Shown here: positions 1-64,000 of the stretch, piece by piece | Position numbering within the stretch: the stretch's first letter is position 1 | How the letters are laid out: every line of letters starts with the position of its first letter | Assembly: GCA_015227615.1 (NCBI GenBank) | Contig: JAALGZ010000079.1 | Location: 26,674-90,673 of the forward strand | Length of the DNA: 64,000 bases | Direction of reading: 5' to 3' | DNA from: Labyrinthula sp. Ha | Lineage: Eukaryota > Sar > Bigyra > Labyrinthulida > Labyrinthulaceae | Translations under genes and position numbers: made by a program | Notes under the pieces: model-generated | Told to the model about the DNA's origin: nothing | The model's input: only the letters and a program-made list of their open reading frames with translations | Database searches by the model: none

Positions 1-2
1 GC

Positions 3-1430
3 AAATTAAATTCTTGTCACTATAAACAGGGATTGAATGATCTTCTTGCACCTTTTGTATATTTAATCTTACATAGTTCTTTACATGATGAGAATCAATA
101 TATTGGTTTTTCTTATTTACTTTTTTCAAAGTTTATTTCTGTATTTCTTCCTAATATATATTTAGATAAAGAATTTCTTGCACTTCAATCTATTCTTCGT
201 ACTTTTGAGTTAATTATTCAATATCATGATCCAATAGTTGAGAATTATTTAGATACAAATGAAGTAAGTCCAGAATTATATGCAGGAAGTTGGATACTAA
301 CTTTGTTTTCTCGTACTTGTGGATTAAGAACATTAAATAGAATATGGTCAAAATTTATGGATGCTTATTGTGAATATGAAAAAGAATATTATGTTAATAT
401 TTGTATTTTTATATCTTTGGTTGTTGTTTTAAAAAATAGAGACAGTATTTTAGAAAGTTCTGGTGTTGATTTACCTCTTGTAATGAACCAGATGTTGTCT
501 AAACAGAGAATAAACGACTTTGGTTTTGGAAGTGTTTTTCGATTAGATGGACTTGAGGATAAAGAAATTGAGGAGTTGTTTGATGAAAGTCGGATGTTAT
601 TTGAATTTACACCAAGGTTTTTATTGAGGAAGTTAATTGACGAAGTTTTTTTTGTGGAGAATGTAAAGATGGAAACTTTGCTTAAACTGGATGAGTATTC
701 TGCTATAGTTTCAAGTCCTGAAGATGTAAAAGAATTTATTGAGAAAGTTAAACAAAGAGTTTTGTTTGTTGATTCAAGAGCTAGAGAAGAATTTTTGGAA
801 GATTCTATTCAAGGAAGTATTCATTTTGATTCTACAGCAACTATGTTTTCAAGTAGTTTTCAAATGTTGGTGGATAAAATAAAAACAGTCGAAAAGGAAT
901 TTGGAAGATTAGCACGAGTATTTGTATTTGGAAATAATGTTGTTAAAATAGTTTCTGCACTGATTGTAGAAAATATTCACTATGTAAGTTATCTGTGTTC
1001 TGGATATGAAGAGATTAAGTTAGCTTTGAAGAATGAGCAACAAACAATAAGAGAAGCAGTTGTAGAAGAAACAGAATATGAGTGGATTAACTTGAATGCA
1101 AGTGAGAATGACCACTTCAAGAATATGATTTTCTTTGTTGCTGAAGAAATTGTTTCGCATGATATGAAAACTAGAAGATGTGTTTTAGGAATTAGTGATT
1201 CAGTTGTGTTTCATTTATTGAGACATCCAAAGGAATTTAAACTAGCAAGAGTTGTCACAGAATTTGGGATCAAGGAAATTGTGAAGATCACTTCAAGAAA
1301 GTCAAGAAAAGATGTTTTGATATTTCATATGCTAGATGGAGAAAATGTGAAGAAATATGGGTTTGTGGTAAAGAGAGCAAATGAGTGTCTTGAAGTCTTG
1401 AAAAAGAGATACGAATGTTGTTCAGACTAA
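3..1430 (+). CDS. TBC1D23: TBC1D23-like TBC/rhodanese protein, 5' truncated by window edge
   Basis: The reading frame is already open at base 3 and continues from beyond the left edge, so the true start is missing. The first visible residues are the end of a TBC domain with the glutamine-finger motif YKQG (bases 21-32) followed by LNDLLAPF; the TBC fold runs for roughly the next 150 residues. A rhodanese-like fold follows (about residues 245-330, around VLFVDSRAREEF), apparently without the catalytic cysteine. The C-terminal part, with LVVFHLL-type and IVKITSRKSRKDVLIF segments, resembles the PH-like C-terminal domain of TBC1D23. Family knowledge: TBC1D23 bridges golgin-captured endosomal vesicles and the WASH/FAM21 complex at the trans-Golgi and probably lacks GAP activity. 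The gene has no introns in the visible part and stops at TAA. The assignment rests on domain order and motifs read by eye. Confidence 0.82.
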   Translation, partial: KLNSCHYKQGLNDLLAPFVYLILHSSLHDENQYIGFSYLLFSKFISVFLPNIYLDKEFLALQSILRTFELIIQYHDPIVENYLDTNEVSPELYAGSWILTLFSRTCGLRTLNRIWSKFMDAYCEYEKEYYVNICIFISLVVVLKNRDSILESSGVDLPLVMNQMLSKQRINDFGFGSVFRLDGLEDKEIEELFDESRMLFEFTPRFLLRKLIDEVFFVENVKMETLLKLDEYSAIVSSPEDVKEFIEKVKQRVLFVDSRAREEFLEDSIQGSIHFDSTATMFSSSFQMLVDKIKTVEKEFGRLARVFVFGNNVVKIVSALIVENIHYVSYLCSGYEEIKLALKNEQQTIREAVVEETEYEWINLNASENDHFKNMIFFVAEEIVSHDMKTRRCVLGISDSVVFHLLRHPKEFKLARVVTEFGIKEIVKITSRKSRKDVLIFHMLDGENVKKYGFVVKRANECLEVLKKRYECCSD

Positions 1431-2525
1431 AAGTTCAAAGCTATACTAAATAAAAAGTTGTTTCAGTAATAACTCGCTGTAAATCTATTTCTGAGCAAGG
1501 AATACAAAGCAGTATTTACTTTTGTTTTATTGAAAAAATAACTTTATTTTGACCTCTTATTTCAGCTGTTATACTTGAAAATGACCACAAACAAGTTATT
1601 CTTTCTTATTCTTTTAAACTAGCACAAACATACTTAATTTTCCATGTGAAAGCATACCTTGTAAAAAACAAAGTAGATACTATTTTATACAAGCCTGTTT
1701 TCTTATCATCTACATAAAGAAAAAGAAAGAGTGTGGAATATAATAATAAACCAAGGTGGTTTCAGTTTCTATAATAACTGTTTCCAAAAATATATTTAAA
1801 ACATATTTCAACGATAATTACTTCAAATTCATTATTATAATCTAGTGTTAATTTACCTATATAATCTGTGTACTCCAAAGGTAAGGACTATAAGTTTAAA
1901 TTCTTGATTAGTATTTTAGATAATCCAGAACATATTTTTTTAATCCTTAAGCAAATTCAATACTAAAACTATTAAGTTTCACTTTTTCAAAAGTATCATA
2001 TAAAATTAATCTAATATGAGCTGAAAATTCTTTGTTCAATGAGAACAAAGTTGAATTCTGTTTCGATAATCTTAAGAACTAACCCAGAACAAGAGATGTT
2101 TCTACTTTTCTTAGGAAATATGGCGCCTTTTGAATATTGTATAGAATATAACTGTACATAAATAACTTACTCTGTATTCAAAAAACATGAATTATCTTCA
2201 TAGTAAAACAAATACACTCTGTTTATATAAATATCTTTGGCAAACAGTAAAATACAACAACTCAAAGACTTCCTTTGATAGTTACATATTATTATATCAC
2301 AGTATGACATTACTGTAAAAACCGCCTAACAATTCATCTATTAATCAAAGACACAAATTTACAATTTATTTATTGACTCGTATCTCAACAATTACTCCGA
2401 GTTAGAAGGCGATGTTTACATCCACTTAAAGCTCCATACTTGAGATTCAAGTTTCTGTACTTTTCTTACTACTCATCCAAATCTTTACTTAGTTTACGCC
2501 TTTTCTTTTCTCTCACTTGGTTGCG
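1431..2525. other. Intergenic, no gene seen
   Basis: AT-rich DNA with dense stops in all frames. The only notable site is a YY1-like ATGGCGCC at about 2119-2126. The last 100 bases become pyrimidine-rich just before the ATG at 2526, as a 5' leader might. Confidence 0.5.
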
Positions 2526-2738
2526 ATGGAAACGACGACGCCACAGGAGGAAGTGCGCAAAGAATCAAGTTCTCAGGCAGAAGAAGCTTTTGTTTTTAAC
2601 GAGGGAACTACCCTCAAGTCAAAAACAATCCTAATTAAAGGGGATGAAGTCGGTTTTGACGGCTACAAGCTAGCCAGAAAACGACTTGAGAACCTCATCA
2701 AATCAACTGGAAAACACAGCTTTCCTAGCCTAGAATGA
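2526..2738 (+). CDS. Doubtful small ORF or 5' part of a decayed gene
   Basis: A 70-codon frame from ATG 2526 to TGA 2738. Its composition differs from surrounding DNA, with codons such as ACG ACG, CAG GAG, GTG CGC and GGC TAC, and it is preceded by a pyrimidine-rich leader. The same frame stays mostly open after the TGA, interrupted by one more TGA, to about 2933, which would suit a decayed gene or a spliced first exon. No protein family is recognised. It could equally be a chance frame; a TGA stop is not used by any confident host gene here. Confidence 0.3.
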   Translation: METTTPQEEVRKESSSQAEEAFVFNEGTTLKSKTILIKGDEVGFDGYKLARKRLENLIKSTGKHSFPSLE

Positions 2739-5700
2739 CCTACAAAACCTTACCTTGTAGCATTACCTCTAAAAAAGACAAGAGATCCTAAAACTTCGCT
2801 GTGAGGATATTTTGTGTTTGATTTGTGTTCAGGATCGACAAGTGACTTGAATGTAGCTGGAAGAGGTGTGTCATTAGGTGTTGCAACTAAGTGTTTGAGC
2901 TTCTTCAGTCAACATACCTAATAAAAATCGTTTTTCGAAAAGTATCAAGCAAAACTTTAGTCGTAGCAACCTTTTTCTCTCTTTGGGATTTATGTAACAA
3001 GTTGCGTAAGTAAGATGAAGTTGAATGACATTTGAGCTTTGCATTGGTAGTTGATTACTGTAAAGAACCTGTTAATGATGAATTTTTCTTGGGAAGCAGC
3101 TGTTAAACAGTACACATAAAATGTGAACGAAATAAAATGGTTCAGAAACTTCCAGTACTGCAACATTCACTTAACCAATAAATCCGGAACTAAAGGAGCC
3201 AGGAAGCTAATGAAATGCTGCAGAAACCCATATTTTTATCTTCATGAGCTAAAAGATTACAAACCTCGCTAACTGTCCTGTCCAAATTCAGATAAGACAT
3301 TCAGGTAGTCTAAAACTGTTCTCTTCATAAAGCCTTAGAAGTAGAGGTGCAAGATATCTCTTACCAGCATAAAGCAGCGGCACTGCTTGAAAAACTAAAA
3401 CTGGAAGAAATTGCTAAATAAATCTCAAGTCAAAAAAGATTAAGCCTCTTGCATCCCATTCGGTAGATAATATCATAGCGTACCAGGTATGATGGCAAGA
3501 AAATCTTCCTAGTAGTCAACAACAAACGTGAAAGCTCAAATACTTGAAAAAAGTAGCAATTACTGATGTAACTACGTGAGAATGTCCATGTCACTTCCAC
3601 AATTTCTGTGCAGTAAATTAAAGAAGGAGATCTACAATCTTGTAATAATCTTGCCTTGTTTCTTTGTTATCTGACTCCCTTCTTTTACCCAAGTAAAAGC
3701 CATAAAACATAGAAAGATGTGTAAAATACTCCAAATAAATTTAATTGCAAAATGATTGTATCCCGGAAATCAAGTATCGGATGAGTAGAAACATATTAGT
3801 AACAACAGTTCCGAGTGTGTGGCAAGTAGAGTTTGTTGACCACTTTGAAAAAGGTGAGACTGGTTTGGCTGATACAATCTCTAGAAAATAAAGAAAAAAC
3901 ACAAGGAAATATGCAAGCAAGGATGATACAGATTCATCTTGCACGGGTTTTTAGAGGCATGTTGCATAAGGGCCATTAGCCAAAACCCAATCATAATTTC
4001 ATGTAAGATAATTCCTGAGCATAGTCTTAATACTTTGAATAAAATGTTAAAAAATTCCTTTGTGACATCTTGCTTGAAATGGGGCATTTGTCCTTACGAA
4101 CCTTAGAAAATGACCCTAAATATAGTTCTGTCTAATAAGCATACTTGGGAAAACTTTCAAGTGATATTTGCTGAAGCACATCGGTATTAAATCGAATTGA
4201 GGAGAATCAAGTATTGCTGAATCAGTCTTGAAGAAACCAAATTTTCATGCTCTAGTTACTCTGTTGAAGATATGGTCATTGTTGTAAGTTAGCATATTAA
4301 GAAAGCCAATTAGTTCAGATTATTGAATTTTTAATCTTATTCACTTATAACTGAGTGAAATCGGTTATTCCTAGCTACTAAGCTACTGTTTCTGATACTT
4401 TTTAGTATGTTTAAGGGATATGAAAGTAGCTTAGTAGCTATTTCTGAGTTCAATTTTCTTACATTTAGGTGTTTATTCAGAGTAAATCATATCTCTTCAT
4501 ACGAGAACAGTCTGTTAAATTGTGGTAAATCCGACTTCCAGTAAAAACATGAACATAAGTTATTAAAAAAAAATTGTTTCCGCGTTAACTGGTAAAGATA
4601 TCGAATAAAGCCCAATGGCTTGTAGTTAACAATATACAAAATATGATAATGTTGTACTCTAACTCAAGGACTTGGTAGAAATTGGATACGGCATTTATTT
4701 AAACCGTGATTGCTTAGGAACATATTGCAGCTGGCTGCACAGCAATGTTAATGAGACTGGCTGAATTCTCTAATTTTATATGTGTATTGAGCTCGTAGCT
4801 TGGATTATTTGTCTCTGATAGTAAAAACTGCAACCAGAGCTGATATCCTTAATATCTTAGGTGGGAATTGCTGCAGAAAGAGATAGACAGCTAGGCAGTA
4901 TGCTATTATAAATTAAGAAGTAATATATATTGACAGCTTGACTACTTACAATACTAAACCAATAACTTCCCTTACTAAGAGCAAGTTATATATATACATT
5001 CTTTAGCTGTTTTATTTTTATAAACAAATTAAGTTATTAGTAGTAATATTACGCCAAGCTATGACATTTAAGATGATTTTCATATTACCTGTTAAGAATA
5101 TGGAAATAAACTTGTATGCTAAGAGTGTGCTTTTCTGAGTTTAAGGTGGCCTCATACATTTTCATTTACTTAGTTATATATATTGAAGTCATTTAGTCCT
5201 AACTAAAGTAGAACTACAGATCAAAGATAGAAATAAACCTAGCTAAAATAAAAAAACGACTTCAACATGATTTTTGGGATGGCATTCCTAGTTTCTAATA
5301 CTTAGAAATCCTTTTATTGAAAATCCTTCATAAAAACTTATTTATGAGTGGTGTCGTTTCATTGGAAAGTTGCAATGAAACAAAAGGCGCCTTGATATTT
5401 GTCTTCTTACCAGTCAAGCTCTTTTGATAAGGCAAATTCACATCATAACTTTGAAATTTAATACATTATGTCTCTTAAGACTTTTATATTAGTTTTTTTC
5501 TGATTGGCAACATAGATTGGTATGTTTGTACCTTTATTCTTATGTCATGTAGCTCTTTTTTTGAAAATGGAGACTTAGGTTAAGTTAATAACTGGAACTA
5601 CTGACCGAACTCAAATATGACTTCCGTGGGCCTAATACATAGCTTACTATTCGCATAGTGTTCTTATTCTTCTTAGTCTCACTCTTAGGATTCTGAAATC

Positions 5701-8700
5701 CCAGTATTTACATCTGGCAAAGTTAGGAATGGCACTGTGACGGGACGAGATTACATCCGAATGTTTTTTCAGAATCATGTATTTGAAGCACCCGGATCCC
5801 ATGTGCTTAACTAATTTTTTGGACTATCTTGGGAAGGTGCTAGGTATGATGTATCAGGTTTGTTGAAATACTTCGAATAATTCTTGAGGTTAACGTTGTT
5901 TTCACATCTGCTTGTTAAGAATCAGTATCGAGCGCATAGGTGGCTGGGTAGCTTTTTTCTGTCATGGAATTTTATCACAAAATATGTGGACATGTGCTAT
6001 AGAGGTAATTGATTAATAAATGAAATTATTCTTAATCTATTTCAAAATCTTGAGACTCATATGGGGTTTCTGCAGAATTATATTATGGTTTAGGTAATCC
6101 AATCAATGCTTCAGAGCACTAAATTACGAGCAAACTGTAAAATGGAAAAGGAAGCATTGGTCCAGCCGAATGCATAGAACTGATGAACAGCATTCAACAA
6201 ACTCTCCAATGTAGTAAACATCTGTAACTATTGATCGCTCAAACATAGAATACATGGCACTTCTTCTCGTAATTTAGAGTGGTATAAGAGTTGATGTTTA
6301 AGGTTAATTTTCCTAATTTATTTTTAACGAAGTTATTGTGGTCTTCAAGAATAAATTCTGGGCATCTAGTTCAAAAAATATTCTATATTCATTTTTAGTC
6401 TTCCAACTCAAAGTTACTCATTTCCGTTTGTTTTCTGTATATCTATATAATGCTCCCGACTAACATGCCTCTAACTAAGAATTCCAAGACTCAATTACTA
6501 CAGACCTTAACGTCTACAACTTGAAAAAAAATGAATGTCTAGGCAGGTAGCTAGGACCTCATCTTTCTGGTCGCTCTCAGAGAACTTAGTTTCTTTCTAT
6601 TATGTAAATAGAACTATTTTATTCGAATCTTTAAACACATTCTTGTGTATTTTTGAACCATCAAGACTCTATTTCCTGGAAATTTGACCAGAAGTAAGTA
6701 ACTCTAATGTTACTAGGCCTGCTAGCAAAGACACAAATTATATTTGGATACTCTATAAAATTTCATCATTTTCCTAGCGCTTTTTCTAGATGACAGGGGT
6801 CATTGACAATCATGTCTTATTATTTCTTGTATCCTTATGTCAAATTAAGATTCTTATGTTAAGCATATTACAATTAATATTATTTGGCGGTGATTATCTC
6901 CAATGTTCGTAGAAATAAATCGACAATGAGGCGCTCCGAGAAAATATCAATACCTAAGAATTTATATAGAATGGTCTTCATAAGAGATATTTGATAGTTA
7001 TTAGCGGTCTTGGCATTATTTGTAATATAATTAGTTTATTCGCTCCGTATTGTCTTGAGTATTTACATGAGTAATAACTAATTCTGTATAATTATTGAAT
7101 TTCACCCATGAAATCAAATTAGACACAATTGATACACATATTAAGTTAATAAAGATATTAAAAAAAACAATAATAGTGCTATAAAAACTTAAAGCTTAAT
7201 CTCCACAATATCTCATCAATGGAGTAACCCCAGAAACTTAAATTAATATTCGAATAAAGTCAAGATTATATTAGCAAATATTATTTTTTTGCCCAGACAA
7301 TAGCCAACAAATATAATTGCTCAAAAAGGCTTATTAATATGAAAATTGTGATTAAAATGCTTCTCAACAATATTAAAATACAAGTTTGAAGACAATACCT
7401 ATCACTTCAAACATCCTTCCCTTGCTCAAGACAATGGTATATATAGTCCGATGGTTTTCTTGAATAACTAATAATTTATTCTTTCTAAGTATTGATTTCA
7501 AGTACGCCAAAGCATTTCTTATATATATTCTGTAAGCTTAGTTTAAACATTGTTAATTTTTAATAGGGTAAAGGATATTGCTTGCGTTTGGCTAGAGTTC
7601 ATTAACTCATGTAGTCCATAAAGTCAGGGCTGTGGTATTTTTTTGAAAATATTAGGGTCAAGAGAAAAGTTCATACAACAACCAAAAATATCTGAAATAA
7701 TGCTTTTGATAAAACCAAATGATTGTAGAAGAAAATCTGTATAAAAAATCCTGCGCTTGACTCTATTTATTTTTTACAGTTTCCGCAAATTAAGGAAATT
7801 ATTATGATGAAACAATGATATGTTCAAATCCTCCAATAATCAAGTATCTTTAAAAGCAAGAGTAAATGATTCACTAGCTGTCCACCCGGATCATATATCT
7901 TCCTGAATGGTTATTTAAGGTTAACCATATTTAATTGGGTTAATGCTGAATGAGTTTCTTAGCAGGAATGATGCTTTTTTACTTCCCACGCTGAAGGATT
8001 CAACAAAGCCAGTCAGTCACATCAAGAATTGATATCGTAAAAGGAAGTCACTAAATTTGGTTTGTATTTATATTCTTTGAACATTGAATAGTTGGATAAG
8101 TCAACATACATTCGGAATGCGATAGCCATACGACTAAAGGCACAGCCATGACTATGTAACTAACCTAAAAGTTTTTATATATTTTATTTTTCTTCTATCA
8201 AGAGTTCAATATTATTAAGAAATGATATCTCCGAAAATAGCAAGAAAAAACTTACAGAGCAAAGAATTTATTCATCGAAGATGTATCCAGTTCGTCTTGA
8301 CATTTGCCTCTGCGATCCCGTCAGTAATTCTTGATCTTTTTAGAAAGGATTGGGAATCGGGAAATAGGAAAGCGTCACACAAATTTCAGAGGCTCTAGAT
8401 TAAACGAGGACGAAAACCGGATAGTTTTCAACTAAAATAAGCTTGAGAGTTTTTCGTCACCATGATTTCGTAACCGGTACAATTTTAGGAACCAAAATCC
8501 GAGTATCTAAAACAGAATAGAGTTCAAAATCCTCTAAATGATTAGAGACTAGCTGAATTTCAAATGCTCAGTTATAATTGGTGTCTACTCTCAATTTAAG
8601 TGACTTAAGACCCTGAAGGGGCAAAAGCATGTGAAATGTGAGATTTTCTAAGATATTTATATCTCACTCACAAAAAATTTGAAAACATTTTGTTAAATAG

Positions 8701-10171
8701 AATATAAATCTTAAATATAACTTGAACCTAGTCTTAATCTGCTTGATTCATTAATTGTACTTAAGCCGGGTCTATCTTCTGTCATTATTATTATTTCCCT
8801 CTTAGTTGAACATTTTCTTAGAAAAGACAATACAGGTTTTTAGGTTTGCTAAGCACTCAGTCGAGAATAAAATTCTTTTGAAAAACTCTGTCATCGGCAA
8901 GAATAACTTAACTGGAAAATCTGTATGTTCTATTGATTCTAACTACACATTCAGCTTAGATAAGAGAATGCCTAAGTAACTAGAAAAAAAGAAGCTACTT
9001 ATAGGAGACCGTAAACATGATCTACTGCACACAAAGAAAGGGAGAAGCTACATATAAAGGCAAGGACAGCTATAGTATTAATAAATAATGTGTCGGTAGC
9101 TTATGAGTTGATATTGAATACCTCTTTTATGTAAATTCTCGAATGTTCATTTCTAGGGCAAAGTCTCGGGTAATATTTGGCTATCTGAACATGGGAAATA
9201 ATGATTAGTCGTAAGGCTGAGGGATGTTCTTGTCGAATTTTACATCAGCAAGTTATCATTATGAGAAGTTTAATCAACTCACAGTTACCCAAAGTTTATA
9301 GACTAGTTCCAAACATTGCCTGTTGATTATATTCTAAGTTTGAGAATAATGCTAGAAAATAATGAATAAGGAAATATAATTTCGATGAGGGGAAAAGTAT
9401 GATTTTTATTGAGAGGACGTACTCTTTAAGAATAACGAATATCTTTAACAGCGCATTAGACTCAAACCATAGGGTTACAAATTATACCTTTGTTGCGACA
9501 AAAGGTTTCTACCTAATAGTTAAGCCAAAACAAAAAAAAATAAAATATTGTAAATTTCGTAAAATAAAATTCCCTTTGTTAATCTCTAACCTAACCTGGA
9601 GAAACACAAACTCAATTAGTTGGCCTTACGTTCTGCCTATTTAGGGTTAGCCCAAAGAAACTCTCAGAAAATAGAGAACCAGCTATTATAGAAATTTAGG
9701 CAAGAGATAATTTTCTGTAGATGTAATACCCAAAATTAATCTTAGGTGTAGAAAGACATATTATCCTCATAATTATTGCCTGCATTAACACAGTTTTTTA
9801 CCAAGACCAACGTGACTACTAGTTGGAACCAGTCCTAATTATTGCTATATTAACCCTGTCTTCGTTACTAAAGTAACTGTTATAGGCTCTGAAGTTAAAG
9901 AACATTCTATATTCCCCAAAGCGCTACATCATATGTGAAATTCCGGACTAAGAGGTTAAATATTAGAATCGAAATTTATCTATTCATCAACTCGTTACTT
10001 TTTGCAGCAAACACGAGTTGAAATCCACTTGCAAAATTGAATAATTAAGTAGTACTATCTCAATATCAACTTGCTATTATCTAGTCATTAATAAATAGTT
10101 TACGATAAGTATAGTTGGATGAAAAGGACAAAGTTTAGTTTTTGTAGTGGCTGACAAAAGTGAGAATATAT
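2739..10171. other. Long gene-poor interval
   Basis: About 7.4 kb without a convincing protein gene on either strand; the few frames over 60 codons (for example 3741-4087 minus and 9399-9644 plus) are low-complexity and show no recognisable motif. No tRNA T-arm or rRNA segment was seen. A perfect hairpin at 4372-4440 is listed separately. Palindromic AAGGCGCCTT occurs near 5384. Spliced or non-coding genes cannot be excluded by eye. Confidence 0.5.
4372..4440. repeat. Inverted repeat with 16-bp perfect arms
   Basis: TAGCTACTAAGCTACT at 4372-4387 is the exact reverse complement of bases 4425-4440. The 37-base loop holds a smaller TACT...AGTA hairpin. It may be a hairpin RNA, a terminator-like structure or the ends of a tiny miniature transposon; no target duplication flanks it. 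Confidence 0.7.
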
Positions 10172-10208
10172 ATGAGTCATATGGCCACAGAAGAATGGCC
10201 ACATGGCC
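10172..10208 (+). promoter_or_regulatory. Probable promoter/leader of SDHAF2: bZIP-type site plus three ATGGCC copies
   Basis: ATGAGTCAT (10172-10180) is the palindromic site bound by Gcn4/AP-1 bZIP factors in other eukaryotes. It runs directly into ATGGCC (10181-10186), repeated at 10195-10200 and 10203-10208, the last overlapping the first ATG of the gene. Related TGGCC motifs occur at the starts of the two neighbouring genes. That it acts in transcription or start-site choice is inferred from position and recurrence. Confidence 0.45.
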
Positions 10209-10634
10209 CAGTCAGATAAAATGAATAGGATTTTAAGAATCCAAAGAACAAAATTCTTTTCAACAGTGCCTCCAAAGTTTTCACCAGCAGAAGCAATCAA
10301 AAGAGATTTAGAATTACGTAAAACTCATTTATATGGATCATCTGAACAAGATTTAGATACAAAAAGAAAGAAATTATTGTATAGAAGTAAACAAAGAGGT
10401 TTGTTAGAGGTTGATTTAATCCTTGGGAACTGGGCAGAAAAAAATATAAATAAGTTAAATGAAAAAGAATTAAATGAATATGAAAATATTGTTAACTTAG
10501 AAACACCTGAAATATTTCAAGCAATTATTTCAAAGGAAGAAAAACTACCTAAATCTTTGAAAACTGATGTTTTGAAAAATTTACGTGAGTTTGCAGAAAA
10601 AGAGCTTGCAAATAGAAATATAAAAATTATGTAG
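10203..10634 (+). CDS. SDHAF2: Succinate dehydrogenase assembly factor 2 (SDH5/SdhE family), mitochondrial
   Basis: A 143-residue protein with the core SDHAF2 signature, residues 55-74 (RKKLLYRSKQRG then LLEVDLIL), the surface required in this family for covalent flavin attachment to the SDH flavoprotein subunit. It is followed by the helical LNEKELNEYENIVN and ETPEIFQAI segments. The first ATG is at 10203, but residue 7 (ATG 10221) begins a textbook mitochondrial presequence (MNRILRIQRTKFFS, basic, no acids, arginine near a likely cleavage site). Initiation at 10221 is therefore quite possible, leaving the ATGGCC motif in the leader. The gene is intronless and its 3' end overlaps the convergent PUM3 gene by 8 bases. 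Expected location is the mitochondrial matrix. Confidence 0.9.
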   Translation: MAQSDKMNRILRIQRTKFFSTVPPKFSPAEAIKRDLELRKTHLYGSSEQDLDTKRKKLLYRSKQRGLLEVDLILGNWAEKNINKLNEKELNEYENIVNLETPEIFQAIISKEEKLPKSLKTDVLKNLREFAEKELANRNIKIM

Positions 10635-12354
10635 ATTTAGCTTTTAACTCATTCTTAATAGCTTGAATTCCTGCATTTGTTTCTTTTGATTTTTTTATTG
10701 CATTTCTTATTTGTTTCAGTATTTTATTGTCCGTTGATATTTTTACTATTGCAGCAAGAATGAAACAAATTCTATTGTTCGAAAAAGAATCCTTCCTATC
10801 TTTCAAAGCTTGAAAAATTTCAACACAAATCTCTTTATTTTTTGTTTTTAGAATAAGATCTTTCAAAAATCTATGGCAAAAGTTGTCTTCAAATAATTTT
10901 GGAGTTTCAATAAAAATTCCAGAGATATATTTTAACTTCTGGTATAAATTTTTAACATCTTTTTCTTTTGCTGCTTTAAAAAGTGATAAAAGAAAATTTG
11001 ATCCTTCTTTTGTAGTCAAATTTTCATTGCAAAACTCTTGATTAACCTTTTCAAGAAACAGCTCAATAAAATCTTCAGCAATTAACTCACTTAATTTTTG
11101 TTCTACATCTTTTTTTGTTGTTTCTCCTTTTAAAAACTCTATTTCTTCTTTTTGCAAAACTTTGTTTTTACTTTCATAATCAAATAAAATTGATAAAAAT
11201 TTTAGAGCATTTTTGTCCATTAAAATACTTTCAACTTTAAGTTCTTGATTTTTAAGGTTAAAAAATGGTTTAAGGAAAACTTTTTTAAGTAGAATAATAT
11301 CATCTGTGCAGCAAATTAATGACAAAATAACAAGAAAACAGTGTTCGTGACAAATTCCTTGAAAAATATTTTCCTCGCTGAATTTTTTACACCACTTTTT
11401 CTTTTCTTTTGGTGATAATTTAGTTATCGTTTTACATAGAACTTTTACTCCATCTGAAGAAAGAGCAAAAAGTAAAAAAGGATCATTTAATTCTTCAAAA
11501 AAGTTTTCTTCTTTCTCATTTTTTAAATAGATCCAAAAAATTCTATGAACAAATTCATATTTTGCTAATCCTTTTGCAATCATTTTCAAAATATTTCTTT
11601 TCAAAGAAGAAAACATCTTTTCTTTAATATCTTTTTCTAAATCAACTTTTCTTCCTTTAAACATAAAAATCAAATTTTGTCTTACTTCTTCATTCACTAA
11701 AGCTAAATTTCCCCCTAAAAGTTTTAACCATACTCTATCTAAAATTATCTTTATTTCTTTCATCTCATTTCTTGAAAACTTTAGACTCTTCTCAAGTTTG
11801 AATATCGTCTCGATTACATTTCCCGCTGTTGCATGAGTCGATAAGGAAACAAAATCCTTTTCTATAAACTTCAACAAATTAACCGTTTCTTCAACGGTTG
11901 AATGTTTCAGAAAGGTAACAACTGTAAAACTCGAATATTTTCCTTTCGAGAGTTCGGGAATAGTTCGAGAATAATCCAGTTTATCCAGAATTTCTCGTTT
12001 TTGTTGTGGATTGGAGAATTTATATAATGTTTGAATTGAACGATTCGAGTCGTGTTTCATAGAAAGATCAGTTAAATTTTGTTGAAGAAGCTTTCTTAAG
12101 TCTTTTACAAGTTGTTCTTGATTTGGTTTTGTATGAGCTTTAAGTTTCTTTTCTGGCTTTAAGAGAATCTGAGAGGTTAATTTATTTGCTTCTTTAGAAA
12201 TTGTTTCAAGTTGCTTGATCTTTTCGTATCTCTTAGATGTCATCTTTCTAACTTTTTTTGATTGACCATTTTTGCTTTCTTCTTTTCTTTTAATTCCTTT
12301 TTCTCTTGTTTTTGGTTTATGTGGTTTTTGCTTTGTTTTCATTTTTGCGCTCAT
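10627..12354 (-). CDS. PUM3: Pumilio homology protein PUM3/Puf6 (ribosome biogenesis)
   Basis: A 575-residue basic protein. The first 60 residues are lysine-rich and nuclear/nucleolar-localisation-like. Then comes the family-typical region with LVKDLRKLLQQ, the phrase SNRSIQTLYKFSNPQQKREIL, and degenerate PUF helical repeats (for example ATAGNVIETIF and SSDGVKVLCKTI). The second half corresponds to the CPL domain of Puf-A. Family knowledge: PUM3/Puf6 proteins form an L-shaped array of PUF repeats, bind rRNA and mRNA without strict sequence preference, and act in 60S assembly in the nucleolus. The gene is intronless, ends TAA at 10627-10629 inside the tail of SDHAF2, and is divergent from the CCA enzyme gene 153 bp away. 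Lysine and AT content are high, like its neighbours. Confidence 0.85.
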   Translation of the reverse strand: MSAKMKTKQKPHKPKTREKGIKRKEESKNGQSKKVRKMTSKRYEKIKQLETISKEANKLTSQILLKPEKKLKAHTKPNQEQLVKDLRKLLQQNLTDLSMKHDSNRSIQTLYKFSNPQQKREILDKLDYSRTIPELSKGKYSSFTVVTFLKHSTVEETVNLLKFIEKDFVSLSTHATAGNVIETIFKLEKSLKFSRNEMKEIKIILDRVWLKLLGGNLALVNEEVRQNLIFMFKGRKVDLEKDIKEKMFSSLKRNILKMIAKGLAKYEFVHRIFWIYLKNEKEENFFEELNDPFLLFALSSDGVKVLCKTITKLSPKEKKKWCKKFSEENIFQGICHEHCFLVILSLICCTDDIILLKKVFLKPFFNLKNQELKVESILMDKNALKFLSILFDYESKNKVLQKEEIEFLKGETTKKDVEQKLSELIAEDFIELFLEKVNQEFCNENLTTKEGSNFLLSLFKAAKEKDVKNLYQKLKYISGIFIETPKLFEDNFCHRFLKDLILKTKNKEICVEIFQALKDRKDSFSNNRICFILAAIVKISTDNKILKQIRNAIKKSKETNAGIQAIKNELKAKST

Positions 12355-12507
12355 TGTTACTATTAGGCCAAATGGCCAAATAAAGTTTATGTATCACTGT
12401 ACTGGAATATTACCAGTAATATAAATGGAAATGTACCCCTAATTCAAATGCTGTACTTCCACACGTTAGAGTTCTTCTAGGATATTGTTGTTGATAGCAA
12501 CAGAAGT
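12355..12507. promoter_or_regulatory. Bidirectional promoter between PUM3 and CCA enzyme genes
   Basis: Only 153 bp separate the two divergent start codons, so promoters must lie here. Near the PUM3 start is a doubled motif AGGCCAAATGGCCAAA (about 12365-12380); at the other end the CCA gene opens with ATGGGCTATGTGGCCC. These resemble the ATGGCC copies at SDHAF2. No clear TATA box beyond AT-rich stretches (near 12418-12426). The function is inferred from position. Confidence 0.55.
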
Positions 12508-14235
12508 ATGGGCTATGTGGCCCAAGCTGAAAAAGTGAAGAGAAAGAGAAAATATAACAATAAGAAAAGAAAAGATTTTCTTTTAATCTATATGTTGCCA
12601 AAACTACGCCCACTTCTCAATCCCAATACACCAATATTATTAAATGCAGATGAAAGATATTTATTTAATCTTCTATTAAACTCTTTATCAACATTTCCTC
12701 TGAAAAACACCATAATCAGAGTTGCTGGTGGTTGGGTAAGAGATAAGTTATTAAAACAAGAATCTCATGATATTGATATAGCATTAAATAATTGTTCTGG
12801 AAACACTTTTGCTATACATGTGAATAAATATTTAGAATCTATTGGTTTACCTAAACATAGAATAGGTTTAATAGTTTCAAATCCAGAACAAAGTAAACAT
12901 TTAGAAACTGCAAAACTTCAAATACTTAAATATGAAGTTGATTTTGTTAATTTACGAACAGAAACATATTCTAAATATGAAATTACTGTGGGTGATGATA
13001 AAACTCAATATGATATAACTGTACAGAAGGAAAGAAAGAGGTTATCTTCTAGAGAAAAGAAAGAAAAAGCAAACAGGATTCCAACGTGTGTTGAAGTCGG
13101 AACTCCTATAGAAGATGCTGAAAGAAGAGACTTTAATATAAATTCACTATTTTATAATGTCAATGAAAATAAGATAGAAGATTTCACAAATCAGGGGTTG
13201 AAGGATTTAGAGAATAAAGTTATTCGAACACCTTTAGATCCTGTTTCAACATTTTTAGATGATCCGCTACGTGTTCTGCGAGCAGTTAGGTTTGGCTCGC
13301 GATTAAAGAAGTTTGGTTTTAGGGTTGATGAAGCTGTTAAACAAGCTGCTAGACAACAAAACGTTCACCAAAGTCTGAAGTATAAAGTCAGCAGAGAAAG
13401 GATTGGACTTGAGGTTGAAAAATGCTTGAAATCTGAACCAATATATTCCCTTGATCTATTCTTTTCTTTCGGGTTGTTTTCTATTTTATTGAACAGCTAT
13501 GAAAAATGCACAGAATCTTCCGAGAACCTTCCTGATAAATTAAATTTGATGTTTCATATACTACTTAATCCAAAGATAAAATCTTTTTGCAGAATGAATT
13601 TTACAGAAGATTGTGTGATGGATTTAGTTAAGAGAAGTCTTAATAACTCCAACGTAGTGTCTCTTCGTGAAAACTTAGAGTTGAAGACATATTCAGAAAT
13701 AGAGGAGTTAACTCTATTAGTTAGTTTATCTGCACTAACTCTTCCGCTTATAGGTCTTTTTGGGAAGAATACTAAAGGAAAAATAGAGCCTGCAGAGATG
13801 GTTCTGATCCGCGATAGTTTAAAGTTCAAGGCTCAATTAGCAGCTGATGTGTTTAAAGTTCACAAGGGAGTGTTTCAGTTCTGGCTTATAATGCAAGAAT
13901 TTCATGATGTTCAGAGTATTGAAACTAGAATTGAATTAGGGCGGGTAATTAGATCTCTAGGTGAATTTTATAAATTGAGTTTGTCTCTGCTTCAAGTTTA
14001 TGATTCCGATCTTGATGTTAACGCTTTAAAGAAGGGGATTCAACAGGTTGGATTGAGTGAATTTCACAGTCTGAATGGTTTAGTTGATGGAAAAGACATT
14101 TTAAGATTAAGACCGGAGATTGGAAGAGGACCGAAAGTTGGGGAGATCTTGCATCAGGTCTGGGACTGGAGAGCGTTGAATCCCACCGCTGGGAAAGCTG
14201 ATTGTGAAGAAATGATTCGACGGTTGCATGTTTAA
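12508..14235 (+). CDS. CCA-adding enzyme (tRNA nucleotidyltransferase, class II)
   Basis: A 575-residue protein that completes or repairs tRNA 3' CCA ends from CTP and ATP. The head domain shows GGWVRD (residues 74-79) and the metal-binding DID (88-90). RRDFNINSLFYN (206-217) is the ribose-selecting motif, DDPLRVLRAVRFGSRL (251-266) the fourth motif region, and SRERIGLE (295-302) the neck motif. Length suits eukaryotic members. The first 28 residues hold KVKRKRKYNNKKRK, a likely nuclear-localisation stretch; a second ATG at 12592 (residue 29) would start a protein without it. Yeast CCA1 uses alternative starts to supply different compartments, so the same may apply here, but this is inference. 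Intronless, TAA stop, divergent from PUM3. Confidence 0.93.
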   Translation: MGYVAQAEKVKRKRKYNNKKRKDFLLIYMLPKLRPLLNPNTPILLNADERYLFNLLLNSLSTFPLKNTIIRVAGGWVRDKLLKQESHDIDIALNNCSGNTFAIHVNKYLESIGLPKHRIGLIVSNPEQSKHLETAKLQILKYEVDFVNLRTETYSKYEITVGDDKTQYDITVQKERKRLSSREKKEKANRIPTCVEVGTPIEDAERRDFNINSLFYNVNENKIEDFTNQGLKDLENKVIRTPLDPVSTFLDDPLRVLRAVRFGSRLKKFGFRVDEAVKQAARQQNVHQSLKYKVSRERIGLEVEKCLKSEPIYSLDLFFSFGLFSILLNSYEKCTESSENLPDKLNLMFHILLNPKIKSFCRMNFTEDCVMDLVKRSLNNSNVVSLRENLELKTYSEIEELTLLVSLSALTLPLIGLFGKNTKGKIEPAEMVLIRDSLKFKAQLAADVFKVHKGVFQFWLIMQEFHDVQSIETRIELGRVIRSLGEFYKLSLSLLQVYDSDLDVNALKKGIQQVGLSEFHSLNGLVDGKDILRLRPEIGRGPKVGEILHQVWDWRALNPTAGKADCEEMIRRLHV

Positions 14236-15866
14236 ACTTTCGTTCAGGATTCTTACTTTTCACCAGAGTCTGAATTATGGTTTAGTACTAGTTTTAACCG
14301 GAGTAAAAGAGGCAGTTCATGAGTGCCAGAATGGGTTTCATCTGATAGAAACAAGTTTCTTTTCTACTTAAACTAAATGTGTATTCTTTTCTAAAAAGTT
14401 CTGTTCATCTTAACCTTTGAATTTTGGAAAATCCAAGACTGTGTCAAATTACCCTTGAAAAGGCTATAAGCAGATGCAAATCCTAGTTTTCTGGATTGTG
14501 GAGGTAAAATCTTGCAAGAAATAAATACTGCGTCAGAGAATAGATATTTCGGACAAACTACTTGCAACAGTGTATGAGTAGGTGCTGTAGTATGAATCTG
14601 TCTTTCTAGAAGGTAAAAAGTGAAAATATAAATAGAGGTTTGGGCAACTAGCTAAATACGTTGTGATCGTGAGTTTACCAAATATGATAGAATATCATAA
14701 AATCCATTAAAGAAGTAGGAGAATATGAGTAAATATTCTTTAGTTGGTTTAAATTAGAATTCCTGTGGTAGAATGTTCAAGTACTTAATTTCATATAGGA
14801 TAGACATAGTAGAAAATTGTACATCCACATCTTAGGGCTCGTACAGCTGCTTTCGTTTGGTGTTATAGCAATTTTAAGGCATATTATAAGCCTTGTTGGC
14901 ATATACATATTTTTGAGGCTGATTCTGGTTTTTCTAGCAATTCTTATAGTGAACAGGATTTGAAGAAGCATCTATGGTCTCTCATTTTCATTTCTAGATT
15001 AAGAAACCGGGATTTCGTTACTTGAGTTTCTAAACATGCCCAAGCCATGACACAATTTGGTTTAGCTCTGTAACCCCACTGGGAGCTTCATCAAAGTTTC
15101 TTAATTTCTTTCTACAATTTGAAAGCTTTGAAAGAACAGCATTCTCGACACATGTCTTGGCTGTTGCATGCATTTCTGTGATAATAGCATATTCTGATCA
15201 TGGTTTTTGTACAACGGAGTATCGGATTCCAGTTTTTTCATTGGATAATTATATTTTCCAAAGCCTAAATTGCCTATAGTATGAAGATAAGAACCAATAA
15301 ACTTGAAAATTAATCGCAAAATAATGTGAGAACATCATGTCAAAGCAAAGAGCAAACAATGAAGTAAGGATGTTCATAGGTATGAGAGAAAGTGAATGAG
15401 AACATAGAATAAACAGTCACAGATATATTGAAGTTTGAATATACATGTTTCAAGCTTCTTTTGTGATAAAAACTGAGTTTTATAATGAAAGTTGGAGTAA
15501 CAACAGTTGAACCAACAAAAGAAGGATGTCAATATATATGAAGAGGAACAGACTGAAAAACTGTAAACAATTAATACAAGACATGACTGATGCGATTGAG
15601 AATGAGTAATATTGTATTTATAAGAGAAAGAAAATATTAAATAAGCAACAGAGTCATTAAATGGGTACAGTTAACAATGAAGCACATCAAAGTGACCTTA
15701 ACGAACAAACCGAGAAGTTAATATTACTCGATTAAACATAGAATTTAATTAAATCATAAATCCAAGCACCTTGAATTAAGCGATGAGGCAATAGTCACTT
15801 TTTTGGCGTCATCTTGTAGTTTACGACCGGGAGAGGTTGCATTTAATGTCTCAGTTAGAGTTTCTG
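14236..15866. other. Intergenic, no gene seen
   Basis: AT-rich DNA with frequent stops; short frames at 14777-14971 and 15101-15319 (minus) have no recognisable features. Nothing else stands out until the SINE at 15879. Confidence 0.5.
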
Positions 15867-16024
15867 GTGTAGATCTAATGGCAAGAAAACGTGCCGGGGG
15901 GTTGTTTTAGTGGGTTCAAGTCCCACACGACGCAAGAAAGGGCTTGGGCCAGATGTCCTCGTTGTAAGGCCGAAGGGTTTTCAACCTCCGAGTAGGCCCC
16001 CCCCAAAAAAAAGTGTAGATCTAA
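15867..16024 (+). mobile_element. tRNA-related SINE with 12-bp target-site duplication
   Basis: The 12-mer GTGTAGATCTAA occurs exactly at 15867-15878 and 16013-16024. Between them lies a 134-bp, conspicuously GC-richer insert that ends in C8 and A8 (15997-16012). It contains a perfect tRNA T-arm, GTGGG-TTCAAGT-CCCAC (15910-15926), hence a good pol III B box GGTTCAAGTCC (15913-15923). A 5' A box is poor (TGGCAAGA at the extreme start), so the copy may be 5' truncated or diverged. Oligo(A) tail plus target duplication are marks of retroposition by a LINE-encoded machinery. No full tRNA cloverleaf can be folded. The minus-strand frame across it (15875-16129) is an artefact. Confidence 0.75.
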
Positions 16025-17288
16025 AACCTTGCTCCCATCACGTGAGAAATGTCCTCGTTCCGTCAGAACTTTAACATCCCTAATTCTGGGGGACAACCCT
16101 AGTTGCAGCTTTTCCACACCATATTTCAAATTGCTGGGATATTATTCTTCGGAAGATGAACTACCCAGAAAGAAAGCAAGACCTTTTTAAAAACCTGTGA
16201 GATAGAGGCAGATTAGACTTGTTGAGAAGAGTTTGTTTTTGTCGCTTTATTTGTTTGTTGTTGGTTTGGAATAGTAGCTCGGCTTTGGTGCTGCATATTT
16301 CAATAGCTTTTTAGCAATACCTCACATGAAAGTTCACCGTGCCATGTCATCAGTTACCAAAACACTTGGGATACAAATTACAAAATACATGTGTTTAGCC
16401 ATTATTCGTGGTAATAAGAATTAAGTTTTTTGATAAAAGAGAAGATTTTTGAATGTACTGAACGTTTTTGAAGCTATTTACAGTTTTATTGTTACTGAAC
16501 TACCTTAAACTAGTTGTCAAACTTCCACGTCTACCTATTTCAGTTACACACGACTTGTTTATTTAATCAGTCTGGACAGAAAACCTCAATAGGCTACAAT
16601 GCTCTTAGACTCGTCACATATATTCGAAACTTGAGAGGATCCTCTTTATTAAATAGAATATTTGTTTCATTTTGAGGCAGTTGTGTTTCATTTTGGGTTC
16701 AAACTAAACAACTTGAATCTTCTTTGAAGAAATGGTCTTCTGAGATTAAAACCATAGGTAGTAGAGTTTGAGTAGAGGAGGCTTAACTCAAAATTGGTAA
16801 TATTAATTGCGTGGTACACTATCTTCTCCGTGTTTCCTTAATACTTTCGCATCATGTAGTTCAGTCAACTTGAAGTGACAATAAAGTCCAACCCCAGAGT
16901 CGAACTGGTGATCATACGATTTAATAATCTATATTTCTCCTGAAGTGGAAAAGACTTCGTAAACATTTATCTTGCGGAAATTCCTACTTTGTTTAGGATT
17001 TCCGATTTATTACACAAAAATATATCACGAGAGTATATTTTGTTGTGTATTAATCAACAAATGATATCGTGAATTTCCTTTACATTTATTTAATACATAA
17101 TAGCAATTGCTAAAGTGTATGATTAACAATATTACTATCAATAATATATTAATGGAAGATATTATAATTTTGATTGATAATGGTATGTAATAATATTATA
17201 ATTGATTTATAGTAATCGTAATCGTAATGAAATCCATGTACTAAAATTCAGCTCAAAGAATTCAAAAGAAACAGAAATAGAAAACCAA
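16025..17288. other. Intergenic upstream of the Zn2Cys6 gene
   Basis: No gene seen. Minus-strand bases near 16890-16910 can form a T-arm-like CCAG-TTCGACT-CTGG, but no matching acceptor or anticodon arm was found. The last 250 bases are very AT-rich, as expected for a promoter. Confidence 0.45.
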
Positions 17289-18164
17289 ATGAAAGAAAAG
17301 TATAGACTTAAAAAAACATGTGAATCATGTGCTAAGTTAAAAATAAAATGTACAGGAAAGAAAGTTGATGGATGTTCTCGTTGTCGTAAACGTGGTGAAC
17401 AATGTGTTTTCTTACAACGTCGTAAACGAGTCGTCACTAAACCTTACAAAACCAAAAAGAAACCCAACCAAACCCAACCTTTACAACAGCAAGATCCTTC
17501 ACAACTTAATATTATATTATCAACAAATCCAGCATGGAATTTTATTCATTCTGTTTACTCTACTTCAACTGGTATTGGTATTCAAAACTCTCTTCACCAT
17601 ATTCTCGATTCTTCTCTCAAAAATTTACAATTCTTTCTAAACGGCTCTATTCAGTCTACTCAAGAGAAGGTATCCGTTAAGCAAGAGTTTTGGAATATTT
17701 TAGAAGAAGATGAATTTCCAAGAGAAAGTTTGGAAGACTGTTTATTCATGAGTGGAGCAAGATTAAGTATTAAGTTAAAGAGTTATGGAGAAAGATATGA
17801 AGTTGAAGTTATTGGAAACAGAGCGTTTGAAAAGTTGTTTGGATGGACGTCTGAAGGATTAAAATCTGAAGTAGAAAATACTGGAGATGGATGTTTGCCT
17901 TTTGGAGCAGGTGGTATAAAAGGGTTGATGGAGAATGAGAATGACGTAATATGTTATCTAGATGCGTTCTGTCGAAAAGCAAGTGTTCTTGAAAGTGGAG
18001 ATATAGCTGAGTTAAGTAATGTGTCGTGTATGAATTTAAAAGTGGATCAAGGAAGGAGGATGGAGACATATTTTGTAAGTAGTTTGTGGAAAAGAAGTGT
18101 TGAGAAAGAATTTAATGCTGTTGTAGAAGAAGTTGAGTTTGATTTCAACCCACTTTCTTTTTAG
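17289..18164 (+). CDS. Zn2Cys6 binuclear-cluster regulator with PAS-like domain
   Basis: A 291-residue protein from the first in-frame ATG; the frame upstream closes at TAA 17199-17201. Residues 11-39 form a complete Zn2Cys6 cluster with spacing C-x2-C-x6-C-x7-C-x2-C-x6-C, followed by a basic linker (RRKRVV, KTKKK), the layout used to bind CGG-type half-sites. A polar Q/P-rich stretch follows. Residues of about 150-260 look PAS-like, with FEKLFGWTSEGL as the typical N-x-x-F-x-x-L-F-G-W signature, recalling Ert1/Rds2-type fungal regulators that pair a zinc cluster with a PAS domain. Probably a nuclear transcription factor; target and ligand unknown. The family is most abundant in fungi but also occurs in some protists. 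No neighbour suggests its role. Confidence 0.82.
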   Translation: MKEKYRLKKTCESCAKLKIKCTGKKVDGCSRCRKRGEQCVFLQRRKRVVTKPYKTKKKPNQTQPLQQQDPSQLNIILSTNPAWNFIHSVYSTSTGIGIQNSLHHILDSSLKNLQFFLNGSIQSTQEKVSVKQEFWNILEEDEFPRESLEDCLFMSGARLSIKLKSYGERYEVEVIGNRAFEKLFGWTSEGLKSEVENTGDGCLPFGAGGIKGLMENENDVICYLDAFCRKASVLESGDIAELSNVSCMNLKVDQGRRMETYFVSSLWKRSVEKEFNAVVEEVEFDFNPLSF

Positions 18165-19843
18165 AAAAAAGTTTTTCTTTTTTTAAATTATTTATATATC
18201 AGTTTTTGAATAAGTTTTGATATTTGTATTATGGTATAAATTTTGTCTTAATAGTTAGTAAATAACTTGTTCCATGGAAATATTCTATTAAACAGAGTTT
18301 TACACTAAATAAAACTACTTCAGAGTTGAATTTAGTTTTCTTTCAAAGTGTTTGTGAAATAAATCTGTCTTTTCATTAGACCTCAAACTCTGGTTTATCT
18401 CTTTGTGCTGTTATATATAGTTTTTTCTTATTCAATTTATTTTTGTATAAAAATAGAATATCGGTTAATTATATAAAAAGAAAATATCTTTACTATTAAA
18501 GGTTCAGAACATAAAATTCTCTTGTATTTTTATATTCCGCTAATCTTTATGTTCCTAGTAGAACTTTTTAATAATTTTCCCAATAAAGTTTTTCTATAGA
18601 TTTTATTAAGGGTTTGAGAAATAATGATTGATAACAATTTATCTTTAACATGATAACATATTTATGGAGTAAATTTAGTTTATTATTGAAATCTAAAAAC
18701 TTAATAAGTATTTACGTTGCTTTCTTACAACTAATGAAAATTTTTGTAATATTATTTTCAAAACATATTTGCTAAAGCTAATGCTTCGAAATCAACTATT
18801 CTTAAACAATTCTAAAGCTTTTAATTTATTTCTATTGCTTCTGCAATACTTATTTACTATATAATTTTATGCTACTCAGAAATACATAATAGGTCCAACT
18901 ATTTAAGTCACACAAAATGTTTTTGTGAAACGAGAATTATTTTATGTTCTTCTAATTCGACATTTAAATGATGAAAGAAAATATGTTTTGACTTTTTTTT
19001 TTGGAAAAACAAATTTAATTTAATGTTGAATGAATGAAAGATGCTCAACTAGAATTTTTACTTTTTTTAAGAATCTATTTACTCTTGGTTTGATATTTTC
19101 TTAGAAACAGATTATATAGTTGGAATATAAATGTTGGATAATAAAGAATATCCTTTTTCGAAAGATTTAGTTCATAAAATAAAAGTTTTTATGAAAAAAA
19201 GTATTGAATTGGAAAAGAAAATAATGAACAAGGGGAAGATTATTAATTCTACAGATTCCAAGAAAGGAGTTAAATGTTTGTCACCTTTGATTACTATTAA
19301 ATGGTTTTGTTTAAGCTAACATAGAATATATTATCGACTACTTCAATTTTTTCTCTATATGGTTGGAAGGAACTTTTTATTAGGATAAGAACAACAATAG
19401 ATTTATTTTTTCTGCATTCAATCCCTTCAATTTTCGTTTCTTAAACAAGAAAACATATGATATTAACAATATTCCCTTCCAACTTTTTTACTTGTAAATG
19501 CAAACTAATTAACTTTAAACAGTAACCTTAATTTAAGTGTATGGGTAATGATATCAAATTTTAGCAGCTATTATTTAACTTTTATATCGATATTTATGAT
19601 TATATCTTAAGAAATGAAAAATTTCGTTTCTTTCATTCACAAACTAAAAGCTGAATCATATCTTGGTAGAAGTTTGAAAACGATGAATTCAAAGAGAATA
19701 ATCAATTCAAACCTTTCAATGGAAAGAAATATGAAAACACCTTTATTTTGAAATATTTTCTGTACTCTTTCAGTTAACTAAGAAACTTATTTTTAAGGTT
19801 TTATATTATTAGTTATAAAATATTATATTCTGATTAAATAATA
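18165..19843. other. Intergenic, very AT-rich
   Basis: No convincing gene. A 62-codon lysine-rich frame (19131-19319, plus) is compatible with chance in this composition. No structured RNA was recognised. Confidence 0.45.
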
Positions 19844-20953
19844 TTACTTTATTATAATACAAAGTATTGGAAATATAATACCTATAAATAAAACAAGAAG
19901 AAAAAAGGTACCGAGTTGAAAATGTCCAAGATATGCATTTAAATATTCAGCTCCAGGTATCAAAGTAACACAAAAAAAAGTAATTATTCCACCTAAAGAC
20001 CAACTAGTAAGAGAATATCTGGATCGTGAAGTTTGTTGAATAAAATTATAAATATTACTTGAACGTGAATCTGTTGTATTATGTCCAATATAGTTTTCTC
20101 TTGTTTGTAGATAATGACTTGTTCCTTGAGCAAGTATAGTTAAATCTCTCAATAGTGCACCAAGAATAATTCTAGATACAAAAAGAAAACAAAAAGTTAA
20201 AATAATTGTTCCAATGTTCTGTGCCAGTTGTATATTTTTTAACATTTTCATAGATTGAAAGGAAAAATTATCTCTTGTTTCATTTATAGATAAATATATT
20301 GGTGATATAAAGTAAGAACAAGAAAAACTAAATATAAAAAGAACAAAAGGTATAGAACCTTGAGCTTTTAAAAGTTTTTCAATATCCACTCCATAAACTT
20401 TTACTTTTAATGAATACATCATTCTTGCCTTTATTAAATGATAGTTTGAATATTTATACATATAATAATGAAAAAGACTACCCATAAAAACTATAAAAAA
20501 CGTTAATAATAAAGAAGAAGGAAGATAATAAGGATAAACAACTTTTTCACCCAAAAATACTTTCATAGCTGCATAAATTAAACCAGTTAAAAGTGCTCCT
20601 ATTTTCAATACTAATAATATTTTATTTCTTGTTGGAAAATATATTAAAAACAAAATACTGAAAGCATTTACAAAAAGAGATAATAAAAATATTGTTTGAA
20701 GTAAATATATATTTCCTACACAAGGTGCTGATTTGAATAAAATAGGTTTAAATTCTTCAAAAGATGTGTGATTTTCGTTCCCAAAGTTGTCTATGAATAA
20801 TTTTTCTGCTCCATCTCCACTAGCTATACCAGGAGCAAAATCTAATAGACGAAACCATCCAGGTTCACAAATACATTCTCCTTGTTGACAAAATCCATGA
20901 GTGCCACAAAGTTTATTTTCAGGTTTATCTTCTCCTATTATAGTTAAACACAT
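19844..20953 (-). CDS. EGF-like/seven-span membrane protein, family copy 1 (intact)
   Basis: A 369-residue protein. The N-terminus opens MCLTIIGE and holds an EGF-like cysteine array, CGTHGFC-x4-CIC-x2-GW, without a nearby sixth cysteine. A soluble stretch follows with FGNENHTSFEEFKPILFKSAPC, including an N-H-T sequon conserved in position in the other copies. Then about seven hydrophobic spans (near residues 82-105, 110-132, 138-163, 195-222, 240-268, 312-337, 345-368). The loop YHLIKARMMYSLKVKVYGVDIEKLL and the post-span-5 segment LGALLRDLTILAQG are the most conserved parts. If the EGF end is outside, the topology is N-out/C-in like a GPCR, but no GPCR family motif is recognised and no signal peptide is visible. 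Function unknown; a receptor or adhesion role is only a guess. Confidence 0.75.
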   Translation of the reverse strand: MCLTIIGEDKPENKLCGTHGFCQQGECICEPGWFRLLDFAPGIASGDGAEKLFIDNFGNENHTSFEEFKPILFKSAPCVGNIYLLQTIFLLSLFVNAFSILFLIYFPTRNKILLVLKIGALLTGLIYAAMKVFLGEKVVYPYYLPSSLLLTFFIVFMGSLFHYYMYKYSNYHLIKARMMYSLKVKVYGVDIEKLLKAQGSIPFVLFIFSFSCSYFISPIYLSINETRDNFSFQSMKMLKNIQLAQNIGTIILTFCFLFVSRIILGALLRDLTILAQGTSHYLQTRENYIGHNTTDSRSSNIYNFIQQTSRSRYSLTSWSLGGIITFFCVTLIPGAEYLNAYLGHFQLGTFFLLVLFIGIIFPILCIIIK

Positions 20954-22049
20954 TTATTTATTAAATAAGCTGTTATATAGTTGGTTTTCTTGTGTTTAAA
21001 AGTTTGACCAGTTTTCAGTTAGTTTTACAATACGTTTGAAAAGAATATGTTATAAAAAGGAAAAATTATTCTCAGAAGTTACCACATTATATTTGTTAAA
21101 TGTTTGAGATTAACTTATTGGTTTGAATAAAATTTTATCCCACTGGTATTTTCTTGTATTTAGAGTTATTATAATATAATTAGTTTATCAATACTAATTT
21201 AATGGTATATAATTATTATTATTATAAATAATAGAACAAATTATGTATAATTATCAAGAAATTTTTTTTAGTAGTATAATAATATATTGATATATAATTA
21301 TTATATTTATTGGTCTGGTAATGTATTGAATGACATTTATTTATTATATCAGAAGATATTGTCAATATTCAACAGTTTAATAAAAAAATATATATAAAGA
21401 GTTTTTTTAAACAAATGACAAATATATAGAGAATGATATATATTAAAAAGTATTGTTGACAAATTGTTTTCTCAAAATTTTCTCCTACTTTGGTTTTTTA
21501 AATTAAATTTTTACTGATAACATTTTTTTATGGATGAGTTTCAGATTATTCAGTGAACTGAATCACTCCTTATCACACTTTGAAGATTTTTGGGAACTAT
21601 TCCCATAATACTCTATTTTGACATAACTTTTCTTCCCAACAACATATGGAATACTTTTAAGAAGAGCTCTCCCTCTATTTCACGGGAATACTTTTCCGTA
21701 ATATTCTTTGTTGTGAAGTTCTTTTTATGTTGTTAAACATAGTTACTTTCAAGATTTTAGTTGAAGGGAGTTAGTTAGTTTGGATGTCATTGTTTTTCTC
21801 ACACATACTTCTAGGACATGGATTCTGTATTGTTGTTAGCACAATGAATGTTAGTAGAACCAACATAATTAAGAGCATTGGATCATATAGTTATTACTTC
21901 AAAAGACTAGACTTCCTGCTTAGAGTAGGAGCAACAAAGCAACACCCTTCTAAAACTACTAAAAAATCTCCTTTACACCTTTTGAAGACCTTTCGAGTAT
22001 TGTTAAGATTATTCTAGAGCAGTTAGGTTTTTACAGTGTATTCTCAATC
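20954..22049. other. AT-rich upstream region of copy 1
   Basis: The first 400 bases are extremely AT-rich with runs of TAATATTATTAT. There is no resemblance to the upstream block shared by copies 3 and 4 beyond TTTATTA next to the ATG. The 77-codon frame at 21784-22017 (plus) looks like chance. Confidence 0.4.
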
Positions 22050-23510
22050 GCAACTTTTGAATTCAAAGATAATGAACGCCTCAGGCATGCAGTGACAAGA
22101 ACATCTACTTACGTGGCTTCCTTAGAATAATTTGTAAAGACAAATTATTCAACTGATATTTGCAATTGAATAACTTATTTGGTACTTTTCTAGTTTTGCC
22201 ATAGAATAGTTTGCAATTTCCCAGAATCTATCTTTGTTGGTAGAGCAAAATTTATACATAGGGTTGATGTTTTCCTGTTTCTTATCTCATTTAAGTATTA
22301 GTATAATTCGGAAGAGCGAACTTTTCTCAATGCCGTTCAGGTTGAAACTTCTTCTTTAAGAGTTAAAACTTCTATTAAGACAAATTTCGAGTTCATAGTA
22401 TTTTCAAAACCGGTTTTAATCTCGAGTTGTAACTAGATGGATTATATGTCCAGCATGTTAATTCTAATACCATTATATAGCATCTTCTTAGGCACAATTA
22501 TTGGCTACATTCTTTGAACGGTAACCAATGTATCTGACTCATTGTGCAGTTTTAAAGCCTAAATAGATTTTTTCATACTTTGGTATAATCCTTTCGAGTT
22601 TCCACATTTAATGTTCTTCAAACTTTGGGCAATTTTTTTCAATAGCTCTATTTCATGCTCTCAAAGCACTTGCCTTCCAAAAAATATTTCCCTCAACTCT
22701 TGAGAGTATTCACCACTACAATTGATGATAATCCTGATTTTGACATCCCAATCCCAGGGGTATTCCTCGATGACTGTAAATAACCTGTATAGTGTACAAC
22801 ATAAATTTCTCGAGTAGCAAGTTTAAGAAAGGCCTTCATGGCCAACTTCTTGAACTTCTGAAGCTATTTCAGAAAAATATTGCTTAGTTACATTAACTTT
22901 TTTAATTTCTAAATTCAAAATAACATTGACGGAGATTTACTCAGTTTCTAACTGATCCTCATCAGCATTGACATCCTACCGTATATCTAGTTACAATATA
23001 CATATATTCAGCTGGAATTAATTCTATTTCAAGAGCATTAACTGTCTCAACCCATATAGCATTTATCTTTAGTTTCTATTGAAGATTATTTTTCTCTGAA
23101 AATTTGTTGGCCTTTTCATTTCTATAGCTACATGTAACCAAAACAAATCTTAACATACTTTTACCAGGTTTAGGTAAAGCAGTAGACTTGCCGTTTCTTT
23201 CTTTGATTAATCTAATCCTTTTCCTAAACTCAAAACCCAAATAAGCATAGTACCAGAATCCAAGACACAATCCACACTCAATAGATACTTTCCATTTATT
23301 TTTAAAGCATTTATTGTTATCATTATCTGGGAAGGTTACATCAATAACTTTAATGGAATGTTATTTCCTTGAATTGGAATATATATTTTATTAAACTTAA
23401 CCTTCGTTTTCTTTTTCACTCTTGCACATAAATTCAGAAAAATTTGAGAAAATTCAATAATATTGCGTAGTGATAAATGTTCAGAAGGTTTAGTTATAAA
23501 CTAAATACAA
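22050..23510 (-). pseudogene. Possible decayed coding region, family unknown
   Basis: Read on the minus strand, this stretch has unusually few stops for such AT-rich DNA. An open part begins near 23500 (TKPSEHLSLRNII), shifts frame once near 23360, then runs to a stop at 23076. It continues in related frames through phrases such as NAIWVETVNALEIELIPAEY, VTKQYFSEIASEVQEV and EEYPWDWDVKIRIIINCSG, with roughly one stop per 30 codons of all three types. No homologue is recognised. It may be a decaying gene or an old transposon; chance remains possible. Confidence 0.3.
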
Positions 23511-26194
23511 AAAACTCTGCCACAATATACTTAGTCATAATAGCAAGATAGGCTAATGTTACATTCGTAGTTGCTAAACTTGACTCTGAAATGTCGTAAT
23601 TTCATAATTGTTTGAAGTTTTCTATGAAAAATTTATGCAGAATCTTCTACACATAACTTATTATTATAAAAAAAACACATTTGTATCTTAATTCCTGCAT
23701 GTGCCATACGTTGGACTTGTATTTTTAATAAGAAAAACTTCGATGGAGTATTAAAGCTTGATTAAATTCTAATAATTAAAATTCTATGAAAATTTATGTA
23801 CCGTCAGAACCTGGAAGAGGGTAGTTATAACCTATCTCGGTGCATCGGCAAGTATTGTTATGGTGATATTACTAAAGTAGTCTTATTGTAATCTGATCGA
23901 TGGATAAACACCGTCATGGCTATGAGAAAAAGAGGCATGAACTATGGCCAACAAGTATCTGTCAAGAATAAGACAAAATAAGAAAAAGGAGAGCCTAACG
24001 ACAAAGGCTGGAAGAGAACACGATCAAGAGGAAAGTGCACGAGGCAGTCTAACTTGCGAAGAGACTATGGGATATTTTTATGTGTTAGAATACTTGGCTC
24101 GACTCATTAAATAAGACTTATAGCCATTCTCTGTTTTTCTGATAAATGCTCTGATCGATGAATAAACCTCCAAATAACTTTCTGTTAATAAACGTTCAAA
24201 TCTTCAATTCAAATTTGCTGATAAACTAAACCAACTTGATTGATTTATTTGCGTCATCTAAATTAGATAATGCTACTTGAAACCTCTAAAATAAATCTCG
24301 ATGCTAACAATATCTGTGTTATACTTGTGTTAAAGCAAGCAATTTGGTATTGATGAAAAGGGCATGCCCTTCCATCTGTCTCGCTAAGTAAACATGAAAT
24401 TATTTTTATCTTATGATATAAATGCTCATGGTAGAAACTTAATGACTACTCGCTTGAACTGGTTTACAAACGAAGATTTAACGCATAGATATGAACTGCT
24501 TTGTGTTTGTTCAAGCTGTTTGACATAGACTAACAACATCATTACCCTTTTACAAATTAGGGGTTATATTTCTTCGTAATAACATCATAAATCGATAGGT
24601 TATATTTGTTTAGATCCAATAGTATATTAGTATATTATGACTATTATACAGTAATGTATACAAAAAGACATATACTGTAGCATACCAACATTTGTAACTG
24701 CACATCCAGAAGAAACGATGTCATAATGGATTCTTATCGTATAGATTTAATCGGTTTTTACCGGTTAACCATTTTATAAGAACCCAATTTTGTTACTCGT
24801 CCTGTCAAAACCCTAATTGATCCAATTAGATTATGGAATTCAACCAAGATCCAATGGAAAAGGTATAATTTTGCTCAAACTCGATCGATATTTGTTTTAC
24901 TAGTTGACTATGAATTGGAACCGAAATATACATTGTATATTTGATTCCAATCTGTCACCACAGTGATCTGCCTAACTATCTGAATGAATCGGATTTAGGA
25001 CGAAAGAGTACATCTATAAAATTTTGGCGGATGATACATGATTATCATGACACTACTTCAGGAAGTTGTGTTGGGATAGTTTCAGTCATACGTGCCAAAA
25101 TTCAGATCCAAGTTCCACTATGAATCCTTGTACACATCTCGGTTCGCTCTTTTTCTGACTTGGATGCCAAAGCGATCTCGTTGGTTAAACAAGATTTACA
25201 TGGAACTCGATTGCATATCGCTAGTGGGGAGGAAGGGATTGCAATGTTGAATAATTACAAAACTGCACGGTAAAAACCTACAAAATCTTGAATTAAAATG
25301 AACTATTATAAGATTTTCTGTTAGCTATTTGCTGTAAAGAATAAAATTCAAGGCACAGTTTCTAAATTTATATTTTTGCACGTCTTATTTCTAAATTACC
25401 ACATCATCATTCCAAATATAATTAATCAACCAAGATTCAAAAGGAATACAAACTACTTATTCCAACACAACTCGCAAGGCTATTAAAGTTAAAATTTAAA
25501 ATAAAAACATTATTTTGTAAAATAATAACTTATCATGCCTGTTTATCAATATTTTTGTCGAGGTCATGAACTTTGAAGAAATATTTATTTGACATCCTCT
25601 TAAACATTTTCCTAAGTAGGACAAAATATTTTTTCGTATTGCTTTTTCTTTAATGGAGGTATTTTCTATGTATTATTACTTTAAATAAATTTTATCTTCC
25701 TATTTTTAATATTGATGACTTTACCCGTTTTCTGTGAATTTTCAAGTAGATGACAGTCTTGTTTTAACAGAATATTCAACACAAGAATAATTGGAACTGA
25801 TATATTGTTAAAACCCTTCAAGAATAATATTGAGAACAGAAAATAAAAGAGATGAAACATTAGATTTTGCTCTTGTTTTCCTAACACAATAATATTGATA
25901 AATCATTCTGATCTGAAGAGAACTGTTTGAAAATAAGTATTAGTTCACTATTAGTACTAACATTTGGAATATTTAGTTTTATCACTATGAAAAAGTGGTT
26001 TATCTTGTTCTTTTCTAGTTTAAATATAAGCTCCTCTATAGGTCAGTATAGTCGAAAATGAGCTGTTGATAAGAGAATTAAATTCTTAAACGTCTTATAT
26101 AATACTTTTTCTATTATTATCAAATATATCTTCTTTTTATGTTTGCACTTCTCCAATTATTTTATGACTGCTTTATGATATTTAGTATCTTATT
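23511..26194. other. Intergenic with one weak coding remnant
   Basis: Mostly stop-dense DNA. Bases 24941-25270 (plus) form one frame broken by a single TGA at 25121-25123, with phrases such as HHSDLPNYLNESDLGRKS and LVKQDLHGTRLHIASGEEG; it could be an exon or remnant, but nothing is recognised. A 17-base near-repeat CTGATCGATG(G/A)ATAAAC occurs near 23893 and 24151. Confidence 0.35.
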
Positions 26195-27306
26195 CTAACT
26201 AAATAAAATACAAAACATAGGAAATACAACACCTAAATAAAAAAATGAATACCAAATTGAAATGGTTAAAAATATGTAGGTAAGTATTCAGTACCAGGAG
26301 GGAAAACAACTAATATTAAGTAAATAAAACCAGTACGAACCCAATATGAAAGAGCAGTTCTTGCTAAACTTGTTTGGTGAATAAGTTTTCTTAAGATCTG
26401 TTTCTCGTGAATCACCGCTTCCACCAGCAAATCCAACATCTTTTTCTTCAATGTAATGACTTCTTGATTCTGAAAGTAACCTTAAATCCTTTAAAAGTAC
26501 ACCAGCAACAATATTACAAACTGTAAAAAAGTAGAAAGTAACTAAAAAGGAATTAATATTTTGTATTGCTTGACATATATATATATATATATAAGCTTTT
26601 TATTGTTTGAACAGAAAAATTATTTCTTGTTTTGTTTATTGATAAATAAATTGGCGGACTAACAAAAGAGAAAGAAAATATAAGAACAGTAACTGCAAAA
26701 GAATATGATATATGATATTTGAATAAATTTTCAACATTTACACCATGAAATCTTACTTTTAATGAATACATCAATCTTGCTTTTTCTAAATGATATTTTG
26801 AATATTTGTGAAAATAGAAATAAATCACAATATTCACATTAGCTATAAGAACAGAGAATAATAAAGAACTAGATAAAAAATATGGATATGCAGCTTTTCC
26901 ATCAAGTATATCTTTTATTAAGAAATATGTTAATCCAATCATTAATGTTCGAATTTTAAGCAATTTAACTTTTTTCTCCTTTTCTAGAATAAAATATTAA
27001 ATATATAAGACAAAAGAAAATTACTATTAAACCAACAGTTGAAATTGTTTTTATTATAAACTTATTTCCTGTACATGGAGCAGCTTCAAAAATAATTCTT
27101 TCAAACTCTTCAAAAGAAGTTCTATTTCCATTTCCAAAGTTTTCGATAAAAAGTTTTTGAGCTCTTTCACCAAATCCTACTCTCGGGGTAAAATCTAATA
27201 GTCCAGTCCACCCAGAGGCACAAATAAATTCTCCTTCTATACAACTTCCATGAACCCCACGTAACTTATTTTTCGGTCCATCTTCTCCTGTTATAGTCAA
27301 ACAAAT
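26195..27306 (-). pseudogene. EGF-like/seven-span family copy 2, broken
   Basis: Aligned with the intact copies, this one has lost its start codon (ATT at 27304-27306 where the others have ATG). Two EGF cysteines are gone (RGVHG for CGxHG and GEFIC for GECIC). There is a frameshift near 26964, an (AT)n tract at about 26576-26592 that destroys the region before span 5, further frame changes near 26450-26550, and an in-frame TAA before the last span followed by another frameshift. The sequon NRT before the first span and the conserved YHLEKARLMYSLKVRFHGV loop are still readable. The family resemblance runs to the expected stop at 26195-26197. Clearly a pseudogene, not a sequencing artefact, given at least five independent lesions. 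Confidence 0.85.
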
Positions 27307-30300
27307 TTTGTTTACCTAGAAGTTAATATTCACTAAATTAAGGTTTTCGTCGTATGGAGACAACTAAGATGTTCCCAGTTTCGGTTTCAAGAAACAAAGA
27401 AGAATAAATAAAATATGTGATTTTAATTGCTAGAATTTGATATTCATTATATTTTTGGTATGTTCGTGTTTAAAGTCTCTGCTAGCTAGTATATTCTCTA
27501 TTATACAAGACTTACTAGTTACTATTTTTAGTGAGAAGTTGAAAATATCGAGAAAACGAGTCGAGATTTTTTATGTTTCAATATCTCTCGTTTCTCGGTA
27601 AGAGTGAGTAAATTTATCTAATAGTTAATACAAAAGAATATTATCAACATAAGACACTATATCTTTTTTATTTTCTATTAAACCTCGCTATCATTATCAT
27701 ATCAATTTATGAATTTTATCTGCTCCTTTCAGTAACCATAATTTGTGCATTTTACCAGTTAGTTAATCAAACTATCATCCAACCCTGTATAGTGAATCCT
27801 ATCTCAGATTTTAAGGTGTAGACTCGTACGTATAAAGAATAAGAGCTCCAAGAATCTTAAACATGCTTTTAATCAAATTATTTCAATAGGGATTCATTTT
27901 TTTGGCAACAGGGTAGTATACCTGCTCCTAGATGATTGGACACCATATAATGTTTATTCATGTTCGATCCTAAGTCATGTATGGAGATTTTACTCGTGAA
28001 ATTTATTTAGATATTATTTGAAACGAAATAGACTGATAAGAACATTATATTGCAGTAAAGTTTTATTTCCTGTGATGGGATTATTCTCAATGTTTATGAC
28101 ATGAGCATTTTCAGGAAAAAATAAATTCTTCTAAGCAACAACATATTATGTTTGATTAGAGATATTTAGAATTTTGCCCCCAGTATATCATGCTTCTTTA
28201 GATAAAAAGTAGTATTAACTATCTAGTAGCTCTTCTAGGTATGGTATGCTTATTCTCTTGTACCTACCTTTCATAAATGAAAACTGGTCTGGAACTCGGT
28301 TAAATTTATATGTGACTCCTTTCAATCCACTAAAGTAAAAACCACCAATAGAAGAACATATAGGTCCCTACGGGTAACTAAATAAATAATGTGATTTTTT
28401 TTCTAGAATCTTTAACAATAATATATTCTAGTTATTTTTATTTGTCTGATCCTTTTGATTGTGCCTGGGAGAAAAGATGCTATTTTAATACAGGTAATGA
28501 AAAACTATTTCAATTATTGGTTATTGTAACCAAATTAAGCCTGATCTCTTAAGACTAGTTAAGGGCTATAATGATGGTATCGCTTTTTCCTACCATGCAA
28601 ATGTTATTATTAAATATGAAAGTATCTGGCTGTGGTACCAGTAATGACAAAATACTGTGGATTATTCTCCATTCAAATTTTCTTAGTAAAAGACGGTCGT
28701 TTGGTGGTTCGATGTGATACATAGAAGTGGCTATTAGAACTAATCTCCAAAATTTACAATCCTTGATATTGCACTACTGTGGAATAACAGCTTCATCGCC
28801 ACGAGGATTCATACTGAAGAGCCGATATAATTAATATTCTTGATGACTATGTTAATTAGACTACTATAAAATTATTGCCTGACTGTGAGATCATATAGCA
28901 CGTTGCTGGTTATTATAATAATATTTTGAAATACTAATGAAAACTCATTTACAATTTTTAAAAAAATTAGCTGCAGAGGTTTGTTCTTGGCGACTTCTTG
29001 CTTATATCTTAACAACGCAAAGAATCGACTCTAATAACAAGAAAAATTGTTGTCACCAATAGGAAAACCACTACTAGAGAAATTATTATAGCTCATAATA
29101 CCAGTTTTCAAGATTCTGAAATTGGAGAAGAGCTTTATTTAGCTGGCCGCGGACAAATATATATTCTTGCGAGAAAAATTTTTTTCTTGAAAGGTGCGAA
29201 AATAAGATTTAATCACCTGATGTTTATTCAACTAATATCTTAAAATCTTTTAATTTTCATCAATAACTCATAAAAAGGTGTGTTCAAATTCCTGGAATTG
29301 TGAAATATATAGAATTTATTTTAATGCCAATATGCGATGTTAAAATTGCTATTTTATGATCGGTCTGCTTCATTAGATAATGTCATACACAAAATGAGCC
29401 ATTCAATAGTAATACCAGAAATTACCCCAATCCTTTTATATAAGAATATGCAACAATTTGAATATACTTAACTGGCAAAAACTAACCATCTTCTCAGTTA
29501 CTTTGCACTTACAATTGCTTTGTTTATTTGCATATTATTTTGAAATCAATAATCAGTTGAAGCTGCTTTGGTGTATTTATTGACTCATATAATAGTTTGC
29601 ATAACAGTATTTCATTTTTTAATAGAATTTCTTAAGACAGCTATATCTTCCATCTTATTTAATTGTCGGAACTTATTTTTTCATTTGTTTTACCATAACA
29701 GGTAAATATTACCTCAGTAAAGAATAGCTAAAGAAATTCCTTACCAGTTTTTCGGAGTCTTTCTAACATTCCGAAGAATCGTTTGAATTAAAGTGGTCTT
29801 TTAAATACTTTGTATCATAGTCTTGCAAGATTCAGCAGTATATTTTGTGTACCTATTATGGTGAGACATGGTTTATAGTTTTCCAGGTTGCAGATCTTTT
29901 GATTTGCCTGTGATGAACATTTCCCTCTAAGATTTTAAAATTATGTTGGTTAATACTAATACTTAAACTTTTCAAGAAAAGTTGTGTTACCTTCTATCTT
30001 TCTATACTTGGGAAATGTTTATATAAGAATATCTAACTTAACTTTGTTGGTAACTATGCCAAATGACTTCATATATCTAACAGGTATAGTTGCGTTCTCT
30101 GTGTTACTTCTGCGACTTTCATTGTATTGAATTATAACATATCTTTACCTGGCTTCAATACAAATCTCATTATTCTGGGAATGATCAAATTTTGCTTAAA
30201 AATGAAAGAATATTCTTAAAGAAAGTTTATTAATACTGGCTATATGGTCTAAAATGAGATATGCTTCACTTGGGATCAAGAGTTTTAATATAGAGGCTGC

Positions 30301-31816
30301 CGCATTTTCCTATTATTCTCAGTATTTCTTTTGAAGGTTTTATACCTCTTTCGCTCTTCAATAAAAAATTCATTAGGATTTTACCTTAATTTACTATTTT
30401 TTTCTCATCTCTAGTGCCTCCGAAACCTCCATCTGTCTTCTGATTCTATTTTCTAATTACCTGTGGCTCAATTAAAGAAGTAATATATTAAAATATTTTT
30501 CTTGCATTTCTTAATCGAATTCTAGCTGCCTTTTATAAAAGTATATTTTATTCTCAGCTTAACAAATATAAATTTTTAATCTATATCAAATTCAGTTTTT
30601 ACTGGTGTGGACTTCTCTTTTAATCATAGAATAGTTTGGACACATCTTTGCTTTTCTTCTTGCCGGTTTTGTCTATTACAAGACTCTATGCTTATTTTTC
30701 GTATTGTTGTTAAACTTTTTATGTTTTCATATAAATTTAGTTGATAAGCATAAAAAAATGTGATATTAGTATGCTTCTAAATTGTAAATACTGATGCATA
30801 GAGCACAAATTAAGTTCTACCATTTCCATAAGTAATATTCTTCAAGGACAACTTCATTCGGAAATCAACCTCATTTATATTCATAGAAGGTATAATCAGC
30901 AGCAAGAAAAGCTTTAAAAATATTTTAAATTAATTTCCAATTAGGATTCTTTAGAGTATTTTTTTTCTAGTTGAACGTGTCAAATCTTTTTATTTGCAAT
31001 TAGTCTTATATCACGATGCGGTTTTCTCTTGCCACGTCATTAAACCAATAATAATAAATTTTGCGAAACTTCAAAGACAAAATCAGATATTTGAACAAGA
31101 AAATTAACTGGTTTCAAAACCAATACATAACAGAAAAATATTTAACTATTAAAGGGGTACAATATATCATAAAATTTTTAATTAGCGTATTAAGATTTTC
31201 TCATCTGATATATTCTTGGTTATGTATTTACTAAAGAGAACAACAAAAGACTTGAATTTTACCAAATATATTCTTCAATATCTAAACAAATAAGTGAAGA
31301 AGAAATTGAAATGAAGATGCATAATTCAAAATTATAGGCACTTTTTTTTATCATATTAATATTCGAAAGTTTTAGATATTATTCTAGGTCAAGTTGACTT
31401 GGTGATTAATTGCAAGTGAATAGTTTTACAACAGATTTTAATTCTTTTCGAAGTAGTTTAAGATATATAATATATATAATTTTAAAGTTTATCCTTGTTT
31501 TTTTTAACTGTTGAACTCTTTGAGCACAAAATATCCAGATTTTTTTCTTTGGAAACACTTGTAGTCGTGAAATATGGAAACAATATTTTCTTATCTATCT
31601 GGTATTTGTTAAGAACTTGATTGCTTCTTCTAGTTAAAATTATATATTTTTCTTATAAAATAAATATGAAAAACAAAACCAATATAATTTTGATTTTCTT
31701 TTTATTTTATGTCCGTGTCAACATAATCTCTATTTTTCACTTTTAATGAGAATTTTTAGAATTAAAACAAAACTTTAAAAAATAAAACTTAGACTCAAAA
31801 TTCAGCTTCTCGATTT
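27307..31816. other. Long gene-poor interval between copies 2 and 3
   Basis: About 4.5 kb of stop-dense AT-rich DNA with no frame above 60 codons and no recognised RNA or transposon. It does not resemble the non-coding part of the 10.1-kb tandem unit on the right. Confidence 0.5.
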
Positions 31817-32974
31817 TTAGTATACTATATAAAACCTAAATATACAATATTTGTTTTCAATATTTACTTTTAGTGCATTAAAATACAAACTAAAGGGAAA
31901 CTCACACCTAAAATAAGAAAAAATACAAATAATACCAATTTGAAAGTGAAAAAAATATGAAATAGCAAATTCACCACCAGAAAAGATAGAAACAAATAAG
32001 AAAGTTATTACTCCAGCTAAACACCAAGCAGAAATAATATAACTGGACCATCTCGTTCGTAAAATCAACCCATGAATACCACTTCCACGAGAAATAGTTG
32101 TTGAATTTTGTTCATCAAAGTCTTTATCTTGAATATATACAGTATTTGCTTCTGCAAGTAATTTCAAATCCTTTAAAAGCGCACCAAGGACAACTTGACA
32201 AATAAGAAAAAAATAAAATGATACAAGAAAAGTAATTAAATTATTTGTTACTTGAATATTTGTTAATGTTTTCATTGTCTCAAAAGAAAACTTCGTTTCT
32301 GTTTTATTCAGAGATAAATAAATAGGCGGAATAAAATATGAAAAGGGAAAAACAATAACATGAAAAAGAAAAGAAAAAGAAACTTGATACTTGAACAATT
32401 TTTCAACATCTACACCATAAAACCTTACTTTTAATGAATACATCATTCTTGCTTTTTCTAAATGATATTTTGCATATTTGTAAAAATAGAAATTAATTAT
32501 AGAGTTCATAGAAATTAAGAAGAAACCAATTATTAGAGAAGTTGGAAGAAAATATGGATAAACAGCGTCTTCAAAAAAACTAAGCTTCAAAACAATATAG
32601 ATTAAACTAACTGAAATACCAGTTATTTTTAATATTCGAAACTTTCTTTCGCTCCTTGTAGGTAAATAAAATGAATATACAAGACAAACCAAACTCACAA
32701 AGATAGAGATGATCAACAAAGTTTTTAGTAACCCTATATTTCCAGTGCATGGAGCTGCTTTGAATAAAATAGGCTTAAAATCTTCAAATGAAGTTTTATT
32801 TCCATTCCCAAAGTTGTCAATGAAAAGCTGATGAGCTCCATCACCACCACTTGCTTCTGGAGTAAAATCTAACAAACCTGTCCATCCAGAGTCACAAATA
32901 CATTCTCCATCTATACAAGTCCCATGAGCTCCACATATATTCTTATTTACTTCTCCTGTTAGAGTTAAACACAT
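31817..32974 (-). CDS. EGF-like/seven-span membrane protein, family copy 3 (altered C-terminus)
   Basis: A 385-residue frame opening MCLTLTGE with the EGF-like array CGAHGTC-x4-CIC-x2-GWTG, the FGNGNKTSFEDFKPILFKAAPC stretch (N-K-T sequon) and about seven spans as in copy 1. The loop KYHLEKARMMYSLKVRFYGVDVEKLF and LGALLKDLKLLAEA are intact. Near the end, a T6 run (about 31914-31919) carries a frameshift relative to copies 1 and 4. The expected ending (LGVSFPLVCIL then stop) lies in another frame, and the present frame adds a foreign tail of about 27 residues. The last span is therefore damaged and the copy may be in early decay. Its promoter and EGF-coding part nearly match copy 4 while the rest does not. 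Confidence 0.72.
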   Translation of the reverse strand: MCLTLTGEVNKNICGAHGTCIDGECICDSGWTGLLDFTPEASGGDGAHQLFIDNFGNGNKTSFEDFKPILFKAAPCTGNIGLLKTLLIISIFVSLVCLVYSFYLPTRSERKFRILKITGISVSLIYIVLKLSFFEDAVYPYFLPTSLIIGFFLISMNSIINFYFYKYAKYHLEKARMMYSLKVRFYGVDVEKLFKYQVSFSFLFHVIVFPFSYFIPPIYLSLNKTETKFSFETMKTLTNIQVTNNLITFLVSFYFFLICQVVLGALLKDLKLLAEANTVYIQDKDFDEQNSTTISRGSGIHGLILRTRWSSYIISAWCLAGVITFLFVSIFSGGEFAISYFFHFQIGIICIFSYFRCEFPFSLYFNALKVNIENKYCIFRFYIVY

Positions 32975-33235
32975 TTATTATACTTCTTGTTCTTGGTAAA
33001 CCAAGTTTATTATGGTATATATATATTTGAATAACTTCTAGTTATTATTTTAAATAAATTCTTGAGAAGATGCGAATAGTTTTAATTGCAAGAAGTTACC
33101 TAATATTTTATATTTTGTTTTCAGTGCTGAATTATATAGTATTATAAAATCTCATATAATATATGTTGGGATTTTATGACTGGGACTTTTTAATTACCAT
33201 TCTAAAATAGAAATTGTAGTGTAAAAAGAATAATT
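32975..33235 (-). promoter_or_regulatory. Upstream block of copy 3, shared with copy 4
   Basis: About 260 bp directly upstream of the ATG match 54693-54949 at roughly 98% by eye, including the immediate leader (GTATAATAA before ATG, with stops in frame) and AT-rich TATA-like stretches. Conservation stops at about 33235. It probably contains the promoter; no experimental element can be named. Confidence 0.55.
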
Positions 33236-33375
33236 ACTTGTGGTCGGAATTTGAATGACGAGCTGTCATGTAATTTTCAATACTGAATAGCGCAATTTCA
33301 TTGGTTGAACTCTGGAAACAAGATTTCAACAGAAAGTGAAAAAAAAAGTAACACTCAAAATGAAATAAGCACTTT

Positions 33376-33835
33376 TGAGATAAGTTAGTTTTGGTTTATA
33401 AGTATAGAAGAAGGAGCTGATGTTTTGACCTCTAGTAAATGAAACATAGTGATAGAAGTTGAGTGGGTGAGGTATAACCGAAACTTTGTTGAGAGCCAAG
33501 TGAAGCTCTTCTGGGTAATAAGAGGCTTGTGTAAATTGATATTTGATTAAAAGCAGTTGTATTTATAGAAAGTAGATATCGTTGAAAATTAGATAAATCG
33601 GTGGTGATGTCATATTGGAAGGTAACGGAAGGGGAAAAATGATGACGTGGTTTGGTGAAATACAGTTTTGACAATGATGGAATACGAACTTTAGTTTACT
33701 AAATATAGTTTTTCAGGAGTTTTTTTAAGCTTTAAATAATTGAAAGAAGAACTTTACAACAGTTTAAGAGACCAAGGGGAAAAAGAAGTTAATAATACTT
33801 AAAAGTTAAAATTGAGAACTAGACGTACTCAATAT
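33376..33835 (+). repeat. 5' LTR
   Basis: Begins TGAGATAAGTTAG and ends GTACTCAATAT; matches 40684-41135 throughout with scattered substitutions and small indels. The right end is set by the TGG of a putative primer site at 33836. If LTRs must end in CA, the end would be 33831 instead. Confidence 0.85.
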
Positions 33836-33862
33836 TGGATCCAATATTCGTATAAATAGTAC
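33831..33862. promoter_or_regulatory. Putative primer-binding site within a perfect palindrome, plus TATA-bearing hairpin
   Basis: TGGATCC starts at 33836, directly after the LTR, where a tRNA primer site is expected. It lies inside the perfect 18-bp palindrome 33831-33848 (AATATTGGATCCAATATT). This overlaps a second inverted repeat, ATTCGTA/TACGAAT, whose loop contains TATAAATAG (about 33845-33865). No tRNA is assigned. Confidence 0.4.
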
Positions 33863-33876
33863 GAATTATAATAGTT

Positions 33877-35265
33877 ATGGAAAAAGTAAATAAAAACAGA
33901 AGTGAGCCGTCGGTCCTAAGATCGGAAACTGGTAAAAAATCAGGAGGAAGGGTAGTTGCAGAAATCAGTCCTAGGAACATAATTACCCGAGATACAGAAA
34001 CTCCTCAGGAGTTGAATCAGGTTGCGGTTGAGGAAAGTAGTAGCCAAGGAGACATGCGGGATAATAGCGAAGTGTATAGAAACGTCTCTGATCCAGGGGA
34101 AAACATGACAACCCCGGATCATGTGGTAGTAACCCGTGAAAGTTGGGAGCAGCTTAAGCAAAATTATGAAACTCTACAACTTCAAATGAGTACTTTACTC
34201 CAACAGGTAAAGACAAATATATCAACAGGAAGCAATAGGGAAGTCAAGAAGGATCTGTTTAGGATCAAAGGTAAAGGAAAAAGTAGGTCGGAGATAGAGG
34301 AATCTGATTCGGAGAATAGCACTCATTCTGCTTCTTCGTTGAGTTTAACTGATTCAAATATTAGTAAGGGAAATAACGGAGGTTTGAGAGAGAGCGAAAG
34401 GAAGAGAGCGAGGGAGGAAAAATACAAAGGGAAACTTGTGTTGCGATCCCTGGAGCCAAGTAAGGTGGCAGCATTTTTGGAGAAATTTCAGGTGTATGAG
34501 ACCAACGTAGTCAGGGGGAGGTTAAAGTTGCCTGATGTGGATATTTCTTTATGTTTGAGCAATCAGGTGCAGGTGATGTTGCAAGATGAGGGAGTTAGTG
34601 CGATGAGAAGGAGGTCCGCAATGAAGTACCTCAACAGCATCAACAAGCTACAGAATAAAGGAAAAGAAAAGATACTAATGAGGAAAGTAGAGAGCTTGGT
34701 GTGGTCCAATGAGGGCGCACCTATGAAGTCCATGACCAAATTCTTGAAGCAAGTTACGGACATGGTGAGGGGAATCAGGTGGGAGACTAAGTCGATGGAG
34801 AAGGAGTCTTGTTTGAAAGTGATTAGGAAATTACCTTTCGAATTTGGATCAGGAAATGCAAAGAGAACCCAGTCGATTAAGAAGTGGAAGAAAATGGGAA
34901 AATTAAGGAGAGGTTTGAATAAAGGGAGCATGGTAATATCGGAATCGGATCTTCAGAGTCCTGCTTTGAAACTTCTGGTTGATGAATCAATAAAAAATAA
35001 AGTTAATGTCGGTGTAATGTCTGATCCAGTCTTGAGACAACGCCCTAAGAACCCTCGAGGGGAGTCAAACCCCCCGGATGGAATAAAAAGAACGACATTG
35101 GAAGACGGATCTTTAATACATTTCCTACCGAAGACCTGGTCTAAGAGGAAGAGGAAGCAGTACGGCATGGACCACAACCTATGCCTCTTTTGCTATATCA
35201 GTAATCACCGATTTGATGACTGCAAGTTGGTTAAACAGCGGGATGCGAAAAAGGGAAGACGGTAA
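33877..35265 (+). CDS. gag: Gag of the LTR element (open reading frame intact)
   Basis: A 462-residue frame from ATG, 41 bases after the LTR, to TAA. The N-terminal third is polar and acidic with a possible coiled coil (ESWEQLKQNYETLQLQ). The middle (about residues 190-330) is helical and capsid-like. Near the C-terminus is a retroviral zinc knuckle, C-x2-C-x4-H-x4-C (CLFCYISNHRFDDC, residues 436-449), which packages RNA in this class. A basic stretch precedes it. Unlike the downstream pol, this frame has no stop or frameshift. The next frame starts 18 bases after the stop in a different phase, so pol would need frameshifting, reinitiation or a separate message. Confidence 0.82.
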   Translation: MEKVNKNRSEPSVLRSETGKKSGGRVVAEISPRNIITRDTETPQELNQVAVEESSSQGDMRDNSEVYRNVSDPGENMTTPDHVVVTRESWEQLKQNYETLQLQMSTLLQQVKTNISTGSNREVKKDLFRIKGKGKSRSEIEESDSENSTHSASSLSLTDSNISKGNNGGLRESERKRAREEKYKGKLVLRSLEPSKVAAFLEKFQVYETNVVRGRLKLPDVDISLCLSNQVQVMLQDEGVSAMRRRSAMKYLNSINKLQNKGKEKILMRKVESLVWSNEGAPMKSMTKFLKQVTDMVRGIRWETKSMEKESCLKVIRKLPFEFGSGNAKRTQSIKKWKKMGKLRRGLNKGSMVISESDLQSPALKLLVDESIKNKVNVGVMSDPVLRQRPKNPRGESNPPDGIKRTTLEDGSLIHFLPKTWSKRKRKQYGMDHNLCLFCYISNHRFDDCKLVKQRDAKKGRR

Positions 35266-35282
35266 ATGAGATTGAAAAAGAG

Positions 35283-37262
35283 GTGAGTAGTAGCGAGAAG
35301 GTGGAGGCAGGAGAAACTGGTTCGGAGGATGAAGAGTCAGTATTTGTAGGAGTAGTCGAATTGTTGGATGTTGAAGAGGATTATGATGAAGAATCGGGGG
35401 ATTTCATCGTGGGGTCTCTAGATCCAGTGGATTTGGGAGAAATTCTGGTTGAGGATGAGTTTGAGGTAAGAGGAGATACAGGAAAGCCGCATATAACAGA
35501 TAAAAAAGTGTAGCAATACCTAAAAAGTAAAGTAAAAGAAAAGATCTCATCTTGGGGGAGAGAGGGTACAATAACTCCTAATCAGGCTCAAGAGCTGGAG
35601 AGCATTTTATTGAATCATCTCGAAGCTTTTGGGTCAAAATTGCAAAATGTGACTTCAATAACCTTACACCTATGAAGATCGAGCTGCGTGAACGGGTCGC
35701 GGAATCTGTAAGCAAGCCTTACCCGATATTCAAGGTCACTATGGAAGCCCTAAAAAACAAATTAAGAGAATTAGAGGATATGGGAATGATTAGGAGAGAA
35801 CCTAACCCTTTCTTCTCTTCCCCTGTGATTATGGTTTCAAAACCAGGAAAGAGGGATGAGTATAGGATGGTAGTCGAGCTCCATAGATAAAACATGTCTG
35901 TTAAGCCTACTGGAGCTGGATTACCAGATCTGGAAACCCAGTTAGCTTGGTTCAAGGGCACTGAAAAATATTTCGGGAGTTTTGATGGATTAAGTGGATT
36001 TGATTATTTGAGGGTGGAAGATGGAGCTCAGAAATATTTGGGGATGGTGACACCGTGGGGTTGCCATACTATGTTGATGCCCCCCCCCCCAAATATACCA
36101 AGAAAGGTTGATCAACGAGGTCCTGGGAGGTGTAAATGAGGACAGTTTGTTCGGCAACGGAGTTCTACATTGGATCGATGATTCACTGATTTATGCTTCA
36201 TCCTGCGAAGAATATAAGGATATCCTTTCCCAATTCTTGACCCAGTGCATAGAGGTGAATTTTCGGTTAACCTTGGATAAGTGTGATTTAATCAAAGGGA
36301 AAGTGAGGTAGTGTGGGAGAATATTGGAGAATGGGATATGGAGATATGATGAGAAATATTTTCTGAAGTTGGAGGATATGGGGGAGGTAAGGAAGATGGA
36401 TCAGATGGAAAACTTGATCTATGTAAGCACATGGTTAGCTTCCAGTGCACCAAATTTATCCAGGAAACGTCACTACCTAAGTAAGAAGGTGAAAGAACTT
36501 GAACGAGACCTAAAAATAAAATACAAAAAGAAACTAAGTAAGCATCAGCGGAGAGCCGCATCAGTGGAAGAGTGGTGGAGTGAAGGAGATCGAGATGAGG
36601 TTCGCAAATTCTTGAAGTCCATATCTTCCAGTGCTGCTAACAGTTTGAAGCTGTATCAGCTGGATAGGAGGGTGGCTATATTCACGGATGCGAGTTTCCA
36701 GTTTTGGTCAGGAGTGCTGGGACTGTGGGATAGTGACGGGTGATTACCTATATACTTCGGAAGTGGAGAGTTTGTAGGAAGTAGCATCCACTGGAGCATG
36801 ACCGACAAGGAGATCTATCCAATCATTAAGCTAATGAAAAGGTATAGATTTATATTGTAAGGCCACCAGACACCCATAGAGCTCTATACAGATCACAAAA
36901 ACTTGATTTACCTAATGACACCAAAAAAGGACATGAAAGTTGCTGCATTCGGGCGGGTCCAGAGATGGATACTCACCATTCAGGAGTTTATCACTGTTTT
37001 TCATCATCTTCCAGGGGAGACCAATGTTTTGGCAGATCTGTTGACAAGATGGGGGTAAATGGAGTCAGAGGATATGTTAAGTCTAAAAACCAAGCTGGTA
37101 GATAGCAATGGAGATGCAGGTTGGAGAATTCGTTGGAAGGGAATAACCTTATTTGCAAATAGTGATGATGTAGATGCTGAGAAGATGGAGATCGCCAATA
37201 TGATTGGTGGACCTGATGGTGAAGAGGTGCTGGAGGTGGAAGTGAATAAAGTTAAGGGGTAG
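35283..37262 (+). pseudogene. pol: Reverse transcriptase and RNase H region of pol, broken
   Basis: It opens with an acidic spacer (35283-35513). The reverse transcriptase is recognisable from KIELRERVAESVSKPYP (35675 on) through FSSPVIMVSKPGKRDEYRMVVE, LPDLETQLAWFKG, FGSFDGLSGFDYL and the catalytic WIDDSLIYASS (DD at 36177-36182). RNase H follows with VAIFTDAS (about 36675) and IELYTDHKNLIYL (about 36870-36908), then the tether LPGETNVLADLLTRWG. Lesions: TAG 35511-35513, a frame change before 35672, TAA 35888-35890, a C10 run at about 36079-36088 that shifts frame in front of the INEVLGG motif, TAG 36309, TGA 36741, TAA 36858, TAA 37056 and TAG 37260. Non-functional as it stands. Confidence 0.85.
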
Positions 37263-37339
37263 AGGTTTGACCCGGGGGTAGTAAAGTTTTTAGAAAATAG
37301 GGTTGCCGTACATTCTCTAAAAGAAATCAGGAATTAAAA

Positions 37340-38403
37340 ATGCTTACCATACCTGAAATAATAAAAGTACAAGAAGAATGTGAAATTAGTCTGAATAAAA
37401 TGGAAGCATCTCGAAATGAGTCTGGGGCCTGGATCAGCAAACAAGGGAAAGTAATCATACCTGGAGAGCTGATTGAGCGATTTATTGTTACCGCTCATAA
37501 TGCTTCAGGACATGGGAGTGTGGACGAAGTTATGCGTATTTTGGAGCCTTTCTTTTTCATTGATATACCTAGAAATAAACAAAAAATTCTAGTACAGAAT
37601 TTGAAGAAATGGTGCTTGCATTGTGACAGAGATATAAAGATGATCCGTAGACCTCTGAGGGAAATATACCACCCTTCTGAAGGAGAGTTGGTGTTACACC
37701 TTGATTTTTTCAAGGTAAAGGAATCATACATCTTGGTTATATTGGAAAATGTGTCAAGGAAAGTGTTGTTAATTGAAGACCCAATCCGTGTGCAGCGGTA
37801 GTTGTAAGCACTTTGGTGATGTGGAAAGGGTTGATAGGACTGCCGCCTACGTTTACTCTGGTCTCAAACAATGGTTATCATTTTAACAACGAAGTATTAA
37901 GGCAGTTTGAATCAAGGTTTCCAGCTGAACATGAATTTTCAATAGTATATAGTCATTGGAGTAATGGATCAATTGAAGTAATAAATAGGTTTGTTCTTCG
38001 AGTTCTACGGCAGTTGTGTAGTTGTTACATGATCGATAAAGAGAAGTGGAATGAATTGTTGCCCCAAGTGATGGATGTCATAAATAACAGTCGTTCACGT
38101 CATGGGTATTTTCCAAATGAGTTAACCTCGTATCTTTCTACTGCAAAGGGATTGAATAAAATAGCGGAGAATGATAAGGCAAGCATTTTGCCAATAGTAA
38201 CTCAGAGAAAACTTAGAGAATGTAAAAATCCTGGGAAGTTTAAGTCAGCTTCAGAAAAGTTGATGCAAATTATTTTGAACAGGAGAAATATAGTAGAGTC
38301 CATCATTAAAGAAAGCAGAGATAGATCAAGGAGATATATTAATGCTAAATTCAGATCATCAAGTGTAAACTTTGCGGCTGGAGATTTTGTATTGATTTCT
38401 TGA
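37340..38403 (+). pseudogene. Integrase core (HHCC and D,D35E), broken
   Basis: The zinc-binding domain shows AHNASGHGSVDEV and WCLHCDRD. The catalytic core follows: first acidic residue in LHLDFF (GAT 37703-37705), second position in LVSNNGYHF, where the aspartate has become asparagine (AAC 37867-37869), and glutamate in GSIEVINR (GAA 37975-37977). The last two are 35 residues apart as in D,D35E integrases. A frame change near 37795 separates the first acid from the rest, and TGA 38401-38403 closes the frame where the family usually continues through a tryptophan-rich strand. Both the frameshift and the D-to-N change would inactivate it. Confidence 0.85.
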
Positions 38404-39294
38404 GTAGGTACACCGTGGTTAAATGATAAAACAAGTTTAAGATAGATTGGAGCATATATAGTAGTAGTGGTTGAAGGTGAACATTGTTATAGGGTAGAAT
38501 CCATTGGAGGAAAGGAGCAAGTAGTTCATTTGCAACGAATGATTTTGTATCGGTCAAAATCTGAGGACTTTAAGGTAACCTCGGACATAAAACATAGTTT
38601 TTATTATAATCAGGGACCTTATTATGTAAAAAAGTTGTTAGATTTGAGAAATACAATAGACGGATTTGAGGTGTTGATCTGGTGGGAGGGGTTTACAAAG
38701 AGCAATGCAAACTGGCAAAGTATGCGCAGGCTCTATGAAGATGTTCCTCAGATAGTAAAAGAGTTCATTAGAAAAAACAAAGATGATACCATAGATTTTG
38801 AGAATGCTCATAAATTGATTAAAAAATGGGAGAGAGGTAAAAATAGTAAGGAGATAAATTTGATTGCAGAAAATACGGGTAATGTGCCTAAGAATGTTTG
38901 GTTGAAGGAGAGAATAAAAATAATTAGGTATCCTAGTAGAACGAGATCAATGTCAGAAGGGGTACCAGATGGTTTAAGTAGATCCAAAGGTTGGTCGTTA
39001 TAGGAAAAAGTATTATTTGAAAAGTTGAGTTTGAAATTTGGAATAGGAAATTGGAAAGAAATATGCTCACTGGGTTGTCTCCCTGGAAAAACTAAATCTC
39101 AAATGGCGACTCTTCTTCAAGCATCTTTAGGTAACCAATCAATAGGGGTATATAGAATGTTGAAAGTAAGGTTTGAGAAAATCAAAGAATATAACGATAG
39201 TCAGAAAAATGTCTATAGGCGTAATGGAATTATCGTACGAACTGGAAAAGAAAGATCGCCATCTGAACTAAATAAAGAAAGAGAGTTTTTTTAG
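38404..39294 (+). pseudogene. Integrase tail: chromodomain followed by SANT/Myb-like domain
   Basis: Same frame as the integrase core. After in-frame TGA and a TAG (near 38442), the frame is open from 38467. The chromodomain spans about 38617-38766 (YYVKKLLDLRN, FEVLIWWEGF, NANWQSM), expected to bind methylated histone tails and steer integration. A SANT/Myb-like domain follows at about 38985-39150 (GWSL, FGIGNWKEICSLGCLPGKT), then a segment QASLGNQSIGVYRMLKV seen in the same protist SANT-type family. TAG 39001-39003 interrupts the first SANT helix. The frame ends in a T7 run at 39285-39292, where a one-base shift leads directly into the protease part. Domain assignments are by eye. Confidence 0.72.
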
Positions 39295-39805
39295 GAAGAA
39301 GTTTGAAGTACAGAGCGATGGGAATCATATTAAAATTCCAGTTTTGAATGTAAGAGATGTAAATAATCCACGTCTTATCCTTCAAGATATAAAGAAAATG
39401 ATAAAGTTCATAAATGATTCGAAGATAGAAAAGGAATTTAAGGAGTCTGTAAATCATATTGAGGATAATGCAACAGAGGTAACTTGGCCAAGAGATAACT
39501 TTAGATCAAGTATCGGAAATAAGTGGTATAAGGTGTTAATTGACAGTGGTGCAGGGATCAGCTGCATAGGAAGTAATATGGTATCTTCAACTGAAATGGA
39601 AGTTGAGGGTGAAGAGTTAGCCAGGTTAAGTAATGTATTTGAAGTAATTATGAGGAAGTTGGAAATAATAGGGTATGCTTGGAAAGAAATCAAGTTAGTG
39701 CATACTAGAGTAAAAGTGAATTTGGGAAGGGTGTGTTTGTATGTCTTGGAAAGATCTATGAATAAAATAATAGTAAGAGAGAAAGTATTGAAAAAAATAA
39801 ACTGA
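39295..39805 (+). pseudogene. Retroviral-type aspartic protease placed after the integrase
   Basis: After the frame change at the T7 run, the frame reads RKKFEVQSDGNHIKIPVLN and on into a typical single-domain retropepsin. The catalytic motif is VLIDSGAGISCIG (DSGA at 39542-39553) and, about 80 residues on, NKIIVREKVLKK fits the usual IILGRDFL-like C-terminal element. The position is odd: Ty3/gypsy proteases normally lie between gag and reverse transcriptase, and none was seen there. The frame ends TGA 39803-39805, just after an A7 run (39791-39797), where a one-base shift restores the methyltransferase frame. Together with the preceding and following parts it looks like one ancestral polyprotein. 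Confidence 0.7.
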
Positions 39806-40650
39806 GACCTGTGGATGTTTTGATGGGGAGATGTAAGAATATTGATCTTGAAATAAATGCTTTTGGAGATAATTTAAAGGAAAGATGTTTGAAAGAGTGG
39901 GAGGATTTGTATAACTGCAAGTTAAGTAAGAAAGAAAAGAGAAAGAAATATAGAAAGTTGGTTTCTGAATATTTGAAGAGTAATAATAGTTGTTTTGATG
40001 GAGTTCGAGTAGGTGAAATTACAGATAATTTGTATAAATTTGAGGATTTAGAAAAAGTGGGAGAGCAGTGCTTTATCATATGGAAACAACCTAGTAAGAG
40101 TAGATATATGATTTCGGATGTGTTTAGGTTGAATTTGAAAGTAGTGGGTGAATATGATGTTGTTTTACTTGATCCTGCTTGGGATGATGCAGTGTCCTCT
40201 AATCCTACAAGGGCATTGTCAATAACATATCCAACGATTAAAGTGGACCAAGTAAAACAAATCCCGGTTAATAAGCTCTGTCCAGTTTGAGTTGTAGCTT
40301 TGTGGGTGACTAATTCGAAGCTGCAGGAGGGAATTGATATTTTAAAAACTTGGGAATGTCGATTAGTTGAAGTAGTGATATGGGTAAAAAAGACCAGTAG
40401 CGGAAAACTTTATCACTCTCATGGACAATTCTTGCGGTACAACAAGGAAATATTATTGCTGTCAGTTAGGGGAAATTCTTTTCTATCCAAATTCAGAAGC
40501 GAAGATGTAATAATGAGTAAAGTTCGACAACAAAGTAGGAAGCGTGATGAAGTTTACCAGCTGTTGGAAAGACTTAATCCTGGTGTTAGATACTTAGAGT
40601 TTTTTGGGAGAAGATGGAACTATCATGAAGATTGGTTTACTATCGGTTAA
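39787..40650 (+). pseudogene. MT-A70 family adenine methyltransferase domain inside the LTR element, broken
   Basis: Continuous with the protease apart from the A7 frame change. A lysine-rich N-terminal part leads to YDVVLLDPAWDD, the DPPW catalytic motif of MT-A70 enzymes with the second proline changed to alanine (40171-40182). The segments SITYPTIKVDQVKQIPVNKL, ALWVTNSKLQEGIDILKTW, VEVVIWVKK, YNKEILLLSVRGN, KVRQQSRKRDEVYQLLERLNPG and LEFFGRR then follow in the order found in METTL3/METTL14-type proteins. TGA 40288-40290 interrupts the domain just before ALWVT, and the protein ends at TAA 40648-40650, 33 bases before the 3' LTR. MT-A70 enzymes make m6A in RNA or 6mA in DNA with S-adenosylmethionine. 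Activity of an ancestral intact copy is inferred. Confidence 0.8.
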
Positions 40651-40683
40651 GATGAAGCATCGAGCTTATAAAGAAAGCAGTAT

Positions 40684-41135
40684 TGATATAAGTTAGTTTT
40701 GGTTTGTAAATATAGAAGAAGGAGCTGATGTTCTGACCTCTATTAAATGAAATATAGTGATAGAAATGAGTTGAATGGGTGAGGTATAACCGAACCTTTG
40801 TTGAGAGCCAAGTGGAGCTCTTGTGGGTGAAAGAGGCTTATGTAAATTGATATTTGATTAAAAGCAGTTGTATTTATAAGAAGTAGATATCATTGATAAT
40901 TAGATAAATCGGTGGTAATGTCATATTGGAATGTAACGGAAGGGGAAAAATGATGACGTGGTTTGGTGAAATACAGTTTTGACGATGATCGAATACGAGC
41001 TGTAGTTTACTGAATATAGCTTTTCATAAGTTTTTAAAGCCTTAAGTAATCGATAGAAGAACTTTACAAGAGTTTGAGAAACCAAGGAGAAAAAGAAGTT
41101 AATAATAATTACAAGTCTTAATTGAGAACTAGACG
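40684..41135 (+). repeat. 3' LTR (with purine tract before it)
   Basis: Matches the 5' LTR from TGATATAAGTTAG to GTACTCAATAT. A short purine-rich tract, AAAGAAAGCAG (about 40671-40681), lies just upstream, where the plus-strand primer should be. Confidence 0.85.
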
Positions 41136-41334
41136 TACTCAATATCAATTTGGAGGTTGCAATAGAAACTAATAATTATCATATTCTGCGACATGACAAG
41201 TGGAACTGAGAACTGTATATAGATGTCTCGTTCGAGGCAAGATATGAACTCACATAATAGATGCAATGACTGGACTTGAGTTGGATCTAGAGGATTAAGT
41301 TGCCGCTGATGTTCTCTATACATTTTAGAAGAAT

Positions 41335-42078
41335 ATGGAAAATGAAGAAGACCAAAAGTTCTTCGTAAACCTATTTCACTTCCTAATGGGTAAAACATTT
41401 CAATTCTTTAACCATGCAGGAGATCATGGTCTGCTGAACAAGAATGGCTTCCTGTAAACATCAATCGAACTTGGCCAAGTGTTTATCTTTGACTGGTTTC
41501 TAGCTATTGGTTTTAATCTTGATCAGGTTATCAACTTCGATACATGCTCCTTGAATCACAATCTATTTTCTGAAGTACATGCGGATGAAAATATCAGCTG
41601 TCATGTTTACTTAAAGCCACTTGAAACAGAATCTGTTTTTGTATGTTCAACTTGTGAAGTACACAGGTGCAAAGAGTGTTACTTTCTGGACAATGATAGA
41701 ATTGCAAGTACAGTTGAAAACTATTTGCTAAACACAAAACTCCAGGATTATCAATTAATCTGTTTATCTTCTGATGTATTTAACTTTGTTCGAAAGCCTT
41801 TGGGAAAAGATTTGTTTAACTGTATAGATAGAGATAACTCAATGATAAGAAGGAAAATAGCAGACCTTATTATTCAAAATGCAAGAATGTTATTAGATTC
41901 TGGTTTAGCTGATAAAAGGCTAGTTGATTTGGAAAGAAATAAAGGTGAATTTGTACAAAAACAGTTTGGTTCATTGTTAGCTAAACTTGAACTAGTTATT
42001 TCTGAAGCCATGAAATCAGCTGAGGTTTATTCTATTCCCAAAGGTGTTCATTTTAGAGTCTTTAATTTTCCGTTCTAG
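41335..42078 (+). pseudogene. Unidentified protein with a small cysteine cluster, probably broken
   Basis: From ATG 41335 the frame reads MENEEDQKFFVNLFHF, meets TAA near 41456-41458, then stays open for 200 codons from about 41479 to TAG 42078. It contains CHVYLKPLETESVFVCSTC then CKEC, a possible zinc-binding cluster (C-x19-C-x2-C-x5-C-x2-C spacing by eye), followed by a helical stretch (KIADLIIQNARMLLDSGLADKR). It faces the Crypton tail to tail and might be a passenger of that element or an unrelated host gene. No family is recognised. Confidence 0.4.
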
Positions 42079-42103
42079 TTAATTGAAGCTCTTTTTGTTT
42101 TCA

Positions 42104-44230
42104 TTAAACAACCATTTGCCAGCTTAATTCCTTTGTCCTTCTAGATCTCTTCATTGGGGAAAGTTTTTCCACTGCAAGAATCCTTTTACATCCATAAAAC
42201 CAAAGTTGAGCATCTTGAAGACTTTTAATTGATGGAGACAGGTTTTCCCTGCTTGCTTCATTATCAAGTAAGTTCATCAAGAATTTTAAATCATTGAGTT
42301 TTTTCGGCAATTACGATTAGGCATGTCGATTGGCGTGCAAGTTTTCAATGGTGGTAGGCTTTTTTCAGCATTGCCACAGTTCCAAATCAACCAGAGAGAA
42401 CGCGCAGTTCCTTTTGGAAATGAGAACCCTACAGGAACACGTCTTAGAACATTATCTGGCCAAAGGTTTAAGGTGGATGGAGGAGTAGAGCTTATCATAT
42501 TTTCAACGCTTTCCTGTTCATTTCCATCATTGCCTGTAAGGGTTCTCCTTCTTTCTAAGATAAATCATGTTTCATGCTTTGCAAACACTTTATCTAACAT
42601 CTTTTTTAGCACAGCATGTGTGATTACTCTAGATCCAACATCAGGTTCCTCTGAAACATCTTTAAATTGAGTAAAAATGATTGATCAGTCCTCAATTCTA
42701 GATCTTTTATTTCGTTGAACCAATCCATCTACAACTCTACCCATATGATGAAGTTTTGTTAAGATGTCTACGTGTGCGAGAATTCCTGTTGCCTGAAGAC
42801 CACTTCCATCAGAGTTAGAAACACCGCAAATCACTTTTTCTCTAAGAGGTTGAATTAGGCTTCTCTCCTGAAAATTGGGGTGTTAAAAAGAAGATGATTT
42901 TCTGGTAGCTCTTTTCTTAAAAAATTCTCATGGCACACCATTGATGCTAAACAAAACTCCAGGATCAAAGATATTTGTTTTGGAGCGCTTGGAAACATCA
43001 ACTGCTTAGCTCTTTCTACCTGGTCATCAGCAAACGTAAATCTTGGTGGTAATGTAGAAAACTTGTAGGTGCTAATTGGTAGATCGCTTACAGTACGTCC
43101 CACGTACTGATCTCTAGCAGCTTCAAAGCGAAGGTAGACGTTTAAAACAGTGCCCATTGACAATCCAGCACGTAACTGAACTGCAGCAATTGGAGGTGCA
43201 TTAGTGTGACCTGAAGCAAAAAAAAATGCTGCATCTTTTCTTAGGGAATGAGTTCCAAACTCCTCAGGAGTTAAACCTCTTCTCCTAAGCTGGTTCTAAA
43301 CTTCATCGAGACTAAAAATTCTTTTCTGACCTTTTCTAAATCTGTCGTACTGATTGTTTCCACCAAAAAGAGAGGTGCCATCTCCAAACCCAAAGATTGA
43401 CCAGTACATGCCAAGGGGCAAAACTAGACAAATTTCAGGTTGTAGCCAATTAGCGTAAAAGTGTCTAGGATCTCTACCTTTTTCAACTGCTTGATTATTC
43501 TTCTGATGGCAGAAAATGATGCAAAGAGTATCTTCTTTCCAAGCTAAATGCCTGTAATGAATGCTGAAGGTGTTAACAGCTCTACACATTAAGTTCCAAG
43601 TGATTGTTAAAAATGTTTTGAAGAAAACAAAATCCTTTTTGTCAGTGTGCAACATTGCTAAATTGAGGATCTTGAACAAAGGCATTGTAAGAGGATCTTT
43701 CCCACGTTTAACCACACCTTGACCTGCTTGTTCTTCCGAAACAATTTTTCTTTTTAAACCTCTAAAATAATTTTTTAACTCGTTCTCGAACTCAAAACTA
43801 AAACGAACATGGTGTTGACCGTAGAGACTGTAAAGAGCAGAACGGTGAGTTGAGCAACTAGAAAAACTGAAAAAGTTCCCATCACTTCTTTTCTTAGTTA
43901 CAATCCACGACATGAAGGTTTCTACATCTAGACCATCAAATTTCAAGGGTGGTAAATTCGGAAAGGTTTTAATTGTTTTCCTAATGAGTATTAAACTCAT
44001 TGGCGCTTCAGCATCACTTCCTTCCTTCAATTTATTAAGGAAATCTTCAGCCAAAACCTTGGGTTTGTTTCTTACGCACCAAGCTACAAATTGGGTGTAG
44101 GAACCCTCGGAAGAGCTCCGAGAGTCTTTGGCAATCGTGTTTGCTCTGATTTCAGAAACATGTTGTGAAATCTCTGCCCAATCCTCTTCATTCAATCGAT
44201 CATCCTTTTTCTTCGAAGTAAAAAATTAAG
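42104..44230 (-). mobile_element. Crypton-type tyrosine recombinase element, broken
   Basis: The recombinase domain lies at about 43000-44200, with the expected catalytic residues: arginine in NLMCRAVNT, lysine in CHQKNN, the H-x-x-R box in FGTHSLRKDAA and the tyrosine in ARDQYVGRTV. The C-terminal part (42104-42498), with LRRVPVGFSFPKG, LWLIWNCGNAEKSLPPL and KELSWQMVV, matches the GCR1_C-like DNA-binding region of Cryptons. Lesions: TAG 43296-43298 (at the FSLDEV boundary), a stop at 42855, TGA codons near 42679 and 42568, and a frame change at an A-run near 42303. The frame upstream of about 44195 has no ATG before a TAA, so the start or a first exon is missing. Cryptons move as DNA through a tyrosine recombinase; element ends were not found. 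Confidence 0.75.
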
Positions 44231-44803
44231 TAGGAAAAAGGTTATAGCAACAATTTAGATATTAGGTGAAACATAAAATTACTTTTCCCTAACACAAACA
44301 ATGAAAGCAACAAAGTTTAACCCATTGTTTTCTCTTCTTTTGCTCGCATTTTAGGCAAAAAGTAAAATCACGTATCGTCAAAAAGTATAGAAGATATCAT
44401 AAAGTTAAATAAAAAAACAAAACCTCTTTAAAAGAGTTTTCCAACAAGCCAGAAATCGTTAAAAAAGACGAAATATTAGCCGAGTTTTAACTGTTTCTTT
44501 TCTTGAGCACTCTTTGTTTGATTTGTGTCTGTTTTCAGCAAATTAGAATTGTATGGTAGTCCCCACTGCGATTTTATCCGGTGTTCTCTTCTGCAAAAGT
44601 CCGCAAAACCAAAAGACCTTTTCATTGGCTCTTTAAAAAAAGTGTGACAGCGGTCATGCAAATTCCGGTTAAAACCAGCTTAACTCTTACCTAGGGAATT
44701 TCTAGCACAAAATTTTGAAAAAAATATGACTTATCAGAATTCGTATGACCTTCTGTCATGCAAAACACCAATTCTGGGTAATTGTGTCATACTTTTCCCC
44801 GTC
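44231..44803. other. Intergenic between Crypton and tandem repeat
   Basis: A 61-codon frame (44476-44661, minus) could be an upstream exon of the Crypton, but there is no supporting evidence. Nothing else seen. Confidence 0.4.
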
Positions 44804-46731
44804 AATTTATATTATCAACAATATTTTAATGTTATATTAATAACATTCCATTTATTATACATAAATAAATCTTTGTTTTGCCATATAAAATTACCATTAT
44901 TTTACCGGTAAGGTTAATAGATAATTTTAAATTAAATGTACAACTAAAACCAGTCAACATTTGAATATGTTTTCGAGAAGTGTTCTCTCAATACTATTGA
45001 GATTAAAAAGTATTTCTTGAGACAACATATCTTTTCTACTCTATTTTATTTCTTTATTTACAAAATATTTCCTTTTTAAACAAATTTTACTTTGCCTTTA
45101 TAATTTTTGTAATTATTAGTCTTTGGAAGATTTTGTATTTTTTGCTCAAAACAACTTTGTTTAAACTTATGGGTGTTTCTTTGTTTCTCAGACAAACCTT
45201 AAAGTTTGCCACTTGTCTACTACCGCAATAAAGATTTAGAAACTACAGCTTCCATAAAATTTTAGAAAAGGGGACAGTAAGTGTTTGAATATATTCAAAA
45301 ATAAGTGTAGATTCTAATGAGATACCCAGAGAAGAGCAGCAACAACTTGAGAACAAGGTTTCCATTACCTTGTCTATAGATGGTAAGGTGGGCTTAAGGT
45401 TGTTTTCATGAAAACTTTGCTTTTCTCGTTAAGAAAGGATTCATTAGTTAGAGCGTGCTATTTTAATGAGGTTTGAGCTAACTCCTGAAAATAGTCTGAA
45501 ATTTTCTGTCTGGGAATTCAAGCTGAAACTCCGCAACTTTTATTTCAGTTCTTCAATAAAAACTTGTCTAAAGAATGACTGGGGTTGCGAAGATATAGTT
45601 TGCATTACACGCCATCATCCTGTTTTTTTTTTCATTTAATTACCTAGTTACCTCTAAATTAGGAAACCTCTTGTGATATATTTTCTTTGAGTTTCAATAC
45701 ATAAGCTTATATTCATCGAATGGGTGAGGAATTTATGGTTTTCACATAAAAAACATTCAGAAGTGTAGTATTTCATTCTTGTTTTTGTTTCAATTCAATA
45801 CCAAGATCTTTTTATTTGATCTTGTGTCAATAATATAGTTCGAGATCTCGACAAATCATATACATGATGTTTTATCTCGATAGAGTTTTGTATGTGTTTG
45901 CAGTGAAGACAAATTTCTAGACTATGATATTAATTAGATTGAAAGAATCTTCTTGGATCTTAATATAATTCAAAGTCATTCTATCATTATATTGAAACAA
46001 AAACACAAAACTGCATAGTTGTTAAATATCATCGTGAACCAATGACCTGAACAAACAGCTTCTCTGTTAATTTGCGAAGAATATATTCTAGATCAGAAAC
46101 GTATTCCTTTTGTTGCAATAAGCAAGCTGTACTTAGTTAGAAAAACACCATCCAAACCAAGTGAGTCGGTCAAGTGAGCAAACCCTTTGATAGTTTCAGA
46201 ACATAGGAAGTACATCACACCTAGATGAGAGAAGGTACGATTTTTTAACACAGAAACTAATCAAGAACTTTCAAATGTGTCGCACCATTACTAAACACGC
46301 AACTTCTTAATATCTCTTAAACAGAGAACTAGTTTCTTCGGGCTGAAGAGTTATCTACCTGCAACTTACATTTAGATTATATGACTCCAATTGTTCACAA
46401 TTTGGTTGAAACCTAGAAAGCCATTATGCCTCTGGAAGCTTATTATGATAGACGCCAATATCTTGCAACATAACTTTATATGGCTAAATTATTTAAGGAA
46501 TATTTTTTTCAGCTATACATATCTTTACAGAAAATTGTTTTTCCTATAAAACTCTTAAGTTTGGTTTCATTTTTATATTTCTATTCAGCATATTCATTAC
46601 CAATACGGCTCTGTATATATTGTATATAAATTAGCTTGAGCTTCTTGGTGAACATGGAATTTTCAGGAGAGAGTTTAGACGCACAGGCGCACTCTTTGCA
46701 GGTTAGTACATGCTGTAAATTGAAACATAAA

Positions 46732-46746
46732 ATGAGTCATGTGGCC
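46732..46746 (+). promoter_or_regulatory. bZIP-like plus TGGCC motif in tandem unit 1
   Basis: ATGAGTCATGTGGCC differs by one base from the 15-mer at the SDHAF2 start (10172-10186). A second GTGGGC follows within 20 bases. It may mark the promoter of an unrecognised transcript in the repeat unit; the identical copy in unit 2 is at 56877-56891. Confidence 0.3.
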
Positions 46747-49700
46747 CTTGTACATGTGGGCAAATTTAGTATTAAAAACCTCTGATCATACATTAGCGGC
46801 AAAATAGGCTGGAACACTATTGGAGTCATCTGAAACACAAAATAAGCAAATAAAGTTATGAGCAATCAACGATTTTTCTCTAGTTTTCAGTAATGATTTA
46901 ATTAATTCTTAATATTGATACATAGGAGTAAAAATAACTTAAACAGTTTTATAGATTATTGATATAGTGGCAATGAATAAACTTAGTTGCGAAGGCTCAG
47001 TCGCTGTAACTTAGCGCATATTGAAAATACCAGAAAGGTTGTAACATAAGGAATCTTCATAGAATAAAATGGAGATGTTGTTTTCCCGGTGGCTCATTAA
47101 ACGTTACTTGATTCAACAGCAGGCAGTAGTAGGTATTAATATTATTCATAGTAAACGAGTTTTACACTGCTAGAGATATTATAGAGAAGAATAAAACTTC
47201 TTATAGTCAAGTAAAAAAAGACTGGAAACAAAGAAATATCTTGCCACTTTACTCAGTTTCGCCTCATTACTATATTCCGTATAAAACTACCACGACTGTT
47301 ATGATATCTCAGCAGGTTGTAATAGGTTTACCAAATATTTGAAGAAAACAAAACATAATATAGAAAGTATCAAATTTTAATTTACAGAAGCCAATAAACC
47401 CATCCTAAGCAAAATGAATGAAAAGAATTCCAGGTACAGAGATTTACTTAAAATTTCAGCGCATGCAATGTCGAAGCTGTAAATAAACTTCAAATCCACA
47501 ATCAGGCGTCAAAGAAAAAACCAACATACATTTTAAAGATATAAGTGCTTTCCAGAAAACAAAGGAAAAGTTTACAGAAACATATCCAGAATATGAGCTA
47601 CTATCGACTTCAGAATATCTTTCAAAACCCACCCAAAACCTATTACATTAACCAAAATATGCGGCATTAATCTAAGACAACAGAGAGAACATTGGTTTGA
47701 AGACTTGACTACCATTCTTCCAAATCTGATCCCCTGGCTAGAACTTAGAGCCTGATTATTGCATCTGAGATCTAAGCATTTGGGCATAAGAAGAAAGTGA
47801 AAATCATTTGCGATTTACGTAAATGTATAAATTATACTTGAAATCTTTAAAATCAACCCACTGGTGTACATCCAACCTCTGAACAGAATATACTGATACA
47901 TCAAGAGCATAAAGCAAAAAGCAAACCATGAAAAAATGGACAATATCTGATGCAAAATATTTGATCATTCTATGCCTAGGAGTTAAAACCAAAGTTTCAG
48001 TTCCGGAACAGGGGATACGAAGTTCTAAACTAGATCTCATATACTCAAGAAGAGTCAAATGTACCACATTTTTTATTTTCCCTTAGGATTTCCCAGGATT
48101 AGTCTCTACAAGCCAAAGTTTGAAATATCTTCAACCCAACAAAATTGCAACCGTTCTAAGTTGCACCTTCGCTAAAAATTGTAAAATTTGAGTCTTAAAA
48201 CTATACAAGCATTTGGATGCAGATAGTACCACCGGAATTGAATTCATACGCTCTCATGAATAACCAAATTACTTTCAGCCCCTTGAAACTAGTATCAAAA
48301 TCCTCTCCAAATTGTATTACGTTGTCAGAGCAATATTGAAAGACTATGTAAGAATATAGGAACAAACAGCGGTTGCAACCGCGTTGGACACCCAATATCC
48401 AATACTTTAGCATTGTGACATGCAACCAGGGTCTGTACATATATCACCCCTGGATATCTTTCAATGTCATACAAATGTTGCTTCGTTATAATTCTAATTT
48501 AATTCAATTTCTAGATAGTTTTTCTCGTACCTAAAATATTTTCTGTGGCATCTGTGAAATACCCTTTCAGAATCTGATTGTTCTGTGAAACTACCTTCCA
48601 GACCCATACCATGAGCATGACAATAATATGCCATTGGCAAGAAATTTTGTTTATTTTATGTGCTACAATAACGGATTGCCTGCAATAAGTTAAACCAAAA
48701 AACTAAATTTAATCCACCAAGATTAACAATCAACATTTTTGTAAAATCTATTTATGTTGTTATTTTGCCCATAGCGCAGCCTACTGCAAAAGAATTATTT
48801 ATTGATTCTGCATGAGATATTGCATATAGATTTTGTATTAAAAAATGCTATCGGAGGATTTCAATAGGTATTCAGTTCGCGCAACAAAATTTCCCTAAAT
48901 CGGTAAATATAAATACCGAGTCTTAAAACTGGATTTCGATTTACAACATATGTATTATTAAAATTTAAAAAGCTTTATAGCCCATGCTTCCTCTTGTTTC
49001 CCACTAGTTCTTAGATATATATATAGCCCAAGTAGCTACATCGAACCAGTTAAATGCCATAGAAAGCTATACGTATTTTTAGTAAATTATCGTGAATTTA
49101 ATATTAAGTTGAAAAAAATAAATCAGGATAGACAACAAATCATATGTCCACGTGGAGACATCTCTTCGGTCATAGAAAAGAACTATTTACTATCAATATT
49201 CACATGTGACTCACCTTTCCAAATAATATATTAATGTATGCTTTGGTCACTATAATATTCTCCTGGAAGAAGGCCGTTTGGTATTAATTTCGGATGAGAG
49301 GCAGCATACTAATACATATGTTACCGCTTTTCAAACACAATCTTGATTTCAATTCCAGAACTTCGTTTTTTACATATGTGTCAAAGACATACAGCATTCT
49401 ATTGATTCAACTTCAAACTTCCCATAATATAAATATTAAATATCAAAAATCCAGCAGAATAAGAATGTTGATGAAATCGATGACCAGGTTGACTCCTCCA
49501 GAAGGTGTGGATTTATAAAGAAACGGCAAGCATGAAATATCCCCGCTGTGAGGGGTGAAACATCTTCATATTTTGTTGCTTCTTAGTTTTATGTTCAAAA
49601 ATTTTGTATTCAAAGCAAGAATCCAAAAAGAAGGATTTCAATCTGAAAAATTTAAAATCGAATCAGACAGTTACGGTTGATGAAATATGTTCTTTGGTCG

Positions 49701-52700
49701 AAGGATATCTCTTATTATCCTGGTTCATAAATTTAAAACTGGTGAAATGCTAAGAATGATATTTGAACCATCTACAAATTAAGATATTAGACAAGGATCT
49801 GTAGACTGAGTAGATGCTATTTCTAGAATATGGTGTCTAGATGCATGATCTCGTAAAAGGCCAGGAATAGTTCATGTGTAATCTAATATAAATTAACCAT
49901 TAATAATCTATACTACTAATAAGTCTTAGTCTCACGAAATTTGATATTTAACCATAGGCTTTTGAAATTTTATTGTATTTCTACTAAGCCCTTATTCATA
50001 ACTTATATATATACTCTCCAATGTGTCTATGTTCAAGATACGAAAAACCTCTAAATCTATCTCATGTTTCTCAAGGTTCGAGTAGGAAGGGGGATTGAGT
50101 AATTGGGATATTTTAAAGGAGTAAGTTAACCCATACTTCAAGGATTAATTTTAATTTAGAACATAAGTTGATATAATTTCGTAGAATGAGTAGGAAAAAA
50201 AAAACCTTATAATTAACTTTCTAGCTCGCAATGTTCACTTGGTACATTTTATCACGTTTCAATTCGTTCCTTCTTCCCCTATATATTCCATCTAATGAAA
50301 ACCACCATTCTGTATATTCTTAATTAATGAAAACAATGGCTAAGAAAAAAAATGTACCATATAGTCATTTTTTATTTCAATTAGTCAATCAGATTCCATG
50401 TGTTCTTGATATATATATGTCAAAAACTCTAAACCCGCAACTCCGTTCCAACTTATCGTCGGTATTTAACTTACTAGTATGAGATAAGTTAAAATTCACA
50501 AGATGTCTCACTCCATTGGTGCATTATGACACCGTTTCTACTTTGCAATAGCTGAAACCTAAAATCTTAACCTTAAAAGATCACTGCTAAGAATAAATAT
50601 TAAAGAAGGTGGAACTATAAAGGCCTGAATGAATTATAGGCCTGAGAAAAAAGTTAGAAAGATAGGATAATGAAGAATGCAGTAGTAAATTTAAAGTTAC
50701 CTCTTGTTTCAGATTATTGGGCTGAGATAACAAGTAATAATGAGTTTCCTAAGTTAAAATTATAAAAAAATATTTTTGGTGCCAACATGTACCCAAATTA
50801 TCGTTTTATTGTCTCATGTTTTATTGTTAGAGTACATATTATTTTCAGAACAACAACTAATGAAATTATGTACTTCATGGGTATAAAACTTATCATACAG
50901 AACATTTGTTTCTAAGCCCAAAACTGCTCAAAAAAAACTAATAATTAGGTGGGTTTCCTTACCTTGTAAGACATTAGTGAATGTTGTTGCAAACATAGTG
51001 TGATTTCAATTTACCAACATCCTGTAACCTCTGAGCGCAATTCCTGTATTCTTTAGGGTTAGTTCTGACTCTTTCTGGACTATTTGCAGCTTTTGAATCG
51101 AATATTTCTTGTCTTTGTCTTCTCTTACATAGTAAACCAATTTTTATTGCTGTTTCCATAAAGCTTATATGATTCGGTCTTGATTTCAGTAATAGCGCTA
51201 TAGTTTGCTGTTATCTTGAGGCCTTATTGTTAATTTATTCCACTTTTTAAACATAAATCACAAATATTTGTATCTATTATATGTTTGTTTTAACATAGAA
51301 CAAAGAAATATCTTTGATTTATCTGTTGTTTTCTTCGAAAAGGATCGACATCAGAATTCTTTTCACAAATATCATGAGGAATACAAGCAGATTGCTTCCT
51401 ACCTATTGAATTTCAGCGAAAGTTAAAAATATAAGGTTGAAAATATCCGATGGTATATAATTAGTTATTCTTAGAAAGTTTTCAGAGATCCTTGTAGGCT
51501 CTACAAGAACTTTTTTCAATTTATTTGTAGCTCAGTGTTCATATAATCTTAAATAAAAACAGAGGTGGTATCTATTAGTCGCAAAGGTAAGTCCATTCCA
51601 AATATTTCTTTAAATAAAAATAATATCAAATCTAAAACGATGATACCAGTAATTAACAAAGTATCAGGCAAAGATAGTCATCTATTAAACTCATTTGGTA
51701 AGAAACCTTCCCATTTAAAATGCATCATGATAACTTCTTGTAATTAAGATATATATCTTGTTTTTACGATATTAAGTAGTTTATTTCCATAATTAAGGTA
51801 TCTAAATTTTGATGTTTCAAACTTGGTCAACCTTCTGCACATTTTAGATTGATCCGGGGATAGTTTCGATGGTTTTCATCTTACCCCAAACTTTATAGTT
51901 TTCTGAAACATCTATTTCTATTAGTTTTATTAAGAAGTAAATAATCCACATGTGCTTGATACATTTTATCTCGTAAATCTTGCTTTTGCACACAATTTTT
52001 GATCAAATTTTTAATTGTAGGGAGCTAGATAGTGTTTAGCAACGCAATAGAGGTGTTATGCACTTTGTGTTCCTAATCCTGTAATATTTTTAAATTAATC
52101 TTAAATATAGTTTCTAATTCTATTATTTGACTCTTATCATTTTATATTCTTATATTCTAAATTTACTCCAAGAAACTAAACTGGATTCTTCATTTATTCT
52201 GTTTAGAATCCAGTAATCTATTCCATTGAATAATACTAACTATTTTCAAGATTCCACGTAATCAGTTTATTATTACCAAAACAATCAAAACCATAAAAAT
52301 ACAAAAAAAAACTGATTAGGTTCAAATTATTCTTAAGCACTAGAAACCTCGTAATTGATTTTCTATTTCAATAAAAAATATACTTAACTGTGTTTGAACT
52401 ATATATGACAAATATACTTTATTTTATCCCTTTGGCAATGTTGCTGCAAGGAATCTCCACCGATAAAGGCTTTATTCTACATTAACGTAGCAACAAAAAG
52501 ATTAATATGAAGAATTATCGAAGCAGTTATATTATTTCGTTTTATTTATAAATCGAATAGAATTGCCGCATGAAGTTTAAGGACCAAAATTATATACCTT
52601 GGCTGATTAACAAAATGGCAAGTTGTATCAAAACTTTCCTAACAGTAATTCAACAACCAATATATCTATATCGAAATTACTTTATGAAATATATTCATTT

Positions 52701-53579
52701 TTTTTGTAATTTCTGTTCCATAATATGGTTTGAAATATTTTATTCTTCTTCCAGTTTCTTATTAATTTGCAGCAATAGAATCTCTTTGGATTTCAAAAAA
52801 TTCGGTGCTATATTTTTCTGAAAATAAGCTCTTTGAATTTTTTTTGAATATACGTTTTTACATGAGGAATATTTCTTTAAAGGTTAAGAAGTATTTCTAT
52901 TTTAATTTGGAAGTAAATTTTGCCATGTTTGTTAGGATCATTACATCAGGAGCAGACTGTGAAAACTATTCCTATCTGTTCTTTAAAAATTCTTCAGAGA
53001 AATATCAGTTAAATATACTTTTAACTTCTATAGAAAAAGGGTAACACATTATAAAATTTCACAGTGAAATCACAACGTTGATTTATTTCTTCTGTTTAAA
53101 GTATTACATATCGTTTGCAGCAAATTGAGTTTAAATCAATATTTTTGTTCTAAGAATCTCGATAAAAAAATCACAGGATATATTTCTGCAATATTATGGC
53201 TAAATTTAAGTTTGTATATTTAAAATAGAATATATTTACTTAAATTTTCACAAAATTTTTATTATTCTTTCCTCTTTTATATAATGGGTTCATTTGAATT
53301 ATGTAGAGAAAGTAGCAACATTTCTTAATCTAAGGTAATTTTTCTTTTTTTTAATGTAGTTTATCAGAAATATCTATATGAAAATATTAAATAACCTCTA
53401 TAAAAGCAATAAATCTTTATTATCTAACCCTTGAAAAAAAGAATGATTCTTCCTTAAACCAATAATTCTGAGAGAAAACGTATAAGAGTAAACAAATATT
53501 TTTCCTCTAATCAAGAATAATAAATCTAGAATCTAATATATTAATGTAAATTAAGAGTTTAAAACTCTTTTTCTTATTC

Positions 53580-54692
53580 TTACTTCAATAAAGTACAAAG
53601 TATAGGAAAGAAAACTCCTAAAATAATATAATAAGAAAAAAATATACCAAGTTGAAAAGGTGTAAGATATGGAAACAAATATTCAGCTCCTGGAATCAAA
53701 ACTATACACAAGAAAACCGAAGCTCCATTCAAAAACCAGGCAGAGAGAATAAAATTTGTCCAAGCTGTATGTTTCATCAACTTATTTAAGCTAGCAGTTC
53801 GCGAATCTACAGTTAATTGACAAGAACAATTTCTCTTATCTATTTTATTTTGAGTTCTTGCTTCAGAAAGTAGTTTCAAGTCTTTTAATAGTGCACCAAG
53901 AATAATATTGGTCATTAAGGTATTATAAAGCGAAATAATAACTATAGAAAGATTTTGGAACTCCTGAATTCTCTTCAATACTTTCATAGTTTCAAAAGAA
54001 AAACTATATTCTTGTTTTTTTATCTGTAAGTAGAATGGTGGGATAAAAAAAGTTCCTGAAAAACCAACAATTGATACAAAGAAAAGAATTGAAACTTGAT
54101 ATTTCAATATTCTTTCAACATCAACTCCATGAAACTTGACTCTTAGTGAGTACATCAATTTTGCTTTTTCTAAGTGATATTTTCCATATTTATAAAAATA
54201 AATCGAAATAATGGTATTCATCAAAAGCACGTAAGCTGCATACATTAAAGAAGTAGAAAAAAAATATGGATAAGCAGCTTTTTCTCCTAATAAAATCTTG
54301 ATGATTGTGTAGATTAACCCAAGAAAGAGTGTTATTATCTTGATATATAAAAAACTTTTATCTCGTGTTGCAGGAAAATAAATAATATATCCGATGCAAA
54401 ATAAGTTTACAAGGACACAAAGTATATATCCTATTAGCACAAAAGTTTCATTCCCAACACAAGGAGTTGCTTTGATAAAGAGCTCTTTATATTCCTTAAA
54501 AGGAGTACTATTACCATTCCCAAAATTTTCTTCGAAAAGCTCTTCAGCTCCTTTTCCACCAGCCAACGTAAGGCCAAAATCTACCATATGCGACCATCCA
54601 GCATCACAAATACATTCTCCGTCTATACAAGTCCCATGGACTCCACATATTTTATTATCTGGCTCTCCTTTTCCTGTTAGAGTTAAACACAT
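53580..54692 (-). CDS. EGF-like/seven-span membrane protein, family copy 4 (intact)
   Basis: A 370-residue protein opening MCLTLTGKGE with the EGF-like array CGVHGTC-x4-CIC-x2-GW. The FGNGNSTPF sequon and a conserved ATPC cysteine lie before span 1, and about seven hydrophobic spans follow. The loop KYHLEKAKLMYSLRVKFHGVDVERIL, LGALLKDLKLLSEA after span 5, and the ending LGVFFPILCTLLK match the family. Length equals copy 1 (369). There is no signal peptide; stop codons stand directly upstream of the ATG in frame, so no N-terminal extension is possible without splicing. It sits at the right end of tandem unit 1. The membrane part is strongly diverged from copy 3 although the upstream 260 bp and EGF-coding segment are nearly the same. 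Function unknown. Confidence 0.8.
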   Translation of the reverse strand: MCLTLTGKGEPDNKICGVHGTCIDGECICDAGWSHMVDFGLTLAGGKGAEELFEENFGNGNSTPFKEYKELFIKATPCVGNETFVLIGYILCVLVNLFCIGYIIYFPATRDKSFLYIKIITLFLGLIYTIIKILLGEKAAYPYFFSTSLMYAAYVLLMNTIISIYFYKYGKYHLEKAKLMYSLRVKFHGVDVERILKYQVSILFFVSIVGFSGTFFIPPFYLQIKKQEYSFSFETMKVLKRIQEFQNLSIVIISLYNTLMTNIILGALLKDLKLLSEARTQNKIDKRNCSCQLTVDSRTASLNKLMKHTAWTNFILSAWFLNGASVFLCIVLIPGAEYLFPYLTPFQLGIFFSYYIILGVFFPILCTLLK

Positions 54693-54949
54693 TTATTATA
54701 CTTCTTGTTCTTGGTAAACCAAGTTTATTATGGTATATTTATATTTGAATAACTTCTAGTTATTATTTTAAATAAATTCTTGAGAAGATGCGAATAGTTT
54801 TAATTGCAAGAAGTTAACTAATATTTTGTATTTTGTTTTCAGTGCTGAATTATATAGTATTATAAAATCTCATATAATATATGTTGGGATTTTATGACTG
54901 GGACTTTTTAATTACCATTCTAAAATAGAAATTGTAGTGTAAAAAGTAT
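54693..54949 (-). promoter_or_regulatory. Upstream block of copy 4, shared with copy 3
   Basis: Near-identical to 32975-33235, ending where tandem unit 2 begins. Presumed promoter and leader of copy 4. Confidence 0.55.
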
Positions 54950-56876
54950 AATTTATATTATCAACAGTATTTTAATGTTATATTAATAACATTCCATTTA
55001 TTATACATAAATAAATCTTTGTTTTGCCATATAAAATTACCATTATTTTACCGGTAAGGTTAATATAATAATTTTAAATTAAATGTACAACTAAAACCAG
55101 TCAACATTTGAATATGTTTTCGAGAAGTGTTCTCTCAATACTATTGAGATTAAAAAGTATTTCTTGAGACAACATATCTTTTCTACTCTATTTTATTTCT
55201 TTATTTACAAAATATTTCCTTTTTAAACAAATTTTACTTTGCCTTTATAATTTTTGTAATTATTAGTCTTTGGAAGATTTTGTATTTTTTGCTCAAAACA
55301 ACTTTGTTTAAACTTATGGGTGATTCTTTGTTTCTCAGACAAACCTTAAAGTTTGCCACTTGTCTACTACCGCAATAAAGATTTAGAAACTACAGCTTCC
55401 ATAAAATTTTAGAAAAGGGGACAGTAAGTGTTTGAATATATTCAAAAATAAGTGTAGATTCTAATGAGGTACCCAGATAAGAGTAGCAACAACTTGAGAA
55501 CAAGGTTTCCATTACCTTGTCTATAGATGGTAAGGTGGGCTTAAGGTTGTTTTCATGAAAACCTTACTTTTCTTCTTAAGAAAGGATTCATTAGTTAGAG
55601 CGTGCTATTTTAATGATGTTTGAGCTAACTCCTGAAAATAGTCTGAAATTTTCTGTCTGGGAATTCAAGCTGAAACTCCGCAACTTTTATTTCAGCTCTT
55701 CAATAAAAAATTGTCTAAAGAATGACTGGGGTTGCGAAGATATAGTTTGCATTACACGCCATCATCCTGTTTTTTTTCATTTAATTACCTAGTTACCTCT
55801 AAATTAGGAAACCTCTTGTGATATATTTTCTTTGAGTTTCAATACATAAGCTTATATTCATCGAATGGGTGAGGAATTTATGGTTTTCACATGAAAAACA
55901 TTCAGAAGTGTAGTATTTCATTCTTGTTTTTGTTTCAATTCAATACCAAGATCTTTTTATTTGATCTTGTGTCAATAATATAGTTCGAGATCTCGACAAA
56001 TCATATACATGATGTTTTATCTCGATAGAGTTTTGTATGTGTTTGCAGTGAAGACAAATTTCTAGACTATGATATTAATTAGATTGAAAGAATCTTCTTG
56101 GATCTTAATATAATTCAAAGTCATTCTATCATTATATTGAAACAAAAACACAAAACTGCATAGTTGTTAAATATCATCGTGAACCAATGACCTGAACAAA
56201 CAGCTTCTCTGTTAATTTGCGAAGAATATATTCTAGATCAGAAACGTATTCCTTTTGTTGCAATAAGCAAGCTGTACTTAGTTAGAAAAACACCATCCAA
56301 ACCAAGTGAGTCGGTCAAGTGAGCAAACCCTTTGATAGTTTCAGAACATAGGAAGTACATCACACCTAGATGAGAGAAGGTACGATTTTTTAACACAGAA
56401 ACTAATCAAGAACTTTCAAATGTGTCGCACCATTACTAAACACGCAACTTCTTAATATCTCTTAAACAGAGAACTAGTTTCTTCGGGCTGAAGAGTTATC
56501 TACCTGCAACTTACATTTAGATTATATGACTCCAATTGTTCACAATTTGGTTGAAACCTAGAAAGCCATTATGCCTCTGGAAGCTTATTATGATAGACGC
56601 CAATATCTTGCAACATAACTTTATATGGCTAAATTATTTAAGGAATATTTTTTTCAGCTATACATATCTTTACAGAAAATTGTTTTTCCTATAAAACTCT
56701 TAAGTTTGGTTTCATTTTTATATTTCTATTCAGCATATTCATTACCAATACGGCTCTGTATATATTGTATATAAATTAGCTTGAGCTTCTTGGTGAACAT
56801 GGAATTTTCAGGAGAGAGTTTAGACGCACAGGCGCACTCTTTGCAGGTTAGTACATGCTGTAAATTGAAACATAAA

Positions 56877-56891
56877 ATGAGTCATGTGGCC
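56877..56891 (+). promoter_or_regulatory. bZIP-like plus TGGCC motif in tandem unit 2
   Basis: Exact repeat of the motif at 46732-46746. Confidence 0.3.
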
Positions 56892-59800
56892 CTTGTACAT
56901 GTGGGCAAATTTAGTATTAAAAACCTCTGATCATACATTAGCGGCAAAATAGGCTGGAACACTATTGGAGTCATCTGAAACACAAAATAAGCAAATAAAG
57001 TTATGAGCAATCAACGATTTTTCTCTAGTTTTCAGTAATGATTTAATTAATTCTTAATATTGATACATAGGAGTAAAAATAACTTAAACAGTTTTATAGA
57101 TTATTGATATAGTGGCAATGAATAAACTTAGTTGCGAAGGCTCAGTCGCTGTAACTTAGCGCATATTGAAAATACCAGAAAGGTTGTAACATAAGGAATC
57201 TTCATAGAATAAAATGGAGATGTTGTTTTCCCGGTGGCTCATTAAACGTTACTTGATTCAACAGCAGGCAGTAGTAGGTATTAATATTATTCATAGTAAA
57301 CGAGTTTTACACTGCTAGAGATATTATAGAGAAGAATAAAACTTCTTATAGTCAAGTAAAAAAAGACTGGAAACAAAGAAATATCTTGCCACTTTACTCA
57401 GTTTCGCCTCATTACTATATTCCGTATAAAACTACCACGACTGTTATGATATCTCAGCAGGTTGTAATAGGTTTACCAAATATTTGAAGAAAACAAAACA
57501 TAATATAGAAAGTATCAAATTTTAATTTACAGAAGCCAATAAACCCATCCTAAGCAAAATGAATGAAAAGAATTCCAGGTACAGAGATTTACTTAAAATT
57601 TCAGCGCATGCAATGTCGAAGCTGTAAATAAACTTCAAATCCACAATCAGGCGTCAAAGAAAAAACCAACATACATTTTAAAGATATAAGTGCTTTCCAG
57701 AAAACAAAGGAAAAGTTTACAGAAACATATCCAGAATATGAGCTACTATCGACTTCAGAATATCTTTCAAAACCCACCCAAAACCTATTACATTAACCAA
57801 CATATGCGGCATTAATCTAAGACAACAGAGAGAACATTGGTTTGAAGACTTGACTACCATTCTTCCAAATCTGATCCCCTGGCTAGAACTTAGAGCCTGA
57901 TTATTGCATCTGAGATCTAAGCATTTGGGCATAAGAAGAAAGTGAAAATCATTTGCGATTTACGTAAATGTATAAATTATACTTGAAATCTTTAAAATCA
58001 ACCCACTGGTCTACAACTAACCTCTGAACAGAATATACTGATACATCAAGAGCATAAAGCAAAAAGCAAACCAAGAAAAAATGGACAATATCTGATGAAA
58101 AATATTTGATCATTCTATGCCTAGGAGTTAAAACCAAAGTTTCAGTTCCGGAACAGGGGATACGAAGTTCTAAACTAGATCTCATATACTCAAGAAGAGT
58201 CAAATGTACCACATTTTTTATTTTCCCTTAGGATTTCCCAGGATTAGTCTCTACAAGCCAAAGTTTGAAATATCTTCAACCCAACAAAATTGCAACCGTT
58301 CTAAGTTGCACCTTCGCTAAAAATTGTAAAATTTGAGTCTTAGAACTATACAAGCATTTGGATGCAGATAGTACCACCGGAATTGAATTCATACACTCTC
58401 ATGAATAACCAAATTACTTCCAGCCCGTTGAAACTAGTATCAAAATCCTCTCCAAATTGTCTTACGTTGTCAGAGCAATATTGAAAGACTATGTAAGAAT
58501 ATAGGAACAAACAGCGGTTGCAACCGCGTTGGACACCCAATATCCAATACTTTAGCATTGTGACATGCAACCAGGATCTGTACATATATCACCTCTGGAT
58601 ATCTTTCAATGTCATACAAATGTTGCTTCGTTATAATTCTAATTTAATTCAATTTCTAGATAGTTTTTCTCGTACCTAAAATATTTTTTGTGGCATCTGT
58701 GAAATACCCTTTCAGAATCTGATTGTTCTGTGAAACTACCTTCCAGACCCATACCATGAGCATGACAATAATATGCCATTGGTAAGAAATTTTGTTTATT
58801 TTATGTGCTACAATAACGGATTGCCTGCAATAAGTTAAACCAAAAAACTAAATTTAATCCACCAAGATTAACAATCAACATTTTTGTAAAATCTATTTAT
58901 GTTGTTATTTTGCCCATAGCGCAGCCTACTGCAAAAGAATTATTTATTGATTCTGCATGAGATATTGCATATAGATTTTGTATTAAAAAATGCTATCGGA
59001 GGATTTCAATAGGTATTCAGTTCGCGCAACAAAATTTCCCTAAATCGGTAAATATAAATACCGAGTCTTAAAACTGGATTTCGATTTACAACATATGTAT
59101 TATTAAAATTTAAAAAGCTTTATAGCCCATGCTTCCTCTTGTTTCCCACTAGTTCTTAGATATATATATAGCCCAAGTAGCTACATCGAACCAGTTAAAT
59201 TCCATAGAAAGCTATACGTATTTTTAGTAAATTATCGTGAATTTAATATTAAGTTGAAAAAAATAAATCAGGATAGACAACAAATCATATGTCCACGTGG
59301 AGACATCTCTTCGGTCATAGAAAAGAACTATTTACTATCAATATTCACATGTGACTCACCTTTCCAAATATTATATTAATGTATGCTTTGGTCACTATAA
59401 TATTCTCCTGGAAGAAGGCCGTTTGGTATTAATTTCTGATGAGAGGCAGCATACTAATACATATGTTACCGCTTTTCAAACACAATCTTGATTTCAATTC
59501 CAGAACTTCGTTTTTTACATATGTGTCAAAGACATACAGCATTCTATTGATTCAACTTCAAACTTCCCAAAATATAAATATTAAATATCAAAAATCCACC
59601 AGAATAAGAATGTTGATGAAATCGATGACCAGGTTGACTCCTCCAGAAGGTGTGGATTTATAAAGAAACGGCAAGCATGAAATATCCCCGCTGTGAGGGG
59701 TGAAACATCTTCATATTTTGTTGCTTCTTAGTTTTATGTTCAAAAATTTTGTATTCAAAGCAAGAATCCAAAAAGAAGGATTTCAATCTGAAAAATTTAA

Positions 59801-62800
59801 AATCGAATCAGACAGTTACGGTTGATGAAATATGTTCTTTGGTCGAAGGATATCTCTTATTATCCTGGTTCATAAATTTAAAACTGGTGAAATGCTAAGA
59901 ATGATATTTGAACCATCTACAAATTAAGATATTAGACAAGGATCTGTAGACTGAGTAGATGCTATTTCTAGAATATGGTGTCTAGATGCATGATCTCGTA
60001 AAAGGCCAGGAATAGTTCATGTGTAATCTAATATAAATTAACCATTAATAATCTATACTACTAATAAGTCTTAGTCTCACGAAATTTGATATTTAACCAT
60101 AGGCTTTTGAAATTTTATTGTATTTCTACTAAGCCCTTATTCATAACTTATATATATACTCTCCAATGTGTCTATGTTCAAGATACGAAAAACCTCTAAA
60201 TCTATCTCATGTTTCTCAAGGTTCGAGTAGGAAGGGGGATTGAGTAATTGGGATATTTTAAAGGAGTAAGTTAACCCATACTTCAAGGATTAATTTTAAT
60301 TTAGAACATAAGTTGATATAATTTCGTAGAATGAGTAGGAAAAAAAAAACCTTATAAATAACTTTCTAGCTCGCAATGTTCACTTGGTACATTTTATCAC
60401 GTTTCAATTCGTTCCTTCTTCCCCTATATATTCCATCTAATGAAAACCACCATTCTGTATATTCTTAATTAATGAAAACAATGGCTAAGAAAAAAAATGT
60501 ACCATATAGTCATTTTTTATTTCAATTAGTCAATCAGATTCCATGTGTTCTTGATATATATATGTCAAAAACTCTAAACCCGCAACTCCGTTCCAACTTA
60601 TCGTCGGTATTTAACTTACTAGTATGAGATAAGTTAAAATTCACAAGATGTCTCACTCCATTGGTGCATTATGACACCGTTTCTACTTTGCAATAGCTGA
60701 AACCTAAAATCTTAACCTTAAAAGATCACTGCTAAGAATAAATATTAAAGAAGGTGGAACTATAAAGGCCTGAATGAATTATAGGCCTGAGAAAAAAGTT
60801 AGAAAGATAGGATAATGAAGAATGCAGTAGTAAATTTAAAGTTACCTCTTGTTTCAGATTATTGGGCTGAGATAACAAGTAATAATGAGTTTCCTAAGTT
60901 AAAATTATAAAAAAATATTTTTGGTGCCAACATGTACCCAAATTATCGTTTTATTGTCTCATGTTTTATTGTTAGAGTACATATTATTTTCAGAACAACA
61001 ACTAATGAAATTATGTACTTCATGGGTATAAAACTTATCATACAGAACATTTGTTTCTAAGCCCAAAACTGCTCAAAAAAAAACTAATAATTAGGTGGGT
61101 TTCCTTACCTTGTAAGACATTAGTGAATGTTGTTGCAAACATAGTGTGATTTCAATTTACCAACATCCTGTAACCTCTGAGCGCAATTCCTGTATTCTTT
61201 AGGGTTAGTTCTGACTCTTTCTGGACTATTTGCAGCTTTTGAATCGAATATTTCTTGTCTTTGTCTTCTCTTACATAGTAAACCAATTTTTATTGCTGTT
61301 TCCATAAAGCTTATATGATTCGGTCTTGATTTCAGTAATAGCGCTATAGTTTGCTGTTATCTTGAGGCCTTATTGTTAATTTATTCCACTTTTTAAACAT
61401 AAATCACAAATATTTGTATCTATTATATGTTTGTTTTAACATAGAACAAAGAAATATCTTTGATTTATCTGTTGTTTTCTTCGAAAAGGATCGACATCAG
61501 AATTCTTTTCACAAATATCATTAGGAATACAAGCAGATTGCTTCCTACCTATTGAATTTCAGCGAAAGTTAAAAATATAAGGTTGAAAATATCCGATGGT
61601 ATATAATTAGTTATTCTTAGAAAGTTTTCAGAGATCCTTGTAGGCTCTACAAGAACTTTTTTCAATTTATTTGTAGCTCAGTGTTCATATAATCTTAAAT
61701 AAAAACAGAGGTGGTATCTATTAGTCGCAAAGGTAAGTCCATTCCAAATATTTCTTTAAATAAAAATAATATCAAATCTAAAACGATGATACCAGTAATT
61801 AACAAAGTATCAGGCAAAGATAGTCATCTATTAAACTCATTTGGTAAGAAACCTTCCCATTTAAAATGCATCATGATAACTTCTTGTAATTAAGATATAT
61901 ATCTTGTTTTTACGATATTAAGTAGTTTATTTCCATAATTAAGGTATCTAAATTTTGATGTTTCAAACTTGGTCAACCTTCTGCACATTTTAGATTGATC
62001 CGGGGATAGTTTCGATGGTTTTCATTTTACCCCAAACTTTATAGTTTTCTGAAACATCTATTTCTATTAGTTTTATTAAGAAGTAAATAATCCACATGTG
62101 CTTGATACATTTTATCTCGTAAATCTTGCTTTTGCACACAATTTTTGATCAAATTTTTAATTGTAGGGAGCTAGATAGTGTTTAGCAACGCAATAGAGGT
62201 GTTATGCACTTTGTGTTCCTAATCCTGTAATATTTTTAAATTAATCTTAAATATAGTTTCTAATTCTATTATTTGACTCTTATCATTTTATATTCTTATA
62301 TTCTAAATTTACTCCAAGAAACTAAACTGGATTCTTCATTTATTCTGTTTAGAATCCAGTAATCTATTCCATTGAATAATACTAACTATTTTCAAGATTC
62401 CACGTAATCAGTTTATTATTACCAAAACAATCAAAACCATAAAAATACAAAAAAAAACTGATTAGGTTCAAATTATTCTTAAGCACTAGAAACCTCGTAA
62501 TTGATTTTCTATTTCAATAAAAAATATACTTAACTGTGTTTGAACTATATATGACAAATATACTTTATTTTATCCCTTTGGCAATGTTGCTGCAAGGAAT
62601 CTCCACCGATAAAGGCTTTATTCTACATTAACGTAGCAACAAAAAGATTAATATGAAGAATTATCGAAGCAGTTATATTATTTCGTTTTATTTATAAATC
62701 GAATAGAATTGCCGCATGAAGTTTAAGGACCAAAATTATATACCTTGGCTGATTAACAAAATGGCAAGTTGTATCAAAACTTTCCTAACAGTAATTCAAC

Positions 62801-63725
62801 AACCAATATATCTATATCGAAATTACTTTATGAAATATATTCATTTTTTTTGTAATTTCTGTTCCATAATATGGTTTGAAATATTTTATTCTTCTTCCAG
62901 TTTCTTATTAATTTGCAGCAATAGAATCTCTTTGGATTTCAAAAAATTCGGTGCTATATTTTTCTGAAAATAAGCTCTTTGAATTTTTTTTGAATATACG
63001 TTTTTACATGAGGAATATTTCTTTAAAGGTTAAGAAGTATTTCTATTTTAATTTGGAAGTAAATTTTGCCATGTTTGTTAGGATCATTACATCAGGAGCA
63101 GACTGTGAAAACTATTCCTATCTGTTCTTTAAAAATTCTTCAGAGAAATATCAGTTAAATATACTTTTAACTTCTATAGAAAAAGGGTAACACATTATAA
63201 AATTTCACAGTGAAATCACAACGTTGATTTATTTCTTCTGTTTAAAGTATTACATATCGTTTGCAGCAAATTGAGTTTAAATCAATATTTTTGTTCTAAG
63301 AATCTCGATAAAAAAATCACAGGATATATTTCTGCAATATTATGGCTAAATTTAAGTTTGTATATTTAAAATAGAATATATTTACTTAAATTTTCACAAA
63401 ATTTTTATTATTCTTTCCTCTTTTATATAATGGGTTCATTTGAATTATGTAGAGAAAGTAGCAACATTTCTTAATCTAAGGTAATTTTTCTTTTTTTTAA
63501 TGTAGTTTATCAGAAATATCTATATGAAAATATTAAATAACCTCTATAAAAGCAATAAATCTTTACTATCTAACCCTTGAAAAAAAGAATGATTCTTCCT
63601 TAAACCAATAATTCTGAGAGAAAACGTATAAGAGTAAACAAATATTTTTCCTCTAATCAAGAATAATAAATCTAGAATCTAATATATTAATGTAAATTAA
63701 GAGTTTAAAACTCTTTTTCTTATTC

Positions 63726-64000
63726 TTACTTCAATAAAGTACAAAGTATAGGAAAGAAAACTCCTAAAATAATATAATAAGAAAAAAATATACCAAGTTG
63801 AAAAGGTGTAAGATATGGAAGCAAATATTCAGCTCCTGGAATCAAAACTACACACAAGAAAAACGAAGCTCCATTCAAAAACCAGGCAGAGAGAATAAAA
63901 TTTGTCCAAGCTGTGTGCTTCATCAACTTATTTAAGCTAGCAGTTCGCGAATCTACAGTTAATTGACAAGAATAATTTCTCTTATCTATGTTATTTTGAG
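63726..64000 (-). CDS. EGF-like/seven-span family copy 5, 3' end only
   Basis: The last 91 codons of the tandem counterpart of copy 4, in frame to the window edge and ending at the same TAA. Differences from copy 4 include N-C-S to N-Y-S near the edge, which creates a sequon-like context, and small hydrophobic changes in span 6 (VFLCIV to FFLCVV) and before span 7 (FPYL to LPYL). No lesion in the visible part. The EGF domain and promoter lie outside the window. Confidence 0.8.
   Translation of the reverse strand, partial: QNNIDKRNYSCQLTVDSRTASLNKLMKHTAWTNFILSAWFLNGASFFLCVVLIPGAEYLLPYLTPFQLGIFFSYYIILGVFFPILCTLLK

Follow-up and report, generated by a model that had tools for sequence, protein, structure and literature searches.

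What does an adenine methyltransferase do at the end of an LTR retrotransposon, and how did it come to be there? The question is raised by a stretch of 64,000 nucleotides from Labyrinthula sp. Ha (the window, contig JAALGZ010000079.1), in which an earlier note had described an MT-A70 domain with a DPAW catalytic box lying between integrase-derived sequence and a 3' LTR; both the description and the coordinates are correct. The domain is carried by what reads as a complete but broken, old Ty3-type LTR element on the forward strand (33376-41144). Its 5' LTR (about 33376-33834, TG...ATA, with ends placed by analogy with intact copies) and its 3' LTR (about 40684-41144) are 91.2% identical over 453 aligned bases, corresponding to a Kimura distance of 0.094, and the LTR ends no longer show a matching target duplication. 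A perfect 18-bp palindrome, AATATTGGATCCAATATT (33831-33848), lies across the junction of the LTR with the internal region, at the position of the primer-binding site. The internal features all lie on the forward strand and begin with a gag-like segment (33877-35253), which is assigned by position, is 79.5% identical to the copy L014, contains a CCHC motif (35161-35250) also present in L014, and has no Pfam gag match. Alignment with L014 then places the reverse transcriptase (RT; 35834-36317, its frame broken near 36100), the RNase H (36576-36989, with in-frame stops), the integrase (37478-37953, comprising an HHCC part at 37478-37645 and a core at 37703-37953) and its C-terminal part (38449-38541). 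Three further segments, also aligned with L014, separate the integrase from the MT-A70 domain: a chromodomain (38623-38772; PF00385 E 0.0059, below the cut-off), a Myb DNA-binding domain like that of p1/AMTP1 (38962-39219; also matched in a search for p1-like genes) and an aspartyl-protease-like segment with a DSGA motif (39473-39790; weak PF08284 match).

The methyltransferase itself consists of a linker and N-terminal extension (39802-40152, aligned with L014), followed by an AMT1/MTA1-like MT-A70 domain (40153-40650) that includes the DPAW box and the terminal TAA, and whose coding part (40153-40647) is 87% identical to L014 and is broken by a single in-frame TGA at 40288-40290. The search against PF05063 that the earlier note had proposed gives a clear match: the open reading frame downstream of this stop (40291-40650) scores E 2.7e-24, the upstream one (39766-40290), which holds the DPAW box, scores E 0.0085, below the cut-off when taken alone, and in the genome search both pieces form one match of 116.9 bits that includes one TGA and one TAA.

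The element of the window is one of many. In the genome (50.8 Mb, 153 contigs), PF05063 has at least 150 matches, all exceeding the curated cut-off (150 of 354 candidates were scored), and the union of two MT-A70 searches comprises at least 170 places, one of them the host AMT1 gene, most being known from the profile match alone. Open frames of at least 1,800 aa contain 28 of the 150 scored matches, with a TGA inside the match in two, and the 5' LTR of the window is found at 40 or more places including its own, with 74-100% identity (40 of 55 candidates scored). Twenty copies were read in detail; they had been selected for MT-A70 and mostly for long frames, the longest being 2,660 aa, and are uninformative on how frequently the domain is absent. 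LTR pairs occur in 17 of the 20, with 93-100% identity (100% in one), and a 4-bp target duplication was seen by eye in 12 of the 16 with listed ends, being absent in L013, L015, L017 and L022. Domains follow the order gag, RT, RNase H, integrase, chromodomain, Myb and MT-A70, the last being the final domain, after RT, RNase H and integrase, in all eight of the 20 copies scanned with Pfam. In these eight polyproteins RVT_1 and RT_RNaseH always exceed the cut-off, rve is always found, exceeding it only in L023, and the PF00385 chromodomain is found in seven at E <= 0.1 (five above cut-off); the HHCC motif occurs in 19 of the 20 copies. Polyprotein identity between families falls to 25-30%, and EukProt contains near-identical proteins. 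As judged from these sequences, the MT-A70 elements make up a large, recently active lineage of Ty3-type chromodomain LTR retrotransposons, and the suggestion of the earlier note that a conserved adenine-methyltransferase domain belongs to such a lineage holds for many copies and for families that share as little as 25-30% of their residues.

How general the domain is within the lineage can be approached from the RNase H side, where a genome search gave at least 150 matches (150 of 379 candidates scored). A listed MT-A70 lies 1.5-5.5 kb downstream of 74 of these, and inspection of four of the other 76 revealed two strong MT-A70 domains, one decayed and one absent; 96 of the 170 listed MT-A70 places are without an RNase H among the upstream matches listed. 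Elements with MT-A70 occupy one side of a branch with SH-aLRT values of 100 and 99 in two trees, both of them quick trees whose comparison rows include long branches. L042 (G000:C1:1708853-1714453), a Ty3-type copy of the same genome with broken frames and without MT-A70, falls outside the MT-A70-bearing clade, on a long branch, in a tree of RNase H to integrase. P0009, a set of seven EukProt polyproteins that presumably come from the same species, measures 1737 aa, stops within the Myb domain and is without MT-A70; its family may have lost the domain or may encode it in another frame.

Relatives also exist outside this genome. Two ENA proteins, P0012 and P0013, from contigs of 9.0 and 8.2 kb, display the same domain order including Myb and MT-A70, with the chromodomain matched in P0013 alone. 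The two best element matches in this genome share 39-41% of residues with the P0012 MT-A70, and host AMT1 shares 46%; for the P0013 Myb, identity to any listed copy of this genome does not exceed 49%. These figures indicate that both proteins are foreign to it. Domain-less relatives from the same protein search (P0014-P0018 and P0020, some on short contigs) fall outside the MT-A70 clade, and among the 44 pattern matches that the MT-A70 alignment produced in viral_contigs, no relative was confirmed.

The origin of the domain was addressed with trees that include 15 (MT-A70) or 14 (RT) of the 20 fetched own copies, near-duplicates having been left out; METTL14, P0041 and L041, which form long branches, are in the quick MT-A70 tree and absent from the careful one, and P0031 (243 aa, on a 2.6-kb contig, with no surrounding element seen) was taken as an element domain. 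Eleven further MT-A70 proteins had been found, of which eight entered the quick tree; as possible kin of the elements they were set aside, since their seven rows in the careful tree form a separate clade of their own. The comparison with the host gene that the earlier note had called for rejects a single clade of own elements and host AMT1 (p 5.6e-6), and there is therefore no sign of recent capture from this host. The same result bears on the explanation that the domain arrived by a single, isolated insertion of a host gene, or reflects a chimeric assembly, as might be supposed from the window copy, which taken alone is broken. Against this stand the listed places, numbering at least 170, the long frames with target duplications, the relatives from other sources and the rejected clade; we regard this explanation as extremely improbable, and a host-gene insertion specifically is ruled out by the number of places together with the tree. 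The earlier note had named a one-off insertion as one of two outcomes that would undo its reading, and the genome count leaves that reading intact.

The tree neither establishes nor rejects a single clade of all element MT-A70 domains (p 0.171). The RT-integrase and MT-A70 trees have 8 of 13 splits in common, and their distances correlate at r 0.75, a value reached in none of 9999 permutations, indicating that module and reverse transcriptase diverged broadly in parallel. The trees conflict, with moderate support, over the placement of L028 and over the partner of P0012, which is either P0013 or L025/L026. In the MT-A70 tree P0031 pairs with L028 (95/85), and P0012 clusters with P0013 within the own families (82/92). 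L027 also differs in position between the two trees, being weakly placed in that of MT-A70. On balance, these phylogenies fit one old capture of the module, followed by inheritance together with RT.

Two further features of the copies are of note. In all 16 elements tested (the window, L009-L015 and L021-L028), the end of the 5' LTR is spanned or followed by a perfect 12-18 bp palindrome at the primer-binding site. Its central six bases vary by family (GGATCC, GAATTC, TTGCAA, CTCGAG, GTCGAC, TTCGAA, TGATCA) without loss of the palindrome, perhaps hinting at priming from a paired RNA dimer or from the RNA of the element itself. The DSGA protease-like segment, for its part, occupies the interval from Myb to MT-A70, beyond the integrase, in the window, L009-L019 and L027; in L020-L024 and L028 it precedes RT, and in L025 and L026 no such segment was seen. 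The position downstream of the integrase is an unusual move of the protease.

Just past the 3' LTR of the window element, on the opposite strand, lies a broken open reading frame (42855-44225) that resembles a tyrosine recombinase, with a weak PF13495 match (E 0.037) and an HxxR...Y pattern read by eye; it is possibly a Crypton- or DIRS-type remnant. DIRS elements employ a tyrosine recombinase, and the window element was considered as a DIRS element with a Dam-type enzyme; this identification was discarded, as the element contains an integrase and an MT-A70 domain and the recombinase-like frame is outside its LTRs.

The class to which the methyltransferase belongs is central to what it may act upon. 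Compared with the solved MT-A70 families, the element profile scores 242.6 bits with MTA1 and 159.5 with METTL3, so that by profile score it appears nearest to AMT1/MTA1, the enzyme that writes 6mA on the DNA of ciliates; the tree does not choose between a clade of AMT1 with the elements (p 0.247) and one of METTL3 with the elements (p 0.09), and in the quick tree METTL3 and METTL14 lie beside one group of element domains. A METTL3-type enzyme, which the tree allows, was rejected on its lower profile score and on the genome search, in which a METTL3 query found host AMT1 as its best match and nothing nearer METTL3 (150 of 343 candidates were scored, and a gene split by introns could have been missed). 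The catalytic aspartate is present in all 19 element rows with a letter at that position (two are gaps), and tryptophan or tyrosine in 19 of 20; among the residues with which MTA1 binds SAM, S332 is found in 16 of 21 element domains, R357 in 21 and N360 in 20, with N370 and E371 varying. R221 of MTA1 is present in all 21 domains and corresponds to a gap in the METTL3 row.

The Myb segment that precedes the methyltransferase matches p1, the DNA-binding partner of MTA1, in both sequence and predicted fold, and the match of the family covers the p1/AMTP1 Myb domain as well as the stretch that follows it in p1. The polyprotein, as read from these matches, ends in a two-part module, a p1-like Myb followed by an AMT1/MTA1-like MT-A70. 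The p1-like domain, the MTA1-type score and the conservation of R221 make DNA, in the form of cDNA or insertions, the likelier substrate. The competing reading, that the domain methylates the RNA transcript of the element (m6A) to the benefit of its stability, translation or packaging, has the AMT1-type score, R221, a DNA-binding domain in the same chain and the outcome of the METTL3 query against it, and we hold it to be unlikely.

Conservation of the domain over time provides a second line of evidence. In 27 copy pairs that passed a filter (at least 120 codons, amino-acid identity above 60%, dS 0.03-2.0, fast-changing pairs being thereby excluded), dN/dS of MT-A70 is 0.05-0.62, and 0.05-0.19 in the 20 pairs with dS of at least 0.078; the pairs share copies and are not independent. 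Domain by domain, two pairs give 0.05-0.07 for MT-A70, 0.03-0.04 for RT, 0.04-0.05 for RNase H, 0.05-0.08 for integrase, 0.07-0.09 for gag, 0.08 for Myb and 0.21-0.25 for the protease-like segment. In the saturated pair L014/L009, MT-A70 (74% identity) falls between the replication enzymes RT, RNase H and integrase (80-84%) and Myb (58%). These ratios indicate that MT-A70 is under purifying selection nearly as strict as that on the replication enzymes. They also weigh on the proposal that the module mainly targets or tethers, with the p1-type Myb and the chromodomain steering integration and the methyltransferase fold binding without catalysis. Chromodomain and Myb do both bind chromatin or DNA, and some catalytic boxes are altered (DPPG in L015; DPPY in L021, L022, L024 and L028), but retention of the catalytic aspartate and of most SAM residues, together with the low dN/dS, renders such a role distinctly unlikely.

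Architecture, copy number, recent insertions, co-divergence, purifying selection, and the catalytic and most SAM residues can be read in the sequences, and from these we infer an activity, a substrate and a benefit for the module. The reading that we favor, with a probability of roughly 0.6, is that the window contains a decayed copy from a p1-MT-A70 lineage whose module places 6mA on the element's own cDNA or insertion, which would thereby escape silencing. Integrase, chromodomain and Myb would hold the protein at the element's DNA, where the module would methylate ApT sites on new cDNA or on a fresh insertion. Passages of PMC12695648 report that the 6mA of species that encode AMT1 lies at ApT close to where active genes begin, and suggest that AMT1 acts on hemimethylated sites; the host could therefore keep the first mark set by the element. 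In hosts with the AMT1 pathway, such 6mA would mark the insertion like an active gene, host AMT1 could maintain it through replication, and a new copy would begin its life marked as active and evade silencing. The Labyrinthula genome contains AMT1 and two p1-like genes (G000:C91:220767-221273; C100:136084-136311; C1:1284467-1284688), and the host may consequently have a working 6mA pathway. A point against self-marking is that the same source reports 6mA not to be enriched on transposable elements in its species, which may or may not carry elements of this kind.

A different role on DNA is also conceivable, in which the module shields cDNA against editing or nuclease attack, or places its marks on host genes or competing elements. 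Protection from deaminase-type editing and regulatory roles are discussed for DNMT-bearing elements in passages of de Mendoza et al. (2018, PMC5890265); the presence of integrase, chromodomain and Myb in one protein would favor action in cis, and we give little credence to this alternative. Self-methylation of cDNA, as in the reading favored here, has itself been proposed for DNMT-carrying retrotransposons in the same passages (PMC5890265).

Comparison with known systems places the elements among, and apart from, several of them. Chromoviruses are Ty3/gypsy elements with a chromodomain, and share with the present elements gag, RT, RNase H, integrase, chromodomain and a short target duplication; the Labyrinthula lineage differs in its additional Myb and MT-A70, in the protease downstream of the integrase in several families and in the palindrome at the primer site. 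Iyer et al. 2016 are said to have traced the history of MT-A70, and may mention mobile-element fusions. The DNMT retrotransposons of dinoflagellates and charophytes, as portrayed in passages of de Mendoza et al. (2018, PMC5890265), have likewise captured a eukaryotic DNA methyltransferase and are both old and active; their enzymes are cytosine C5 methyltransferases unrelated to MT-A70, whereas here an adenine-type enzyme is joined to a DNA-binding partner domain. An adenine-methyltransferase domain is common to the present lineage and to DIRS retrotransposons, whose enzyme is, according to passages of PMC5890265 and PMC6338049, of the bacterial Dam-like type, in contrast to an MT-A70 within an integrase-bearing LTR element. 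The ciliate MTA1-MTA9-p1-p2 complex (PMC9852454) offers the nearest parallel to the module, with MTA1 as the closest MT-A70 and a p1-type Myb as in the elements; there the subunits are separate host proteins, while here p1-like and MTA1-like parts lie in one polyprotein stretch, in which no MTA9-like partner was seen. In the open-licence literature, no report of MT-A70 or AMT1 in LTR elements was found by title and abstract, and none of an AMT1/p1 module in any retrotransposon; the passages of PMC12695648 on transposable elements make no mention of MT-A70 or AMT1 in LTR elements. Cytosine or Dam methyltransferases in retrotransposons are known, and what appears to be new is the class of enzyme and the presence of its partner domain in a retroelement.

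The role of 6mA on transposons in eukaryotes is disputed, and the sequences described here point to a transposon lineage in which selection maintains a 6mA-type writer together with the DNA-binding partner of that enzyme, across divergent families and in sequences from other sources. A natural fusion of p1 and MTA1 would serve as a single-chain model of the MTA1 complex. More tentatively, and with somewhat less than even confidence, the lineage may have turned a host mark of permissive chromatin into a tool of its own, a self-contained de novo writer of 6mA that would label every fresh insertion an active gene, with host AMT1 maintaining the mark. If true, the stamping of insertions with 6mA would be the reverse of the methylation by which mobile DNA is silenced.
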